Shown here one piece after another: positions 1 to 64,000 of a stretch of DNA of 64,000 nucleotides. The first letter of the stretch is position 1. Every line of letters starts with the position of its first letter. A model generated the notes under the pieces. That model did no database searches, had not been told where the DNA came from, and saw only the letters and a list, made by a program, of their open reading frames with translations. Both the position numbers and the translations under genes were made by a program. The DNA comes from Oscillatoria nigro-viridis PCC 7112 (lineage in GTDB: Bacteria; Cyanobacteriota; Cyanobacteriia; Cyanobacteriales; Microcoleaceae), in the NCBI RefSeq assembly GCF_000317475.1, contig NC_019729.1, forward strand, positions 3,548,501 through 3,612,500. The letters run 5' to 3'.

Positions 1-1
1 T

Positions 2-1132
2 GCCTGGGAATCGACGCAGCAGTATTCGGAGTGGGAAGAAAGGATAGTTCGCTCGCTCGCTTCTCAAGCAGCAATCTCGATCGAGCGCAATCAACTCCAA
101 GACAGCATAGAAAATTTGTTCGAGGGCTTCGTCAAAGCCTCGGTGCAAGTCATAGAAGCCAGAGACCCCTGTACCTACGGCCATTCAGAACGAGTAGCAG
201 CCCTCACAGTACGCCTTTCAGAAGAAGTAAACACCGTCACCAGCGGAGGACTGCGCTCTATTTACTTTAACAACCGCCAAATTCAAGAACTTCGCTACGC
301 CGCCCTGCTTCACGATTTTGGCAAAATTGGAGTGCCCGAAGCAGTTTTGACCAAACAGAAAAAGCTCTACCCCGCACAGCTAGAAATCATTCGCCACCGC
401 TTTGGCTTAGCTCAACGGACGATGGAAATGGAATGCGTCCAGTCTAAATATAAATACTTGCTGGAGCATTCAGCCTACCGAAAACACTCGAACCAGGAGC
501 CAGAGTGCGCTCAATGCCAGGAAATCGAACAGCTAGACACTAAGCTAGCAGAGGCCAAAAGCAGATTAGCAGAATACTGGGAAGTGCTGCTAGAGGCAAA
601 CGAGCCTCACATTTTGGCAGCAGAACCCCTAGCTCAACTGCGAGAAATTTCTCGACAAACTTACAGAGATATAGATGGGGCAAAGAAACCCCTGCTGAAC
701 CCAGACGAGATCGTGCAATTGATGGTGTCGAGGGGCAACCTGACGCCGGAAGAACGATCGGCAATAGAATTTCACGTAACTCACACTTACGAGTTTCTCA
801 AACAAATTCCTTGGACAAAGGATTTAAAAAATATTCCAGACATTGCCTACGGACATCACGAAAAACTCGACGGCACTGGCTATCCGCGAGGTTTAAACAA
901 GTCAGAAATTCCAATTCAAGCACAATTGATGACGATCGCCGATATTTACGACGCCCTGACAGCAGGCGATCGACCCTACAAGCGAGCTCTGCGAACAGAG
1001 GCAGCGATGAAAATTTTGCGGCAAGAAGCTGCTCACAATAAAATAAACGCCGATTTGTTAGAACTGTTCGATCACCGCCAAGTCTTTAACGTTCTCGGAC
1101 ACAGCTTGGATGTTAAAGTCGAATCAGCCTAG
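2..1132 (+). CDS. HD-GYP domain phosphohydrolase (5' truncated by window edge)
   Basis: The reading frame is open from the first bases of the window, so this is the C-terminal part of a longer protein; an internal TTG at 116 is unlikely to be the start. The first 35 codons (ASQAAISIERNQL) look like the end of a GAF domain. An HD domain follows: the HD pair is at about 311-316 (LLHDFGKIG) and the HHEKLDGTGYP signature at about 850-885, which defines the HD-GYP subclass known to hydrolyse cyclic di-GMP. Between the two motifs is an insertion of about 130 residues with a Cys-x-x-Cys pair (ECAQC), longer than in a minimal HD-GYP domain. Likely role: a GAF-regulated cytosolic signalling phosphodiesterase. 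The substrate is inferred from the family. Confidence 0.9.
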   Translation, partial: AWESTQQYSEWEERIVRSLASQAAISIERNQLQDSIENLFEGFVKASVQVIEARDPCTYGHSERVAALTVRLSEEVNTVTSGGLRSIYFNNRQIQELRYAALLHDFGKIGVPEAVLTKQKKLYPAQLEIIRHRFGLAQRTMEMECVQSKYKYLLEHSAYRKHSNQEPECAQCQEIEQLDTKLAEAKSRLAEYWEVLLEANEPHILAAEPLAQLREISRQTYRDIDGAKKPLLNPDEIVQLMVSRGNLTPEERSAIEFHVTHTYEFLKQIPWTKDLKNIPDIAYGHHEKLDGTGYPRGLNKSEIPIQAQLMTIADIYDALTAGDRPYKRALRTEAAMKILRQEAAHNKINADLLELFDHRQVFNVLGHSLDVKVESA

Positions 1133-1424
1133 ACGAGTCGGGCGTGCTGTGCTAAAAAGTAAGTAGGCAATCGGGCGCTATCGAGTGTCAGCAGTCAAAT
1201 CAATCCACAGCCCAAGCCTGGTCTGGTTTTGACGCCGTTGAGTACAGGTTAAAAAACAGGCTCTGTGCAGCCGTCAGTCACATCTATATACTCGGTCAGC
1301 CCGAAAGAATCAAAAGAAAAAGTGAATTTTAGGTCTCTTTTTAGAGTATGCTAGTTGAGCAACGACTGACCACATAGAAGACTAGAAAAGTTTCTCTGTA
1401 ATCGGTGTGAGGATGAGAGTGAAT

Positions 1425-3626
1425 ATGTCGAAATTTTTGTGGAGTTACTTACTAATCAGCCCAGCAGTCTTAGGAGCTACCCTAGTAGTTTCTTCGAGCG
1501 CGATGGCAGCAGACGCTCAGCAGGCTGCTGATGCGCTCAATCCCGCTGTCGCCAAAGCTGAAACCGCTGAAACCGCTGAAACCTCCGAAGCGAAACTAAA
1601 TGCTTTAGCTGCTGTTTCCGAAACAACTGCAGCCTCCGAGCCAGTAAAAGAAATTTCCCAAGCCGCTGGCAGCGAAACCCACGCAGCGATTGAAGATTCG
1701 GCCACGGCTGCACCTGAAAGTGCGATCGTCGGAGCCAACACAGCCCCTGCTGAGGCAAATCCCCAAGCGGCATCACAACCTACAAGTGAATCTTTAGCCG
1801 CAGTTGAGCAAACAGTCGCTCAACCAGTAGAAAATTCTGCCGCGGCAGCCCAACTAGAAATTCCAGCCCCGGCAGCTACCGCTCTCCCAGAGCAAATCGG
1901 TGCAGTTCAATTAGAAACTCCAGCCCCCGTAGTGGCAGAGTCGGCAGAACAAAGTTTGCCACAACCGGCTGAATCTTTAGCTCAAACTGCCGCACCACAA
2001 GAGCAAAACCCAGCCGCCACATTAGAACAGCTCAACCAGTACAGCAGCGAAGGTGCTGCCGGCGGCGAAACTCAAGGTCAAGTCACCTCTGTTTCTCAAC
2101 TTTCCGACGTGCGGCCCACAGACTGGGCATTCCAAGCACTGCAATCCCTAGTCGAGCGCTACGGTTGTATTGCCGGGTATCCCGACGGCACCTTCCGCGG
2201 CAACCGCGCCATGACCCGCTACGAATTCGCAGCCGGTTTAAATGCTTGCTTAGACAAGGTTAGCGAGCTAATTAGAGGCGGCACTGGCAACTTCGCCACC
2301 AAAGAAGACTTGGCAGCCCTCCAACGGCTCCAAGAAGAATTTGCAGCGGAACTGGCAACCCTGCGCGGCCGCGTCGATGCTTTGGAAGCTCGGACAGCCG
2401 AACTCGAAGCCAACCAATTCTCAACTACTACCAAGCTGACTGGGGAAGCCATTTTTGCCCTCAGTGACGACTTTGGCGGTAACGTTGGGTTGTTTGGTCG
2501 AGACGAAAGAAGAGTCGGCAGCAACAATAACGAAGCTGTCTTCCAACAGCGGGTGCGTCTCAATTTAAATACGAGCTTCACCGGCAGAGACTTGTTGCTG
2601 ACCAGGCTTCAAGTCGGCAACGGTCGCAACTTCAATCTTGGGGCTACCAGCGAAGGCACTCAAACTTGGAATGTAGTGGGCAGAACCGACAACGTTGTTG
2701 CGCTAGACACCTTGCTGTACAAGTTCCCCGTCGGTCCGCGACTGAACGTTACCCTTGCAGCCAACAATGTCGTTTGGGACGACTTTATCCCGACTGTCAA
2801 CCCTTATTTTGAAGACTTTGACGGTGGCAACGGGTCATTGAGCGCCTTTGGACAGCGGAACCCGATTTATCGTTTAGGTGGCGGTGCAGGTATCGGCTTT
2901 GACTATGCCTTCGGTGGCAGGGGCTTGCTGGGCGGCGTGTTCGGTCCGACTTCTCTGTCATTTGGTTATTTGGCGTCAAATGCAGCGAGTCCGGCTAGGG
3001 GTGCAGGCTTGACGAACGGCGACTACACGGCGATGGGTCAGTTGACTTTTACCCCCGGACGCAACTTGCAAGTTGCTTTCAACTACAACCATGGTTACTT
3101 TAACCGAGGTAACTTTGGGTTTGACAACGGTTTCGGGGCCAGCGTCGCCGGCGGTTTCACCGGTACCGGCGTGGCTAATTCTCTCAACGGTTTGAGCGAA
3201 GGCTTTGATGGCTTCCGGGCTCGCAAAGTTGTCAGCAACTCCTACGGCGCTCAGGCTTCGTTGCGGCTGAGCCCGAGATTTATCCTTGGTGGCTGGGCTG
3301 GTTTAACCAATGCCCGCATTCTCGGCATCGGCGATGCGAGAATCTGGAACTACGCTGTCACCTTGGCTTTGCCTGATTTAGGGAAAGAAGGCAACTTGCT
3401 AGGGATCGTGGTAGGTCGTGAGCCTTACTTGGATAAACTAGAAGCTCCAAGCAGTTTGCGGAGCTTCCGCAACGATGATTCGTATCACGTCGAAGGGTTC
3501 TACAAGTTTCAGCTCTCGGACAACATTTCTGTTACTCCGGGCGTGATTTGGGTAACTAATCCCAATCAAGATGACCGTAATGATGACATCATCATTGGTA
3601 CTCTGAGAACTACTTTCACGTTCTAA
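1425..3626 (+). CDS. SLH domain-containing OprB-type outer-membrane porin
   Basis: This protein of about 733 residues has a signal peptide (hydrophobic SPAVLGATLVVSSS, cleavage near AMA-AD at residues 28-29). An Ala/Glu/Pro-rich low-complexity stretch runs to about residue 220. One S-layer homology domain (about 225-282, PTDWAFQALQSLVERYGC) and a short coiled coil (about 282-329) lead into a beta-barrel-like region ending in Phe (TTFTF), typical of outer-membrane proteins. The order SLH, coiled coil, OprB barrel is that of cyanobacterial SomA/SomB and iron-uptake porins, where the SLH domain binds peptidoglycan-linked polymer. The frame also allows GTG at 1407 and ATG at 1413; ATG at 1425 is preferred because it gives the usual MSKFLW start. 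The long acidic linker before SLH is unusual. The transported solute is unknown. Confidence 0.9.
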   Translation: MSKFLWSYLLISPAVLGATLVVSSSAMAADAQQAADALNPAVAKAETAETAETSEAKLNALAAVSETTAASEPVKEISQAAGSETHAAIEDSATAAPESAIVGANTAPAEANPQAASQPTSESLAAVEQTVAQPVENSAAAAQLEIPAPAATALPEQIGAVQLETPAPVVAESAEQSLPQPAESLAQTAAPQEQNPAATLEQLNQYSSEGAAGGETQGQVTSVSQLSDVRPTDWAFQALQSLVERYGCIAGYPDGTFRGNRAMTRYEFAAGLNACLDKVSELIRGGTGNFATKEDLAALQRLQEEFAAELATLRGRVDALEARTAELEANQFSTTTKLTGEAIFALSDDFGGNVGLFGRDERRVGSNNNEAVFQQRVRLNLNTSFTGRDLLLTRLQVGNGRNFNLGATSEGTQTWNVVGRTDNVVALDTLLYKFPVGPRLNVTLAANNVVWDDFIPTVNPYFEDFDGGNGSLSAFGQRNPIYRLGGGAGIGFDYAFGGRGLLGGVFGPTSLSFGYLASNAASPARGAGLTNGDYTAMGQLTFTPGRNLQVAFNYNHGYFNRGNFGFDNGFGASVAGGFTGTGVANSLNGLSEGFDGFRARKVVSNSYGAQASLRLSPRFILGGWAGLTNARILGIGDARIWNYAVTLALPDLGKEGNLLGIVVGREPYLDKLEAPSSLRSFRNDDSYHVEGFYKFQLSDNISVTPGVIWVTNPNQDDRNDDIIIGTLRTTFTF

Positions 3627-3690
3627 GAGCGGGTTAGAGGAGGCAGGGGGGCCCTACCCTCTCTGCTGGCAACTCTAGATGCCAAGTTTA

Positions 3691-3715
3691 GCCCTGCCTG
3701 CTGCAGGGCTTTTTT
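3691..3715 (+). terminator. Rho-independent terminator of the porin gene
   Basis: A perfect 7-bp stem (gccctgc/gcagggc) with a 5-base loop is followed at once by six T residues, 65 bases after the porin stop codon. Confidence 0.9.
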
Positions 3716-4033
3716 GTGGGCGGGACGAATGGGGTGCCGAGAATCTATGCCGAGAATCTATTAAAAATTAAAAATTATCAGTCATAGACGCAGAAACCCG
3801 GTGTCTTGATGTAGTGCGGTCGTGGAAGGGGAGGAAGTCGAAACGAGAAACTGGGTTTCACAGAAGCGAGACTTCGTAGCTTCCCAACGATCGAGCGATG
3901 AAAGTCGATTAAGTTCAGTGGAAAACCGGGGTATAATAAAAGGTAAAGTTAGGAGTTAGAATTGGGAACTCAACATTGAGGAGAATTTTAACATCTGACT
4001 TAGGAGTTGATAATTCAGATATTTGAAGCAATT
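3716..4033. other. Intergenic region, no gene seen
   Basis: No supported coding frame. The stretch contains a fragment reading 'gaaacccggtgtcttg...gagaaactgggtttc' (about 3790-3858), whose ends are imperfectly inverted and look like a dispersed intergenic repeat. The last 100 bases are A/T-rich and should hold the promoter of the downstream Rrf2-cysK pair, but no clear -10/-35 could be assigned. Confidence 0.4.
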
Positions 4034-4474
4034 ATGGTAGAACTCTCCTGTAAAAGCGAATACGCAATCTTAGCTTTGCTGGAGCTTGCCGATTGCTACG
4101 ATGAAGGCGAGCCTCTGCAAATTCGCCAGATAGCGGCTCAGCAAAATATTCCCGATCGATATTTAGAGCAGTTGCTGGCTACCATGAGACGCTGCGGGCT
4201 GATTCGCAGCCAGCGAGGAGCTAAGGGAGGTTATATCTTGGCGAGGGAACCCTGGAAAATTACCCTCCTAGAAATTATCAACTGTCTCGAAGGCTCAGAG
4301 TTCGATCGCTCTGAAAAAGACTCGCCTGCTCAAACTGTAGAAAGTGCGGTGATTTGGGAAGTTTGGCAAGAAGCTCGATCGATTGCCAACTCAGTTTTGC
4401 AAAAATATACGCTACAGGATCTATGCGAAAAGCGCAATGGCAGACGGCAGCTTGATATCATGTATTACATCTAG
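4034..4474 (+). CDS. Rrf2 family transcriptional regulator (CymR-like context)
   Basis: The 146-residue protein starts with the family's typical MVELSCKSEYAILALLELA. A winged helix-turn-helix follows (QIRQIAAQQNIPDRYLEQLL, then RRCGLIRSQRGAKGGY, the conserved Rrf2 wing). The three-cysteine cluster that holds the Fe-S centre in IscR and NsrR is absent: after INCLEGSEF there is only one Cys, in DLCEKR. It therefore resembles the cluster-free CymR type, which controls sulfur/cysteine genes together with CysK in Firmicutes. Cysteine synthase follows 58 bases downstream on the same strand, which supports a role in cysteine metabolism (inference). A TTG at 4007 would extend the frame, but ATG 4034 matches the family N terminus. 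Confidence 0.88.
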   Translation: MVELSCKSEYAILALLELADCYDEGEPLQIRQIAAQQNIPDRYLEQLLATMRRCGLIRSQRGAKGGYILAREPWKITLLEIINCLEGSEFDRSEKDSPAQTVESAVIWEVWQEARSIANSVLQKYTLQDLCEKRNGRRQLDIMYYI

Positions 4475-4532
4475 TTAAAATATTGCCAACTAGGAATTAA
4501 CATTTACTTTCAACCACAAACTGACAAAGATT

Positions 4533-5495
4533 ATGCGTATTGCTGGCGACATTACAGAATTAGTAGGGCGGACGCCCTTGGTGCAACTCAACCGCATTCC
4601 CCAAGCTGAAGGCTGCGTGGCTCGGATTGTGGTAAAACTCGAAGGCATGAATCCGGCAGCATCGGTGAAAGATCGCATCGGTGTCAATATGGTCAATCAA
4701 GCCGAGGCCGAAGGGCTGATTAGTCCAGGCAAAACGGTTTTAGTGGAACCGACTTCTGGCAATACCGGAATTGCTTTAGCAATGGTGGCGGCGGCTAAGG
4801 GCTACCAGTTGATTTTGACGATGCCGGATACGATGAGTACGGAACGCCGATCGATGCTGCGAGCTTACGGGGCCCAACTAGAACTAACTCCGGGAATTGA
4901 GGGCATGAGCGGCTGCATCCGCCGCGCTCAAGAGATTGTGGACAAAACTCCCAATGCGTATATGTTGCAGCAGTTTCGGAATCCAGCAAACCCGCAGGTT
5001 CACCGTTCCACAACGGCTGAGGAAATTTGGGAAGATACAGACGGCGAGGTGGATTTCCTGATTTCGGGAGTCGGCACTGGCGGTACGATTACGGGTGTGG
5101 CAGAGGTGATTAAGTCCAGGAAGCCCGAGTTTAAGGCGATCGCCGTTGAGCCGGCCAACAGTCAGGTACTGTCGGGCGGAAAGCCAGGGCCTCACAAAAT
5201 TCAAGGTATCGGTGCTGGTTTTGTGCCGCCGGTGCTGAATGTAGATTCGATCGACGAAATTATAGTTGTTACGGATGACGAGGCGATCGCCTACGGCCGC
5301 CGCTTGGCCAGAGAAGAAGGACTTTTGTCCGGTATTTCCAGCGGTGCGGCACTATGTGCGGCAGTGAAAGTCGGCCAGCGCCCGGAAAATGCAGGGAAAT
5401 TGATTGTGATGATTCAGCCTAGCTTCGGCGAACGCTATCTCAGCACTCCCTTGTTCCAAGATCCAGAACTCAATCTGGCGATGGCCCTCAACTAG
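4533..5495 (+). CDS. cysK: Cysteine synthase (O-acetylserine sulfhydrylase)
   Basis: This 320-residue PLP enzyme makes cysteine from O-acetylserine and sulfide. The PLP Schiff-base lysine is K46 in [11 protein letters not shown]. The substrate loop PTSGNTG is at 73-79, and the phosphate-binding GVGTGGT loop and the C-terminal GISSGAA motif are present. Length and motifs are standard for the CysK/CysM fold. Assignment to CysK rather than CysM or cystathionine beta-synthase rests on overall resemblance. It is probably cotranscribed with the upstream Rrf2 regulator and ends at a strong terminator. Confidence 0.93.
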
Positions 5496-5528
5496 GCTAG
5501 CCTCCGACCAAAGTCGCAGAAACTCACA

Positions 5529-5563
5529 GCAGGGCGTGCAGTGTACGCCCTGCTTGGCTTTTT
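5529..5563 (+). terminator. Rho-independent terminator of the Rrf2-cysK unit
   Basis: A perfect 9-bp stem (gcagggcgt/acgccctgc) with a 7-base loop is followed by ttggcttttt, 34 bases past the cysK stop. Confidence 0.88.
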
Positions 5564-5644
5564 AGCTTAAAGAATTGCGATAGATTGTAGCTGCCTCGAT
5601 CGCGATCGAGGCCGAATTTCTCAAGGGGATTTTTTTTGAACGAA

Positions 5645-5760
5645 CCGCTTTCGGCGCGTTAACTTCGCGATCGGTAAGCTGTCTTGTCGGGAAGGAAGCA
5701 GCTAACAATTGCTGGGAGGAGGGCTATAGGAGTCCTCAATGTCGATCGGCTGACCACTTC
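5645..5760 (+). ncRNA. ffs: Candidate signal recognition particle RNA (small bacterial type)
   Basis: The gene-free stretch between cysK and the J-domain gene contains ggaaggaagcagc at 5690-5702. This is identical to the most conserved segment of bacterial SRP RNA domain IV (GGAA tetraloop plus the 3' side of the symmetric loop bound by Ffh). The flanks partly fit: agctg upstream (5677-5681) can pair with cagct downstream (5699-5703), as at the base of domain IV. The 5' side reads gtcttgtcg rather than the common gtcaggtcc, so the closing pair is atypical. The ends are estimates; a T-run at about 5774-5778 may end the transcript. The small-type RNA is expected in cyanobacteria. A covariance-model search would decide. 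Confidence 0.45.
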
Positions 5761-5929
5761 CCAAGCCTCAATGTTTTTCTAAAATAGATTTATGATAAGT
5801 TGAAAACTGAGGTTTTTTACTGACAATTCTTGACATTTATATCAGATAAATACTTAATAAATTAGCAAAAAATGATATTTTTGTCAAGCACTTTTTCACA
5901 GATTATCCAGCTTTCAAGGAAATAACAGC

Positions 5930-6610
5930 GTGTCTTCCGTTATCAATCACTACAAAACCCTAAAGATTAGCCCAACAGCAACACAAGCCGAGATTAAACA
6001 AGCATACCGCCGTTTAGTCAAATTATTTCATCCAGACAGCCAGAGTTCCACAGCCGGTCACGAAGAGATTGTCCGCCTCAATGCAGCCTATGAAATATTA
6101 GGAGATGCCCAGCACAGACAATCATACGATCGCCAACTTTCCCAGCAAAGTGAACAGGAATCACCAGTCGCCCCAAACGTCAGCCGCCAGCAAACACAAA
6201 CAGCAAGGGACGCTGACGAACAAATGGAACAGTGGCTGATTAAAGTATACAAACCCGTCAATAGAATGCTCAACAGCATCTTGAAGCCACTTAAAAAAGA
6301 AATAGACGAATTGTCAGCAGATCCGTTTGATGACGAACTGATAGAAAAGTTTCAACTGTATATCGAAACCAGTCGCGAGTTTCTCAAAAAAGCTCATAAC
6401 TTTCTTACATCAATGCCCAATCCATCTAATGTAGCCGGAGTTGCGGCCCATCTCTACTACTGTATCAATCAAGTCGGAGACGGCATAGAAGAATTGTATT
6501 TATTTACCCTCAATTATGACGATCGCCACTTGCACACCGGTCAAGAACTGTTTAGAATTGCAGCTAGACTGCGGCGGGAAGCGCAGGATGAATTAAAATT
6601 TAAAAGTTAA
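5930..6610 (+). CDS. J-domain (DnaJ-like) protein
   Basis: The 226-residue protein has an N-terminal J domain (about residues 6-68: HYKTLKISPTATQAEIKQAY, the HPD tripeptide at 34-36, then AYEILGDAQHRQSYDRQ). The HPD loop stimulates the ATPase of an Hsp70 partner. The rest (about 100-226) is a helical region with no Gly/Phe-rich part or zinc finger, so this is a class III J protein rather than DnaJ itself. The start is GTG, with AAGGA eight bases upstream. The client and function of the C-terminal domain are unknown. Confidence 0.85.
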   Translation: MSSVINHYKTLKISPTATQAEIKQAYRRLVKLFHPDSQSSTAGHEEIVRLNAAYEILGDAQHRQSYDRQLSQQSEQESPVAPNVSRQQTQTARDADEQMEQWLIKVYKPVNRMLNSILKPLKKEIDELSADPFDDELIEKFQLYIETSREFLKKAHNFLTSMPNPSNVAGVAAHLYYCINQVGDGIEELYLFTLNYDDRHLHTGQELFRIAARLRREAQDELKFKS

Positions 6611-6627
6611 AAAAGCAGATTGTTCCT

Positions 6628-6771
6628 TCTTCTTTCTTCCTTCTGCCCTCTGCCCTCTGCCCTCTTCCTTCTGCCCTCTTCCTTCTTACTTCTGCCCTCT
6701 TCCTTCTTACTTCTTACTTCTGCCTTCTGCCTTCTGCCTTCTGCCTTCTGCCTTCTGCCTTCTGCCTTCTT
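6628..6771. repeat. STRR-like pyrimidine-rich heptamer tract
   Basis: About 145 bases are made almost only of the units ccttctg, ccctctg and cttctta repeated in tandem, ending in seven successive cttctgc units just before the stop of the convergent MscS gene. Degenerate heptamer tracts of this kind are known as short tandemly repeated repetitive sequences in filamentous cyanobacteria. Related tracts occur at 60530-60865 and around 32818-33075. Confidence 0.85.
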
Positions 6772-8271
6772 TCAAATTCCAAAAAGAACTTGAATTCGCT
6801 TGCGAATTTTAATAAAAGGAGTTTGTTCCAGAGAGTCGCCATCTAACAATCCCAAATTTCTCAAAGCTTGCTGGCGTTCCGACAATTTTTGAGCAATCTG
6901 ATCGGCTAAATTCGGTTGTTCTCTTAAAAGTTTTTGCAAATCGTGACGTTCCACCACAAACAAAATTGCATCTTCGCTAGTTTTAACAGTCGCCGTTCTC
7001 GGAGTACCCAACAGCAAAGATATTTCCCCAAAAAACTCCCCCTCGTGAAGCGTAGCAATATACTGACCAGCTTTTTGAGAAAGAACTTCTACAGTACCCG
7101 AAAGAATAATATAAAAAGAATCCCCAGGGTCATTTTCTTTACATACAACTTGTCCCGCTGGAAACAGTTGTCGGTAGCCGTATTCAATTAACTGTCGCAG
7201 TTCTAAATCCGTACACTGTTCAAAATAAGTTACTCGCCGCAACAAATCTCGCAGCGTCCAATTATTAGGGGATTTAGGTACTGAATTTTTCGGTTCAGAA
7301 AGGGTGGAATTAGATTTTAAATCTGCTGAATGTTTGGCATTCTGCGGAAAAACTTGTCCGTTGGAATTATCGTCTTTGTGATTGTAAAAAAGTTGAGTTA
7401 ACTCTTGCGGGTTTCGCAGCCACAAATCCCGCTGGGGAAAGGGAATTTCGATATTCCGGTGGCGCAATTCGTAATCTATTAAAAAATTTACTGCACTTTT
7501 AATGGCATCGCTTTCCTGCGGCTGGTCAATCCAAACTAAAAGTTCAAAATTTAAAGCGTTATCTCCAAAACCGTGAAACCATACTTTAGGAGAAGGATGG
7601 GACAAGACATTCGATTCCATCCGCGCCGCAATTAATAGCGCTTCCGTAACTATTACGGGGTCAGATCCGTAAGCAACGCCGACGGGGATGTGGAGGCGGC
7701 ATCTGGGATCTCTGTAACTCCAGTTAATAATGTTAGTTTCGACAAACTTAATATTTGGTATGATTACAAATAGACCGTCAATTGTTTTAATAATGGTAGA
7801 GCGGATTGAAATTGTTTCTACTGTTCCTAATAACTTGTCTATTTCAATAAAGTCTCCGACTCTAATTTGGTGCTCGAATAGCAGGGTGAGACCGCTGATA
7901 AAGTTGCTGGCGAGATTTTGCAAGCCGAAGCCAAAACCAATGCCGACAACCCCAGCCAAGACGGTGAGAGAAGTGAGGTTGATGCCGGCACTTTGCAGGA
8001 CGAATATACAGCCAATAGTTGCTAAAATATAGCTAATGATGGTGGAAATTGCTTCTCGACTGCCGCGATCCAATCTCATCCGAACTAGCACGCTGCGCTT
8101 GATTCCTTCGCTGATAATCTTAGCTATAATCAAGGCAAATATAGCTAAAATTATCAGTTTAACGATCGCACTGATGGACAGATGAGCGTCCCCGATATAG
8201 AAGAGGGGGGTTGTTGTCGCACCAGACAAATTTTCAAAAAAGCGATCGGCTCCTGCAGTAATCGAATTCAT
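6772..8271 (-). CDS. MscS-type mechanosensitive channel with C-terminal cyclic-nucleotide-binding domain
   Basis: The 499-residue inner-membrane protein has three hydrophobic segments (about residues 30-53, 73-96 and 97-125). The third is the Gly/Ala-rich pore helix typical of MscS (LAGVVGIGFGFGLQNLASN), followed by the beta domain (VGDFIEI). After a Ser/Asn-rich linker, residues of about 365-480 form a cNMP-binding domain with a phosphate-binding cassette (GEFFGEISLLLGTPRTATV, keeping the Glu and Arg that contact the cyclic phosphate). The fusion predicts a channel gated or tuned by cAMP or cGMP as well as by tension (inference). ATG at 8271 is preferred; the TTG 57 bases upstream adds a low-complexity stretch. 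Confidence 0.92.
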   Translation of the reverse strand: MNSITAGADRFFENLSGATTTPLFYIGDAHLSISAIVKLIILAIFALIIAKIISEGIKRSVLVRMRLDRGSREAISTIISYILATIGCIFVLQSAGINLTSLTVLAGVVGIGFGFGLQNLASNFISGLTLLFEHQIRVGDFIEIDKLLGTVETISIRSTIIKTIDGLFVIIPNIKFVETNIINWSYRDPRCRLHIPVGVAYGSDPVIVTEALLIAARMESNVLSHPSPKVWFHGFGDNALNFELLVWIDQPQESDAIKSAVNFLIDYELRHRNIEIPFPQRDLWLRNPQELTQLFYNHKDDNSNGQVFPQNAKHSADLKSNSTLSEPKNSVPKSPNNWTLRDLLRRVTYFEQCTDLELRQLIEYGYRQLFPAGQVVCKENDPGDSFYIILSGTVEVLSQKAGQYIATLHEGEFFGEISLLLGTPRTATVKTSEDAILFVVERHDLQKLLREQPNLADQIAQKLSERQQALRNLGLLDGDSLEQTPFIKIRKRIQVLFGI

Positions 8272-8681
8272 TAATATTTGGTAATGGGTAATTGGTGATT
8301 GGTAAGGAGTGATTAGTTTTGAGCGCAACTGAACCGCAAACTGTTAACCATGGCAGGGCCAAGACTAAAAAGTCGAAATTCCGGGCGCGCGCTGTTACAG
8401 GTGCGGGTTCAGTGGCACTCTCTCAAAGACTCGTAACTGATGGGTTAGCAACTGATGGCGAGAAACTCTTTTGTAGCGATATTTTCGGCCGGATATCTGT
8501 GTTGTGGCGTAAAATGGACCTGGCGGCTCGATCGAATAGCGACTTGTTGCCAATATCTGGAAAATTGGTAGAAATTCATTGACAGTACCCTCAAATAATC
8601 GAAAAATTCCAGCAAAAATTAGTTTATCCTTAAGAAGTAAGTCCTTTACAGAACTTAACAAGCTTACCCTACTTGACTTTT
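8272..8681. other. Divergent intergenic region, no supported gene
   Basis: This 410-base stretch lies between the divergent MscS and PTPS-like genes. Short frames exist on both strands but show no recognisable domain and no good ribosome-binding site. It should hold both promoters; no specific site is assigned. Confidence 0.4.
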
Positions 8682-9554
8682 ATGCAGTGCATCATCAATC
8701 GTCGGGCACAGTTTTCGGCGAGTCACCGGTACTGGCTGCCGGAGTTAAGCGAAGCCGAGAACTTTGAGCGGTTTGGCCCAACTGCCCGCGCACCGGGACA
8801 CGGACACAATTACGTCCTTTACGTTTCCATGATAGGCGAACTCGACGAGTACGGCATGGTGCTCAACCTGTCTGATGTCAAGCACGTCATCAAGCGGGAA
8901 GTTATCAAGGATCTCGATTTTTCCTACCTTAACGAAGCGTGGCCGGAATTTGAGCAGACTCTGCCAACTACCGAAAACATAGCACGGCAAATTTGGCTGA
9001 GGCTAGCCCCTCATTTACCTGTGAGTAAAATTCAATTGTTTGAACATCCCGAACTTTGGGCTGAATATTTAGGAAACGGAATGGAAGCTTATCTAACTTT
9101 GTCCACTCATTTTAGCGCCGCCCATCGGTTGGCTCGTCCCGATTTGAGTTTTGAAGAAAACTCGGAAATTTACGGCAAATGTGCTCGTCCCAACGGTCAC
9201 GGTCACAATTATCATTTAGAGGTGACTGTTAAAGGGGAAATTGATGCGCGGACTGGCATGATTGCTGATTTGGGAGCTTTGCAAAAAGCCGTTGACGATT
9301 ATGTTGTTGAACCCTTCGATCACACTTTTTTAAATAAGGATATTGCTTATTTTGAGAAAGTTGTGCCGACTGCGGAGAATATTGCGGTTCGGATCGGGCA
9401 ATTGTTGCGATCGCCCGTTCGGGAATTGGGCGCAGAGTTGCACAAAATTAAGCTGATTGAAAGTCCGAATAATAGCTGTGAAATTTACGGCGCTGATTTA
9501 GAGGAAGTGGTAGCACAAAGTCAGCAGCCGGAAGCGGTTTTAGCTGCGGTTTAG
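8682..9554 (+). CDS. Tandem 6-pyruvoyl-tetrahydropterin synthase / QueD-like protein
   Basis: The 290-residue protein has two copies of the PTPS/6-carboxytetrahydropterin synthase fold. Each copy has the zinc-binding triad: FSASHR plus GHGHNY in the first (H15, H40, H42), and FSAAHR plus GHGHNY in the second. The second copy keeps the catalytic cysteine (GKCARPNGHGH); the first has threonine at that place (T34, GPTARAPGHGH). The acidic residue near each C terminus (FEHPELW, IESPNNSCE) is kept. Single-domain enzymes are about 120-140 residues. The product could be a tetrahydropterin or the queuosine precursor; the sequence alone does not decide. ATG 8682 gives the standard N terminus. Confidence 0.88.
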   Translation: MQCIINRRAQFSASHRYWLPELSEAENFERFGPTARAPGHGHNYVLYVSMIGELDEYGMVLNLSDVKHVIKREVIKDLDFSYLNEAWPEFEQTLPTTENIARQIWLRLAPHLPVSKIQLFEHPELWAEYLGNGMEAYLTLSTHFSAAHRLARPDLSFEENSEIYGKCARPNGHGHNYHLEVTVKGEIDARTGMIADLGALQKAVDDYVVEPFDHTFLNKDIAYFEKVVPTAENIAVRIGQLLRSPVRELGAELHKIKLIESPNNSCEIYGADLEEVVAQSQQPEAVLAAV

Positions 9555-9565
9555 AGTTAAAAATC

Positions 9566-9633
9566 GGGTAGGTTGGGGCGGGTTCACCCGGATAGTTGGC
9601 TAATTCTGCAGATTGGTGAAGCCACCCCTACCC
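9566..9633. repeat. Imperfect inverted repeat downstream of the PTPS gene
   Basis: The left arm starts gggtaggttggggcggg and continues to ttcacc; the right arm runs ggtgaagccacccctaccc. They form an imperfect hairpin 11 bases after the stop codon. No T-run follows, so it may be a dispersed palindromic repeat rather than a terminator. The rest of the gap up to 9869 contains no supported gene. Confidence 0.5.
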
Positions 9634-9869
9634 GCCTCATGATGATTCCGAGGGTCATTCAACCGGATTAGGTGCGAGAATATATTCTTTCACCAAAGTT
9701 CCCCAGCCGTAATTACTGGCAGTTTTCCTGAAAAGTCAGACTCCGCGCGTATTTTGGAGATAGTAAGTCAGCATTCCTCATGTCAGCTATTTTAACTGCT
9801 GAGAGTATGAGGTCGATCGCCCGATCGCTGACAACCAAGCACCAATTTCTCCTAAATGAGTTGACGTTT

Positions 9870-12056
9870 ATGCGCGTCTCAAATGTAGCTCTCTTGACTC
9901 TGGCTGCCCTCGCATCCCACAATTTAACTGCTAATACTAGCGCCAATCCTGCTGCACATCCTATTTCTCCTCAGACACCGCAGGCTAGCAACTTTGTTGA
10001 TGCGGTAAATAATACTGAATCGCGTCGGGCTGAGTCAATTAGCGAGCCTGAGACGATCGCCCACGAACAATTTTCCTCAAATACTACTGCATCGCGTCGG
10101 GCTGAGTCAATTAGCGAGTCTGAGACGATCGCCCACGAACAATTTTCCTCAAATACTACCGCATCGCGTCGGGCTGAGTCAATTAGCGAGCCTGAGACGA
10201 TCGCCCACGAACAATTTTCCCCGCGAATTGCTGTACAATCGCCGACAGGTTTGCTGGTAGCGGCCGCTCAACCCGATTCATCTGCTGGTGCAAAAACCAA
10301 GGCGAATACTGCTGCTATATCCGGCGATGAACTAACAAAATCTTTACAAGAAACCTGGCTGGCTAAATTAATCCAAACCGGGGTTGAAAGCAATCCTCAA
10401 GTTCGCGAGGTTTTAGCTTTTATCTCCCCGTCTAGTGGCAGTGCTGAATCTGGATACGGTTTTAATACTACCATAACTCTGCTCAATATTTTGCTAATTC
10501 TCGGTACTGTATTTCCACCAGTGACAATTGCCTTTTTTTGGATGATGCGACGGCTGGTAATCAAACACTTGGTTGCTGATGCCAATAAAAGATTGCAGGG
10601 CATTGGTGTATTGGAATCGGAACTGATAAATTCCAGCCAACTGACTCAAAAGTTGAGGGATGAATTAGAAGCGCAAATAGGTGCAGCTAAACAATCCATT
10701 GATTTTTTAACTAGAGAAACTGAACTTTCCAAATCTTCGGTCGAGCAAATTGAGACTCTCAAATCTCAATTTATCATGCACCTGCAAGTTTTGCTGAAAG
10801 AAGTTGACGAGAAAAAATCTCAAATTGTTCGAGAAATTTCCCAAGTTCCCGCAGTTGTTGCCAAAGAAGCTCTCAAAAGCGCACCTCAACCGGCATTAAA
10901 CAATTCCCCAAATTCGCAAACTCCACCTGCTAGCGACGAAAATTTGATTGCTGACGATTATATCAAGCAAGCCGAAGGGCTTTATTTTCAAGGCAATTAT
11001 GATGAGGCATTAGTCTGCTTGGAAAAAGCTGTTTTAGCTAATAAAAATTTGGATGAGGCTTGGTATTGGCGCGGAAATGTGTTAATCAGATTGCAGCGCC
11101 CGGAAGAAGCACTCGCCTGTTACGACCAAGCAATCTCGATTAAACCAGATAACTACGAATTGTGGTATAATAAAGCGCATTTGCTAGGCAAATTGCACAG
11201 GTACGAAGAGGCGATCGCCTGTTACGAGCGAGCCAGTTCGAGCGAATCCCGAAAATACGGTTGTTGGCACAGTATAGCGGCTTTGTTGGCTAAATTGCAG
11301 CATTACGAAGAAGCGATCGCCAGTTACGATCGCGCCCTCGCTATCAAAGCAACAGACAGCGAAATTTGGCACAACCGAGGCGCGATGCTGGCCAAAGTAC
11401 AGCAGTACGCAGCAGCAGTCGAATCTTACGATCGCGCTCTGGCTTTCAATCCCAACAGATACGAAACTTGGTACAATCGAGGCAATATGCTGTGGAGACT
11501 GCTTCGCTACAGCGATGCTATTGATTCTTACGATCGGGCGATCTGCATCCGGCCGGATAAATACGAAGTTTGGTACAATAGAGCCGCTGTACTCGGAAAA
11601 TTGCAGCGATATCAAGAATCGATCGAATCCTACGACAAAGCAATAGCCATCAAACCGCAGGATTTTGAAGTGTGGCACAACCGAGGTGCAGCTTTCGATA
11701 AACTGTCGCAGCACGAAGCAGCAATTGCATCTTACGAATCAGCAATTACCCTGAATCCGGAGTGCTACGAAGCTTGGTTTGCCAAAGGGGAATCTTTGGC
11801 AAAATTGCAGCGCAATGAAGAAGCGATCGCAGCTTATGAGAAAGCGATTGCTATTAAGCCTGACTCCTACGATGCTTGGCGTCATGTGGGGATAGCTTTG
11901 TCAGCATTAAAGCGGTATGAGGAAGCAATGGCAGCTTACGATCGAGCTATTGCCATCAAACCAGAAAATGCCGAAGCTTGGCGCGATCGCGGCGCAATTG
12001 TATCAGAATTAAAGCAGGATACAGACAAAGTTGATTCCGGGGAAAAAGAGACTTAA
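9870..12056 (+). CDS. Membrane-anchored TPR-repeat protein
   Basis: About 728 residues from ATG 9870 (the frame opens at 9780, but 9870 gives a signal-like MRVSNVALLTLAALAS N terminus). A Ser/Glu-rich region with three 24-residue tandem repeats comes first. One transmembrane segment follows at about residues 195-220 (LLNILLILGTVFPPVTIAFF), then a coiled coil of about 100 residues. The C-terminal half holds ten full tetratricopeptide repeats plus a partial one, most ending with the AIAIKPD-type motif. TPR arrays are protein-protein docking scaffolds; the N-terminal region is probably on the other side of the membrane. No enzyme domain is seen, and the partner is unknown. A terminator is 260 bases downstream. 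Confidence 0.88.
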   Translation: MRVSNVALLTLAALASHNLTANTSANPAAHPISPQTPQASNFVDAVNNTESRRAESISEPETIAHEQFSSNTTASRRAESISESETIAHEQFSSNTTASRRAESISEPETIAHEQFSPRIAVQSPTGLLVAAAQPDSSAGAKTKANTAAISGDELTKSLQETWLAKLIQTGVESNPQVREVLAFISPSSGSAESGYGFNTTITLLNILLILGTVFPPVTIAFFWMMRRLVIKHLVADANKRLQGIGVLESELINSSQLTQKLRDELEAQIGAAKQSIDFLTRETELSKSSVEQIETLKSQFIMHLQVLLKEVDEKKSQIVREISQVPAVVAKEALKSAPQPALNNSPNSQTPPASDENLIADDYIKQAEGLYFQGNYDEALVCLEKAVLANKNLDEAWYWRGNVLIRLQRPEEALACYDQAISIKPDNYELWYNKAHLLGKLHRYEEAIACYERASSSESRKYGCWHSIAALLAKLQHYEEAIASYDRALAIKATDSEIWHNRGAMLAKVQQYAAAVESYDRALAFNPNRYETWYNRGNMLWRLLRYSDAIDSYDRAICIRPDKYEVWYNRAAVLGKLQRYQESIESYDKAIAIKPQDFEVWHNRGAAFDKLSQHEAAIASYESAITLNPECYEAWFAKGESLAKLQRNEEAIAAYEKAIAIKPDSYDAWRHVGIALSALKRYEEAMAAYDRAIAIKPENAEAWRDRGAIVSELKQDTDKVDSGEKET
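10020..10221 (+). repeat. In-frame 72-bp tandem repeat in the TPR protein
   Basis: A 72-bp unit (24 codons, beginning SRRAESISE) occurs at 10020-10091, 10092-10163 and 10164 to about 10221, the last slightly short. The copies differ at only a few positions (for example Pro/Ser after SISE), which indicates recent expansion. Each contains gacgatcgccc. Confidence 0.93.
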
Positions 12057-12313
12057 ATTCACGGGAAATCCGGTTGTTAAAAATTCATAAGTGTCAGTAA
12101 AATCGGGAGGCTAACCCTATTTGTAAGTTGATAAATGATGAGAATATGTTGCCTGTATATCGAGATACACTTTGGCAGCGCCAATCAAATTTAGCTCTAT
12201 AAATGGTTGAACATGAACCATATAAACAGTTATTTTCTAGTTTTGAGCAAACTTAATAGCTGGAATTAAAATGCTTTTTATCTGAGGTATATCGTCAAAA
12301 AAAATATTTTTTT

Positions 12314-12339
12314 GCCGCTCTGTTTGGGGCGGTTTTTTT
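12314..12339 (+). terminator. Rho-independent terminator
   Basis: The stem ccgctc/ggggcgg (with G-T pairing) and a short loop are followed by seven T residues. It lies about 260 bases after the TPR gene stop and 42 bases before the Uma2 gene. The remaining sequence between 12057 and 12313 holds no supported gene. Confidence 0.7.
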
Positions 12340-12380
12340 ATGGTAAATTTAGGTAAGCTGCAAACAAGGAGAATAGTTAT

Positions 12381-12941
12381 ATGTCTGTTCAGCTTCAAAA
12401 ACGGTTGTTTACAGTAAAAGAATATCATTTGATGACTGAGGCTGGTATTCTCTCCGAGGGCGATCGGGTAGAACTTATAGAAGGAGAGATTGTTAAAATG
12501 GCTGCAATTGGTACTCGCCATGCAAGTTCCGTTAAGCGTCTGATCGCTGTGTTCTCGGATTTGGAGAGAAGACGTGCGATTATAGGCGCCCAAGACCCTA
12601 TCCAGTTGACTGAGCGCACTGAACCTCAACCGGATGTTGTATTGCTGGAACCTCGCGCTGATTACTACGCCACAGCCCATCCTGTACCGTCTGAAGTTTT
12701 GCTGTTAGTTGAGGTTTCAGATAGTACGGTTGATTATGACAGAGATGTGAAAGTATCGATTTACGCGCGATCGCTCATTCAGGAAGTTTGGCTGGTAGAT
12801 TTAGTTGAAAATTGTTTGGAAGTCTACCGTCAGCCCGGCCCGAACGGTTATGGTTTAATGCTCAAGTTTTGGCGCGGTCAACAAGTTGCGCCGCTGGCTT
12901 TTCCCGATTTAGAAGTGAGCGTTGATTTTATATTGGGTTAA
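12381..12941 (+). CDS. Uma2/DUF820 family PD-(D/E)xK nuclease-like protein (copy a)
   Basis: The 186-residue protein has the Uma2/DUF820 signature: an N-terminal YHLMTEAGILSEGDRVELIE segment, the central EPQPDVVLL strand with the conserved Asp, and VLLLVEVSDST followed by YARSLIQEVWLVD, where the family's Glu and downstream residue take the place of the PD-(D/E)xK catalytic pair. Members are extremely abundant in cyanobacteria and their role is unsettled. Ribosome-binding site AAGGAGA lies upstream. It is a close paralogue of the gene at 15822, and the two flank the DUF820/thiC segment. Confidence 0.9.
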   Translation: MSVQLQKRLFTVKEYHLMTEAGILSEGDRVELIEGEIVKMAAIGTRHASSVKRLIAVFSDLERRRAIIGAQDPIQLTERTEPQPDVVLLEPRADYYATAHPVPSEVLLLVEVSDSTVDYDRDVKVSIYARSLIQEVWLVDLVENCLEVYRQPGPNGYGLMLKFWRGQQVAPLAFPDLEVSVDFILG

Positions 12942-13027
12942 TAGGAATTTTTATATGATTAAATTTTACTAATTTAGGGGGCGATTTGAATTATTCCAAA
13001 ATTTAGATTATTCCTTCTAACTTCTAC

Positions 13028-13130
13028 TATAGCAATCCTTGCAGGAGTCGTAAAATTTTTACCCCACTCCAACCCTCCCCTTATCAAGGGGAGGGAGTAA
13101 GAAATTCACAAATGATTTAGGATTGCTATA
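13028..13130. repeat. Palindromic MITE-like element with 12-bp terminal inverted repeats
   Basis: Perfect 12-bp terminal inverted repeats (tatagcaatcct at 13028-13039 and its complement at 13119-13130) enclose a central perfect 10-bp stem (ccctcccctt/aaggggaggg, 13073-13095). At 103 bp with no coding capacity, it looks like a non-autonomous mobile or REP-type element inserted between two Uma2-type genes. Confidence 0.75.
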
Positions 13131-13150
13131 TAATAAGTTTAATTACTCAA

Positions 13151-14005
13151 ATGAGTTCACGTTTTATGACTATTGCCAAATCATTTGAATTGGAAGTCAC
13201 CCATCTCCCAGACCACACTGAATTACCAGAGTCAGACGGTACTTTCGTGAAAAACTTTCAAGAACTTCCTCAAAGCATTATTCTCACTGATTCACTCCGA
13301 CCAATATTGCAAAGAATTCATCCTGACGGACGCTATCGCATCGGCCAAGATTGCGGGATTTATTGGCGTTTAACTGACCCTCTCGAACGCGGTGCCGAAG
13401 CGCCCGATTGGTTTTATGTGCCGAATGTTCCCCCACTATTAAATGGTGAGGTGCGACGTTCTTATGTATTGTGGAAAGAATACGTTGCACCGCTGATTGT
13501 TTTGGAATTTGTTTCGGGTAATGGTTCAGAAGAGCGAGACAGAACCCCTCCGCCCGAACCCGGTCAAGCCGAAGAACAAAATGCGGGCAAATTTTGGGTT
13601 TACGAACAGGCGATTCGCGTGCCTTACTACGGGATTTATGAAGTGAAAAAAGCCGCTGTAGAAATGTATCATTTAGAAGACAATTGCTATCAGCGCATGA
13701 GTGCAAATGAGCGCGGTCGCTATCCGATTCCTCAGCTTGGAGTTGAGTTGGGAATTTGGCAAGGTGAATATGATGAGATGAATTTACCTTGGTTGCGTTG
13801 GTGGGATAGTGAAGGGAATTTGCTGTTAATTGGAGAGGAACGTGCCCGAGAAGAACGCCTGCGGGCGGAACGAGAACGCCTTCGCGCTGGAGAAGAACGC
13901 CTTCGCGCTGAAGAAGAACGCCTTCGCGCTGAAGAAGAAAAACAACGCGCCGATCGCCTAGCAGCAAAATTGCGCGAAATGGGGATTAATCCTGATGAGG
14001 TGTGA
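13151..14005 (+). CDS. Uma2/DUF820 family protein with Arg/Glu-rich repeat tail (copy b)
   Basis: The 284-residue protein belongs to the longer Uma2-type class. Core features are APDWFYVPNVPP (the position of the conserved Asp), APLIVLEFVSGNGSEERDRT and FWVYEQAIRVPYYGIYEV. The C terminus is a charged helix built from near-exact repeats of ERLRAEE (about residues 235-265), ending REMGINPDEV, a common tail in this family. The repeats probably form a coiled coil. Function unsettled, as for other Uma2 proteins. It starts 21 bases after the palindromic element, so the element may supply or disturb its promoter. ATG 13166 is an alternative start. Confidence 0.85.
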   Translation: MSSRFMTIAKSFELEVTHLPDHTELPESDGTFVKNFQELPQSIILTDSLRPILQRIHPDGRYRIGQDCGIYWRLTDPLERGAEAPDWFYVPNVPPLLNGEVRRSYVLWKEYVAPLIVLEFVSGNGSEERDRTPPPEPGQAEEQNAGKFWVYEQAIRVPYYGIYEVKKAAVEMYHLEDNCYQRMSANERGRYPIPQLGVELGIWQGEYDEMNLPWLRWWDSEGNLLLIGEERAREERLRAERERLRAGEERLRAEEERLRAEEEKQRADRLAAKLREMGINPDEV

Positions 14006-14193
14006 TTGTTTTTAGGTTGTTAAATGGGGTGCGATTCCCTTCAGGATAGCTTCGCTGGCGTGTACTTTTTAAACAGCAGAAACATCTGAAGTCAGGAAAG
14101 GGATCTCGCACTTTCGATATCCTCACCACATTGTTTATATTAAGATTTCCTTAATTGCTTTCATTTAGTACAGACATCAGTGCTACTATTAAT

Positions 14194-15670
<1,477 letters not shown>

Positions 15671-15821
15671 TATTAGTAGGGTGGGCATTGCTCACCTTAC
15701 TTAATCGTAAAGCTGTTTCGTTTCTTGTGGGGCGGGCATCCTGCTCGCCCAAAACTAGGGTGCTGATGGCGTACCTTACTTAAGGTTATATTAAAAGGAG
15801 TTTCCGAAAAGGAGAATTGCG

Positions 15822-16415
15822 ATGTCCGTTCAACTTCAAAAACGCCTTTTTACGGTGAAAGAATATCATTTAATGGGTGAGACAGGGATTCTTTCTGAAG
15901 CTGAGCGCGTCGAACTCATTGAAGGAGAAATTATTCAAATGGCTGCTATTGGAACTCGTCACGCAACTGCTGTGAGACGACTTAACCGACTTTTTCACCG
16001 ATTACCAGAAGATAGAGTTATTGTTGATGTCCAAAACCCTGTTCTGTTAAGCGAACGTACTGAACCGCAACCTGATGTAGTATTGCTCCAATTTCGCGAT
16101 GATGATTACGAGACAGCACATCCAGTTCCCTCAGAAGTGTTACTTTTGGTAGAAGTCGCTGACAGTACAGTGGATAATGACAGAAATGTCAAAATTCCTA
16201 TTTATGCCCGATCGCTCATTCAAGAGGTTTGGCTGGTTAATTTAGTGGAAAACAGCTTAGAAGTTTACCGCCAGCCAACACCAAACGGTTATAGTTTAAT
16301 ACTAAACTTGTACCCTGGTCAAGAGGTGGCACCGATCGCCTTTCCTGATTTTACAGTCAGTGTGGATTTGATATTGAGTGCGGGCGATCGCACTTCCTCA
16401 ACCGCAGAACAATAA
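15822..16415 (+). CDS. Uma2/DUF820 family protein (copy c, paralogue of the gene at 12381)
   Basis: The 197-residue Uma2-family protein begins with the same MSVQLQKRLFTVKEYHLM as the gene at 12381, and the similarity continues to the C terminus (EPQPDVVLL, VLLLVEVADST, YARSLIQEVWLV, SVDLIL). Even the ribosome-binding region (aaggagaat) matches, so the two are recent duplicates. It lies 151 bases after thiC on the same strand. C5 methyltransferase and endonuclease genes lie further downstream on the other strand. Confidence 0.9.
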   Translation: MSVQLQKRLFTVKEYHLMGETGILSEAERVELIEGEIIQMAAIGTRHATAVRRLNRLFHRLPEDRVIVDVQNPVLLSERTEPQPDVVLLQFRDDDYETAHPVPSEVLLLVEVADSTVDNDRNVKIPIYARSLIQEVWLVNLVENSLEVYRQPTPNGYSLILNLYPGQEVAPIAFPDFTVSVDLILSAGDRTSSTAEQ

Positions 16416-16642
16416 ATTTGCTGCTTGATGCTGATTAAACTGCATTTTTCAAATGCCCTTGCTTTGCAGAGGATAAACAATTCTGGATTACTTCTAGACC
16501 AACAGCTTCAACTACATTAATACTTACCAAGATATTTATTACCATGCTCTGCCTGGTAACGAGAAATTTTCAATTTGTAGGGTGCGTTAACGCCGTGTAA
16601 CGCACCGCCAGCCTCATGCACCATTTGAGCTAAGTAAAAGAT

Positions 16643-17095
16643 TTACCTCGATATGTTAGCTTGTGCAGTTTCTTGGCACGTTGAAAGAATGCGCCGATCG
16701 TTTGAGCTAATTGTGCGAATAGAATGCAGATTTGTTAGCTGAGTATTGACTTCAACTGTTTGAACCTTTCCGGCTGAGATTGCCTTCCCGTACAGTGTAT
16801 TTCCCTGAATTGTACCAGTGAAGCACGCAAAGTCCGATCGCGGCGCGTAGATTGCACCCACTACCCGATCGTTCTGGCGTTGAAACACAATATAGTTTTG
16901 AAGAACTTGGTTGGGCTGTGGCGAATCTCCGTACAGGTAAATACCATCTGGCAAAGCAGCAACATTAGTCTTAGATGGATTTTGTTGTGCTTGAATCGGT
17001 TGTTGCTGAATGCCAACACCAATTAGTGTCAGAGGACAAATAAAGGCTGTTGCCAGTCGTTTCCATTTCCCTTTAACAGATGCAGGTAAAATCAT
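16643..17095 (-). CDS. Hypothetical secreted protein
   Basis: This is a protein of about 150 residues with a basic N terminus and hydrophobic stretch (KRLATAFICPLTLIGVGIQ) that looks like a signal peptide ending near IQAQQ. The mature part has LPDGIYLYGDSPQPNQ and VVGAIYAPRSDFACFTG, a pattern I associate with small exported cyanobacterial proteins of unknown function. The start is placed at ATG 17095 because AAGGAG lies eight bases upstream. The frame continues upstream to a TTG at 17323, but that part (77 residues) has no recognisable feature. Confidence 0.6.
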   Translation of the reverse strand: MILPASVKGKWKRLATAFICPLTLIGVGIQQQPIQAQQNPSKTNVAALPDGIYLYGDSPQPNQVLQNYIVFQRQNDRVVGAIYAPRSDFACFTGTIQGNTLYGKAISAGKVQTVEVNTQLTNLHSIRTISSNDRRILSTCQETAQANISR

Positions 17096-17335
17096 TGCTG
17101 CTTCTCCTTGCGCCAGGTCATCTAACACCTTAAAACAGTCTTCTCTAGTTAATATCTCACTCAGGTTATAATTTCGCTCTGCTAAAATCTGCCGATTGGT
17201 AGAGATGCTGAACCTGAAAGCTTGCGCTTGTTTAGCACCGAAAACTTTATTTTCTATTGTCCTCCAAGTACCTGAGCTGATTTTGATAAAATTAGAGCGG
17301 GCATAATTTCTAATCCCACCCAATAAAACACCGAT

Positions 17336-17554
17336 CTAAGCTTGATGCCGATGCTTTGACCAAGAATTTCAAAGGTGGTACCCGCCACGTGATTTATCCG
17401 TGGAATCAATCCAAAATCTAAAATCAAAAATCCTCAAGAAAGAGCATTTATCCGTGGGGTCAATGCTAAAATCAAAAATCAAAAATCAAAAATCAAAAAT
17501 CGATTGACGGAATTAGAGAAGTTTTTGGCTGAGCAACCTGTAGCGCAAAGCTAG
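17336..17554 (+). pseudogene. Duplicated, interrupted 3' end of thiC
   Basis: Positions 17336-17360 repeat the thiC coding sequence for DADALT (24 of 25 bases). Positions 17504-17554 repeat the final codons and stop (about 46 of 51 bases, reading [16 protein letters not shown]). The halves are separated by 143 bases, and the pentamer ttgac stands at both junctions like a target duplication. The 143-bp insert carries two copies of atttatccgtgg and a heptamer aaaatca tract. Nothing is translated here; it is a scar of duplication or integration at the thiC 3' end. Confidence 0.85.
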
Positions 17555-17556
17555 TT

Positions 17557-17591
17557 GGAAGGGTGGGCGGAAACACTCCGCCCACCCTTCC
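17557..17591. terminator. Perfect 15-bp hairpin after the methyltransferase gene
   Basis: The arms ggaagggtgggcgga and its exact complement surround a 5-base loop. It lies 5 bases beyond the stop of the minus-strand methyltransferase and 3 bases beyond the thiC-remnant stop. It could terminate transcription from both sides, although no long T-run follows; it may also be a dispersed repeat. Confidence 0.6.
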
Positions 17592-17595
17592 CAAT

Positions 17596-18882
17596 TCACC
17601 AGGCGCTAACTTTTTGTTTGGTAGAGCACAAAACATTTTGGATAACTTCTAGAGCAACAGCTTCAACTACATTAATACTTACACTATTACCCAGTTGATG
17701 ATAAGCTTTCTCATCATTAGAATGCAGAATAAAATTATCGGAAAAACCTTGTAACCGCGCCGCCTCGCGGGGAGTAATCCTGCGGACTCGCTGATGATAG
17801 TAAACTCCTAATCTATTAGCATCACTGGCAACAATTGTTACAGAAATTTTCTGCGGATCGAGAAATTTATAGACTTCAAAGGAAAAGTTACCGGATACAG
17901 GTTTGTATCGATTGTTGTTCCGTTGCAGGTACTTTTTTGTTACCAAGGAATCCAGAATTTGATCGAGATTGGGATGAGCAAAAAAAGTAGCTATTTGCTC
18001 TTTAGTTAAGAGCTTGCCATCTCGGTCAGTTCCAAATTCTTTATTGCGCCTTTTCAAGATAAAAAGATTCATTAATTCAATTTCGTCTAAACTGCACTCG
18101 CCTCGCAAACCCAGTTCCCAAGAATGAATCGAATTGCCGCCGCGATAGTCAATTAGCCGCCTACCGTGCAGTCGGCTGAAATCATTGTTAACTATTTGTT
18201 TCAATGCCTTAACAAATTCTGGCGAACAATCATATTTTGCATCTGGATTGTCTTCCAAAATATCTGAAACTGTGACAGGTTGACTTAAGGGAGAAAATAA
18301 CGATAGCTGTTGATGACTAGAGGAATGCGAATCTTTTGGGCCTAAGTCGGTAATTAGCTTAAATTGGGGCGAAGCATTTAAAATTCCTACTAGGTAAACT
18401 CGGACGCGGTTCTGAGGTAAGCTAAAGTTAGAGCTGTTGAGCAAAAAATAATCGAAGCTGTAACCTCGGCTTTTGATTTCGCCCTTAATAGTTTCGAGGG
18501 TTCTGCCGCCGTCGTGGCTGACAAGCCCCCGCACGTTCTCGAAAATAAATGCTTGAGGTTTAAAGGTATCAATTAACCTGGCAATCTCAAAAAATAGGGT
18601 GCCTCTGGTGTCTCCAAAGCCCTCTTTTTTGCCAGCATAGGAGAAAGACTGACAAGGAAATCCCGCTAGTAAAATTTCATGTTCAGGCAGTTTGTCAATT
18701 AATCGGATGTCGCCTAAAGGTGTGTCGGCAAAGTTTTTCTGGTAAACTAACTGAGCGTCTGGATTGATTTCGCTGCTTAATACGCATTCTGTTTCCAGAT
18801 TCAAGGAACGAGCAGCGGATTCAAACGCTAATCTCATGCCGCCTATTCCTGAGAATAAGTCAATAAAACGGATTTTTGGCAT
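17596..18882 (-). CDS. DNA (cytosine-5-)-methyltransferase of a type II R-M system
   Basis: The roughly 428-residue protein has the C5-methyltransferase motifs in order: I (FIDLFSGIGGMRLAFE, SAM binding), IV (AGFPCQSFSYAG, catalytic Cys), VI (ENVRG), VIII (QNRVRVYLVG), a target-recognition region of about 150 residues, IX (RRITPREAARLQGF) and X (QLGNSVSINVVEAVA). ATG 18882 starts the protein directly before motif I; the longer frame from 18915 adds 11 residues. The next gene upstream on the same strand encodes a probable nuclease and ends 53 bases before this one begins, so they form an R-M pair. Target sequence not predictable from what I can see. Confidence 0.95.
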   Translation of the reverse strand: MPKIRFIDLFSGIGGMRLAFESAARSLNLETECVLSSEINPDAQLVYQKNFADTPLGDIRLIDKLPEHEILLAGFPCQSFSYAGKKEGFGDTRGTLFFEIARLIDTFKPQAFIFENVRGLVSHDGGRTLETIKGEIKSRGYSFDYFLLNSSNFSLPQNRVRVYLVGILNASPQFKLITDLGPKDSHSSSHQQLSLFSPLSQPVTVSDILEDNPDAKYDCSPEFVKALKQIVNNDFSRLHGRRLIDYRGGNSIHSWELGLRGECSLDEIELMNLFILKRRNKEFGTDRDGKLLTKEQIATFFAHPNLDQILDSLVTKKYLQRNNNRYKPVSGNFSFEVYKFLDPQKISVTIVASDANRLGVYYHQRVRRITPREAARLQGFSDNFILHSNDEKAYHQLGNSVSINVVEAVALEVIQNVLCSTKQKVSAW

Positions 18883-18935
18883 AATAATTTTAGTTAGTTT
18901 AGATTTTAACACCATTTCTTAAGTATACCATCTCT

Positions 18936-19988
18936 TTACTCATTGTTAGGCACAAAGTAATCCCTCAAAAAATCGCAAAGTACATTCAGTTCATTGTGGG
19001 AAAATGCAACAGTGCAATGACTGTACGTACACAAGGTTCTGATTGCATTTTCCCTCTCAAAGTTACCAGCGCCATCAATGATATAAGCCATTTTATAACC
19101 TGCATTTTCAATCTGCTCAAATCTAGCTCTTGCTTGTCCAGCTTTACGTTCAATTACACTATTTGTTGTTACCTGAAAGCTAATCTCTATTGCAACAAAC
19201 TTATCTTCTTTAGAAAGAACTAGATCAAATGTTGTTAGTCCTTTTTCGCTTTCTTGGTCAGTATGTCTAACGCCGGGTAAATGAGCGTTAGGTCTAATAG
19301 CTATATCTATAACCCCTAAATTATCTTGTAAGTATTCTTTGACAAAGTTTTGAGCGATTTGACCTAAAGTATTGGATTGTGACCCAGAGGTTATCCGGCT
19401 AACCCAGATATATCGTTGTTTAATAAACTTATTTAATTTATCGGGTTGACCTAAGTAATTACCAATTTCACATTTAGCTAGAACCTCAGCGCTTTTTTCA
19501 TTCAGCGAACTAGCGCCGAACAAAAGAATTGCTATTAAATCTTTATGTGCCAAAGATAGAGATTGATTTTGGAGAATTTTTTTACCGTCAATCCCTAGTT
19601 TATTATTGGTTAGTTGACCTGATGCTGGTAGAAAAGTGAATTGATAAGAGTAAGTTTGCAGGTTCCAAAGGTAATCTAATCTCTTTAAGGGAAACATAGA
19701 AGTAAACTGACTATTCACTCTTTTTATCATTTCTCCCCCAAAGTCCGCCAGTACAATTAAATGCTTCAGGAACATATTTGCAGAAAGTGTTGAAGCTTCT
19801 ACTATTTGAAATAGTCCGCTTAACTCCGAAACTGGGACGCTAAGAATAGCGATAAATTGCTCTTGAGTTTCTATCAATTTTGGTATGACACTGAGTTCTG
19901 CTTCCTTTTGAGATAAGTCGGAAGGCCAAAACATAGAAGCTAACTCACGGATTTCTTCAACTGTTCTTCTGTAATTTTGAGTTGACAT
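18936..19988 (-). CDS. Probable type II restriction endonuclease
   Basis: The 350-residue protein has no overall similarity I can name. It contains FDLVLSKEDKFVAIEISFQ at about residues 260-278, which resembles a PD-(D/E)xK core (Asp on one strand, then IEIS with Ser where Lys is usual), followed by TTNSVIERKAGQAR, as in several restriction enzymes. Its place, just upstream of and codirectional with a C5 methyltransferase, is the main argument. The order nuclease first, methyltransferase second is found in many R-M operons. The protein could instead be another accessory nuclease. The ATG start is unambiguous. Confidence 0.7.
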   Translation of the reverse strand: MSTQNYRRTVEEIRELASMFWPSDLSQKEAELSVIPKLIETQEQFIAILSVPVSELSGLFQIVEASTLSANMFLKHLIVLADFGGEMIKRVNSQFTSMFPLKRLDYLWNLQTYSYQFTFLPASGQLTNNKLGIDGKKILQNQSLSLAHKDLIAILLFGASSLNEKSAEVLAKCEIGNYLGQPDKLNKFIKQRYIWVSRITSGSQSNTLGQIAQNFVKEYLQDNLGVIDIAIRPNAHLPGVRHTDQESEKGLTTFDLVLSKEDKFVAIEISFQVTTNSVIERKAGQARARFEQIENAGYKMAYIIDGAGNFERENAIRTLCTYSHCTVAFSHNELNVLCDFLRDYFVPNNE

Positions 19989-20109
19989 TTTTGGTTTTTT
20001 GTGGTATTAAGTGCTGTGAGTTTGATGAGATCGCCCGCCCTTCTCGCTATTAAATGTTCGGCGGTTGACGGGATTCTTCTGAGGAGGAGGCTGGCGATCG
20101 CACTTTTCC

Positions 20110-20685
20110 CTATTTCTTGCTACTAATCCATTCCTTAAGATCCTGAATGGTAAAAATGGCTTGAAAATTCAATCCCGCCTCGCGATATAATTCCCCTCCA
20201 CCTTGCTCTCTATCAATCAGAGACAAAATACGATCGACTTTATAACCAGCCGCCCGCAACCGATCCACCGCCTGCATCGCCGACTTGCCCGTCGTCACCA
20301 CATCCTCCAAAACCGCCACATTCGTGCCCTCTGGCAACAGCGGCCCCTCAATATACGCCATTGTCCCGTGTCCCTTCGTCTCCTTTCTGACAATTAAAGC
20401 TGGTATAGGTCGATCGCCCAAAGCCGAAACTACGCTCACCGCAGTTACAATCGGGTCAGCACCCAAAGTCAAGCCGCCCACAGCTTGCACATCCGACGAC
20501 AGCATCGACAACAGCAAACGTCCCGTTGCCAAAGCACCTTCAGCGTGCAGCGTCACCGGTTTGCAGTTAATGTAATAAGAACTTTTCTGCCCCGAAGACA
20601 GCACAAAATCGCCTTCGCGATAGGCAAACTCGCACAACAAATCGAGAAGTCGATCGCGCAACACTTTTAAATCCGCAGCATTCAT
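20110..20685 (-). CDS. pyrE: Orotate phosphoribosyltransferase
   Basis: The 191-residue enzyme joins orotate to PRPP to make OMP in pyrimidine synthesis. The PRPP-binding motif VAVLEDVVTTGKSA is at about 128-141. The N-terminal FVLSSGQKSSYYINCK and the loop RKETKGHG are characteristic of PyrE. Length is normal. It is transcribed away from the small secreted-protein gene at 20770, with an 84-base divergent promoter region between them. Confidence 0.95.
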   Translation of the reverse strand: MNAADLKVLRDRLLDLLCEFAYREGDFVLSSGQKSSYYINCKPVTLHAEGALATGRLLLSMLSSDVQAVGGLTLGADPIVTAVSVVSALGDRPIPALIVRKETKGHGTMAYIEGPLLPEGTNVAVLEDVVTTGKSAMQAVDRLRAAGYKVDRILSLIDREQGGGELYREAGLNFQAIFTIQDLKEWISSKK

Positions 20686-20769
20686 AACTCACACCGTGTA
20701 AAAAACACAAATAATCCGCCGATAATCAGTTTATAGTGGAATCGGAATTAATTAAGGAGGCCCAAATAT

Positions 20770-21297
20770 ATGAGTCAAAAGTTAAAAGGCCTGAGCGGCG
20801 CGTTGATTCTCGCTGTCGCCTCTGCCGCAATGGCATCCGTCAAACCAGGTCAAGCACAAACAGCACGATTTCACCCGATTGCCGATGACTTCAACCGACA
20901 ATTCTTTGAAGCTTCAGGAGACTTTTACCACAACGTCAGCTTGCAAGGTTACTTGGGCGACTATTTAGGCATCGGTTCCCCCAGCGGCGTCGTTGCCTTT
21001 CCCGAAAAAGAAATTGAGCGGGATGCCAGTCGCGTCAACGGCTTCTACCGACGAGTAATGCAGCGCCAAGTTTCCAGCGATCCGATTCTCCGCGTCCCCG
21101 ATGCCGTCAATCCCTTCGATGCTTCAATCATGGCACTGCCTGCTGCTTGTCAGCTAGCACCTCAACCAAGCGGCTGTTTCGCCACTCCCGCCGGACTCCA
21201 AGATCAGTTTACACTTCCAAGACAGCAGCAAGATGCACCGACCGATCCAGGGCCCGTTAGAGGACTTTATCAAGTATCGCCGGCTCGCAAGAATTAA
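20770..21297 (+). CDS. Hypothetical exported protein
   Basis: The 175-residue protein has a signal peptide (LSGALILAVASAAMAS, likely cleaved at GQAQ-T) and a Pro/Gln-rich end. Two cysteines (CQLAPQPSGC) could form a disulfide in the periplasm. A strong ribosome-binding site (taaggagg) precedes the ATG, which supports real expression. I do not recognise the family. It has no operon partner. Confidence 0.7.
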   Translation: MSQKLKGLSGALILAVASAAMASVKPGQAQTARFHPIADDFNRQFFEASGDFYHNVSLQGYLGDYLGIGSPSGVVAFPEKEIERDASRVNGFYRRVMQRQVSSDPILRVPDAVNPFDASIMALPAACQLAPQPSGCFATPAGLQDQFTLPRQQQDAPTDPGPVRGLYQVSPARKN

Positions 21298-21452
21298 TCG
21301 ATCGACAGTTGCGAGTTTTGAGCCGAGGCGGGTTTACTCTCATCTCGGATTTGTATGAGAGAGAAAGTCTCAACCCGCCCCAAAAATTCATGTTTTGGCA
21401 ATTCTTTCGGTAAACGCGCCACTAGCTTTTTTTAACTATCGCGGTTATTTTA

Positions 21453-22875
21453 CAGGATTGACACTCTCCTGGCTAAAGCCGAGGAGATTCTTGATTCGCA
21501 GAATCGACTTGCCGATGCAGAATTACTTCAACATCGGTAGCGGTCAATTCTCCACAAGCGTTCGGATCTAAGATCCAAGTTCCGACGTGCCCCGCCGTAC
21601 TCAATCCCCGACTTAGGATATTTTTAGCTGCGTTCCAGTCACGATCTAATACGCATCCACACCGACAAGCGTGGGTTCGCGTTGAGAGACTTTTCTTAAC
21701 AATTGTTCCGCAACTAGAGCATTCTTGACTTGTTCCGTTAGCTGGTACGGCAATCGTAATTCTTCCGAATACTTTGCCAAAATATTCCAGCCAAATTCGG
21801 AACATATACCAAGAAGCGTCGTTAATCGATTTTGCCAGACAGTGATTCTTCACCATATTTTTAATCCTCAAATCTTCGTAGACTACACAGTCGTTAGACT
21901 GGATGACGCATCTTGCCAGCTTCACGGCAAAATCTTTACGCTGTCTGCTGATTTTGAGGTGGCGCTTCCCTAGAATCGCTCTAGCTTTTTCCGGTTTTGC
22001 GAACCCTTGACTCGTTTTGAAACTCGTTTTTGGGATTTCTTCAACCTGCGTTCTCCCTGGCGGAGGAAACGCGGGTTATCAACTGCAATGCCATTTGAGT
22101 CAGTGTAAAACTCTTTAAGTCCTACATCTAACCCGATGGCGTTACCCGTGATTTCAATCTTTTCAGAACGGTCAACTTGCACGCAAAGCTGCACGTAATA
22201 TCCGTCTGCCCGTCTCACCAAGCGTACTCGTTTGATTTGACTGCGCTGGTAGAAATGTAAGTCGCGCGTTCCTTTTAACTTGAGCTTTCCGATTCCTTTT
22301 TTATCGGTAAAAGTGATTGATTTCCGGTCGTCTGCCAGACGCCAGCCCGTAGTCTTGTATTCGACGGAGCGGTTGTGTTTCTGGAATTGCGGGAATCCTT
22401 TTTTTCCTGGGACTTTCTTTTTGCAGTTGTCGTAAAATCGTGAAATCGCCGACCACGCTCTTTCTGAACTCGATTGTCTGGCCATGCTGTTTAAGTCGTC
22501 GCAAAACGGGAATTCCTTCGCTAGAATGGCGCTGTATTTATTCAAGTCGTATTTGTTGACTTTTTCGTTTTCCATCCAAAACCGCAGTGCTTTGTTGCGG
22601 ATGAACTGCACCGTTCTAATTGCTTCGTCTACAGCTTCAAATTGCTGCTTTTTACCGTATGCTTTCAACTCGAAAACTAGCATGACTTCGACCCTCATCA
22701 CGATAGGTTTATGCTAGCAGCGTTGGCTTAACCCGGTTCTCATTGTTCACAAAGATTTACATAGTTGTAATTTACAGTACATACAATTCAGAAATCTCAT
22801 GAAAAATACTGGGAGGCTAAAGCCTCCTTACCCCTTTCATCCCCGGACTGAAGTCGCGGGGTTTTCAGGGTGTTC
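21453..22875 (-). mobile_element. IS200/IS605-type element with TnpB only (IS1341-like)
   Basis: The element contains a frameshifted tnpB and no tnpA. At the upstream (high-coordinate) end are two hairpins typical of the family: ggaggctaaagcctcc at 22812-22827 and ccccggactgaagtcgcgggg at 22841-22861. At the other end, ctcctggctaaagccgaggag (21466-21486) forms a matching hairpin that overlaps the tnpB stop codon. In this family the tnpB 3' end and right-end hairpin also encode the guide (omega) RNA. The outer boundaries are estimates. Confidence 0.8.
21473..22698 (-). pseudogene. tnpB: TnpB RNA-guided nuclease, split by a single-base frameshift
   Basis: The first frame (22698-21970) carries the N-terminal domain and the RuvC-I aspartate (IGLDVGLKEF). 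The second frame (from 21925) carries RuvC-II (VVYEDLRIKNM), the zinc finger (CSSCG and CRCGC) and RuvC-III (LDRDWNAAKNI). Reading through the other frame between 21985 and 21925 gives the missing ARAILGKRHLKISRQRKDFAVK, so no sequence is lost. The break is at an A5 run (T5 at 21986-21990 on the given strand); six A would restore the frame. All catalytic residues are otherwise intact, so inactivation is recent, or this is a sequencing error. Confidence 0.9.
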
Positions 22876-22899
22876 TTTATAAATATTATCCAATATTTA

Positions 22900-23643
22900 T
22901 CAAACAATGCTGCCGTCAGGCATGATTGTTCCTTTTAAAATAGCTTCCCCCAGATTAGCTCCCGCCAATTTCGCTCCCCTGAGATTTGCCCCGGTCAAAT
23001 TCGCCCCTCTCAAATCAGCTTTGCCGAGGTTTGCCCACCGGAAATCTGCAGCGCTCAACTCCGCAAAACTGAAATTGGCTCTGAAAAGATATGCTGCAGT
23101 GAAGTGAGCTTCCCCGAGGTTAGCTTTAGAGAAATTGGCTGCATAGCAATGTGCTTCAATCACTTCCGCTTGAGTGAGATTGGCTTGACTGAGATTAGCC
23201 AAGTTGAGGTTCGCGCCCATCGCATTAACTCGAAACATCACCGCACCGATTAAATTCGCATCTCCGAAATCAGTTTGTTGGAGATTGGCACCGCTAATGT
23301 CGGCCCCAATTAAATTAGCAGCGCTCAAATCAGCTCCTCTCAGGTCAGCCGCTTGGAGGTTTGTGCCAGTTAAGTTAGCTTTAATCAAATTAGTTTCTAA
23401 CAGTTGCGCTCCGGAAAGATTTGCTAAACTGAGGTTAGATTCGGCGAAGTTAGCCGCAATTAATTTAGCCTTAAATAAGTCTGCTTTACAAAGGTTCGAC
23501 CGCCAAAGATGCGCTCCTCTGAGATTTGCTTGTGCGAGATTAGCTTCGCTGAGATCCGGTTCTAGATTCGGGTTGAGATTTCTCCACTCAATCCAAGTAA
23601 CTGCACCTTTTTTCAGGAGCGCTAAATGCTGTTTGTTTGCCAT
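22900..23643 (-). CDS. Pentapeptide-repeat protein
   Basis: The 247-residue protein is made almost entirely of A(N/D)LxX pentapeptides (for example LSEANLAQANLRGAHL), about 40 units, after a 25-residue N-terminal segment. Such proteins fold as a right-handed quadrilateral beta helix and are very abundant in cyanobacteria, mostly without known function. There is no signal peptide or fused domain. It ends close to the TnpB element, and the ccmP stop is 20 bases upstream on the same strand, so the two may be cotranscribed. Confidence 0.92.
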   Translation of the reverse strand: MANKQHLALLKKGAVTWIEWRNLNPNLEPDLSEANLAQANLRGAHLWRSNLCKADLFKAKLIAANFAESNLSLANLSGAQLLETNLIKANLTGTNLQAADLRGADLSAANLIGADISGANLQQTDFGDANLIGAVMFRVNAMGANLNLANLSQANLTQAEVIEAHCYAANFSKANLGEAHFTAAYLFRANFSFAELSAADFRWANLGKADLRGANLTGANLRGAKLAGANLGEAILKGTIMPDGSIV

Positions 23644-23663
23644 AATTACATCTCCTTTAACGG

Positions 23664-24308
23664 CTATTCCTTGCGACCAAAAATTGCTGGATTTTCCCTA
23701 CCAGCCACGCTTTCCACCGCCGCAATTGCTGCCTGGGAACCTGCTATAATATCTCGTTCTGCGCCGCCGAGGTAAAGCCGTCCGAAACTACCGACAGCCT
23801 GAACCTCTAAGATGTTAATAGATGCGCCTTTTTCTGCTTCATTGGCCGCCAGCGCTGCATAGGCCGCCGGTTCTACTTCTAAGACGTAAAGCGTTTGTCC
23901 CGCCAGCAGCAACTGTCCGCGGCGGGTGCGGTTGATTAATTGTGTTTGGTGGGCGTCAATATTGCGAATAATTTGACTGGAAATCACTCGCGGTTTGATA
24001 CATTCTTCTCTGCGGACTCCGATAAATTCTAGAATTGCTTTGCCTGCAGCCCGCGTTTCCCCCTGCTGACTCGAGTGTACTTCCAGAAGACCGTACAAGC
24101 GTTCGACTACCTGCACTCCCGGGCGCACCGAGGCAGATTTGAGGGCGACATCGGTAATTCGGTTAATTTCGATACCGGGCGAGATTTCTATCCACAGCGA
24201 CGCATCCCCCGGCAGCGGCAAGAATCCGGCGGCGACTGTACCGATGTATGCTGCGTGCTGGGGCTGCAAATTGTCTAGAAATACGTAGCTGCGTAGCTCT
24301 ATTCCCAA
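23664..24308 (-). CDS. ccmP: Carboxysome shell protein CcmP (tandem BMC domains)
   Basis: The 214-residue protein starts (from TTG) [20 protein letters not shown] and continues with the first BMC-type domain (about 2-105: [38 protein letters not shown]). A second BMC domain follows (about 110-210: [32 protein letters not shown]). This agrees with CcmP, the tandem-domain trimer that stacks in beta-carboxysome shells and has a gated central pore. The TTG start is accepted because the first codons match the family N terminus and GGAG lies ten bases upstream. It is typically a satellite gene, distant from the ccmKLMN operon; no other carboxysome gene is in view. Confidence 0.88.
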
Positions 24309-24630
24309 AAGTTTTTATCTCCGTCGATCGAGTTCCAACAGTTGTCTGTGCAATATATGAGTTTACCTTTTTTTGTCAACAACACCTGGTCTGTTGTCGA
24401 GAGTGCCGGAGTGCCTCACAACCGAGTGAGGTGTCAGACCCGCGATTTCTAGTGCCGGAGTGCCTCCGCGAACAATCTTTAATTTTGTGCGCGTGCTAAA
24501 AATTTGATATCAATCTGTAGTTATACGTGGAACATAACAATGTTTACTGCTAGAGGTGGATTTAACTTTAAAAGCCAATCGATATAGTTTTGATAGTTAA
24601 AGATTTTGGCCAACAAAGAGCATTTGAATT
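24309..24630. other. Intergenic region with a short direct repeat, no gene
   Basis: No supported coding frame. The element agtgccggagtgcctc occurs twice (at about 24400 and 24450), separated by about 50 bases. An inverted cctcacaaccgagtgagg (24412-24429) lies between the copies. The function is unknown; it may be a REP-like repeat. Confidence 0.45.
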
Positions 24631-24954
24631 ATGAAACTTTCTGATTTATCCAAAGCAATCGGTGCAGGTATTATAGCTGCAGGTTTAGCTCTAGCACCAG
24701 CTCATCTGCCTGCTTCTGCTCAGACAGATACAACTGGCGGTACAACTTCCGGTACTAACAGCACTACAACCACCACAACTCCTCGCTCCGATGTCTACAA
24801 TGCTGATGCCGATCGCGATTTTGATTGGGGATGGTTGGGATTGCTAGGCTTGTCTGGTTTGTTGGGTTTGATTCCCCGCAAACGCGAAGAAAATGTCCGC
24901 TATACGACTACAACGGGCGATCGCGAGCCCGCCGTGCGTAGTGACTACCGCTAA
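24631..24954 (+). CDS. WGxxGxxG-motif exported protein
   Basis: The 107-residue protein has a signal peptide (AIGAGIIAAGLALAPAHL, cleavage near ASA-Q), a Thr-rich linker and a short hydrophobic C-terminal segment, DWGWLGLLGLSGLLGLIPRKRE, with the WGxxGxxGLxGL motif followed by a basic cluster. This layout resembles C-terminal sorting signals of the WGxxGxxG-CTERM class, where the tail anchors the protein until it is processed. Single gene; the function is unknown. Confidence 0.8.
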   Translation: MKLSDLSKAIGAGIIAAGLALAPAHLPASAQTDTTGGTTSGTNSTTTTTTPRSDVYNADADRDFDWGWLGLLGLSGLLGLIPRKREENVRYTTTTGDREPAVRSDYR

Positions 24955-25030
24955 GAATTGAGTCTTAGGGCTGTGGGCGTCACGCAGGGACAGGATGTTT
25001 TAACCTGTCCGATCGGTACCAACAATCATC

Positions 25031-25058
25031 AAAAAACCTCCATCGGTGAGGTTTTTTT
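25031..25058 (+). terminator. Rho-independent terminator of the WGxxGxxG gene
   Basis: An aaaaaacctc arm, a seven-base loop and gaggttttttt form an A/T-extended stem with a T-run, 76 bases beyond the stop. Confidence 0.85.
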
Positions 25059-25137
25059 GTTTGAGATGGTGCGCGAGCGATCGACGATTAAATTGGTTAA
25101 ATCTGAGATATTGTACCATTGTCAATAAGTTTTTTAT

Positions 25138-25338
25138 GAACAGGCAAGATGCCTGTTCCACAAGAAAATTCACTTAGGAGCATCTCATATTTGTAAAAAT
25201 ACTTCTTCTGGCTCCTGACTTCTGACTCTTTCCTTCTGCCCCGCAGCAAGAGAGCCTCAAAACTCCACTTTCTAGCTGGGCTGCTTTCATTGAGATGCTC
25301 CCAATTCACTTTTTGTGGAACAGGCATCTTGCCTGTTC
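25138..25338. repeat. Pair of gaacaggca palindromes flanking the MITE-like element
   Basis: A palindrome with arms gaacaggca and tgcctgttc occurs at 25138-25159 and again, inverted in its loop, at 25317-25338; a degenerate third copy is near 25390-25414. Together they bracket the element at 25177-25301. The following bases to 25628 contain a gc-rich ttcgggaacggcttcgcc repeat and no supported gene. Confidence 0.7.
25177..25301. repeat. MITE-like element, copy 1
   Basis: This 125-bp element has perfect 11-bp terminal inverted repeats (ggagcatctca and tgagatgctcc). The first 23 bases inside the left end and the ctgctttcat next to the right end recur in the copy at 32889-33020. The middle is a variable heptamer-like tract (ctcctgacttctgac). 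Confidence 0.85.
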
Positions 25339-25628
25339 TTGAGAATAGTGCAAAATGTGAGTTACATCTAAGATATTGTACCATTTTCCTGAATAGGCTT
25401 TCCGGCCTGTTCCAAAACAGACGAATTTTATTGTGCGCCATTGCTCCTAGCCCGTCAATAAAACGCTGATTGAAAAGGGTGCAATATCTCAGATATAACC
25501 CGACTTGAGATGATTAACTTCTTCCTTTCTTCTTCCCTTCTTCCTACCCTTCGGGAACGGCTTCGCCGAACGCGTTCTTGGCGTCTTGGCGGTTCGTTAA
25601 ATAAACTGTTTTCAGACACAAAAAGACC

Positions 25629-28600
25629 TTAAAAAATATTTTTGCCCGATCGATCGAGTACCTCCCAAATCGCTTTCACCAACTTGTCGGGGTCTAAAGG
25701 CTTAGCAATGTGGCGCTGAAACCCCGCAGCCAGCGCCTGCTGATAGTCAATTTCTCCAGCATAAGCGGTGAGGGCGATCGCCGGAATCCGTCCCCCTCGG
25801 TCAGGCGCCAGAGCCCGAACCTGTCGCATCAACATATAACCGTCGGTATCGGGCATTCCAATATCGCTCAACAGCAAATCCGGCACAGACTGAGTTAAAA
25901 CCGCCAAAGCCTCGGCGGCATTAGCAACTGCTGTAACACTTGCCCCACAATCCTCAAGCAGAAAAACCACCAAATCTCGCGCATCGGCATCATCATCCAC
26001 CGCTAACACCCTGATACCGCTCAAATTGAAGGATTGTTCCGGCGGCGCAGTTCCCGCAGGACTTCTGTGAGGTTGCACGGGCATCAGAGGTATCCTGACG
26101 CTCAAGGTTGCGCCTTTGCCTTCGCCGGGACTGTCGGATTTCACCGTGCCGCCGTGGAGTTCGACGAGATGGCGGACGATCGCCAATCCTAAACCCAATC
26201 CGCCAAACTGGCGCGTCATCGTGCTGTCAGCTTGGCGGAAGTAGTCGAATACATAGGGCAGAAAATCAGGTTCGATACCTTTTCCCGTATCAGTTACAGT
26301 AATTTGGGCCTGGGTGTCCACCCGATCGAGAACGACTTGGATTTTGCCTCCCGGCGGGGTGAACTTGACGGCATTTGACAGCAAATTCCAGACTACCTGC
26401 TGAAGTCTCCCCGCATCCCCCAACACCGGGCCGAGATTCGGTGCAAATTGAGTGCTGATTTGAATCGACTTGACTTGGGCCGCCAGACGCATCGTTTCAA
26501 TGGCAGCGCCAATCACCTCGGCTAAATCCACCGGTACAATATTCAAGCTGAGCTTGCCTTGCAGAATCCCCGACACGTCGAGCAAATCTTCGATCAGCTG
26601 GGTTTGCAGTTTGGCGTTGCGCTCGATCGTCTCTAAGGCGTAACGCTGCTTTTGGGGTGTCAGAATGTTCGATCGCAGCAGCTTCGTCCAGCCCACAATC
26701 GGGTTTAAGGGAGTCCGCAATTCGTGGGACAAAACAGCCAAAAATTCGTCTTTGACGCGGTTAGCCTGTTCTGCCTCTTCCCGCGCGGCCTTTTCTCGTG
26801 CTAGAAGGCGTTCCCGTTCCGCTTCTGCAACTTTGCGATCGGTAATGTCAGTGTTGGTGCCACACCAGCGCAGCACCTTGCCTCCATCGTCGCGAATCGC
26901 CACGGCGCGGGAGAGAAACCAGCGGTACGATCCGTCTTTGCCGCGCAAGGGGAAAGTATCTTCCCAGAGTTCGCCTGTTTCAATGCAGTGCCTAAATTTT
27001 TCGACAACGCGATCGACGTGTTCCGGGTGGTGCACCTGCTGCCAGCCCCAGCCCTGCATTTCTTCTAGGGTGGTGCCCGTGTAGTCAAACCAGCGCTGAT
27101 TGTACCAGAAAATCCAGCCGGTGGCATCTGTCATCCAGGCCAACTGAGCGATGTTGTCAGCTAGAGCGCGGAACCGAGCCTCGCTTTCGTGCAGCTCATG
27201 CAGGGCTCGCGCGTGCAGGATCACCGCCCAGAGGCGAGCCACCACTTCTTGCATCAGCCAAACTTCATCCGGCCGCCAGTGCCGAACCACCTTTGATGTC
27301 ACCAGCAAAAGAGCCACCCAGCGCCCTTCCTGAAGGCAGGGAACATCGACCAAAGCGCGAATGCAAACGGCACCGTAGTTATCGAATAAATGCGCTGTAT
27401 TCGGGTCATTAGCGATATCTGAGATGACAAGTGTTTGACCTGCCATAGAGAGAGCTTTCAGTTCTGGCGTCTTAAAGTCGGAGAGTTGATAGGTACCGGC
27501 GGCGCTGGCAAGGTCGGACTGGTGCCAGTCTTGCCGGACAATTGCCCGATCGGCTTCTAAATCGATTTCATGCCAGATGCAGCGATCGACCTTTAAATAT
27601 TCTCCCAGACTGTTCATCGCTTCCCACATCATTTCTGCGGGGTTGAAGCGCTGCCGCAAGCGGACTTCGAGATCGGAGAGAAACTGCTCGTTGAGTTGGG
27701 CTTGTTTGCGATCGTGAATATCTGTATTCGTGCCGATCCACTCGACAACCTGGCCCCCTGCGTCGCGAATTGGCAGGGCGCGGGACAAATGCCAGCGTTC
27801 CATTTGGTCTGCTGCCCGCCGCAGGCGCAGCTCAACTTGATAAACTTCTCCGGTGATGAGAGATTCTTGCCAGCGGGCCAAAGATTCTGCCAAATCCGAG
27901 GGCGGGACGAGGGATTCCCAATTGTTTTGAGCCGCTTCCTCGTAAGACATTCCCAGATATTCCGACCATTTTTGTTGATTGGTAAAGCGAATTTCCCCGG
28001 CGGAGCTTACGTTCCAAATCAGGTGGGGCAGCGACTCAGCCAGGAAGCGAAAGCGGCGGTCGCTTTCTGCTAAGCTTTCTTCTGCTCGTTTGCGATCGTC
28101 AATATCAATCCCTATCCCCGCCCATTGCACCACCTTTCCCTTCCTGTCTTTGACGGGCACAAGTCGCGCTAAATGCCAGCGGTAAGTACCGTCAAACCTG
28201 CGTACCCGACACTCGAATTCGTAGGCTTCCCCTGCTTCAATCGCCTTAGTGCGCGTGCCGACAACTGCTGGCAGATCGTCAGGATGAAATAAGTGCAGCA
28301 CCGGTGCAGCCAGAGGCAATTCAGCCCTCATGCCCGTATAGGTTTTCCAGTGTTGGTTGCAAAACTCTAACCTGCCGTCGGCAGTGTTGATCCACATTAA
28401 TTGGGGGACGCCATCGGCGAGGGTGCGGTAGAGATTTTCGCTTCGCCGCAGTGCTTCTTCTATTTGCCGGCGCTCGGTTTTGTCCTGCATAATTTTCAGC
28501 AAACCTTGCACCTCGCCGGCTGCGTCGCGCAGGGGCATCACCAGCCCGCTGCCCCAAAAGCGGCTGCCGTCTTTGCGGACGTGCCAGCGCTCGTTTTCTG

Positions 28601-30980
28601 CCTTTCCCTGAGTCAGGGCGATGTGTCTTTCTGCTTCCGGCTTTCTAGCAGCAGAGTCTTCTGGGGTGAAGATGATTCGTCCGTCCTGCCCGACGATTTC
28701 AGCTTCGGTATAGCCCAGCAATCTCTGGGCCCCCGCGTTCCAACTGGTAACTTGTCCGTCGGTGTCGGTGGTGAAGATGGCGTAGTCTTTGGCGCTGTCG
28801 AGAATCAACTGCAGGTGGGTTTCACGATCGCGCAATGCTGCTTCTGCTTGTTTGCGCTGGGTAATGTTGCTGGTGAAGCCGACTATTTTGGTCACTTCAC
28901 CTTGCTGGTTGCGGATCGAACAGCCGCGCTCCCAAACATCGATCCAGCGCCCGTCTTCGTGCCGGACTCGGTACTCGACTTCGTAGCGCTCGGCACTTAA
29001 GATTGATTGCTCCTCGGGCTGGAGGCGTGCCAAATCGACGGGATGGATGCGTTCTCTCCACCACTCTGATGTTGGCGGTGCATCCTCTGGGCAAACACCG
29101 ACGATCGAGTACAGTCCCTCGGAACGGTAAACTGAGTTTGCTGCCAAATCCCACTCAAACACCATGCCGTCGATCGCCCTTGTAGCTAATTGGAAACGGT
29201 TGTAGCTTTCTTGCAAGGCGAGTTCGGCCATTTTGCGAGTGGTAATTTCCTGCACCACGATATGAATCCCGACAATCTCTGAGCCCCTGTCTCTGAGCGG
29301 CCACCAATTCTGGAGCCAAGTGCGAACAACAGTGGGTTGAGCCCTGGTTGCACCGGTGAGTTCAAAATTCCGGATCGGTTCTCCGGTGTCTAGAAGGTGG
29401 CGCAACAAAGGTTCGGCTGTGTCTGCCCAGTCGGGGACAATTTCGCGCAGGGTGCGGCCGATGTGCATTTCTACGGCCAAGCCGTTCATTTGGGCAAACC
29501 GCTGGTTGAGCCGCACGAACCGCAAATCTGTGTCTAAAACGGCCAAACCCACGGGAGTTGTTTGGTAGAGAGACTCTATCTCTGCAAGTTGACGGCGCAC
29601 GGTTTGCTCGCTCTCTTGCAGGGCGAGTTCTGCCTTTTTGCGATCGGTAGCATCAAATAATACTCCAGTAAACCGCACTGCTTCGCCTGCGGTGTCGTAG
29701 AGATAGCGCCCGAACGCTCTCAACCAGCGAATTTCTCCGCTGTCTGCCCGCACGATCCGGTATTCGGGGGAGTAGAGCGTTCGGGTTTGCCGAGCTGTTT
29801 CTATTGCCTGCAGGACTTGCTTTAAGTCGTCTGGATGCACGCAGTTTTGCCACGCAGCGACGGTTGTTTCGCCGCCCGGTACCGGTTCGCAGCCCAAAAT
29901 GCTGAAATGGGTCGCCGACCAAATTACTCGATTTGTTCGCACGTCTAAATCCCAGGTTGCCATGCCTGAGCCTTCGATGGCGATGCTCAAACGTTCTTCG
30001 CTTTGTTTTAAGGCAATTTCAGTTTGTTTGCGATCGCTGATATCTGTCACGGAACCCACAACCTGCAGGGGATTGCCTGATTCGTCCCAAATTGCTCGCC
30101 CTCTGGCTAAAACCCATTTGTAGCGCCCGTCGCGACAGCGGATGCGGTACTCGCAGGAGTAATGTGAGGTTTCTCGATGCAAGTGCTGCTGCCAATTGCT
30201 TTGCATTATCTCCAAATCATCGGGATGAATGTAGCTCAAAAATTGGCCCAAGTCCTTGACTTCTTCGGGCTCGCGTTCCAAAATCTCTAAACAGCGATCG
30301 CTCAGGATCTGGCAATTGGTTTGCAGGTTTAGATCCCAAATTCCGTCGTTGTTGCCGGCACAGGCTAGCTGCCAGCGTTCTTCACTTTGTCGCAAAGCTT
30401 CTTTGGTTCGATTGGCGCGATCGATTTGTACCGCGGCAACGGCAAAGTCTGCTAGGGATATCGCCATCTGCAAGTCTTCGGCATCGAATTGGCGATCGTC
30501 CTGGTGAGATACAATCCATATTGCCCCCAGCGGTTGATTTTCTGCTTGCATTGGCACGACTAATGCTTCGGCGATCGGCAATTCTAGCTGCTGCAAGTCG
30601 GTAAAGTATTTTTCGGGAGCGAAGTAAAGCTGGGGAGTTTGGCGATCGATCGGGGTTCCTGACAAACGCAATTTGCGCGGTGTGTTTTTATCTTCTGCGG
30701 CTTCCCACGCGCCCGCCACAGCCACCCACTGAAAGATTTGTTCGGAACTGGTATTTTCTGTGAGCAAGCAGACTCCGACACTTCCTGCGCCGCACAAATC
30801 TTTAGCGATCCCAACCAGTGTTTTGAGCAGCCTGTGGGGTGAGGTTGCCAATTGTCTAGCCAGCTTTTGCAGCGCTCGGTTTTCTGCTTTTCGATCGTGC
30901 GATCGAGGGATGCGGCGCGACAGTTCCTCGGCGATCGGAATATCGGTTAAATTAGTTTGTGGGGTTTGCCAAGCTTCCAT
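25629..30980 (-). CDS. Hybrid sensor histidine kinase with two GAF and about eight PAS domains and a C-terminal receiver
   Basis: The protein has about 1,783 residues. Order: GAF (about 45-195), seven PAS/PAC units (about 200-1090, each opening with an ALxxSExR-like helix), GAF (about 1100-1255) and an eighth PAS (about 1260-1385). HisKA follows with the phospho-accepting His in SHELRTPLNP (about 1417), then HATPase_c with N-box NLLSNAVKF, G1 DTGKGI and G2 GLGLGLAIV, and a receiver with acceptor Asp in LLLSDIGMP (about 1705). No membrane segment was seen, so it is probably soluble; which PAS units bind haem, flavin or other ligands is not visible. The start is ATG 30980; the ORF's TTG adds only one codon. 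Confidence 0.95.
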   Translation of the reverse strand: MEAWQTPQTNLTDIPIAEELSRRIPRSHDRKAENRALQKLARQLATSPHRLLKTLVGIAKDLCGAGSVGVCLLTENTSSEQIFQWVAVAGAWEAAEDKNTPRKLRLSGTPIDRQTPQLYFAPEKYFTDLQQLELPIAEALVVPMQAENQPLGAIWIVSHQDDRQFDAEDLQMAISLADFAVAAVQIDRANRTKEALRQSEERWQLACAGNNDGIWDLNLQTNCQILSDRCLEILEREPEEVKDLGQFLSYIHPDDLEIMQSNWQQHLHRETSHYSCEYRIRCRDGRYKWVLARGRAIWDESGNPLQVVGSVTDISDRKQTEIALKQSEERLSIAIEGSGMATWDLDVRTNRVIWSATHFSILGCEPVPGGETTVAAWQNCVHPDDLKQVLQAIETARQTRTLYSPEYRIVRADSGEIRWLRAFGRYLYDTAGEAVRFTGVLFDATDRKKAELALQESEQTVRRQLAEIESLYQTTPVGLAVLDTDLRFVRLNQRFAQMNGLAVEMHIGRTLREIVPDWADTAEPLLRHLLDTGEPIRNFELTGATRAQPTVVRTWLQNWWPLRDRGSEIVGIHIVVQEITTRKMAELALQESYNRFQLATRAIDGMVFEWDLAANSVYRSEGLYSIVGVCPEDAPPTSEWWRERIHPVDLARLQPEEQSILSAERYEVEYRVRHEDGRWIDVWERGCSIRNQQGEVTKIVGFTSNITQRKQAEAALRDRETHLQLILDSAKDYAIFTTDTDGQVTSWNAGAQRLLGYTEAEIVGQDGRIIFTPEDSAARKPEAERHIALTQGKAENERWHVRKDGSRFWGSGLVMPLRDAAGEVQGLLKIMQDKTERRQIEEALRRSENLYRTLADGVPQLMWINTADGRLEFCNQHWKTYTGMRAELPLAAPVLHLFHPDDLPAVVGTRTKAIEAGEAYEFECRVRRFDGTYRWHLARLVPVKDRKGKVVQWAGIGIDIDDRKRAEESLAESDRRFRFLAESLPHLIWNVSSAGEIRFTNQQKWSEYLGMSYEEAAQNNWESLVPPSDLAESLARWQESLITGEVYQVELRLRRAADQMERWHLSRALPIRDAGGQVVEWIGTNTDIHDRKQAQLNEQFLSDLEVRLRQRFNPAEMMWEAMNSLGEYLKVDRCIWHEIDLEADRAIVRQDWHQSDLASAAGTYQLSDFKTPELKALSMAGQTLVISDIANDPNTAHLFDNYGAVCIRALVDVPCLQEGRWVALLLVTSKVVRHWRPDEVWLMQEVVARLWAVILHARALHELHESEARFRALADNIAQLAWMTDATGWIFWYNQRWFDYTGTTLEEMQGWGWQQVHHPEHVDRVVEKFRHCIETGELWEDTFPLRGKDGSYRWFLSRAVAIRDDGGKVLRWCGTNTDITDRKVAEAERERLLAREKAAREEAEQANRVKDEFLAVLSHELRTPLNPIVGWTKLLRSNILTPQKQRYALETIERNAKLQTQLIEDLLDVSGILQGKLSLNIVPVDLAEVIGAAIETMRLAAQVKSIQISTQFAPNLGPVLGDAGRLQQVVWNLLSNAVKFTPPGGKIQVVLDRVDTQAQITVTDTGKGIEPDFLPYVFDYFRQADSTMTRQFGGLGLGLAIVRHLVELHGGTVKSDSPGEGKGATLSVRIPLMPVQPHRSPAGTAPPEQSFNLSGIRVLAVDDDADARDLVVFLLEDCGASVTAVANAAEALAVLTQSVPDLLLSDIGMPDTDGYMLMRQVRALAPDRGGRIPAIALTAYAGEIDYQQALAAGFQRHIAKPLDPDKLVKAIWEVLDRSGKNIF

Positions 30981-31170
30981 CAATTAAGTCGTCTCTAAGT
31001 CTTTCGCTCTGAGCTGGCGAGCGTATATCAGCGCCCTCTTAAAGCATCTGCTATAAATTATAGCATCTACCCATAGACAGCATCAGTTATCTACTAGCTC
31101 TCTGGGGAATTGCTTTTTAGTTTTCAGGCTAGTTGATTACCTTGCTTACGTTTACTATTGTCGCCACCTT

Positions 31171-31974
31171 ATGCACAATTTTATTCCTGAATCGCGTTTT
31201 TTTCCCTATCTAACTTGGAGAGAAATTCAGTCTATGCTGGATAAGGAAAATACTGTGATAATTCAGCCGCTAGGTGCGATCGAACAGCACGGCCCGCATT
31301 TGCCTTTAATTGTAGATGCGGCAATTAGCGCGGCAGTGACAGGCAAAGCCCTGGCAAAGTTAGAGGCAAATATTCCCGCGTATGCTTTGCCGCCTTTGTA
31401 CTATGGCAAATCGAACGAGCACTGCCATTTTCCCGGTACAATTATGCTCAGTGCTCAGACACTTTTAGCAGTAATCGGCGAAATTGCGGACAGTATTTAT
31501 CAGGCTGGATTTCGGAAATTAGTGTTAATGAATGGTCACGGCGGACAGCCGCAGGTGATGGAAATTGCGGCGCGGGATATTCATCAAAAATATCAGGACT
31601 TTTCGGTTTTTCCGCTGTTTGTTTGGCGGGTTCCTAATGTGGCTGCTGAATTATTAACTGCGAAGGAGTTGGAGTTTGGAATTCACGCGGGCGATGCAGA
31701 AACGAGTTTGATGTTGGCAATTTTGCCCGAACAGGTGAAAATGGAACTGGCTGTTTGCGAGTATCCGCAGGGTTTACCAACAGACAGTTTGCTGAGTATG
31801 GAAGGAAATTTGCCTTTTGCTTGGCTGACGCGAGAGTTGACTGAAAGCGGTGTGTTGGGCGATGCGACGGCGGCGACGAAAGAAAAGGGAGCTCGTATTC
31901 TCGAATCTCTCTCTGACGGCTGGGCACAAGTTATCAAAGATGTTTACAAATTTCGACAGCCGCGTAGTAATTAA
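31171..31974 (+). CDS. Creatininase family metallohydrolase
   Basis: The 267-residue protein has the metal-binding signature of the creatinine amidohydrolase superfamily: E38 and H40 in GAIEQHGPHLP, D49, NGHGGQ and GIHAGDAETS. Members cleave C-N bonds in cyclic amides or formamidopyrimidines and need divalent metal. Which substrate this one uses is not visible; creatinine itself is unlikely in a cyanobacterium, and other activities in the family include FAPy deformylation and cofactor peptide cleavage. ATG 31171 is the clear start. It is followed 81 bases later by Ycf23/DUF561, so they may form an operon. Confidence 0.88.
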   Translation: MHNFIPESRFFPYLTWREIQSMLDKENTVIIQPLGAIEQHGPHLPLIVDAAISAAVTGKALAKLEANIPAYALPPLYYGKSNEHCHFPGTIMLSAQTLLAVIGEIADSIYQAGFRKLVLMNGHGGQPQVMEIAARDIHQKYQDFSVFPLFVWRVPNVAAELLTAKELEFGIHAGDAETSLMLAILPEQVKMELAVCEYPQGLPTDSLLSMEGNLPFAWLTRELTESGVLGDATAATKEKGARILESLSDGWAQVIKDVYKFRQPRSN

Positions 31975-32055
31975 AAATTAAGAATTAAAAATTAAAAATT
32001 CTTCTACTTTGTGTCAAAATTAGTCTAAGAAATTTTTTGAGTTGGAAAACTAACG

Positions 32056-32811
32056 ATGAGTGTAAATTCTAAATTGCTGCGCGCTTTTGAGCAAGGTCGC
32101 GCCCTGAAAATTATCAGCGGTTTAAATAATTTTGATGCCGCTAACGTTGCGGCTGTCGTCAAAGCAGCGGATCTCGGCGGTGCTTCCTTTGTTGATATTG
32201 CTGCCGATCGAGATTTGGTATTGATGGCAAAAAAGTTGACAAATTTGCCAATTTGTGTATCTGCTGTGGAACCGGAAAAGTTTGTGCCTGCGGTAGAAGC
32301 TGGCGCTGATTTGATTGAAATTGGCAACTTTGATGCTTTCTACGCAGTAGGCCGCCGCTTTGAAGCTGAGGAAGTTTTGCAGTTGACTCGCGAAACTCGA
32401 TCGCTATTTGGGAACATCACTCTTTCTGTAACAGTTCCCCACATTTTGGCACTCGACAAACAAGTGCAGTTAGCAATTGAATTAGTCAAAGCTGGGGCTA
32501 ACATCATTCAAACAGAAGGTGGCACCAGCGCCCAACCAATTCACGCCGGCACATTGGGATTAATTGAAAAAGCAGCGCCTACTTTGGCTGCAGCCTTTGA
32601 AATTTCCCGCGCCGTATCCGTCCCCGTACTCTGCGCTTCCGGTATCTCCAGCGTCACCGCACCCCTCGCTATTGGAGCCGGTGCTGCGGGTGTTGGTGTC
32701 GGTTCTGCTGTCAGCCAACTTAATAGCGAAGTGGCGATGATTGCGGCTGTTCGCAGTTTGGTTGAAGCTTTGGCTTTGGTTTCGCGATCGCACTTGTCGG
32801 CTTCCATTTAA
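32056..32811 (+). CDS. ycf23: Ycf23/DUF561 family TIM-barrel protein
   Basis: The 251-residue protein has the pattern of the DUF561 (Ycf23) family: RALKIISGLNNFDAANVA, SFVDIAADRDLVLMAK, ADLIEIGNFDAFYA and the phosphate-binding-like ending (LCASGISSVTAPLAIGAGAA). The last part resembles TIM-barrel phosphate loops. Ycf23 is retained in red-algal plastids and general in cyanobacteria, but its reaction is unknown. It lies directly downstream of the creatininase gene. The symbol is by family only. Confidence 0.85.
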   Translation: MSVNSKLLRAFEQGRALKIISGLNNFDAANVAAVVKAADLGGASFVDIAADRDLVLMAKKLTNLPICVSAVEPEKFVPAVEAGADLIEIGNFDAFYAVGRRFEAEEVLQLTRETRSLFGNITLSVTVPHILALDKQVQLAIELVKAGANIIQTEGGTSAQPIHAGTLGLIEKAAPTLAAAFEISRAVSVPVLCASGISSVTAPLAIGAGAAGVGVGSAVSQLNSEVAMIAAVRSLVEALALVSRSHLSASI

Positions 32812-32888
32812 TTAAGAAGGAAGAAGGAAGAAGGAAGAAGCAAGAAGCAAGAAGGAAGATTTTTCCCATCCCTCACTCTTCCCCTTCG

Positions 32889-33020
32889 GGAGCATCTCAT
32901 ATTTGTAAAAACACTGATTCTGGCTCCTGACTTCTGACTTCTGACTCTTTTCTCCTAGCTTCTGACTCCTGACTCCTAACTCCTATTTCTAGCGGAGGGC
33001 TGCTTTCATTGAGATGCTCC
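32889..33020. repeat. MITE-like element, copy 2 (within an STRR-rich gap)
   Basis: The same perfect 11-bp terminal inverted repeats and conserved subterminal sequence as copy 1 at 25177 are present, here 132 bp long. The internal ctcctgac/ttctgac tract has a different number of units. The surrounding 32815-33075 region is a heptamer-type repeat (gaaggaa / ctcttcc) with no gene. Confidence 0.85.
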
Positions 33021-33081
33021 CTCCCCTTCTCCCACTCTTCCCCTCTTTCCCTCCCCCACTTTTCTACTTTTCCACTCTTCC

Positions 33082-33759
33082 TTAATAATTGAGAAACCAG
33101 ACGGCATAATCATCTAATAACTGATTGTTGCGGGAGATTACATCAACTGATTCTAACTCTGATAAAGGCAAGATAAACTTTTGGCGATCGCCGACGCGCT
33201 GCACTTCCACAAATATTCCTTCTTCCTGAACCACCAAATCCTCCAACCGATTAATTGTGAATCTATCAGTATAAGAAGGTTTAGTTTTTTTGAGCCTCGC
33301 ATATTCTTTTTTGCTGCCCGAACCCATTGTATATTCTTCTTCCCATTCAAACTCTTCTATGCCGGTAACGTGGCAGGGGAGTTGAATATTTTGCTTGATG
33401 TAGTCTAGATATTTGACTGAATTTTGTAGGGTGAAATCAATATTTTTTGAACCCAAAATCTTGCTAATTTTAGTTTCAAATTGCTTGGTATTAAATGGGA
33501 TATTTTCCTCGAGATGCGCTAAAATTTCAGGGTCGAACCCCGCTCTCAATTCGGTTACTTCCGCTAGCAGGCGCTGGAAGTCGTTTAGCGGTTTCGGTCT
33601 TCTGCCTGCTACAATGGTTTCATCAAGCTGAACAGGAGGAAGTTCGGATTGTGAAGAAAGGGATTGGCTTCGATCGGGACGATCGTCCACTTTAGACTTG
33701 TTAACTTTAGACTTGTTAACTTTAGACTGGTTAACTTGAGGCTTGTTAAATTTAGGCAT
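33082..33759 (-). CDS. Hypothetical protein with a short tandem-repeat N terminus
   Basis: A 225-residue protein from ATG 33759 (the frame extends upstream to 33858 without motifs). Near the N terminus NKSKV is repeated (SKVNKSKVNKSKV), encoded by near-identical 15-bp units at about 33690-33735. The C-terminal half (LPCHVTGIEEFEWEEEYTM, ARLKKTKPSYTDRFTI, LLDDYAVWFLNY) looks like a conserved domain, rich in acidic residues, that I know from cyanobacteria only as uncharacterised. No catalytic motif is visible. It is transcribed divergently from the membrane protein at 33840. Confidence 0.7.
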   Translation of the reverse strand: MPKFNKPQVNQSKVNKSKVNKSKVDDRPDRSQSLSSQSELPPVQLDETIVAGRRPKPLNDFQRLLAEVTELRAGFDPEILAHLEENIPFNTKQFETKISKILGSKNIDFTLQNSVKYLDYIKQNIQLPCHVTGIEEFEWEEEYTMGSGSKKEYARLKKTKPSYTDRFTINRLEDLVVQEEGIFVEVQRVGDRQKFILPLSELESVDVISRNNQLLDDYAVWFLNY

Positions 33760-33839
33760 CGCTCGGTCTCGCTGGCTCGGTTTATCAATAAAGTATATCT
33801 TGGCAGAAGTACATTCGTGTCTGATAGGAGGAAGCTGTA

Positions 33840-34487
33840 ATGCAACTACTGAAATCACCTGATGAATCGCCAGTCTATCAAGGACAATTCGGCGAATTTA
33901 CGATTACTCAAAACGATCGCACGGGAGTGTTGATTTACCGCGCTGGATTGGGGGTGGCAGCGCTGTGTTTTGCGATCGGCACTACTCTGGTGCTGCAACA
34001 GGGCGACAACCCGATTGCAATCCAAGCTGTAACGCCTGTTTTTGCTTGTTTCTGGATAGCTTTAGGCATCAGCTTGGCAACTATTCACATTTACATGATT
34101 GCGCTGCACCGAACACTACAGGCATTTTGGGCGATCGGCGGCGCGGCAGCATTGTTTGTCGCCCTACAAAGCAGCCAACCTCTAGCTTTAGCAGTGTACG
34201 AACATCCCGCGACGCTGTGGGGAATTGGATTTACTTTTGCCGCATTAAATGGCATTTATTTTAAGGAAGCATTCTGCTTTAATCGCCTCGAAACAAAGTT
34301 TTTGACTCCGGGAGTTCCTCTATTAATTTTAGGACATATTTTTGGCTTTTTGTCAGCCGAAAATGAACAATTTTTGCTAGCAGTTTGGGCGGCTTTGTTT
34401 ATCATCTTTGCTGTACGCAAGTTTTTTCAACCGATGCCGCAGGATATCGGAGATAAAAGCGTTTTTGAGTATCTGAAACACCAATAA
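33840..34487 (+). CDS. DUF2301-type integral membrane protein
   Basis: The 215-residue protein has six or seven hydrophobic segments from about residue 35 (AGLGVAALCFAIGTTLVL) to 190 (FLLAVWAALFIIFAVRKFF). It starts with a short soluble part, YQGQFGEFTITQNDRTGVLI, and ends in a soluble tail. Length and this N-terminal pattern fit DUF2301-type cyanobacterial and plant membrane proteins of unknown role; the family name is a judgement from memory. A good ribosome-binding site (aggagg) lies seven bases before the ATG. Confidence 0.72.
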   Translation: MQLLKSPDESPVYQGQFGEFTITQNDRTGVLIYRAGLGVAALCFAIGTTLVLQQGDNPIAIQAVTPVFACFWIALGISLATIHIYMIALHRTLQAFWAIGGAAALFVALQSSQPLALAVYEHPATLWGIGFTFAALNGIYFKEAFCFNRLETKFLTPGVPLLILGHIFGFLSAENEQFLLAVWAALFIIFAVRKFFQPMPQDIGDKSVFEYLKHQ

Positions 34488-34617
34488 TTTGGGAATGGGG
34501 CATGGGGAATGGGCCCGCGCAGGGCATTGGGAAATTCTATCACTTTCCCACTATTTCCCTCTTCCCCAGTCTCGCCGAATCTGCCTCCATACCCAAAAAC
34601 ATCTAGATCGAGTTAAA

Positions 34618-35271
34618 ATGAGAATTCGCCTAATCTGCCGCCGAGAAATGTGGGCAGTTACCAGGGAAGGGTGGGTAATTGCTCTGATGGGATTAATAAT
34701 TGCAATGCTCTTAATTCTCACAAATATCCATCCGTTTTTGGCGGTAAATGCGCCGATTAAAGCAGATATATTGGTTGTCGAAGGCTGGTTGCCGGATTAT
34801 GCGATCGAAAGTGCGATCGCCGAATTCAAAAAAGGGGAATACCGCCAATTAATTACCACAGGAGTTCCTTTAAGTAAAGGCTTCTATCTCGCTGAATATA
34901 AAAATTATGCCGCACTAACTGCCGCGACTTGTATTGCGCTAGGATTTGATAAAAATCAAGTAGTAGCAGTACCAGCAGCGAGTGTTGTGAAACACCGCAC
35001 TGCTGCTTCTGCGATCGCACTTCGCGATTGGCTGGCTGCTTCTGCGCTAAAAGTTGACTCAATTAATCTTTATTCTTTTGGCACTCACGCCCGCAGAAGT
35101 TGGATTATTTTCAAAGAAGTGCTAAATCCTGAGATTAAAGTCGGGATTATAGCAGCGGAACCGCAAGATTACAACTCACAAGAATGGTGGAAATCGAGCG
35201 AAGGTTTTCGGACTGTGATCGGAGAAATTATTGCTTATATTTACGCCCGTTTCGTTGATTGGAAAGCTTAG
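34618..35271 (+). CDS. YdcF/DUF218-like membrane protein
   Basis: The 217-residue protein has an N-terminal transmembrane anchor (WVIALMGLIIAMLLIL). The globular part opens ADILVVEGWLPDYAIESAI and continues ITTGVPLSKG, TAASAIALRDWL and LYSFGTHARRSW, which fits the ElyC/SanA/YdcF (DUF218) superfamily. Members are linked to envelope or polysaccharide biology without a defined reaction. ATG 34618 is preferred; upstream codons of the frame are low-complexity. Confidence 0.7.
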   Translation: MRIRLICRREMWAVTREGWVIALMGLIIAMLLILTNIHPFLAVNAPIKADILVVEGWLPDYAIESAIAEFKKGEYRQLITTGVPLSKGFYLAEYKNYAALTAATCIALGFDKNQVVAVPAASVVKHRTAASAIALRDWLAASALKVDSINLYSFGTHARRSWIIFKEVLNPEIKVGIIAAEPQDYNSQEWWKSSEGFRTVIGEIIAYIYARFVDWKA

Positions 35272-35364
35272 CCAGTAATTGTCAACCTCTCTCTTAATTC
35301 CCTTCGCGTTCTTAGCGCATTCGCGGTTAGTAAAAAAATATTTATATAACAGTTTTAAATCTGT

Positions 35365-35482
35365 GGAAATACAGGACATGGCAGTGCCATTTCTTTACCC
35401 TGGCATCTGTAAAAATACAGGACAGCGCAGTGCCATTTCCCTACCCAAGGAATACAGGACACGGCAGTGCCGTTTCCCTACT
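35365..35482. repeat. Three copies of an aatacaggaca-cagtgcc repeat
   Basis: Units starting aatacaggaca, followed by cagtgcc(a/g)tttc and an a/t-rich ttaccc, begin at about 35368, 35414 and 35451. The third copy holds a perfect acggcagtgccgt palindrome. They fill the gap between the YdcF-like gene and dprA; the last lies about 50 bases before the dprA start. Confidence 0.8.
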
Positions 35483-35534
35483 ATATTCAATGAAAAATGA
35501 TAAAATTCTCCTCAGATAAGTTGAGGGCAACTCG

Positions 35535-36686
35535 TTGCTAGAAGAACGCGCTTACTGGTTAGCATGGTCGCAAATTAACGGTATCGGGCCGATTTTGTTG
35601 CAAAGATTGCACCAAAATTTCAATAGTTTGGCAGAAGCTTGGACGGCAAAACCAGTAGATTTAATGCGAATCGAAGGGTTTGGTAAGCACATAATTGAAA
35701 CTATTGTGCAAGAAAGAACCAAACTTAATCCTGAAGAAGTTCTCGAAAAACATCTTATAAAAAATCCCTGTTTTTGGACGCCCGCAGATCCAGATTATCC
35801 CCGCTTATTATTGGAAATTCCCAATCCGCCACCAGTGTTGTATTATCGCGGTAATGTCGATCGCAAAGAGAATCAAGGAATTACGCCGACAGTGGCAATG
35901 GTTGGTACTCGCAGCCCTTCGGAATACGGTAGAAGGTGGACTCGCAAAATTAGTACGGCTTTAGCTAGAAGCGGTTTTACTGTGGTTTCGGGATTGGCGG
36001 CTGGTATTGATACAGAGGCTCATACAGGCTGTTTGGAGGCGGGAGGAAGGACTTTCGCAGTAGTGGGGACGGGAGTAGATATTGTATATCCCAAACAAAA
36101 TGAGAGGTTGTGCGATCGCATATTGCAGCAGGGATTGGTAATTAGTGAATATCCGGCGGGGACTCAACCGAATAAAACTAATTTTCCCCGCCGAAATCGC
36201 ATAATTGCTGGCTTAAGCCGCGCTACAATTGTGATAGAAGCTCCGCATAAATCGGGTGCTTTAATTACTGCTTATCAAGCTAATGATTTTTGCCGGGATG
36301 TGTATGTGTTGACGGCAAGATTGGATGATGAGCGTTCGTTTGGGTGTTTGGAGTTGCTGAGTAAAGGTGCTCATCCGATTCTGCCGAGTAGCGATCGACT
36401 GTTAAGCGAAGACAGGTTGTTGGAAATGCTCGGAGCTATGCCAAAATTGGATAATGCCGAGCAGTTGTCGCTATTTCCTCCAAATCCGACGGTTGAGAAG
36501 CAAGGGCCGCCGTTGGAGCCGGAATTGGCTAAGGTGTTAAGTGCGATCGTATCTGGGCCGATTTCTTTTGATACAATTGTGGAAGCAGCGGGATTAGAAG
36601 CGGGAAGAGTTTCTAGTATACTTTTGCAGTTGGAATTGTTGGGATTAGTTTCGCAGTTACCGGGAATGCGATATCAGCGATGCTGA
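35535..36686 (+). CDS. dprA: DNA-processing protein DprA
   Basis: The 383-residue protein loads RecA onto incoming single-stranded DNA during natural transformation. The N-terminal helix-hairpin-helix region is about residues 8-60 (INGIGPILLQRLHQNF). The Rossmann-like DprA domain (about 80-300) contains GTRSPSEYGRRWT, SGLAAGIDTEAHTG and NFPRRNRIIAGLS. A small winged-helix domain ends the protein. The start is TTG, because no ATG precedes the conserved N terminus. It supports the competence potential of the strain, as do the pil genes at the right end. Confidence 0.93.
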   Translation: MLEERAYWLAWSQINGIGPILLQRLHQNFNSLAEAWTAKPVDLMRIEGFGKHIIETIVQERTKLNPEEVLEKHLIKNPCFWTPADPDYPRLLLEIPNPPPVLYYRGNVDRKENQGITPTVAMVGTRSPSEYGRRWTRKISTALARSGFTVVSGLAAGIDTEAHTGCLEAGGRTFAVVGTGVDIVYPKQNERLCDRILQQGLVISEYPAGTQPNKTNFPRRNRIIAGLSRATIVIEAPHKSGALITAYQANDFCRDVYVLTARLDDERSFGCLELLSKGAHPILPSSDRLLSEDRLLEMLGAMPKLDNAEQLSLFPPNPTVEKQGPPLEPELAKVLSAIVSGPISFDTIVEAAGLEAGRVSSILLQLELLGLVSQLPGMRYQRC

Positions 36687-36947
36687 TTTGTAAGTAATAC
36701 GGTTTACGCCAGTGGTGTCAACTTAAGTCTAAAACCCTCTTTATCTCTCGTTTACCGCCGAGGCCAGATCCCCCTAAATCCCCCTTAAGAAGGGGGACTT
36801 TGAGAAGATTCTTGTCCCCCCCTTTTTAAGGGGGGTTAGGGGGGATCGAGGCCTTGATAGTCAGCGGTTGAAACCCCATATATACAAACGAAGTCCGTCT
36901 CTAAGAGACTGAAGAATAATAAGGACTAAAGTCCTCATTACTAACGT
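36687..36947. repeat. Intergenic region with two palindromic repeats
   Basis: It contains an inverted cccccttaagaaggggg (about 36779-36795) and ccccccctttttaagggggg (36817-36836), and aggactaaagtcct (36921-36934), a form of the gaggact palindrome family also seen at 45720 and 52792. Convergent genes (dprA and the giant gene) end here, so these could act as bidirectional terminators. No gene. Confidence 0.5.
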
Positions 36948-39900
36948 TTAAATCAATCCGAAATTAGCAGCGCTAATACTGTTAGCCGAAACACCACCCA
37001 GAGAAGCTAAAACTTCCCCTGTTTGTGCCAACCGGATTAAAGTTGCACCGCTATCTTGAGCAATCGCCAATTGCGAGAAACTCAACCCGTTACCCAATAC
37101 TAACAAATCTTTACCGACTTCAAAATCGGTAATCGTATCAGTACCGGAATTGGTAGAGAGTAGGAACTTATCTACTCCCATTCCTCCTACCAAAGTATCA
37201 ATTCCTAAACCGCCATTGAGTAAATCATCTCCCTTACCTCCGTAAAGAATATCATTCCCATCATCGCCATTCAAAATGTCAGCACCACGGTTGCCAAATA
37301 AGGCATCATCACCGCCACTTCCCAGGATTGTATCGCTACCTTTGCCACCGAAAACAGTGTCATTCCCCAGAACTCCATCGAGGGAATCATTGCCCCTCAT
37401 GCCCATCAACACATTATTTCCGCTGTCGCCACTCAGGATATCGTCGCCATTGGTACCGAGAATTGCATCCGGGGAATTGCTGCCCAAATCAGCATCGCCG
37501 CTGACAACAGGAGTGGCAATCCCAGTCGGCAATATTACAGTTTCAATTCTGCTATCTAAAGCAGTACCAGTATTGTCAGCAACTAGCTGGGAAATTGGTT
37601 TATTTCCGGTACCAACTTCTTTGAAGTCTTGAGTTGTTGGGCCCAAGGCTACTTGTTGGAGGCGGGCAAGTGATTCAGGAATTGATGTTCCTGTTGGGTT
37701 GGAGACAGCCGCATCAATGCGTTGATTGGCTGTTGCCATTACTGTCGCGGATTGCGATGTAATTTGGCTGACTTGTTGAGTGTTGAAACTGGGGTCTATT
37801 TGCTGGATTTTCGCGGCTGCTTGCTGAATGATTGGTTCTAAGGCTGCTGCATTGCTGAGGTTTAAGACTGTACCGGATTGAATTTGAGCCGTAATTGAAC
37901 TGACAACAGCTTTGACAATATCGGTATTGACTGCACTGGATGCACCGTCAATCAAACCGCTAGTTTGAGTGATGAAGTTTTGGACTTTCACCATTTCGGA
38001 TAAGACTTGCACGCCGCCTGGTTGGTTGTTGTTGGTGGCTTCTATTGGATCTAAGCTAGTTAGGTCAACATCGGCGGGGAGAGAAAGGGCTGCTTTGACT
38101 AAAGATTGTGCTTCTTCTGGTTCAATTCCTTTGTCGATTAAGTCGGCGACTAAGCTGGTTAGGAGGGTGACTACACTCGCATCTGGGGGTGCGGTGACTG
38201 GTGTTTCTAGAGGTAAGCCGGTGGCGGTGTCAATGCCTCCTGTGGCTACTAGATTGCCTTCTGATGGGTCGATTTCTCCGTTTGTGTTGGTGTCGAATGT
38301 CTCGAAGGGGATGTTGAGATTGAATTTACCGCCTGTGTCGGTTGTGGTGGATGGTTCGTTGGTGTCGAGGATGCCGTTTTTGTTGGCATCTAAGAACACA
38401 GTTGCACCGGAGATATAACCATCAATCACCCAGCGCCCATCTGTTGTCGTTGTTACCTTGAAAGTCTGTTCGCTGCTGCCACCGTAATCGTCTGTAGCTA
38501 TTAACTTCACTTCGAAGGGTTTCGCATTACTTGGGGGAGTTCCGGTGAATGTGATGGTGTTTTCCCAAGGGTTGAATTGAAGTCCTAGCCAATTAGTGTT
38601 TGAGCCACCAGATTCTAAAGAGGCGCCATTGTCTAGAGTTAATCGGTAGAAAATCTGGTCGCCGTCGGCGTCAGTGTATACATCTTTTATCGGTTGGTTA
38701 AACTCGGTGGTCCTCTCACCTAAACTAATTTTCTTCTCTGGAGGACTGTTCTCAATTCTAAAAGTGCCTCCAGGGGCAAAGAGCGAACCTGCCCAAGCAG
38801 TATCAATTGCTTGCACGCCCCAGTTATATGTCCCGCGAGGCAAGTCTTTGAGTTGCCACTGCGTGTTTTGACTGACATTCCCCAACCCCACGAGTTGCCG
38901 AGTCCCATCGATATTCCAAGACATCGGGGAAAGAATATCCTTGCCATCCGAGCCCGTAACTCGCAGGTTGTAGCTTAAACCGAGATCTGGAGTTAGATCG
39001 TCTGTCCCTCGGTTCCACTTGAAGGTAACATCTCGACCAGAAACTTCAGCCGGTAGTAGTGCGGGTGGACTCGGAGGAGTGTTCGCGATCGCAGTGTTAT
39101 TGCGGAAGACTTTGGTAAAGAAGTCGTTTTCGTTTATGAACCCGTAGGGGTTGTTTGTTGAAGAACCCGTGAGCAGGATATCCAGTTTGCCATCCTTATC
39201 GTAGTCTCCCCAAGCAGGGTAGGAGTCGAACTTATTACCAGGCTCTGCGCCACTATCGATTTGTACGCCACTATCGGTAAAGCCATTGCCGGTGTTTTGA
39301 TAGTAGATTTTGGTGACGCTTGTTCCTAAACTTTGGGGGTTTTCCTGCTCCCAACCAGTGACCAGGATATCCAATTTGCCGTTATTGTCGTAATCTCCCC
39401 AAGCAGCTTTAGCTTGACTATAACCAGGTATCTGTGCACCTATGTCTTCAAAGCTGGCTGACCCATTGGTACTGGTTGTGTTGCGGTAGACTTTGGTGAA
39501 AAGCTGGCCTGAACCATTCGCGCCGTCGATCGCCCCCGTGAGCAAAATATCAAGTTTCCCGTCGTTGTCGTAGTCTCCCCAGGCCATATCATAAACATTG
39601 GCGCCAAAGCGAGGGAATTCTGAACCTAAACCAGGCAATGATACGTTTGTGTCTTTAAAAACGCCATCGCCCAAGTTGCGGTAGAGTTTGGCTTTTTGCC
39701 TTTGCTGCCCTGATTGAGTCTGCTGTGACTCCCTTACCTTGATCAGGATATCGAGTTTGCCATCATTGTCGTAATCTGCCCAAACCCCAGAACTGGTAGC
39801 ACCAGCTATTTCGCTAGTAGAAAATAGCGGTTCGCCAGTATCGAGACGTGCTTCGCTGTCTTTAAAGCGGTCTTGAGCGATCGCACCTGTGTTGCGATAG

Positions 39901-42900
39901 AGCGTGGTGACGATCGGGTATTCCGGGTAAGAGCCTTGTGTATTGAGCAACAAATCGGGACGCCCGTCATTGTTGTAATCTGCCCAACTCGAGCTAAAAA
40001 TTGTAGAGGGGAGCTTGTCACGTAGAACTGTTTCCAACTTAAAGTCCGCATTACTGTAAGTGTTATTAGGAACGTTGCGGTAGATTTCGTACCTGAGACT
40101 GTTGTTGCTATCGAGATTGGTGTTGGTCAGCGTGGCATCCAGTCGCCCGTCATTGTTAAAATCTCCCCAGATTGGGTTATAACCTGGCAAGTCGGCTTCG
40201 CTAAAGCCAACTTCGCTCAATCTTTGACCGGTGTTGTCGTAGATTCCAGTGTTGTAGTAGGTTCGGTTGTTTCCGAGGATATCCAGTTTGCCGTCATTGT
40301 TGTAGTCTCCCCAGATAGCTGAATACAAACCAGATATCGGAACGTTCGTGTCGGTAAAAACTGAGTCTGCATCAAAAATTTGGTTGAGGGCTTTCCGGAG
40401 ATTCAAGCGTCCGCCGCTGACCGTTGTCCCTTGCAGAGAAGGAAGTGGGTCAGTAGTTGTCATTAAGATGTTTTTTAGCTCCGTGACTGTCAGGCTGGGG
40501 TTCTGAGCTAAAAGCAGAGCCGCTGCACCTGCCACATGAGGGGCAGCCATTGAGGTGCCTGCATCCCAGCCATATTGATTGTTAGGGCGTGTGCTGCGGA
40601 TGTCACGCTCATCGGGTGGAAAAACCGCAAGAGTACCGCCCGGAGCAGCTAGGTCTACTGTATTTTTTCCATAATTCGAGAACCAGGATAGCTGGTCTAC
40701 GTAATTCGTGGCTGCTACCGAGATGACATTAGGGAGGTCGTAGTTAGAAGGGTAAGACGGCGAACTGTCGTTGTTTGAACTGTCATTACCCGCTGCTGCT
40801 ATGAACAAAACGCCCTTCTTGTTGGCGTCGCCGATGGCATTAAACATTGCTTGGGAGGGGAAAGGATTACCAAAGCTGGCATTAATCACCTTTGCCCCAT
40901 TTTTTGTGGCGTAGTCAACTGCTCTGACTGCATCGCTAGTCGACCCCCGTCCATTAAAGCCGATAAACTTTAATGGCATGATGCTAACATTTGGGCTCAC
41001 CCCCACTACACCGATGTTGTTGTTGCCAGCAGCTCCGATTGTTCCCGCCACGTGGCTACCATGACCCTCGTCATCCATCGGGTCATTGTCTTTGTTAATA
41101 AAGTCATAACCGCGCACATCATCATCTATGCCATTGTCATCATCATCTATGCCATTGCCTGCTATTTCTCCTGAGTTCGTCCACATATTAGCAGCAAGGT
41201 CTTGGTGATTGTAGTCCACACCCGTGTCAATGACTGCCACTACTACATTTTTGCTACCCCTTTGAAGATCCCAAGCTTCGGGTGCATCAATATCGGCATC
41301 TGGCGTCCCACCAGTCTGTCCAGTATTATTCAAACCCCAGAGTTGAGTGAATTGTGGATCGTTGGGTACTGAGTTGATAGAGAGCAAATAGTTGAGTTCA
41401 ACGGTCTCGACCCTGGGATCTTGAGCTAAGCTGGTTTGAGTCGCTAGCAAATCTGCATTTGAAGCCAACTTTACTACTCGCCATTGCTCCAATTCATCTG
41501 GCTCCGATGCTGAGTTGATCTGTAAGCTTGGCGGTACAAGGTCTTCGATCGCGATCGCGCCATTAACTTGAAAAACACTCTGGATGGCAGCATCGTTTAC
41601 ATTAGGTCTCAACTTAACCAGAAGCTCACCTGGCTTATATTCCACCCCAGTTGAGGGATCGGCTGCGACTCGTGCATTGCTAGCAGTCTCGTTATCCCTG
41701 TTAACAACATTGGCATCCGGTGCGTCGAGGCCGTTGTAGCTGCTATCCGCACTCACAGCAGGGGCAGTCACAATCTGATAAGTCTTATCGCCGTCAAATA
41801 CTCGATCGTCCACACCCGTTATCGTAATCGGCTGCCACTGATTCCAATTAACAGAATTGAAGGTAATTGATTCCGTCGAAATTACTCCCTCTGCCTCATT
41901 GCTGCTACGCAAACCAATCGTTACATCCGCAGTCGGTTGGCTGTTGAGTCTGATGGTGAATTGATCTGTGCCACCTGCTTCTGTAGTTACTAATCCCGAT
42001 GCCGGACTAATAATAATGCCAGGACTTCCTAATGGTTGCGGATCGACAGCTACTGGTGGTGTCGGTGTCGGCAGCGGGGGTGTCGGTGTCGGCAGCGGGG
42101 GTGTCGGTGTCGGCAGCGGTGGTGTCGGTGTCGGCAGCGGTGGTGTCGGTGTCGGCAGCGGGGGTGTCGGTGTCGGCAGCGGGGGTGTCGGTGTCGGCAG
42201 CGGGGGTGTCGGTGTCGGCAGCGGGGGTGTCGGTGTCGGCAGCGGTGGTGTCGGTGTCGGCAGCGGTGGTGTCGGTGTCGGCAGCGGTAGTGTCGGTGTC
42301 GGCAGCGGGGGTGTCGGTGTCGGCAGTGGGGGTGTCGGTGTCGGCAGTGGGGGTGTCGTGTCATTATCCGTAATCGCCACTGTCACCCCTGGAACCACAA
42401 CCGCATTATACTTAGCATCACCCCCGCTCACACTGTGACTGATATTAGCGCTGTGCGCGCCTTCCACAATCGTATCGTCAACAGCTTTCACCGTAACGGT
42501 TTTAGCGACATTCCAATTATCCGCAGTGAAAGTGATAGGCGCGATCGCCTCAATCTCCTCACCTGTTGTGAGAGTAATGGTAACGGGGGCGGAAGGCTCC
42601 GACGTTAACTTGATCCCATAATTGCCATTCACGCCGCCTTCAGTAGCACTTGTGCTCGTAGGTGTAATGCTGACACCTGCTGTGTCGTTGTCGGTAATAG
42701 CTACATTTACATCCTGAACCGTCTGAGTGGTATACTTAGTGTCGGTACTGGTAACAGTGTGAGCGATCGTCCCGCTGTGCGTACCTTCGGCTTTGCTATC
42801 GTCGGTAGCGGTGACTGTGACTGTTTTCGCAACATTCCAGTTAGTGCTGTCAAAGGTAATTGGGGCGATCGCATTTATTTCACTTCCGGCATTAAAGTTA

Positions 42901-45900
42901 ATCGTAACAGGAGCGATCGGCTCCGACGTTAACTCGATCGCATAACTGCCATTCGCGCCGCCTTCTGTAGCAGTTGTTGCCGTCGTAGTAATAGAAATAC
43001 CAGCGGCATCATTATCCTGATTGCTAAGGCTAACATCCGCTACATCTCGGTTGCTGTAATTGGCATCTGTACTAACAGCAGCAGCCGTGACAATCTTGTA
43101 GCCAATATCGCCGTCAACAATACCATCGTTAACCCCTGTTACTGTCACCGGCTGCGGTGTATTCCAGTTAGCCGGAGTGAAAGTTATGCTAGCAGGGGAA
43201 ACAGTTCCCTCTGCAACATTGTCACTGGTCAAACCGATAGTCACATCAGCAGTCGGCTGAGTATTCAAAACCACAGTAAAGTTAGCTTTGGTGCCATCTT
43301 CACCCGTAGTTAATCCCGCCGTCGGATTCACCGTAATTCCTGGAGTTTCATTGTCACTGTTGGTGACATCGATATCATCAGGATCGAGGTTATTGTAATT
43401 AGCATCGGTACTCACAGCAGCAGCCGTGACAATTTTGTAAACTAGAGGACCATCAGCTACTAAATCGTCAACGCCCGTCACCGTTATTGTTTGTTCACTG
43501 TAGTTAGCGGGAGTGAAAGTTAAGCTATTAGGAGAAACTGTTCCCTCTGCTGGATTGAAACCACTCAAATCGATGGTAACGTTAGCTGTTGGTGCAGCGT
43601 TTAATTTGACTGTAAATTCTGCCTTACCGCCAACTTCTGTTGTTGATATTGCCTTTGGACTGACAGTGATGCCGGCAGTGTCATCATTTTTGATAGTAGC
43701 CGTAGCGGTAGCCGTCGCAATAGTCGGTGCGCCACCCGGTGAAACTGAATTTGATAAAGTAATTGCAACCGTTTCATCCGGTTCTATATTGCCATCTCCC
43801 AACACATCCAAACTAATAGTCTTGGATGTTTCCCCCGCAGCAAAACTGATTTTACCAGTGGCAGCGGTTGCGCCAGAAGTCCCGCCGATATTGTTGTAAT
43901 CAGTGCCGTTTGTCGCCGTGCCGGTAATGGCATAATCTACGGTACTCCAAAGTTCCGTGCTGCCATTACGAGTAATAGTAAATGTGGCAGGAGTAGCGCC
44001 GGAATTGCCTTCGGTAACGGTGGGATTGTCGGCGACAATTGAATAAGAACTATTCCTGTCCAATATTGCCACTTTTCCTTGACTCGCATCGGCGACACCG
44101 CCTGTAATTGTGCCAAAATTGAGAACTATTTGTTCGTTACTGTCAACGATATTGTCAGCTTTAATAGTTACTGGAATATTCTGGGTGAGAGTAGTAGTGC
44201 CTGCAGAGAAAGTAAGGGATGTAGTTGAAAGAGTGTAGTCTGCACCTTGAGTAGCAGTGCTGCTGGTATCGATGACAATTGGTACGGTTACATCACTTAA
44301 GGGAGTGCCACCGCTGATAGTAACCGGGACATCAATTACTGTGTCGGTCGTGGCTTCATCAACGTTGTAAGTGTTACCTATTTTGGGAGGAACGAAGGAT
44401 ACCGTATTGGGTGTATTCAACAGCACCGAAACGTTATCTGAACTGTTGTTAGCTACTGCCAAATCCGGGAGAGTATCAGCATTAAAGTTGCCGGCAATAA
44501 TGGAAGTTGGATCTGTGCCCGCAGCAAAGTTAATGGGTGCACTAAAACCGCCATTGCCGTTGCCTACTAAAATTGCAGCGCCGCCGGTGCCTCCTACTGC
44601 TAAGTCAAGTTTGCCGTCTCCGCTAAAGTCTTGTGCTACAATGCCTTGGAGCCCTGTCCCCGCGCTAAACCCATTGGCCGCGCCAAAGCCACCAGTGCCA
44701 TTTCCTAATAGAATTGAGACATTGTTAGAGCCACCGTTAACTACGGCCAAGTCGAGGAAATTATCTCCATTAAAGTCCCCATTGGCGACCGAATTTGGAT
44801 TTGTCCCAGCCCCCAAATTAGTAGCTGCACCAAAGTCGCCAGAGCCATTGGCTAAAAAAACAGAAATGGTGTTAGATAAACTGTTCGGCACAGCTAAATC
44901 GGAAAAAGTATCTCCGTTAAAGTCCCCTACTGTCATGAAAGCGGGAATTGACTGCGCGCTCAAGTTAGTGTTGAAATTCAATGCCCCGCTGCCAGTGTTA
45001 TTTGCCAGCAAAATTGTGACAGTGCCAGAGGTACTGCCAGGGCTTGCATTGACTACTGCTACGTCAGAGAAGTTGTCGTTGTTAAACTTCCCAACTGCAA
45101 CCGAGATAGGAGATACTCCTGTGGGATATTGAGTGGGGCTGCCAAAACCGCCCGTACCATTTCCTAAGAAAATTGAGAGGGCGCCACCAGTGCCGCTACC
45201 CACTACTGCCAAGTCGGAGAAATTATCATTGTTAAAATTGCCGACGGCGATTGATGAGGCATTTGACACGGTCAAGGTAGGAATAGGCGCGGGATCGAAG
45301 CCACCAGTCCCATTTCCTAACAGGATGGAAACAGTGTCAGATCCTTGGTTTGTTACAGCTAGATCGGGTTGGTCATCCAGGTCAAAATCACCCGTAGCAA
45401 TACCGTAAGGATTTGTCCCCACGCCAATATTTGCCGCCGCCCCGAAGGTGTTCAAAACGTACTCGTAACCTGCTAATACTTCGGCTTCAAATACCAGCGG
45501 CGTTTCTATTTCCCCGGTTCTGACTTCCAGTTCCCAGTCGCCGCCCTTTGCTACACTTCCCGTGAGGTTTTGGGAAGCGGCAACGTTTGTATTTGTGAGT
45601 TGGGCAATGCGTTGGATGAAGGCTACACCATCTAGATCGATCGCGCGTTCACGATCGATCGCCTGTTCATCATCTATGCCGTTACCCGCAGATCCGCCGG
45701 GGGTTGAAACCCCCGTCTCATAGCGAAAGTCCTCTGAAGAGGACTGAATAGCCGACTTGTTTTCAGTCGGTTTCAACCGACTTGAGCTTTGAGACAGGGA
45801 ATTCATTCCCTGGCGGACTTTCGGGTAAGCAGTCGGTTTCAACCGACTTGAGCTTTGAGCCAGGGAATTCATTCCCTGGCGGACTTTCGGGTAAGCGCGA

Positions 45901-46247
45901 GGTGCTGATGCGACATTACAACCGTAAATCAGAATGTCCGCACCCAGATTTAAAGCACTCCGCCACTGCTGCAATCTCTCGGAATAAGTTTCCAAATTAT
46001 CTGCACTCAAGCAGCCATTACCCAGTTGCAAGCTACCCGGAGTACCGTGAGAAACAATGTGAATGCTGTCAATATTAGTACGAAGAGCTAAAATTTGAGT
46101 AATTTGGTCGATCGCATCCCGGTTCCCATCCAAAACGACTACTTCCGTACCCGGTTTTACCCCGGCAATCAAACTTTGATAATTTTCTACTTGAGTGTCG
46201 ATAAAGGCGATCGCACTTCCTGAAACTTGATTATTTAAATTTGGCAT
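36948..46247 (-). CDS. Giant secreted modular protein: DUF4347, FG-GAP, Calx-beta, subtilase and RTX repeats
   Basis: This protein of about 3,099 residues has no N-terminal signal peptide. DUF4347 spans about 10-110 and resumes near 195 (IVSHGTPGSLQLGNG, ILIYGCNVA). FG-GAP repeats: about 270-605. Calx-beta-like domains: about 615-1290. A (LPTPTPP)n linker: about 1298-1396. Another Calx-beta-like domain: about 1400-1520. A peptidase S8 domain has Asp in VVVAVIDTG (about 1669), His in GHGSHVAGT (1729), oxyanion Asn in AAAGN (1822) and Ser in GTSMAAPHVAG (1900). More FG-GAP: about 1960-2385. An Fn3/cadherin-like part and EF-hand-like ENDG-type loop follow, then five-odd RTX nonapeptides (GGKGDDLLNGG) at about 2936-3029, and a C-terminal tail of type I secretion type. 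The protein is probably Ca2+-dependent and exported by a type I system. Start ATG 46247 has AGGTG upstream. Confidence 0.9.
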   Translation of the reverse strand: MPNLNNQVSGSAIAFIDTQVENYQSLIAGVKPGTEVVVLDGNRDAIDQITQILALRTNIDSIHIVSHGTPGSLQLGNGCLSADNLETYSERLQQWRSALNLGADILIYGCNVASAPRAYPKVRQGMNSLAQSSSRLKPTAYPKVRQGMNSLSQSSSRLKPTENKSAIQSSSEDFRYETGVSTPGGSAGNGIDDEQAIDRERAIDLDGVAFIQRIAQLTNTNVAASQNLTGSVAKGGDWELEVRTGEIETPLVFEAEVLAGYEYVLNTFGAAANIGVGTNPYGIATGDFDLDDQPDLAVTNQGSDTVSILLGNGTGGFDPAPIPTLTVSNASSIAVGNFNNDNFSDLAVVGSGTGGALSIFLGNGTGGFGSPTQYPTGVSPISVAVGKFNNDNFSDVAVVNASPGSTSGTVTILLANNTGSGALNFNTNLSAQSIPAFMTVGDFNGDTFSDLAVPNSLSNTISVFLANGSGDFGAATNLGAGTNPNSVANGDFNGDNFLDLAVVNGGSNNVSILLGNGTGGFGAANGFSAGTGLQGIVAQDFSGDGKLDLAVGGTGGAAILVGNGNGGFSAPINFAAGTDPTSIIAGNFNADTLPDLAVANNSSDNVSVLLNTPNTVSFVPPKIGNTYNVDEATTDTVIDVPVTISGGTPLSDVTVPIVIDTSSTATQGADYTLSTTSLTFSAGTTTLTQNIPVTIKADNIVDSNEQIVLNFGTITGGVADASQGKVAILDRNSSYSIVADNPTVTEGNSGATPATFTITRNGSTELWSTVDYAITGTATNGTDYNNIGGTSGATAATGKISFAAGETSKTISLDVLGDGNIEPDETVAITLSNSVSPGGAPTIATATATATIKNDDTAGITVSPKAISTTEVGGKAEFTVKLNAAPTANVTIDLSGFNPAEGTVSPNSLTFTPANYSEQTITVTGVDDLVADGPLVYKIVTAAAVSTDANYNNLDPDDIDVTNSDNETPGITVNPTAGLTTGEDGTKANFTVVLNTQPTADVTIGLTSDNVAEGTVSPASITFTPANWNTPQPVTVTGVNDGIVDGDIGYKIVTAAAVSTDANYSNRDVADVSLSNQDNDAAGISITTTATTATEGGANGSYAIELTSEPIAPVTINFNAGSEINAIAPITFDSTNWNVAKTVTVTATDDSKAEGTHSGTIAHTVTSTDTKYTTQTVQDVNVAITDNDTAGVSITPTSTSATEGGVNGNYGIKLTSEPSAPVTITLTTGEEIEAIAPITFTADNWNVAKTVTVKAVDDTIVEGAHSANISHSVSGGDAKYNAVVVPGVTVAITDNDTTPPLPTPTPPLPTPTPPLPTPTLPLPTPTPPLPTPTPPLPTPTPPLPTPTPPLPTPTPPLPTPTPPLPTPTPPLPTPTPPLPTPTPPLPTPTPPLPTPTPPVAVDPQPLGSPGIIISPASGLVTTEAGGTDQFTIRLNSQPTADVTIGLRSSNEAEGVISTESITFNSVNWNQWQPITITGVDDRVFDGDKTYQIVTAPAVSADSSYNGLDAPDANVVNRDNETASNARVAADPSTGVEYKPGELLVKLRPNVNDAAIQSVFQVNGAIAIEDLVPPSLQINSASEPDELEQWRVVKLASNADLLATQTSLAQDPRVETVELNYLLSINSVPNDPQFTQLWGLNNTGQTGGTPDADIDAPEAWDLQRGSKNVVVAVIDTGVDYNHQDLAANMWTNSGEIAGNGIDDDDNGIDDDVRGYDFINKDNDPMDDEGHGSHVAGTIGAAGNNNIGVVGVSPNVSIMPLKFIGFNGRGSTSDAVRAVDYATKNGAKVINASFGNPFPSQAMFNAIGDANKKGVLFIAAAGNDSSNNDSSPSYPSNYDLPNVISVAATNYVDQLSWFSNYGKNTVDLAAPGGTLAVFPPDERDIRSTRPNNQYGWDAGTSMAAPHVAGAAALLLAQNPSLTVTELKNILMTTTDPLPSLQGTTVSGGRLNLRKALNQIFDADSVFTDTNVPISGLYSAIWGDYNNDGKLDILGNNRTYYNTGIYDNTGQRLSEVGFSEADLPGYNPIWGDFNNDGRLDATLTNTNLDSNNSLRYEIYRNVPNNTYSNADFKLETVLRDKLPSTIFSSSWADYNNDGRPDLLLNTQGSYPEYPIVTTLYRNTGAIAQDRFKDSEARLDTGEPLFSTSEIAGATSSGVWADYDNDGKLDILIKVRESQQTQSGQQRQKAKLYRNLGDGVFKDTNVSLPGLGSEFPRFGANVYDMAWGDYDNDGKLDILLTGAIDGANGSGQLFTKVYRNTTSTNGSASFEDIGAQIPGYSQAKAAWGDYDNNGKLDILVTGWEQENPQSLGTSVTKIYYQNTGNGFTDSGVQIDSGAEPGNKFDSYPAWGDYDKDGKLDILLTGSSTNNPYGFINENDFFTKVFRNNTAIANTPPSPPALLPAEVSGRDVTFKWNRGTDDLTPDLGLSYNLRVTGSDGKDILSPMSWNIDGTRQLVGLGNVSQNTQWQLKDLPRGTYNWGVQAIDTAWAGSLFAPGGTFRIENSPPEKKISLGERTTEFNQPIKDVYTDADGDQIFYRLTLDNGASLESGGSNTNWLGLQFNPWENTITFTGTPPSNAKPFEVKLIATDDYGGSSEQTFKVTTTTDGRWVIDGYISGATVFLDANKNGILDTNEPSTTTDTGGKFNLNIPFETFDTNTNGEIDPSEGNLVATGGIDTATGLPLETPVTAPPDASVVTLLTSLVADLIDKGIEPEEAQSLVKAALSLPADVDLTSLDPIEATNNNQPGGVQVLSEMVKVQNFITQTSGLIDGASSAVNTDIVKAVVSSITAQIQSGTVLNLSNAAALEPIIQQAAAKIQQIDPSFNTQQVSQITSQSATVMATANQRIDAAVSNPTGTSIPESLARLQQVALGPTTQDFKEVGTGNKPISQLVADNTGTALDSRIETVILPTGIATPVVSGDADLGSNSPDAILGTNGDDILSGDSGNNVLMGMRGNDSLDGVLGNDTVFGGKGSDTILGSGGDDALFGNRGADILNGDDGNDILYGGKGDDLLNGGLGIDTLVGGMGVDKFLLSTNSGTDTITDFEVGKDLLVLGNGLSFSQLAIAQDSGATLIRLAQTGEVLASLGGVSANSISAANFGLI
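42058..42353 (-). repeat. 14 copies of a 21-bp repeat encoding a Pro-Thr linker
   Basis: Fourteen near-identical 21-bp units (plus-strand form ggtgtcggtgtcggcagcgg and one more base) encode LPTPTPP in the giant protein. They differ only at silent positions (ggg/ggt before the next unit) and in one Leu. The region yields long meaningless frames on the opposite strand. Confidence 0.95.
45690..45895. repeat. Intergenic-type palindromic repeats embedded in the giant gene
   Basis: Two tandem 66-bp copies (45764-45829 and 45830-45895), differing at one base, contain the palindromes agtcggtttcaaccgact and cagggaattcattccctg. A second kind of palindrome (gggggttgaaaccccc and agtcctctgaagaggact, 45698-45745) adjoins. 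They encode the in-frame AYPKVRQGMNSL(A/S)QSSSRLKPT twice, between the two parts of DUF4347. The ggaattcattccctggcgga segment recurs at 52840, outside any conserved domain. Confidence 0.88.
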
Positions 46248-46658
46248 ACTGCACCTACTAATAGCTAAAAAAAGACAATAATTCCCCTGTTTCGCGACTG
46301 GCATCGGAAACACTTTCTGAAGGTTGTAGTAACCATAACTGTTTTTTAAGAGAATATCTATAAAGTTTTCTTGATAAACACCTTTTTAATTAAAGTTTTG
46401 ATAAAGATGGGATAATTATTAAGTAATATTACGGATGAGCCAGCGCGAGGGGGATGACATAGCACAAAAAAGCCTCAATAGCAAGTGTCATTATACTGAA
46501 ATATTAAGAGCGGGATTTTTGATACATAGGTGCTAGGGGCGGGTTGATGTATAATGTTAGCGATTGCCAAGATTTATGGTAAAAATCCCCCCTACCAGCT
46601 ATTCCTTACCATCTTTACGGGCGATCGCAAATGAAATGCACAAGGGCGATCGGGGGCT
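46248..46658. other. Intergenic region upstream of the giant gene, no gene
   Basis: A/T-rich 411 bases without a supported coding frame or recognisable RNA. It should contain the promoter of the minus-strand giant gene (46250-46450) and the 3' end of the toxin-antitoxin transcript. Confidence 0.4.
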
Positions 46659-46928
46659 TTATTTCTGAGCTAATATTGCATCGTAATCGCCATGAGTCCC
46701 TATCCAAAACCAGACAATACCTTCAGACTTCTCAACTCCCAGAGCTCGGTAACTATCGCCTACTCGCACCGATTGCAATTGCTTTCGCCTGCCAACTTTT
46801 TTAAAATGCAGTGAAGGGTGATACGGATCGACTTTGAGTAATTCATAATTTTTATCGGCTAAGGCTTGTATTTCTTTAGGTAGCTGGTGATAGCACTGCC
46901 AAAAGCGCGGTAAAGTCAGATGCTTCAT
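46659..46928 (-). CDS. RelE/HigB-like toxin of a type II toxin-antitoxin pair
   Basis: This 89-residue basic protein has the RelE/ParE-like pattern: PRFWQCYHQLPKEIQALADK, then LHFKKVGRRKQLQSVRVGDSYRAL and VWFWIGTHGDYDAIL. This corresponds to the core beta sheet and C-terminal His-containing strand of mRNA interferases. Its ATG overlaps the stop of the upstream small gene (TGATG), typical for an antitoxin-first operon. The protein could alternatively act without ribosome dependence; activity is not tested. Confidence 0.82.
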   Translation of the reverse strand: MKHLTLPRFWQCYHQLPKEIQALADKNYELLKVDPYHPSLHFKKVGRRKQLQSVRVGDSYRALGVEKSEGIVWFWIGTHGDYDAILAQK

Positions 46929-47122
46929 CAAACTTTGGCCAATCCCGCTTCATACTCTGCATCGACTTCATCAAGTAGCGCATCTAACCGCCCATCCTCC
47001 AAATCCTTTTCAATTTGCCGATCCCAGACTTGTTGGCGATATTCTATCAGCCAAGCTGTGAGCTCCGACAGTTCCTTAACCGACAAGTTCATAATTGCTG
47101 TTTCAAGTTCTTTGACGCTCAT
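46928..47122 (-). CDS. Antitoxin partner of the RelE-like toxin
   Basis: The 64-residue acidic protein (MSVKELETAIMNLSVKELSE, ending EDGRLDALLDEVDAEYEAGLAKV) directly precedes the RelE-like gene and overlaps its start codon. It is mainly helical with no ribbon-helix-helix or HTH I can place; small acidic proteins with this C-terminal helix are common as antitoxins in cyanobacteria. ATG 47122 is preferred over GTG 47134. Confidence 0.78.
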   Translation of the reverse strand: MSVKELETAIMNLSVKELSELTAWLIEYRQQVWDRQIEKDLEDGRLDALLDEVDAEYEAGLAKV

Positions 47123-47169
47123 ACATTTTGCCACATTATGATATTATTAATATAGCAAATTATTCGCAC

Positions 47170-48048
47170 TTATTTAAAACTCCCATCTATCCCCGCTAAA
47201 ATCCCCTCAGCTTGCCCGCACAAAGCAGCGTGACAGCAACCGTTACTCGCCAACAATCCCCCCCACTGACTCACATCTCCCCGGTTATATTGCAAAGCAG
47301 AACCGTCAAAACGAGTAAATCGGCCGCCCGCTTCAGTCAAAATTAATTCCGGCGCCGCCAAATCCCAATCTTTCGGCGCAGACTTTCCAGAAAGCGCAAT
47401 ATAAACATCAGCCTTTTGTTCGACAATTGTCGCAATCTTACAGCCGATACTGCCGACAGCTATTTGATTTTGACAAGGCAGTTTTTGTAACAATTGATTA
47501 AAGCGATCGTCCCGGTGACTGCGGCTGGTTACTATAGGTAAATCTGCCACTATATTTCGCGCCGAAACTTGCAATTTTACCGCAGAACCGTCCCGATTTT
47601 CCATAAAAGCGCCAGCATCGCGGATGGCGTAATAAATCTTTTGCTGTTCGGGCCAAGCCACAACTGCCAATACCGGTCTTCCCTCGAAGGCTAAAGCAAT
47701 GTGAACTGCAAATTCCCCTGTCCTGTCAATAAAATCTCGGGTTCCATCCAAAGGGTCAATAATCCAAACCCAACTTTGGGGTAAGGGAATTTGACCGTTG
47801 GTTTTTAAATAAGATTTGTAAGTTTCTTCGCTGAGATAGCCAAATTCTGCATTCCCTAAAGCCGACTGCAATTGGTCGAGAATGTAAGAATTGACAGCGA
47901 CATCGGCAGCGGTGACGGGGCCATCTTTTTTCTCTTGGATGTCGAGGTTAGGAGTGTTGGAATCCTGCCGATAATAGGATTGTAGGATATCTGATGCACT
48001 CCAGGCGATCGATCGGGCAATTTCGCTGATTTCTTCGAGAGTTTTCAT
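47170..48048 (-). CDS. cysQ: 3'(2'),5'-bisphosphate nucleotidase CysQ-like / inositol monophosphatase family
   Basis: The 292-residue protein has the family's Mg2+ ligands: SEETY (about 92), DPLDGTRDFID (about 112-122) and WDLAAPELILTEAGG near the C terminus. CysQ removes the 3' phosphate of PAP formed in sulfate assimilation. Assignment to CysQ rather than inositol monophosphatase rests on TRDFI after the metal motif and the overall length. ATG 48048 starts the standard N terminus. Confidence 0.85.
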   Translation of the reverse strand: MKTLEEISEIARSIAWSASDILQSYYRQDSNTPNLDIQEKKDGPVTAADVAVNSYILDQLQSALGNAEFGYLSEETYKSYLKTNGQIPLPQSWVWIIDPLDGTRDFIDRTGEFAVHIALAFEGRPVLAVVAWPEQQKIYYAIRDAGAFMENRDGSAVKLQVSARNIVADLPIVTSRSHRDDRFNQLLQKLPCQNQIAVGSIGCKIATIVEQKADVYIALSGKSAPKDWDLAAPELILTEAGGRFTRFDGSALQYNRGDVSQWGGLLASNGCCHAALCGQAEGILAGIDGSFK

Positions 48049-48146
48049 GAATTTTTTTTTTTTTTGAACCGCAGATAAACGCCGATTAACGCAGATTTTT
48101 GTAGGGCGGTGCCCGCTTGTCCGCCCCTTGGAACCATCATTACCAA

Positions 48147-49274
48147 TTACCAATTAATATGAGGATATTTCCATTCATAATAATTGGGAAACACAAAATT
48201 AGTAAACGAAACCGAAATACTAACCTCCAATGATTTTACATGGTGCCACCAACCGACCGGAATAAAGATAGCCTCTCCCGGTTCCAAAATTACTTCAATA
48301 ATTTTCGCATCTCTGTAAAGCGGGTATTTGTCATAATCGGGATTTTCGCCGTCCACCTTGCTGAAAACTCCGACGTGGTTATACAGCAGAGGTGTTTGTT
48401 GCGGAGAAATCAATTTAATTAGTTTGCGACCAGACACTTGAGCTAAAATTAAATTAACTGGGTCATGGTGCAGCGGTGTAATCGTGCCTTTCGGACCGAA
48501 CCAAAAGAAAACTCTGCCTTTTGTATCCGTTGGATTTAGGTATTCTGGGAAAATTTCAATGTCGTTGAAGAGGGGTTTAAATTCCTCTCTTTCCAGAGTT
48601 TTGTTGTTAGCAACCATGTAGTAGTCGTTGCTAGGCCCGCCCTTGACCACCATCTCTACATATTTGCGGAACAAAACAATTTTTTTGTGATTTTCTATTT
48701 TGATTTCGTAATTCGGGTCGGAATTGCGGTTGGCTTGAATTTGTACCTCTGCATCGCCATATTTTTCCTGCAAATACTCCGGCGTCCACAACTGCAACGC
48801 TTTCCAGTTGTGCATAATATTGGTAATAATTACTGGAGTATTTTTGGCGTAGTAATTTTCGAGAAAATACTCTCGCGAAAGACTGCTTTTGCGTTCGATT
48901 GTGCCAAACTTGGAAGACAGGGCGGCTAATTGATTGTTAATCCTGAGATGCGATTCTAATTTCTGCAATAACTGCACGTAATGGCTGCCTGCTTGAAAGT
49001 AGGGATGAGAGGATATTTCCCTAACTTCTGCGGTGGCTGTTTCCGCATCTATGCCGGTACTTATTAGCGCTTGAATGATTTCTTCGTCGGGTTGATTTAA
49101 TAATTTGTTGGCCGCCACCCACTGTTTCATATTGTCGGGGACTTCTGGTTTGCTTGGCGCTGCGAGTAGATTGGGCAAGTTTTGCGTCAGCCATTCTAGA
49201 TTAACCTGTTGTTGCTCGCTTAGGGTAATCCGCAAAGGGGGAAGGGTGATACTTAGAGGTTGGGTGTCAGGCAT
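48147..49274 (-). CDS. JmjC/cupin-like Fe(II) oxygenase family protein
   Basis: The 375-residue protein has an N-terminal helical part of unknown type (about 1-135) and a cupin-like domain (Cupin_8/JmjC; about 140-375). A metal triad pattern is visible: HHD in TITPLHHDPVNLILAQVSG and the distal His in IPVGWWHHVKSLEVSISVSF. Members hydroxylate protein side chains with 2-oxoglutarate. The substrate is unknown. It lies 98 bases before cysQ on the same strand. Confidence 0.88.
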   Translation of the reverse strand: MPDTQPLSITLPPLRITLSEQQQVNLEWLTQNLPNLLAAPSKPEVPDNMKQWVAANKLLNQPDEEIIQALISTGIDAETATAEVREISSHPYFQAGSHYVQLLQKLESHLRINNQLAALSSKFGTIERKSSLSREYFLENYYAKNTPVIITNIMHNWKALQLWTPEYLQEKYGDAEVQIQANRNSDPNYEIKIENHKKIVLFRKYVEMVVKGGPSNDYYMVANNKTLEREEFKPLFNDIEIFPEYLNPTDTKGRVFFWFGPKGTITPLHHDPVNLILAQVSGRKLIKLISPQQTPLLYNHVGVFSKVDGENPDYDKYPLYRDAKIIEVILEPGEAIFIPVGWWHHVKSLEVSISVSFTNFVFPNYYEWKYPHINW

Positions 49275-49506
49275 GATTCGGGTATGTTGTTTTGGGAGTG
49301 TTTTGTGTGACTTTAACTTGTCTTACTAATATAGCAATTTTGTTAACGAACCGCGAAGGCGCAAAGGGCGCGAAGGAAGAGAAGAGAGAAGTTCACAAAT
49401 TTTGTCGAGGTTGCTGTCAGGATTTTAACTTAACAGGTGTTGCCAGTTCAAGTTTTCTAGCTTTCAGCCGTTTTAACCGGATAGTTTGGTTAATTTTCAT
49501 TTAAAA

Positions 49507-50367
49507 TTAACCCTTATTCATCCAGGTGCGGGTTCCGAAGTTTTTGCAGGAATGGGAAGCGATTTTAGCTGCTGCTGCGAGAGTATCTGTAAAGTTGTTA
49601 TTTTGCAAAATGTAGTGACAGAAAGCGCCGTGGAAAATATCGCCAGCGCCTAAAGTGTCTGTGGCTTGAATTTGAGGTGTTTCTATATGACCGCAAGTGC
49701 CATTGCTGAGGTATAAAATTGATTTTTCGCCGCGAGTGATGGCAATATGGGAAATTCCTGCTGCTGTCAGGTAAGCAAAGACTTGTTCTGAATTGTCGCA
49801 GTTGGGTGGATGAAAATTCTCGGAACATACCGCCCATTCAACGAAAGGCAATATTTCTTCTAATCCGGGCTTCCAACTGCCGCCGTCGAGGACAATGGGA
49901 ATGTTTTTTGACTTGGCAAGTTGAGCAATTTCTTGGCTGGCTGCGATTTGATGTCCGTCAAGCAGTACAATACTAACTGATGTTAAAATATCCGGGTTAA
50001 TTGTTTGACTGTCAACTTGCGATTTCGTAGCATTGAGGGAAATTACCGATCGATCGCCCGTTGCTTCAGTTACAATAATCGAGGAAACTGGCGGCGAGTG
50101 CGATCGCCCGGGTTCCAAATCGATTATCCTGACATTATACTCCGCTAAGTCTGCACGAATTAATTGGGCGATCGCGTGAGTGCCCAAAACGCCAGCCCAT
50201 ACCGCCGCATTCCCCAAATAGCTAAAAGTGACCGCAGCATTGGCCGCCGGCCCGCCCGCAGCAATGGTAAAATCAGAAGCAACAACTTTCTGATTTTCAC
50301 CTGAAGGCCCAACAGCCAAATAAACTAAATCTAAAGTCGCCAATCCCAAAAACAATCCGCTTTTCAT
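49507..50367 (-). CDS. PfkB family carbohydrate kinase
   Basis: The 286-residue protein has the PfkB N-terminal motif (FTIAAGGPAANAAVTFSYLG) and the C-terminal ATP/anion-hole motif with catalytic Asp (DTLGAGDIFHGAF). Ribokinase-like family; the sugar substrate is not evident (ribokinase, fructokinase or other). ATG 50367 (MKSGLFLGLATLDLVY) is the clear start; the longer frame passes into a repeat. It is divergent from rsmI with a tandem duplication in between. Confidence 0.9.
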   Translation of the reverse strand: MKSGLFLGLATLDLVYLAVGPSGENQKVVASDFTIAAGGPAANAAVTFSYLGNAAVWAGVLGTHAIAQLIRADLAEYNVRIIDLEPGRSHSPPVSSIIVTEATGDRSVISLNATKSQVDSQTINPDILTSVSIVLLDGHQIAASQEIAQLAKSKNIPIVLDGGSWKPGLEEILPFVEWAVCSENFHPPNCDNSEQVFAYLTAAGISHIAITRGEKSILYLSNGTCGHIETPQIQATDTLGAGDIFHGAFCHYILQNNNFTDTLAAAAKIASHSCKNFGTRTWMNKG

Positions 50368-50369
50368 AT

Positions 50370-50542
50370 CAACTCTTACATCTGTTCTTAAATATGTGGC
50401 ATGGGCGTCCCGCCCGTGCCCCATCTGCGGTTAAAATAAAAAATATCAAAATGGAGCTCAACTCTTACATCTGTTCTTAAATATGTGGCATGGGCGTCCC
50501 GCCCGTGCCCCATCTGCGGTTAAAATAAAAAATATCAAAATG
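50370..50542. repeat. 89-bp tandem duplication of the rsmI leader
   Basis: The segment from 50370 recurs with period 89 at 50459, identical for about 84 bases up to and including the rsmI ATG (50540-50542, matching an ATG at 50451). Each copy carries ggcatgggcgtcccgcccgt, an imperfect palindrome, and ttaaaataaaaaatatcaaa before the ATG. It occupies the divergent promoter region between the PfkB kinase and rsmI. Confidence 0.93.
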
Positions 50543-51421
50543 CAGTCAAATCCCACTACAGGAACACTTTACATCGTAGGAACCCCGATCGGCAACCTGG
50601 AAGACATGACATTTCGCGCCATCCGAATCTTGCAAACAGCAGACTTCATCGCCGCCGAAGATACCCGCCATACAGGCAAACTTTTGCAGCATTTCCAAAT
50701 CAAAACCCCCCAAATCAGCTATCACGAACACAACCAACACCAGCGACTTCCCGAACTCCTCGACAAACTGCATTTAGGCAAAGATATCGCCCTCGTCACA
50801 GATGCCGGAATGCCGGGAATTTCTGACCCCGGATACGAGTTAGTCAAAGCTTGCGCCGATGCTAGTATTAACATTATTCCGATTCCCGGCCCGACCGCCT
50901 GCATTGTTGGCATAACTGCATCAGGATTACCCACAGAGAAATTTGTATTTGAAGGTTTTTTACCCGTGAAAGGTCAAGAACGCCAACAGAGTTTAGAAAC
51001 TTTGCAAATAGAATCCCGCACTATAATATTATACGAATCTCCGCACAGATTGCGGCAAACTTTACAAGATTTAGCAAATACTTTGGGAAGGGACAGACAG
51101 ATTGTACTGGCGAGAGAGTTAACTAAAATGCACGAAGAGTTTTGGCGTGGTAGTATAGAAAGTGCGATCGAGCTTTACACCAATCGCGAACCCCAGGGAG
51201 AATTTACCCTCGTAATAGCCGGCATCCAAACAACCGCACCAATATTTTCCGAAGACGCCATCAAAGCAGAATTGCAAACATTAATTGCCGAAGGCATAAC
51301 TCGTTCCCAAGCCAGCCGCCAGCTAGCGCAACAAACATCCCTTCCCCGCCGCCAAATCTACCAACTCGCCCTCACAATTGGCGACAACGAATCACTAGAA
51401 CAACCCTTAGATGACTTGTGA
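50540..51421 (+). CDS. rsmI: 16S rRNA (cytidine(1402)-2'-O)-methyltransferase
   Basis: The 293-residue SAM-dependent enzyme modifies C1402 in 16S rRNA. Family motifs: GTLYIVGTPIGNLEDMTFRA, AAEDTRHTGKLL, SYHEHN, LVTDAGMPGISDPG and RTIILYESPHRL. ATG 50540 is the start; the longer frame begins inside a repeat. A small helical C-terminal part is normal for RsmI. Confidence 0.94.
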   Translation: MQSNPTTGTLYIVGTPIGNLEDMTFRAIRILQTADFIAAEDTRHTGKLLQHFQIKTPQISYHEHNQHQRLPELLDKLHLGKDIALVTDAGMPGISDPGYELVKACADASINIIPIPGPTACIVGITASGLPTEKFVFEGFLPVKGQERQQSLETLQIESRTIILYESPHRLRQTLQDLANTLGRDRQIVLARELTKMHEEFWRGSIESAIELYTNREPQGEFTLVIAGIQTTAPIFSEDAIKAELQTLIAEGITRSQASRQLAQQTSLPRRQIYQLALTIGDNESLEQPLDDL

Positions 51422-51499
51422 ATATCTCTCTTCTTCTCTGCGCCCTCTGCGCCCTCTGCGGTTAAATAAAAAAAGCTAGATACTCGCACTCAGAATTAT

Positions 51500-52717
51500 A
51501 TGGTACGCGGAAACTACGATCGACAAAAACCATATTTACGCAACCCCCACATCAACAAACCCATCGCCGAAATCTATGCAGACTTAGACGCCTTTACCTG
51601 GGAGATATTTGAAGACCAACCCCACCGCTTCGATACCGTAAGTTTCTACGTCTTGCTTCCCCCACTGTTTTACGAAGGGCGTTTCATCAAAGGAATTTAC
51701 TTCAGCGAAGCAGTCGAACTCATCAACAAACTATTTCCCCAACTTTCCTCAGTCTTTTTCTCCTTCACCTATTCCCCCGGAATCTCCTACTCCTGGGCCC
51801 CCGTAGCTGACGCCTACTCCAGTTTATACAAAAACCCGCAGCGAGATAAGTGGTTTCGCGAAACTTATGTCGATCGCGCCCACAAACCAATCATACCACT
51901 GCAAGACACCGACTTCATCAACGAATACTTAATTTCCCCGCGCAACGTCCCCGCCAAAGACATCGACCTCCTCGCCGTCGCCCGAATTTCCGAAGAAAAA
52001 AATTTGCCAATCATAGCCAAAGCCTTAAAAGTTTACCGCCAAAAATATCCGCAAAAACCGATAAAATTAACAGTAGTCACCGGCCACGAATTTGATGCTA
52101 GCGACCTGAAAACTCTCGACGAGTACGCATTAAAAGAATGGCGACAAGTCGAGGCAATTTTAGGCAATCCCTCCGACTACATTAACTTAGTGCCGAGAGT
52201 TGACTACTACAGCGAAATTCCCACATATTATTCGCGGGCGCAAGCATTCGTCCTCGGTTCCCTCCTCGAAGGAAAAAACCGGGGAATTACCGAAGCCATG
52301 AGTTGCAACGTACCAGTAATTTGTTTTGAAGAATTCAACCAATACGCCAGAGGAAACTCGCCAGTTTTCCCCGAAGGTGCGGGTCTTTACGCCAAATTCG
52401 ACCCAGAATCTCTGGCAGATACTATATATACAGTATTGGAAAATCAAACAGAATTTAAGCCGCGATATCAGTATTTAAAGCATTGCGGGCGCAAGAACTT
52501 TTTCAATACTTGTATAGACAGTTTTCCTTACTATCAGCACAACATTCCCGACTACAAGCCCGGAGATGCGATTAACAATTTGTGGCTGGATTTAGCCGTT
52601 CAGCAAAATTATCAAGTTAGCTTAAACAGCTTTTTGTACGGAGGTTCTCCCTTGTCTCATATTCGCGGGACAAATGCGATACAGCACAATCTCGGCGAGT
52701 TAACCAAGTTTGAATGA
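51500..52717 (+). CDS. Glycosyltransferase (GT4-like)
   Basis: The 405-residue protein has an N-terminal Rossmann-like half (about 1-175) and a C-terminal nucleotide-sugar-binding half: DLLAVARISEEKNL, and VLGSLLEGKNRGITEAMSCN, which contains the Glu-x7-Glu motif of retaining GT4 enzymes. The acceptor and sugar are unknown; it stands alone rather than in an exopolysaccharide cluster. The protein is followed by a strong hairpin at 52792. Confidence 0.8.
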   Translation: MVRGNYDRQKPYLRNPHINKPIAEIYADLDAFTWEIFEDQPHRFDTVSFYVLLPPLFYEGRFIKGIYFSEAVELINKLFPQLSSVFFSFTYSPGISYSWAPVADAYSSLYKNPQRDKWFRETYVDRAHKPIIPLQDTDFINEYLISPRNVPAKDIDLLAVARISEEKNLPIIAKALKVYRQKYPQKPIKLTVVTGHEFDASDLKTLDEYALKEWRQVEAILGNPSDYINLVPRVDYYSEIPTYYSRAQAFVLGSLLEGKNRGITEAMSCNVPVICFEEFNQYARGNSPVFPEGAGLYAKFDPESLADTIYTVLENQTEFKPRYQYLKHCGRKNFFNTCIDSFPYYQHNIPDYKPGDAINNLWLDLAVQQNYQVSLNSFLYGGSPLSHIRGTNAIQHNLGELTKFE

Positions 52718-52791
52718 CAGATAATTCGGAATGATGAAACCACAGAGGACACAGAGGAAGAGAAGGGAGAGATGAATAATTCTGATGTCAA

Positions 52792-52838
52792 CGGGATTTG
52801 AGATTAGTCCTCATAGCGAGGACTAATCTCAAATCCCG
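52792..52838. terminator. Perfect 21-bp inverted repeat between convergent genes
   Basis: Two 21-bp arms starting cgggatttgagatt and their exact complement enclose a 5-base loop (atagc). The hairpin separates the glycosyltransferase stop (52717) and the methyltransferase stop (52845), so it could stop transcription from both sides; no T-run. The loop-proximal cctcatagcgagg resembles the palindromes at 45710 and 36921. Confidence 0.7.
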
Positions 52839-52844
52839 TGGAAT

Positions 52845-53885
52845 TCATTCCCTGGCGGACTGGCAGGTGGCCATGACTATGCCCTGTTTGGCCGATGCCC
52901 TATGCCCTAAGACAATATCCCCAAAAATCTTACTGGCTAAAACTCTTGCTAAATTCACAGGAACAGCATTGCCGACCATTTTGTATCCATCAGCAATATA
53001 CTTGTACTTAAAAATAAACTCATCCGGGAAAGTCTGAACTCTCGCACACTCTCGCACAGAAAGCCGACGGTAAGGCAGAGGCGAATTGGGGTCAAAAATG
53101 CGTTTGTCTTTGCCAACCAGAATCATTTTACTAGCTTGAGGATGGAGAGGTGCGTGTCTGCCGCTTGCCTGAATTGTAAAAGAAGGTTCTGACCAACTTC
53201 TCACTCGATTGCGCGACATATAAAGGCTGGAAAACCCCAAATCCGCACATTCGTGATTTGGGACACAATCGTGATAATTATCTAATTTACCCTTAACTGA
53301 CATAGGGGCGATCGCCTGCAAATCGAAAATCGCATCTTTCAGCGTCAAAACATTGGTTCCCGGTTGGGGATACTCAAAACCAAAACCCAGATTCTGCCGA
53401 TAACCAACAACAATCACCCTTTGCCTATCTTGCGGAACATCAAAATTTTTAGCATTCAACAACTTGTACAAAACCCGATACCCGATTTCCTCAAACTGCG
53501 ATAATATATAAGTAAAAGCTTCCTTGTTTCTGGGAGCCAAAATACCGCTAACATTCTCAGCTAAAAAAAACAAAGGCTGCTTGTCCCGCACAATCCTGAT
53601 ATACTCCCAGAAAAGTTGACCCCGACTGTCATCAATCCCGCGTTTCGCCCCGGCTTCACTCCAACTTTGACAAGGAGGGCCGCCGATTATCCCAATACAG
53701 TTGGGAATTTCGTCAGATTTGATTTTTCGGATATCTCTGCGATCTAAAATAGTTTCAGGATGATTAAAATTATACGTATCCCAAATAGACTTATCATATT
53801 CATTCGCCCAAACCGCATTAAAGCCAGCCAAGCGAAAACCCAAATCCAACCCACCACAACCACAAAATAGAGAAATAATATCCAA
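52845..53885 (-). CDS. M.HaeIII-like DNA (cytosine-5-)-methyltransferase, orphan
   Basis: The roughly 346-residue protein has motif I (ISLFCGCGGLDLGFRLAGF), IV (GGPPCQSWSEAG), VI (LAENVSG), VIII (QDRQRVIVVG), IX (RRLSVRECARVQTFPDEF) and X (DGYKMVGNAVPVNLA). The segment IGGPPCQSWSEAGAKRGIDD and the recognition region SRNRVRSWSEPSFTIQASGR are very close to those I remember for M.HaeIII, so GGCC is the likely target (inference). No restriction enzyme adjoins it. TTG at 53885 is preferred over the 5'-most TTG because AAGG lies five bases upstream. The last 20 residues lie in the intergenic-type repeat, and the stop codon is inside it. Confidence 0.9.
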   Translation of the reverse strand: MDIISLFCGCGGLDLGFRLAGFNAVWANEYDKSIWDTYNFNHPETILDRRDIRKIKSDEIPNCIGIIGGPPCQSWSEAGAKRGIDDSRGQLFWEYIRIVRDKQPLFFLAENVSGILAPRNKEAFTYILSQFEEIGYRVLYKLLNAKNFDVPQDRQRVIVVGYRQNLGFGFEYPQPGTNVLTLKDAIFDLQAIAPMSVKGKLDNYHDCVPNHECADLGFSSLYMSRNRVRSWSEPSFTIQASGRHAPLHPQASKMILVGKDKRIFDPNSPLPYRRLSVRECARVQTFPDEFIFKYKYIADGYKMVGNAVPVNLARVLASKIFGDIVLGHRASAKQGIVMATCQSARE

Positions 53886-54043
53886 AGCCACCTTTTTTAA
53901 CCCGCAATAAATACAATAAATCAATTATAAACCTCTCTTTTCTTAGATATCTATCTCTTACTTCTCTCCCTCTGCGCCCTCTGCGCCCTCTGCGGTTAAG
54001 AAAAAAAATCTAATTCACACACAAACAGAATTTATCATCCTCA

Positions 54044-55309
54044 ATGAATGCAAACCCCATCCTCAAATCTTACCAACATTTCGGCGTCCACCTCGGCTTA
54101 GAAAGAATTCACCAACTTCTCCAAAAACTAGACAACCCCCACCAACAAGTACCCATTATCCACATTGCCGGCACCAATGGCAAAGGTTCCGTTTGCGCTT
54201 ATCTCTCTTCCGTACTAACAGAAGCAGGCTATCGAGTCGGGCGCTACACATCCCCGCACCTAATCGATTGGACAGAAAGAATTTGCATCAACCAAAAACC
54301 GATATCCCCAACAGAATTGCAACAGTGTCTAGAACGAGTTGTCGCCGCCACCGAAAACAACACCGAAACTCCCACTCAATTTGAAATAATCACCGCCGCA
54401 GCTTGGCTGTATTTCGCCGAACAAAAAACAGACATCGCAGTCATAGAAACTGGATTGGGCGGTAGATTAGACGCGACTAACGTTTGCGAAACACCTCTGG
54501 CTAGCGTCATCACTTCTATCAGTCTCGAACACTGGCAAATACTCGGCCCCACCGTGGCAGATATTGCTGGGGAAAAAGCGGGAATTCTTAAAGCAAAATG
54601 TCCGGCAGTTATCGGAGAATTGCCAGAATCAGCTAGAATAGTAGTAGAAAAACGCATTCAAGAATTAGACTGTCCGGCAACTTGGGTAAAACCCGCGATA
54701 GATTTAGGACAAGGATTCGCAGAATATCAGTTAGCTCAAAATGCGGTTAAAATAAAATATCAATTGCCGCTGCTGGGAAAAATTCAACTAATGAATTCAG
54801 CAATTGCGATCGCAACTTTGCAAATTCTCCAAAACCAAGGATGGCAAATTTCCCCAACCGCCATCGAAAACGGTATCGCCAAAACCCAATGGCCCGGAAG
54901 ACTCCAGCAGACAACTTGGAAAAACCGCAAAATATTAATTGACGGCGCGCACAATCCAGCCGCAGCTATAGCCCTGCGCGAATATGTAGATAATCTTAGC
55001 AGTTCCCAGCCACCGATTAACTGGGTAATCGGCATTCTTGCGACTAAAGACTGCGATGATATTTTGAAAGCATTACTCAAAAAGGGCGATCGACTTTACT
55101 TAGTACCCGTACCCGATCAAAACTCATCATCCCCCGCAGAATTAGCCAGCCTAGCTCAAATTATCTGTCCTGAATTAACACTCTGTCAAGCCTTCCCCGA
55201 CTTAACAACAGCTTTAGATGCTGCTGTTGCAGGTGACAACCTAACAATCCTTTGCGGTTCGCTTTATCTCGTCGGCTATTTTCTGCAACAACAACAATCG
55301 CAAGCTTAA
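54044..55309 (+). CDS. folC: Bifunctional folylpolyglutamate / dihydrofolate synthase
   Basis: This 421-residue ATP-dependent ligase of the Mur ligase type adds glutamate to folates and makes dihydrofolate. The P-loop is HIAGTNGKGSVCAYL (about 41-55), ETGLGGRLDATN carries the metal-binding residues, and DGAHNPAA marks the C-terminal domain. Normal length. Alone in its transcription unit. Confidence 0.95.
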   Translation: MNANPILKSYQHFGVHLGLERIHQLLQKLDNPHQQVPIIHIAGTNGKGSVCAYLSSVLTEAGYRVGRYTSPHLIDWTERICINQKPISPTELQQCLERVVAATENNTETPTQFEIITAAAWLYFAEQKTDIAVIETGLGGRLDATNVCETPLASVITSISLEHWQILGPTVADIAGEKAGILKAKCPAVIGELPESARIVVEKRIQELDCPATWVKPAIDLGQGFAEYQLAQNAVKIKYQLPLLGKIQLMNSAIAIATLQILQNQGWQISPTAIENGIAKTQWPGRLQQTTWKNRKILIDGAHNPAAAIALREYVDNLSSSQPPINWVIGILATKDCDDILKALLKKGDRLYLVPVPDQNSSSPAELASLAQIICPELTLCQAFPDLTTALDAAVAGDNLTILCGSLYLVGYFLQQQQSQA

Positions 55310-55314
55310 ACCCA

Positions 55315-55890
55315 TCAGAATTGTGTTTCTTCCTCAGTAAAGATAGGAGGCCACAATTCCGAAACGGGCAATTCCCAACCGGGAAAAAGTTCTGCTACTG
55401 TTAAGATATCGCCATTTCCTAAAACAGTCGGTTCACCTGTAGGGCGATAAACAGTCACTGTTTCTTCATCGGGATCGATCGTAATTCCGACGGTCGCACC
55501 CAATTCTATAAACTTCAAAACCTTGGTTTCTATAGGCTTAATGCGATCGCTCTGAGATTTAATCTCAACCACCAAATCCGGGACAAGTTCTCCAAAATAA
55601 CGCGGACTTTGGCGCAAGCGGGCGGCGCGCACAAAAGAAACATCCGGTGCTTTGACATTCGTATCCGGCATGATGAAACCGCCTGCAGAGTCAAAGACTC
55701 TCCCCAAGCGACGGGGATAAACCCAGTTACCCAGCAAGCGAATCAAAATACTGCTGATTTCACTGGATACGATGTCTGATGGCCCCACAATGGAAAGTCT
55801 CCCGTCTTCTAGTTCAATTTTGTAATCTAAACCCGCTTCGGAAAAAAGGGTTTGAACTTGGTTTAAATCTTTGACTGTCATCGCTGGCAT
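55315..55890 (-). CDS. Uma2/DUF820 family protein (copy d)
   Basis: The 191-residue protein of the Uma2 family has the MPDTNVKAPDVSFVRAARL strand with the conserved Asp, ELVPDLVVEIKSQSD (catalytic Glu) and the pattern FIELGATVGITIDPDEETV. It lies convergent with and 5 bases after folC. It is more divergent from copies a and c than those are from each other. Confidence 0.88.
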   Translation of the reverse strand: MPAMTVKDLNQVQTLFSEAGLDYKIELEDGRLSIVGPSDIVSSEISSILIRLLGNWVYPRRLGRVFDSAGGFIMPDTNVKAPDVSFVRAARLRQSPRYFGELVPDLVVEIKSQSDRIKPIETKVLKFIELGATVGITIDPDEETVTVYRPTGEPTVLGNGDILTVAELFPGWELPVSELWPPIFTEEETQF

Positions 55891-56182
55891 AAGAATTTTC
55901 TCCTATTCCGATCTGAGCTTTGATTTTAACACAAGTCAAATTTCTGAATATTTGATTAATTCAGGCTATATTCCTACACATCATCAATCAAGCTGAATTG
56001 ATAAAGGCGATCGCACGGCAGAAATAAACTCAGTTTCTGGGATGAGCGATCGTTCTTCTCAACAAACATTTACCTCTAAAATAGTCGAGATTGACTTATC
56101 CAGAGTTCTCCTCCGACTCCGCCTTGTGAAGATGCGGTAATTTCATCATTCGAGAATAACTTAAAAGCTGATATCTGCTTAT
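55891..56182. other. Intergenic region, no gene
   Basis: About 290 bases upstream of the first 65-bp direct repeat, with gcgatcg motifs and no supported coding frame. Confidence 0.35.
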
Positions 56183-56247
56183 ATATGGCGGCACACATTC
56201 CCATTATTTAATAATACGTCAAGTGGTAGAAAAAAGCAAGGGGCGAG
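56183..56247 (+). repeat. 65-bp direct repeat, left copy
   Basis: It starts atatggcggca and ends gcaaggggcgag. The copy at 57590 has about 57 of 65 identical bases, and both flank the toxin-antitoxin pair. The core ttcccattatttaataatac is identical and partly palindromic (ttatttaataa). Confidence 0.9.
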
Positions 56248-56346
56248 ATCAAAAAAGATTAATGCCTAATGGCTAATGCCCAATGCCAAATGCCAAATTT
56301 TTGTTACAATACAAGTGAGTTTATAAAAATTTAGAGAGAGAAGTTT

Positions 56347-57051
56347 ATGAGCAGCCTTATATCGGTGCAAACGCTAATTGAATATATAGAAGCTTTGCCA
56401 GCCCAAGAGCAAACTTTACTATTTGAGGAGCTTTTCAGGCGAAACATAATCAAGCAGCGTCAGGAAAACATCGATTCTTCTACAGTCAAGGTAGCTGGTG
56501 AGTCGGCGAGCGGGCAAGCACTAGAAAAGTTTCCAAACACGGCCAAACTTTATGACGCGCTTCGCAAAGCAGACCCGATTATCATTGGAGAAAGAGAAAG
56601 GCCGCGCCAGGAAAACACCAAGCAGACAGTCAAGACAAAAACACTCTTAACAGGTAACGCTACCTGCGACATTCGCGCAGCCGATCGCACTAACTCTGGG
56701 GGCGACCTCGACAGCTCAACTGCTAACATAATCATTAAAAACGAATCAGACACAACAGTCAGTGCAGCGTTGCTGGGATGGCCCGAATGTAAAGCTTTTG
56801 GCGAGACGCGATCGCAAGCACTGCAAAACCTTCACGATTTAGTAAATGCCCAGCTAGCCGAAGCAGAAATCGTCTCTGTCAAATTCACGAATAGTCGATC
56901 GAACAATCCTTGGGTGAGGTTAGCTGGTAAGTATGAAAACGATCCGTATTACGATGAGGTATTGGCGCACATAGAAGAATCTCGCCGCGAACTCGATGCA
57001 GAAACCGAAGCTTATTACAGTCAAATTGACGCTGCGGTTGAGACCCAATGA
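56347..57051 (+). CDS. HicB-like antitoxin of a PIN toxin pair
   Basis: The 234-residue protein opens MSSLISVQTLIEYIEALPAQ, a helical start common in cyanobacterial antitoxins. It contains a HicB-like stretch at about residues 135-180 (TTVSAALLGWPECKAFGETR, SQALQNLHDLVNAQLAEAE) and an acidic C terminus. The next gene begins at its stop codon (overlap ATGA). The middle (about 45-125) is Ser/Thr/Lys-rich with no motif. The fusion of these parts is longer than usual antitoxins. Confidence 0.75.
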   Translation: MSSLISVQTLIEYIEALPAQEQTLLFEELFRRNIIKQRQENIDSSTVKVAGESASGQALEKFPNTAKLYDALRKADPIIIGERERPRQENTKQTVKTKTLLTGNATCDIRAADRTNSGGDLDSSTANIIIKNESDTTVSAALLGWPECKAFGETRSQALQNLHDLVNAQLAEAEIVSVKFTNSRSNNPWVRLAGKYENDPYYDEVLAHIEESRRELDAETEAYYSQIDAAVETQ

Positions 57052-57479
57052 GCCAATACATAATTGATACGGATTGTTTCTCCCTTTGGCAACAGAATCA
57101 TCCAATGATGGTGCAGCGGGTCGAGGTTAACGCAGAAAACCTTGCTGTAACTATCGTAACCGTAGAGGAAGTAATTCGCGGCTGGTTCAATGTTATCAAC
57201 CAGGCTTCGGCACCTTCGCAAGCGGACAAATTAGTATGGGGTTACACCAGGTTATGGGATACATTAGATGATTTCAAAAATCTCAACATTCTGAAATTTG
57301 ACCAGAATGCTTCCACTATTTACACTGCGTTCCATCGTCAAATAAGACGAATCGGCACCCGAGATTTGCGGATTGCTGCTATTGTACTTGCTAATAATGC
57401 TATCCTCGTTACGCGCAACCACCGACATTTTTCGCAAGTGCCTGGTTTAGTGCAGGAAGACTGGACAATTCAACCTTAA
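57048..57479 (+). CDS. VapC-like PIN-domain ribonuclease toxin
   Basis: The 143-residue protein has the PIN pattern: first Asp in YIIDTDCFSLW, the conserved Glu in VTIVTVEEVIRGW, and TRDLRIAAIVLANNAILVTRN with the second Asp, ending with the strand NHRHFSQVPGL. These acidic residues hold Mg2+ for RNA cleavage. It overlaps the antitoxin by four bases, so the pair is translated together. Both genes lie within 65-bp direct repeats, pointing to acquisition as a unit. Confidence 0.88.
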   Translation: MSQYIIDTDCFSLWQQNHPMMVQRVEVNAENLAVTIVTVEEVIRGWFNVINQASAPSQADKLVWGYTRLWDTLDDFKNLNILKFDQNASTIYTAFHRQIRRIGTRDLRIAAIVLANNAILVTRNHRHFSQVPGLVQEDWTIQP

Positions 57480-57589
57480 AAGCAAGCGCGATCGCTAATC
57501 GTAAGGTGCGTCGCTCCCGAAAATTTGGTGATAATTTGAAGCTATTCGATGCGACGCACCCTACAGTTAAAAGCCGATTTATTCTTCTT

Positions 57590-57654
57590 ATATGACGGCA
57601 CGGATTCCCATTATTTAATAATACGTCAAGTAGCCACAAAAAGCAAGGGGCGAG
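57590..57654 (+). repeat. 65-bp direct repeat, right copy
   Basis: The second copy of the repeat at 56183, same orientation, 111 bases past the toxin stop. After it comes the stop of the minus-strand binding-protein gene. Confidence 0.9.
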
Positions 57655-57689
57655 CAGAAAAAAAATCCCGCCCCAGCTTCAATAAAAAA

Positions 57690-58973
57690 CTACCTTTGAT
57701 CCCAAGCCACAGCCGCATCAGCTACAGCTTGTTCCACAGATTTCTCATCCAACATTGCCGCTTGCAAATTGTCATAAATCGCTTTTTGCAACTTCTTAAC
57801 ATCCTTGAGAGGCGGAATCAATAGCTCGGCGGAACTCAACCCAGAAGCACTAATAACCCGAGCTCGATCGGCAGCAGGAGCATCAGCAGGAACACTCTTA
57901 AAATAACCGTCCTGCAAAGCCTCAACCGTAGAAGGCAAAACATTAGCAGCCTTAGCAAAAGCCAACTGATTTTGAGAATTAGTCACGTACAGAGCAAACT
58001 TGACAGCATCATCAGGGCGCTTGCTGTCGCGGGGCACAACCAAATTCATCACCGCCACAGTCTTCTTGCCGGTTTCCCCCGTAATTTGAGGCGCAGCAGC
58101 CGAAACAGCACCAATACTCGGAGCATTCTCAGAAATCGCCTTCAAAAACTGAGGCCCCGAAGCTAACAAAGTAGTTTCTCCAGCTTGATAAAGCTCGATC
58201 GCCCTGCGATGTCCCTGCACCAAAACATCCTGCGGCAAAAGTCCGTCTTTGTACAAATCTACCCAATACTGAAAAACAGCTTTCCCCTTAGCTGTATTAA
58301 AAGCAGCCTTGCCTTTAGCGTCAACCAAAGGCACACCCATCTGCACGAAAGATTGCAAAACTTCCGCCGAATCTTCCGGCACAAACGTCACAAAAAAAGC
58401 AAACTTACCAGTCTTCTCCTTCACCTGCTTGGCAACAGTTGCCAACTCGGCATAAGTAGCAGGAGGCTTAGCAATTCCAGCCTTCTTCAACAACTCCGTA
58501 TTGTAAATTGTCACCCCAGTCGTGAGATACCAAGGAATGCCAAAACTCTTGCCGTCGAGTACACTAGCTTTCCAGATATTTGGGAGATAGAGCGATCGAA
58601 CTTGCTGCGGAATCCGAGAATCCAAATCCAGCCAAGCATTGCGTCCCGCCAACAGCGCAGCAAAATCGGGATTCAGGTTCACCACATCCGGCGCATTTTT
58701 CGCCGAAACCGCCCCCAAAATCTTGCTTTCCATAGCCGACCAAGGAACGTCCACCCAACGCACCTTCACCCCCGGATTTTGGGCTTCAAAACCGGCGATC
58801 GTCTTGTTGAAATACTCAGTAAACTGAGGTTGAAGCTGCATAGTCCAGAACTCGATTTCCTGCGTATTATTTGCCTGGGAATTAACAGCCGGCTTGCTGC
58901 AACTGACCACCGCAGCCAGCAGCAGCCCCACCAGCCCAAAAACAGCAAACAGTTGCCAAGATTTACGTTTCAT
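57690..58973 (-). CDS. ABC transporter sugar-binding lipoprotein (family 1 solute-binding)
   Basis: The 427-residue protein has a lipoprotein signal (LFAVFGLVGLLLAAVVSCSK, lipobox AVVSC with the lipidated Cys at about 26). The mature part has the family-1 binding fold: EIEFWTMQLQPQFTEYFNKT, WVDVPWSAMESKI, PDVVNLNPDFAALLAGRNAW and FGIPWYLTTGVTIYN. It probably captures an oligosaccharide or polyol for an ABC importer. No permease or ATPase gene lies in the window. Confidence 0.9.
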   Translation of the reverse strand: MKRKSWQLFAVFGLVGLLLAAVVSCSKPAVNSQANNTQEIEFWTMQLQPQFTEYFNKTIAGFEAQNPGVKVRWVDVPWSAMESKILGAVSAKNAPDVVNLNPDFAALLAGRNAWLDLDSRIPQQVRSLYLPNIWKASVLDGKSFGIPWYLTTGVTIYNTELLKKAGIAKPPATYAELATVAKQVKEKTGKFAFFVTFVPEDSAEVLQSFVQMGVPLVDAKGKAAFNTAKGKAVFQYWVDLYKDGLLPQDVLVQGHRRAIELYQAGETTLLASGPQFLKAISENAPSIGAVSAAAPQITGETGKKTVAVMNLVVPRDSKRPDDAVKFALYVTNSQNQLAFAKAANVLPSTVEALQDGYFKSVPADAPAADRARVISASGLSSAELLIPPLKDVKKLQKAIYDNLQAAMLDEKSVEQAVADAAVAWDQR

Positions 58974-59379
58974 AGAATAAAATTTGAGAGTTATCGGAAC
59001 CGTCAGACAAAAAAGCGTGAAGCGAAGCTATCCCGTAGGGAATCGCCCGAATCAAGCGCTTACGAGTCAGTAACAGAGTTTTCTACCTGGACACGGCGAG
59101 CGAGATAGTCTGTTTTTGTGCAGAATCGGCAGGTTTTCGGTCGATCGAGCTGGAATTTATTGACATTCGCAGCAGAATAGCTATTGTCAAGTAAATTGGA
59201 TAGCATAAAATCGGAACTAGCGATCGCGCAACACAGACGGATCTGCGTAGATACGGCGGGATACCGAGATTACAGCACTCTTGCTGCAGTTGGAAACCAA
59301 CCCTCCAACACGCCTGCACGCTGAATCAGGCTGGCCAACTACAAAAGAAAAAAATAGCAATTATCGGCGACCCAATCAC
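58974..59379. other. Divergent intergenic region, no gene
   Basis: About 400 bases without supported coding sequence. It includes gcgaagctatcccgtaggga (59021-59040), a REP-like segment, and should hold the promoters of the binding protein and pilM. Confidence 0.4.
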
Positions 59380-60474
59380 ATGGTTAACTTTTTCAAAGGT
59401 CTACTTTCCCAACGCCAGCCAGGAATCGGGCTCGAAATAGCCCCAGACCGCATCAACATCATTCAGCTCGAAAAGAAAGGTCAGGCATTAAAATTAGGCA
59501 TCCTAGCCTCAACAGAAGTTCCAGAAGACTACATACAAGAAGGACAAATAGTCGATCCGCCGGGAATGGCAGAACTAATACGTACCGTCCTCGCCGAGAA
59601 CAAAATCAAAGCCAAGCGAGTAGCCACAGCCATTCCCGGCCGCGAAGCCGTCATCCGCCTCATCCCAGTTCCCGCAGAGCTCAACGAAGAAGAACTGCGG
59701 GATTACATGAACGCAGAAGCAGGACTGTACTTGCCATTTCCCAGAGAAGACGCCGACGTAGACTATCAAAAAATAGGCCTATTTGTAGATGACGACGGAG
59801 TAGAAAAAGTGCAAGTCGTGTTAGTAGCAACCCGCAGAGAAGTTACCGACACATACATCGAAACCTTCAAAGAAGCCGGACTGGTTATAGACGTACTAGA
59901 AGTAACCAGCTTTGCCCTAATCCGCACCCTCAAAGACCAACTGCAACAATTTTCCTCCCAAGAAGCCGCAGTTCTCACCGCCATAGAATTTGACAGCACC
60001 GAGTTAGCTATAGTAGTGGACGGCATACCTCAGTTCAACCGTACCATCCCGATCGGCACCTACCAAATCCAGACCGCCCTCAACCAAGCCATGAACCTGC
60101 CGCCAACCAGAGACACCAGCGAACTGCAAGGCATGACCCTGCCAGTCACAGATACAATGGGCGCATCGGGAGACGCCAATCCCGGCACAAATGCGATGAT
60201 CAAAGTCTTGGGAGAACTAGCAGACGAACTGCGCCGCTCAGTAGACTTTTACCTCAACCAGAGTGAAGAACTCGAAGTAGCGCAACTGCTGCTAGCAGGG
60301 CCGGGAGCTGCGATCGGCAAACTAGACGAATTTTTTATGCAAAGATTAAGCTTGCCCGCATCTCAAGTCGATCCCATCGAAACCCTAGGACTCGAAATCA
60401 GCCAAGAAATTACCCCAGAACAGCGAGCAGGTTTAGGAGTCGCCCTAGGTTTAGGACTAAGGGAGGTTATGTGA
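59380..60474 (+). CDS. pilM: Type IV pilus assembly protein PilM
   Basis: The 364-residue actin-like ATPase starts MVNFFKGLLSQ and carries the ATPase fold blocks GIGLEIAPDRINIIQLEKKG, RVATAIPGREAVIRLIPVPA and AVLTAIEFDSTELAIVVDGI. It sits on the cytoplasmic face and binds the N-terminal tail of PilN. ATG 59380 gives the family N terminus; the longer frame from 59281 has none. pilN follows after an unusually long gap of 413 bases, filled with an STRR tract. Confidence 0.92.
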   Translation: MVNFFKGLLSQRQPGIGLEIAPDRINIIQLEKKGQALKLGILASTEVPEDYIQEGQIVDPPGMAELIRTVLAENKIKAKRVATAIPGREAVIRLIPVPAELNEEELRDYMNAEAGLYLPFPREDADVDYQKIGLFVDDDGVEKVQVVLVATRREVTDTYIETFKEAGLVIDVLEVTSFALIRTLKDQLQQFSSQEAAVLTAIEFDSTELAIVVDGIPQFNRTIPIGTYQIQTALNQAMNLPPTRDTSELQGMTLPVTDTMGASGDANPGTNAMIKVLGELADELRRSVDFYLNQSEELEVAQLLLAGPGAAIGKLDEFFMQRLSLPASQVDPIETLGLEISQEITPEQRAGLGVALGLGLREVM

Positions 60475-60529
60475 CCTAACAGTTTTAGATGAGAGAAAAA
60501 CCGATTTGAGAATTTTAGGTAAAAACCCC

Positions 60530-60865
60530 TGCCAAAAGAAGAAGGCAGAAAGCAGAAGGTAGAATATTGGAGTTAGAAGGTAGAAGGTAAAAGGTAGAAT
60601 ATATCAGAGGTAGAAGCAGCCCCTTCCTTCAGTAGAAGGCAGAAATTTGTTTCTTTCTTCCCTAAATAAATCCTTCACTTGTACCAGCAATCTTGGGTTC
60701 TGTCTAAAATCTAAAATTTCAAATTTAAATCTATAGCAACAGCCAAGACTGTTAGGACATTCTTAATTGCTGAAACATAAGCGGTAGATCGCTTTTTCCT
60801 TCTACCTTCTACCTTCTACATTGTGCCTTCTACCTTCTACCTTGTGCCTTCTGCCTTCTTCCTTC
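60530..60865. repeat. STRR-like tracts in the pilM-pilN gap
   Basis: Two opposite-sense tracts: agaaggcag/agaaggtag heptamers at about 60537-60650, and ccttcta/ccttctg at about 60795-60867. They are complementary in sense, so the transcript could fold into a long hairpin between pilM and pilN. No coding frame of note between them. Confidence 0.85.
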
Positions 60866-60887
60866 TGCTATAAAATCGAGTGAAGCC

Positions 60888-61796
60888 ATGTACAGCCTAG
60901 ATATTAATTTTCTCAACGACCGTCCCGACTACAAACCAGTCACAGTAACCAAAAGCTCAGCTAAAAAAAGTTCCGGCGGAGCAAAAGACCAACTGCCCAT
61001 ATATGGGGCAGTGCTGTTTGCCTTTGGCATCAACGCCGCAGTCCTGGGCGCCTGGTGGTGGGCGACTCACGAAAATACCAACTTGGCGACAGAACAAGCA
61101 GCCATCGACCAAGAACTTGCCAAGTTAAACAGTCAAGCCAGCACCATCAAAGCCATCAACGCCGAAACCGACCAAGTTACAGCCGAATACAAAGCATTAG
61201 CTGGAGTATTCGACCAAATTAAACCTTGGTCGGCGATGCTGCAAGACCTCAGTGCCCGTACTCCGGCGGGAGTGCAAATTGGCAAAATCGAGCAAATCGA
61301 ACCCAGTCCATCCCCCGTTGCAGCAGCACCCCCTCCCCCCGCAGCCACCCCCGCAGCCAGCCCGTCCCCAGGGGCGAGTCCGTCTCCAGCAGCTAGCCCC
61401 ACCCCGGCGGCGGCTCCCCCGCCCGCCGTCCCGCAGCAGGCATCAAAAGTACAAATTTCAGGGATAGCCAGTACCTTTGCTCAAGTTAACGACTTTATGT
61501 TGCTAGTCCAGCGCTCTCCTTTCTTCCTTAACACCGATACCAAACTGATAGCGGCCACATTAAAAAACAACCCCGCACAATTACAAGTACGCAACCAAAA
61601 CGCAGCACCCGCAGAACTTCCCAAACTGCGACCGGTGGTGGAATATAAAATTGAAACGACGCTCAGCCCGACGGGGGCCTCCGAGTTGCTCCCCGAGCTC
61701 CGCAGCAAGCAAGCAGACGGGCTCGCAATACGGATAGAAACACTTCAAGAAAAAGGAGTGCTAGAACCACAAAAACCAGAGGTGAAAAAACAATGA
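60888..61796 (+). CDS. pilN: Type IV pilus inner-membrane protein PilN
   Basis: The 302-residue protein starts MYSLDINFLNDRPDY, the conserved PilN N terminus that PilM binds, and has one membrane segment at about 42-62 (YGAVLFAFGINAAVLGAWWW). A periplasmic coiled coil is followed by an unusual Pro/Ala/Ser-rich linker (about 145-185) before the ferredoxin-like part. It overlaps pilO by four bases (ATGA). Confidence 0.92.
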   Translation: MYSLDINFLNDRPDYKPVTVTKSSAKKSSGGAKDQLPIYGAVLFAFGINAAVLGAWWWATHENTNLATEQAAIDQELAKLNSQASTIKAINAETDQVTAEYKALAGVFDQIKPWSAMLQDLSARTPAGVQIGKIEQIEPSPSPVAAAPPPPAATPAASPSPGASPSPAASPTPAAAPPPAVPQQASKVQISGIASTFAQVNDFMLLVQRSPFFLNTDTKLIAATLKNNPAQLQVRNQNAAPAELPKLRPVVEYKIETTLSPTGASELLPELRSKQADGLAIRIETLQEKGVLEPQKPEVKKQ

Positions 61797-62593
61797 CAGC
61801 AAATCAGTTTATTCCCAGCGGCGCACAAGCAGAAGAGACAGGGGGTCAGGAAATATTCGGCATTAAGCTGACACCCCAAGTCCAAGCAATCGGCATCGCG
61901 GTTCTCGGCCTCCTCATTGCCGGCGGCCTCGGCTACCAGTTCGTATTCCCCGAATTCCAAAAAAAGGGCGACTTCGAGCAAAAACTTAGCGAAAGCAAGC
62001 AAACGCAAGTGCAATTGCAAACTCAAATTCAAAAAAAGGCAGAAGCAGAAGCAAAGCAAGAAGAAGCAAAACAGCGCCGGGCCAACGTGACGGCAATGTT
62101 TGCCAGCGACGCCAGCGCCAACACGCTTTTGCTTGACATGACCCAACTCGTTAATAGAATCAACGCGGGCGTGCAAGGAGATGACCTCAAGGCTAAAATT
62201 ACCAAATTTGAGCCGGATATGCCCCCAGCAGCAGCCACCGCCGCGCCGGGAGCTCCAGACCCTGATATTCTGGCAGATACATCCTTCGGGCCGTCCCTGG
62301 CTGGCAAGCTCAGACGCAAAAAATTTAAGGTAGAGTTTGAAGGCACTTTCGCTCAAACCCGCAATTTTATGCGTAACTTGGAGTTGATGCAGTCGCTGTT
62401 GGTAGTTAGGAATTTGAAATCTGAATTGCTAGCATCAAATCAGCCAATAGAAGTGGATTTTGTGAAAGGGAAAATAGTCCCTGTGGCTCAGCCGCAAACT
62501 AAAATTAAAACTGCTTTTGACTTGCACGCCCTGCTGCCGTTAAAGCAAGAAGAAAAACCGCCAACTCCGGCTCCGAGTCCTGGTGCTAAGTAG
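61793..62593 (+). CDS. pilO: Type IV pilus inner-membrane protein PilO
   Basis: The 266-residue protein has one membrane segment (about 31-55: AIGIAVLGLLIAGGLGYQFV), a coiled coil (FEQKLSESKQTQVQLQTQIQ) and a small periplasmic domain with KKFKVEFEGTFAQTRNFMRN, as in PilO. Translationally coupled to pilN. It ends in a Pro-rich tail. Confidence 0.92.
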   Translation: MTANQFIPSGAQAEETGGQEIFGIKLTPQVQAIGIAVLGLLIAGGLGYQFVFPEFQKKGDFEQKLSESKQTQVQLQTQIQKKAEAEAKQEEAKQRRANVTAMFASDASANTLLLDMTQLVNRINAGVQGDDLKAKITKFEPDMPPAAATAAPGAPDPDILADTSFGPSLAGKLRRKKFKVEFEGTFAQTRNFMRNLELMQSLLVVRNLKSELLASNQPIEVDFVKGKIVPVAQPQTKIKTAFDLHALLPLKQEEKPPTPAPSPGAK

Positions 62594-62973
62594 CGGTAGT
62601 TTGGCGGATAGATATTAGCTATTGTTGCCAAGTCGCTCTTTCACAAGAAAGGAGAAGTCAGAAGGTTGAAATTGGATGATTGAAGGTAGAAGTCAAAAAT
62701 TTATGAATGCCACAAAAATATTATTGTAGAGGGCAATCAAAAATTGGCTCTTCAACCTAATTTCTTCTAATACCAGTTTCAAAAAAAATTAATGGAACTG
62801 TAGGATAGTTTCTAACCCTGATGTCGTCAGTTATTCCCAATCGAGAATCGCCAATCGAAAAGGACATAACTTCTCCTTTCAAACAGACTCGAAGCGAGAA
62901 TCTTTCAGTCAGTTTAGCAGCGAGCGACAAAAGACTGCGAACAACAAATACAAATTGTAGTTGAGGAGAGAAC
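62594..62973. other. Intergenic region upstream of pilQ, no gene
   Basis: A 380-base gap without supported coding frame. It contains an inverted-looking aatcgagaatcgccaatcga and the strong ribosome-binding site gaggagag (62962-62969) in front of pilQ. The gap is long for a pil operon, so pilQ may have its own promoter. Confidence 0.5.
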
Positions 62974-64000
62974 GTGAAACAGCATCTACGGTTAAGTGGA
63001 GGACTCTTATGCAGCGTTGCAGGAGTTCTGATCGCCCAAGCCCCCGTCTTGGCAGGGCCGACTCAAGTCACAGGAGTGCAAGTAAGTCAAGGTAATAATG
63101 GCGTAAATATTGTCATGGCGACAGAAAAGGGCGATCGCCCGCAAGTTTTCGCCATCAATAACGGCAATACTTACCAAGCCACAATTATCAACACCCAGCT
63201 CCGCTTGCCACAAGGCAACAGCTTCCGTCAAGATAACCCCGCTCCGGGAATTTCTTCAGTAGAAATCAGCCAGGTAGAGGCTAACAGCATCCGCGTTGTG
63301 GTAGCCGGCACCAACGGAGTTCCCAACGGACAAATTGTTCCCGGACAAGGCCAAAGCATCGTCCTCAGCGTTGCCGGACAGGGCGGTACAGTACAGTCAG
63401 CCCAAACTGCACCGCCGCCGCCTCCGGGACTGCCGCTGAGCCAAACAGCTCCCCCGCCGGCTCCCCAAGTCCGCACCTCGCAAAACCCAGGCGTGCTGCT
63501 GCCAAATCCCGAAGTTACTATTACCAGGAACGATCGCCCCCCCCTCCCCAGCGAAATACAATCCCAGACAAATCAGGCGGCGCCTTTCCAACCGCGGGCA
63601 GTTGCTCCGCCGTTGGGAGATATCGCAGTGTCTAACATCGCCCCCGGCGTGGGAAATATTGAACTGAGTTCGGGAGAACGCATCCCCCGCTTGGTGCTGC
63701 GGGATGCCCCAGTCCGGGACGTTTTGGCTCTGCTGGCCCGCGCTGCGGGATTGAACATTGCTTTTACAGGCGGCGGGGCCCCTGCTCAACCCGGCCAGCC
63801 CGCAGTGCCCGGTCAGCCAGGAGCCTCCGGCTCAGATGAAGGGCCAAAGATTTCTTTGGACATCGAAAATGAGTCGGTACAAGATGTCTTTAATTACGTG
63901 CTGCGGCTCAGCGGGCTGCAAGCTAACCGCCAGGGGCGGACGATTTTTGTAGGGACTAGCTTGCCGATCGACTCGCGCAATATTATCATTCGGACTCTGC
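62974..64000 (+). CDS. pilQ: Type IV pilus secretin PilQ (3' truncated by window edge)
   Basis: The frame from GTG 62974 stays open to the window end (about 342 residues). Signal peptide: LSGGLLCSVAGVLIAQAPVLA less its last residues. An AMIN domain at about 28-125 (QVTGVQVSQGNNGVNIVMAT) binds peptidoglycan. A Pro-rich linker follows (about 130-235), then the secretin STN domain (LVLRDAPVRDVLALLARAAG) and the first N-domain (VQDVFNYVLRLSGL). It forms the outer-membrane pore of the type IV pilus. The start has GAGGAGAG four to five bases upstream. Confidence 0.92.
   Translation, partial: MKQHLRLSGGLLCSVAGVLIAQAPVLAGPTQVTGVQVSQGNNGVNIVMATEKGDRPQVFAINNGNTYQATIINTQLRLPQGNSFRQDNPAPGISSVEISQVEANSIRVVVAGTNGVPNGQIVPGQGQSIVLSVAGQGGTVQSAQTAPPPPPGLPLSQTAPPPAPQVRTSQNPGVLLPNPEVTITRNDRPPLPSEIQSQTNQAAPFQPRAVAPPLGDIAVSNIAPGVGNIELSSGERIPRLVLRDAPVRDVLALLARAAGLNIAFTGGGAPAQPGQPAVPGQPGASGSDEGPKISLDIENESVQDVFNYVLRLSGLQANRQGRTIFVGTSLPIDSRNIIIRTL

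Follow-up and report, generated by a model that had tools for sequence, protein, structure and literature searches.

Insertion with long target duplication has been described for restriction-modification genes of Helicobacter pylori (PMC1643837, citing Nobusato et al. 2000). A locus of the cyanobacterium Oscillatoria nigro-viridis PCC 7112 resembled this pattern as it is outlined in that citing passage: a selfish-type gene pair without a transposase was bordered on both sides by direct repeats of its target, and the empty allele of relatives (G028, G029 and G013) contained one copy. It differed from the outlined pattern in its cargo, a toxin-antitoxin (TA) pair, in its duplicated target, a gene terminator, and in that the polymorphism extended across species of a cyanobacterial genus. 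By analogy, the pair appears to correspond to the insertion-with-long-target-duplication pattern known from restriction-modification genes. As in type II VapBC systems, a PIN/VapC toxin gene was preceded by a small overlapping antitoxin gene, but the antitoxin had no curated-family match, was weakly HicB-like and had a linker of variable length. Short variable segments with flanking direct repeats (PMC2884548) also resembled the locus in being present or absent and in having short repeats at their edges, but here a conserved gene pair and spread across species were involved. For repeats below ~30 bp, slippage was argued to be likelier than RecA (PMC2884548).

The window (the whole stretch of DNA analysed, 64,000 nucleotides of contig NC_019729.1, in whose positions features are given below) contained a 234-aa antitoxin ORF (56347..57051, + strand) and a 143-aa PIN/VapC-type toxin ORF (57048..57479, +) that started within the antitoxin stop. 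Both ORFs were intact in PCC 7112, with a 4-bp ATGA overlap. The 143-aa protein matched the PIN family (PF01850, E 1.9e-7, above the cut-off), models of tRNA(fMet)-specific VapC and VapC PDB chains (E 1.8e-7). Among its acidic residues, the N-terminal DTD and the EE were invariant, G026 had H in place of the aspartate of TQDL, and PCC 7112, G021 and G024 had H at the last acidic position (RNYRDF). The antitoxin comprised a conserved N-terminus, a linker differing in length between carriers, a weakly HicB-like part and a conserved C-terminal tail. The PCC 7112 protein had no match in Pfam, NCBIfam or PADLOC and no relative among viral contigs, and its AlphaFold model was unusable (pLDDT 39). 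A sequence-only reading of this DNA had labelled it HicB-like: no family match was found for the protein itself, and the label held weakly via its relatives (PF15919, E 0.01–0.18, below the gathering score), neither the protein nor the relatives reaching the HicB model at the curated score. That reading had also reported the lack of a transposase, and inspection of the ORF list by eye likewise showed no transposase or recombinase ORF at 53–61 kb. An ORF at 52845–53924 looked by eye like a C5 DNA methyltransferase.

The antitoxin family was detected in 45 of 149 genomes of the order, usually beside a PIN gene, and one distant relative was found on a Nostoc conjugative plasmid with a VapC gene adjacent. 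The antitoxin and PIN genes were intact and adjacent in all seven other carriers of this locus. Of 18 distinct loci that are more distantly related, 12 also had the two genes adjacent, some of these with truncated matches. Judged from sequence, the pair is predicted to have toxin and antitoxin activity.

The pair was located between two direct repeats, R1 (56182..56259) and R2 (57589..57666), both on the − strand in the promoter-like reading described below, which were 85% identical over 78 nt. A hand count over the 65 bases reported by the sequence-only reading gave 57 identical positions and 8 differences; these direct repeats were real. Within the 8.27-Mb genome, the match between R2 and R1 had E = 5.7e-21, which excluded chance. 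In a genome-wide repeat count, R1 and R2 were the only close copies; two diverged copies were located at C1:6462313 and 6462658, ~2.86 Mb from the locus. An Rfam search of 55900–57800 gave no match. The left neighbour was a Uma2-family gene (55315..55890, −), and on the right was an ABC sugar-binding lipoprotein gene (57690..58973, −), whose 3′ end was the insertion site.

R2 was found directly past the stop of the ABC gene, as its resident 3′ segment, and held the intact hairpin of an intrinsic terminator (57636..57674, −; an 8-bp GC stem followed by a U-rich tract; −20.1 kcal/mol, z −2.97). R1 combined the promoter-like repeat with one arm of this terminator, the partner arm being absent. 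R adjoined the ABC gene in most of the genus genomes that lacked a TA pair. Two to four direct copies were present at this site in G012 and G006, again without TA genes, and G001, G004, G005, G018 and G019 each had a second, weaker copy. The 3′ end of the ABC gene was duplicated together with R in G009 and G012; in the latter (L046:6914-8281), four direct R copies, three of which were spaced at 456 bp, accompanied the duplicated 3′ end. R was absent from all 18 distinct loci elsewhere that carried TA or PIN homologues (19 records, one locus being recorded twice). Because R was resident at TA-free sites and absent from these homologue loci, R is, on sequence grounds, an element of the site (intergenic sequence 3′ of the ABC gene) rather than a terminus of the TA unit.

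An alignment of 38 R copies in the minus-strand reading showed a common promoter-like pattern of TTGAC, 17 bp and TAT(T/C)AT, with a conserved ATGGGAATCYGTGC...CATATA stretch after it; at this locus the first hexamer was TTGCTT. The promoter reading of R rests on this conservation across copies, since R was not picked up in a consensus promoter scan. Matches to an R model (E ≤ 0.001) were found in 60 of 149 genomes of the order, representing 39 of 81 genera; some were tandem arrays, and some copies elsewhere formed inverted pairs, including close pairs ~120 bp long.

The TA pair was detected in eight of 30 genomes of the genus, every time at this site; the named carriers included Tychonema sp. 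LEGE 06208, Lyngbya sp. CCAP 1446/10 and Microcoleus sp. FACHB-61, and several carrier genomes were metagenome-assembled. The unit common to carriers (56296..57482, +) extended from the promoter region (TTTTTGTTACAAT) through the stop codon of PIN and an A-rich junction. Its left edge at ~56296 recurred in G009 and G025, and five of the seven other carriers had the same left junction. Six of the seven had the same right junction, at which the PIN stop ran into AAAAGCAAG. Two ~28-bp terminator pieces alone edged the unit in five other carriers, whose right side had just the final ~28 bp of R. The left copy of this direct repeat in PCC 7112 was AAAAGCAAGGGGCGAGATCAAAAAAGAT (56232..56259), and left and right copies matched at 21–26 positions. 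Only PCC 7112 and the divergent G009 had a second complete R next to the TA pair. On the right side, PCC 7112 had, in place of the direct junction, a MITE-like palindrome (GTAAGGTGCGTCGC...GCGACGCACCCTAC, 57501..57564), which six other carriers lacked at this junction, and the complete R2. This complete R2 probably arose later, as a change specific to this lineage, because the TA tree placed PCC 7112 inside the direct-junction group; a short-homology deletion in the other carriers is a possible alternative.

In G028, G029 and G013, the Uma2 gene was followed by a single R and then the ABC gene, with no TA pair between. Their flanks showed ~92–98% identity. G028 and G029 are single-contig genomes, and no antitoxin relative was detected anywhere in the G028 genome at E ≤ 1e-8. 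The single-repeat empty site predicted by the sequence-only reading was thus found in the closest relatives, and the pair proved to be a patchy segment of the genus. The same reading had set against its proposal of excision a dispersed repeat with no one-copy empty site in any relative; R did turn out to be dispersed, and the one-copy site exists. Its treatment of the 65-bp repeats as ends of the TA unit was not supported, given the residence of R without the pair and at other loci, its absence from the 18 homologue loci and the ~28-bp right-hand pieces of the five other carriers. The empty sites themselves could be ancestral, recombined or derived from excision.

Among seven close carriers, dS was 0.02–0.06 for the C-terminal part of the antitoxin and 0.01–0.19 for PIN (values over 0.09 all came from pairs that included G017), whereas it was 0.10–0.60 for the flanking folC, Uma2, ABC and pilM genes in the same carrier pairs. 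The TA pair was more closely related between species than its flanks. The contrast was only about twofold between PCC 7112 and G014, and was reversed between G024 and G017 (PIN 0.19, ABC 0.10), indicating that flanks were exchanged too. TA dS to G009 was 0.35–0.79, indicating that TA silent sites were free to evolve. In many pairs of close carriers, though not against G009, PIN dN was roughly as large as dS; this and the variable length of the antitoxin linker may reflect either selection or decay. In the TA tree PCC 7112 joined G021 (support 99), whereas in the rpoB and flank trees it joined G013, G029, G028 and G014. Given TA dS below flank dS and the conflict between TA and species trees, the pair most likely moved between species recently, after the species had split. 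Taken overall, trees and dS favour gain and transfer over loss, while single branches may have seen either.

We consider it probable that a VapC-type TA pair was inserted with target duplication and was spread and lost via host recombination. The pair would have been inserted once into the terminator of the adjacent ABC sugar-binding gene, and this insertion would have duplicated ~28 bp of the terminator, leaving an intact terminator to the host gene. Later spread among species of the genus, at the same site, would have proceeded through import and crossing-over in common flanks or repeats; the agent would be host recombination, the unit having no enzyme of its own, and loss by the same route would leave one repeat. 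PCC 7112 would then carry a lineage-specific version, with the palindrome and a complete resident repeat to the right of the toxin gene. Several points count against this reading: the left and right ~28-bp repeats, which match at only 21–26 positions, are short for RecA; the dS contrast is weak for some pairs; several carriers are metagenome-assembled; and the position of empty genomes among carriers in the rpoB tree fits ancestral presence with many losses. That the pair is a transposase-free TA cassette moved by host recombination between cyanobacterial species at one fixed terminator site, with the repeats of the site as its attachment ends, is put forward only tentatively. The locus would be a clean natural case of a TA pair that behaves like such a target-duplicating insertion. 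Its carriers, empty sites and target terminator can all be seen, and it would open TA gain and loss without a transposase to direct test in cultured strains.

An unlikely course of events is that proposed by the sequence-only reading, in which recombination between R1 and R2 in this lineage releases a 1.4-kb circle and leaves one R, the TA pair protecting its own segment. R1 and R2 had exact runs of 28 and 17 bp in common (the longest), the sister genomes had one R, and the R of G013 and G023 combined an R1-type left part with an R2-like right part, all as this would predict. Yet simulated crossover products were only 85–87% identical to the empty sites with neither crossover point preferred, single-R sites were frequent also in genomes distant from any carrier, and the full second R was confined to the two carriers named above.

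Rather more doubtful is that the TA pair was ancestral and lost many times, so that the empty sites are deletions and the low TA divergence reflects conversion or unusual constraint. Empty genomes were indeed interleaved with carriers in the rpoB tree, nested among them, and junctions were common to carriers. Against this, TA dS was several times below flank dS in most pairs while reaching the values given above to G009, and the TA tree conflicted with the flank trees. It is highly improbable that a transposon-like element (IS or MITE) carried the pair and that the repeats mark its ends: R was dispersed with some copies in inverted pairs, as such an element might be, but the copies here were direct, no transposase was among the listed ORFs, and R occupied this site in TA-free genomes while missing from the 18 homologue loci. 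Insertion with target duplication and host recombination remains our preferred reading.

R-like elements were also observed elsewhere in the order. At L155 (G168:C1:1569163-1572296), 15 R-like matches formed a direct array of ~3.1 kb, and direct arrays were also seen at L156, L157, L161 and L162, each element with the promoter-like pattern and a conserved short leader. These arrays may represent a cyanobacterial family of promoter or small-RNA repeats that is as yet undescribed. Like the NsiR1 tandem small-RNA repeats of Nostoc (PMC9045159), they are promoter-bearing direct tandem repeats of cyanobacteria, but the L155 array lay between cytochrome-oxidase-like and hypF-like genes (named by eye), unlike NsiR1 (hetF). 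Identity of R with NsiR1 (PMC9045159) was set aside on location alone, not on sequence. At L115–L127 and L129, which lay between genes for coiled-coil and RuvX-like proteins, two convergent R copies surrounded a variable segment, often with a formylglycine-enzyme-like gene (all named by eye).
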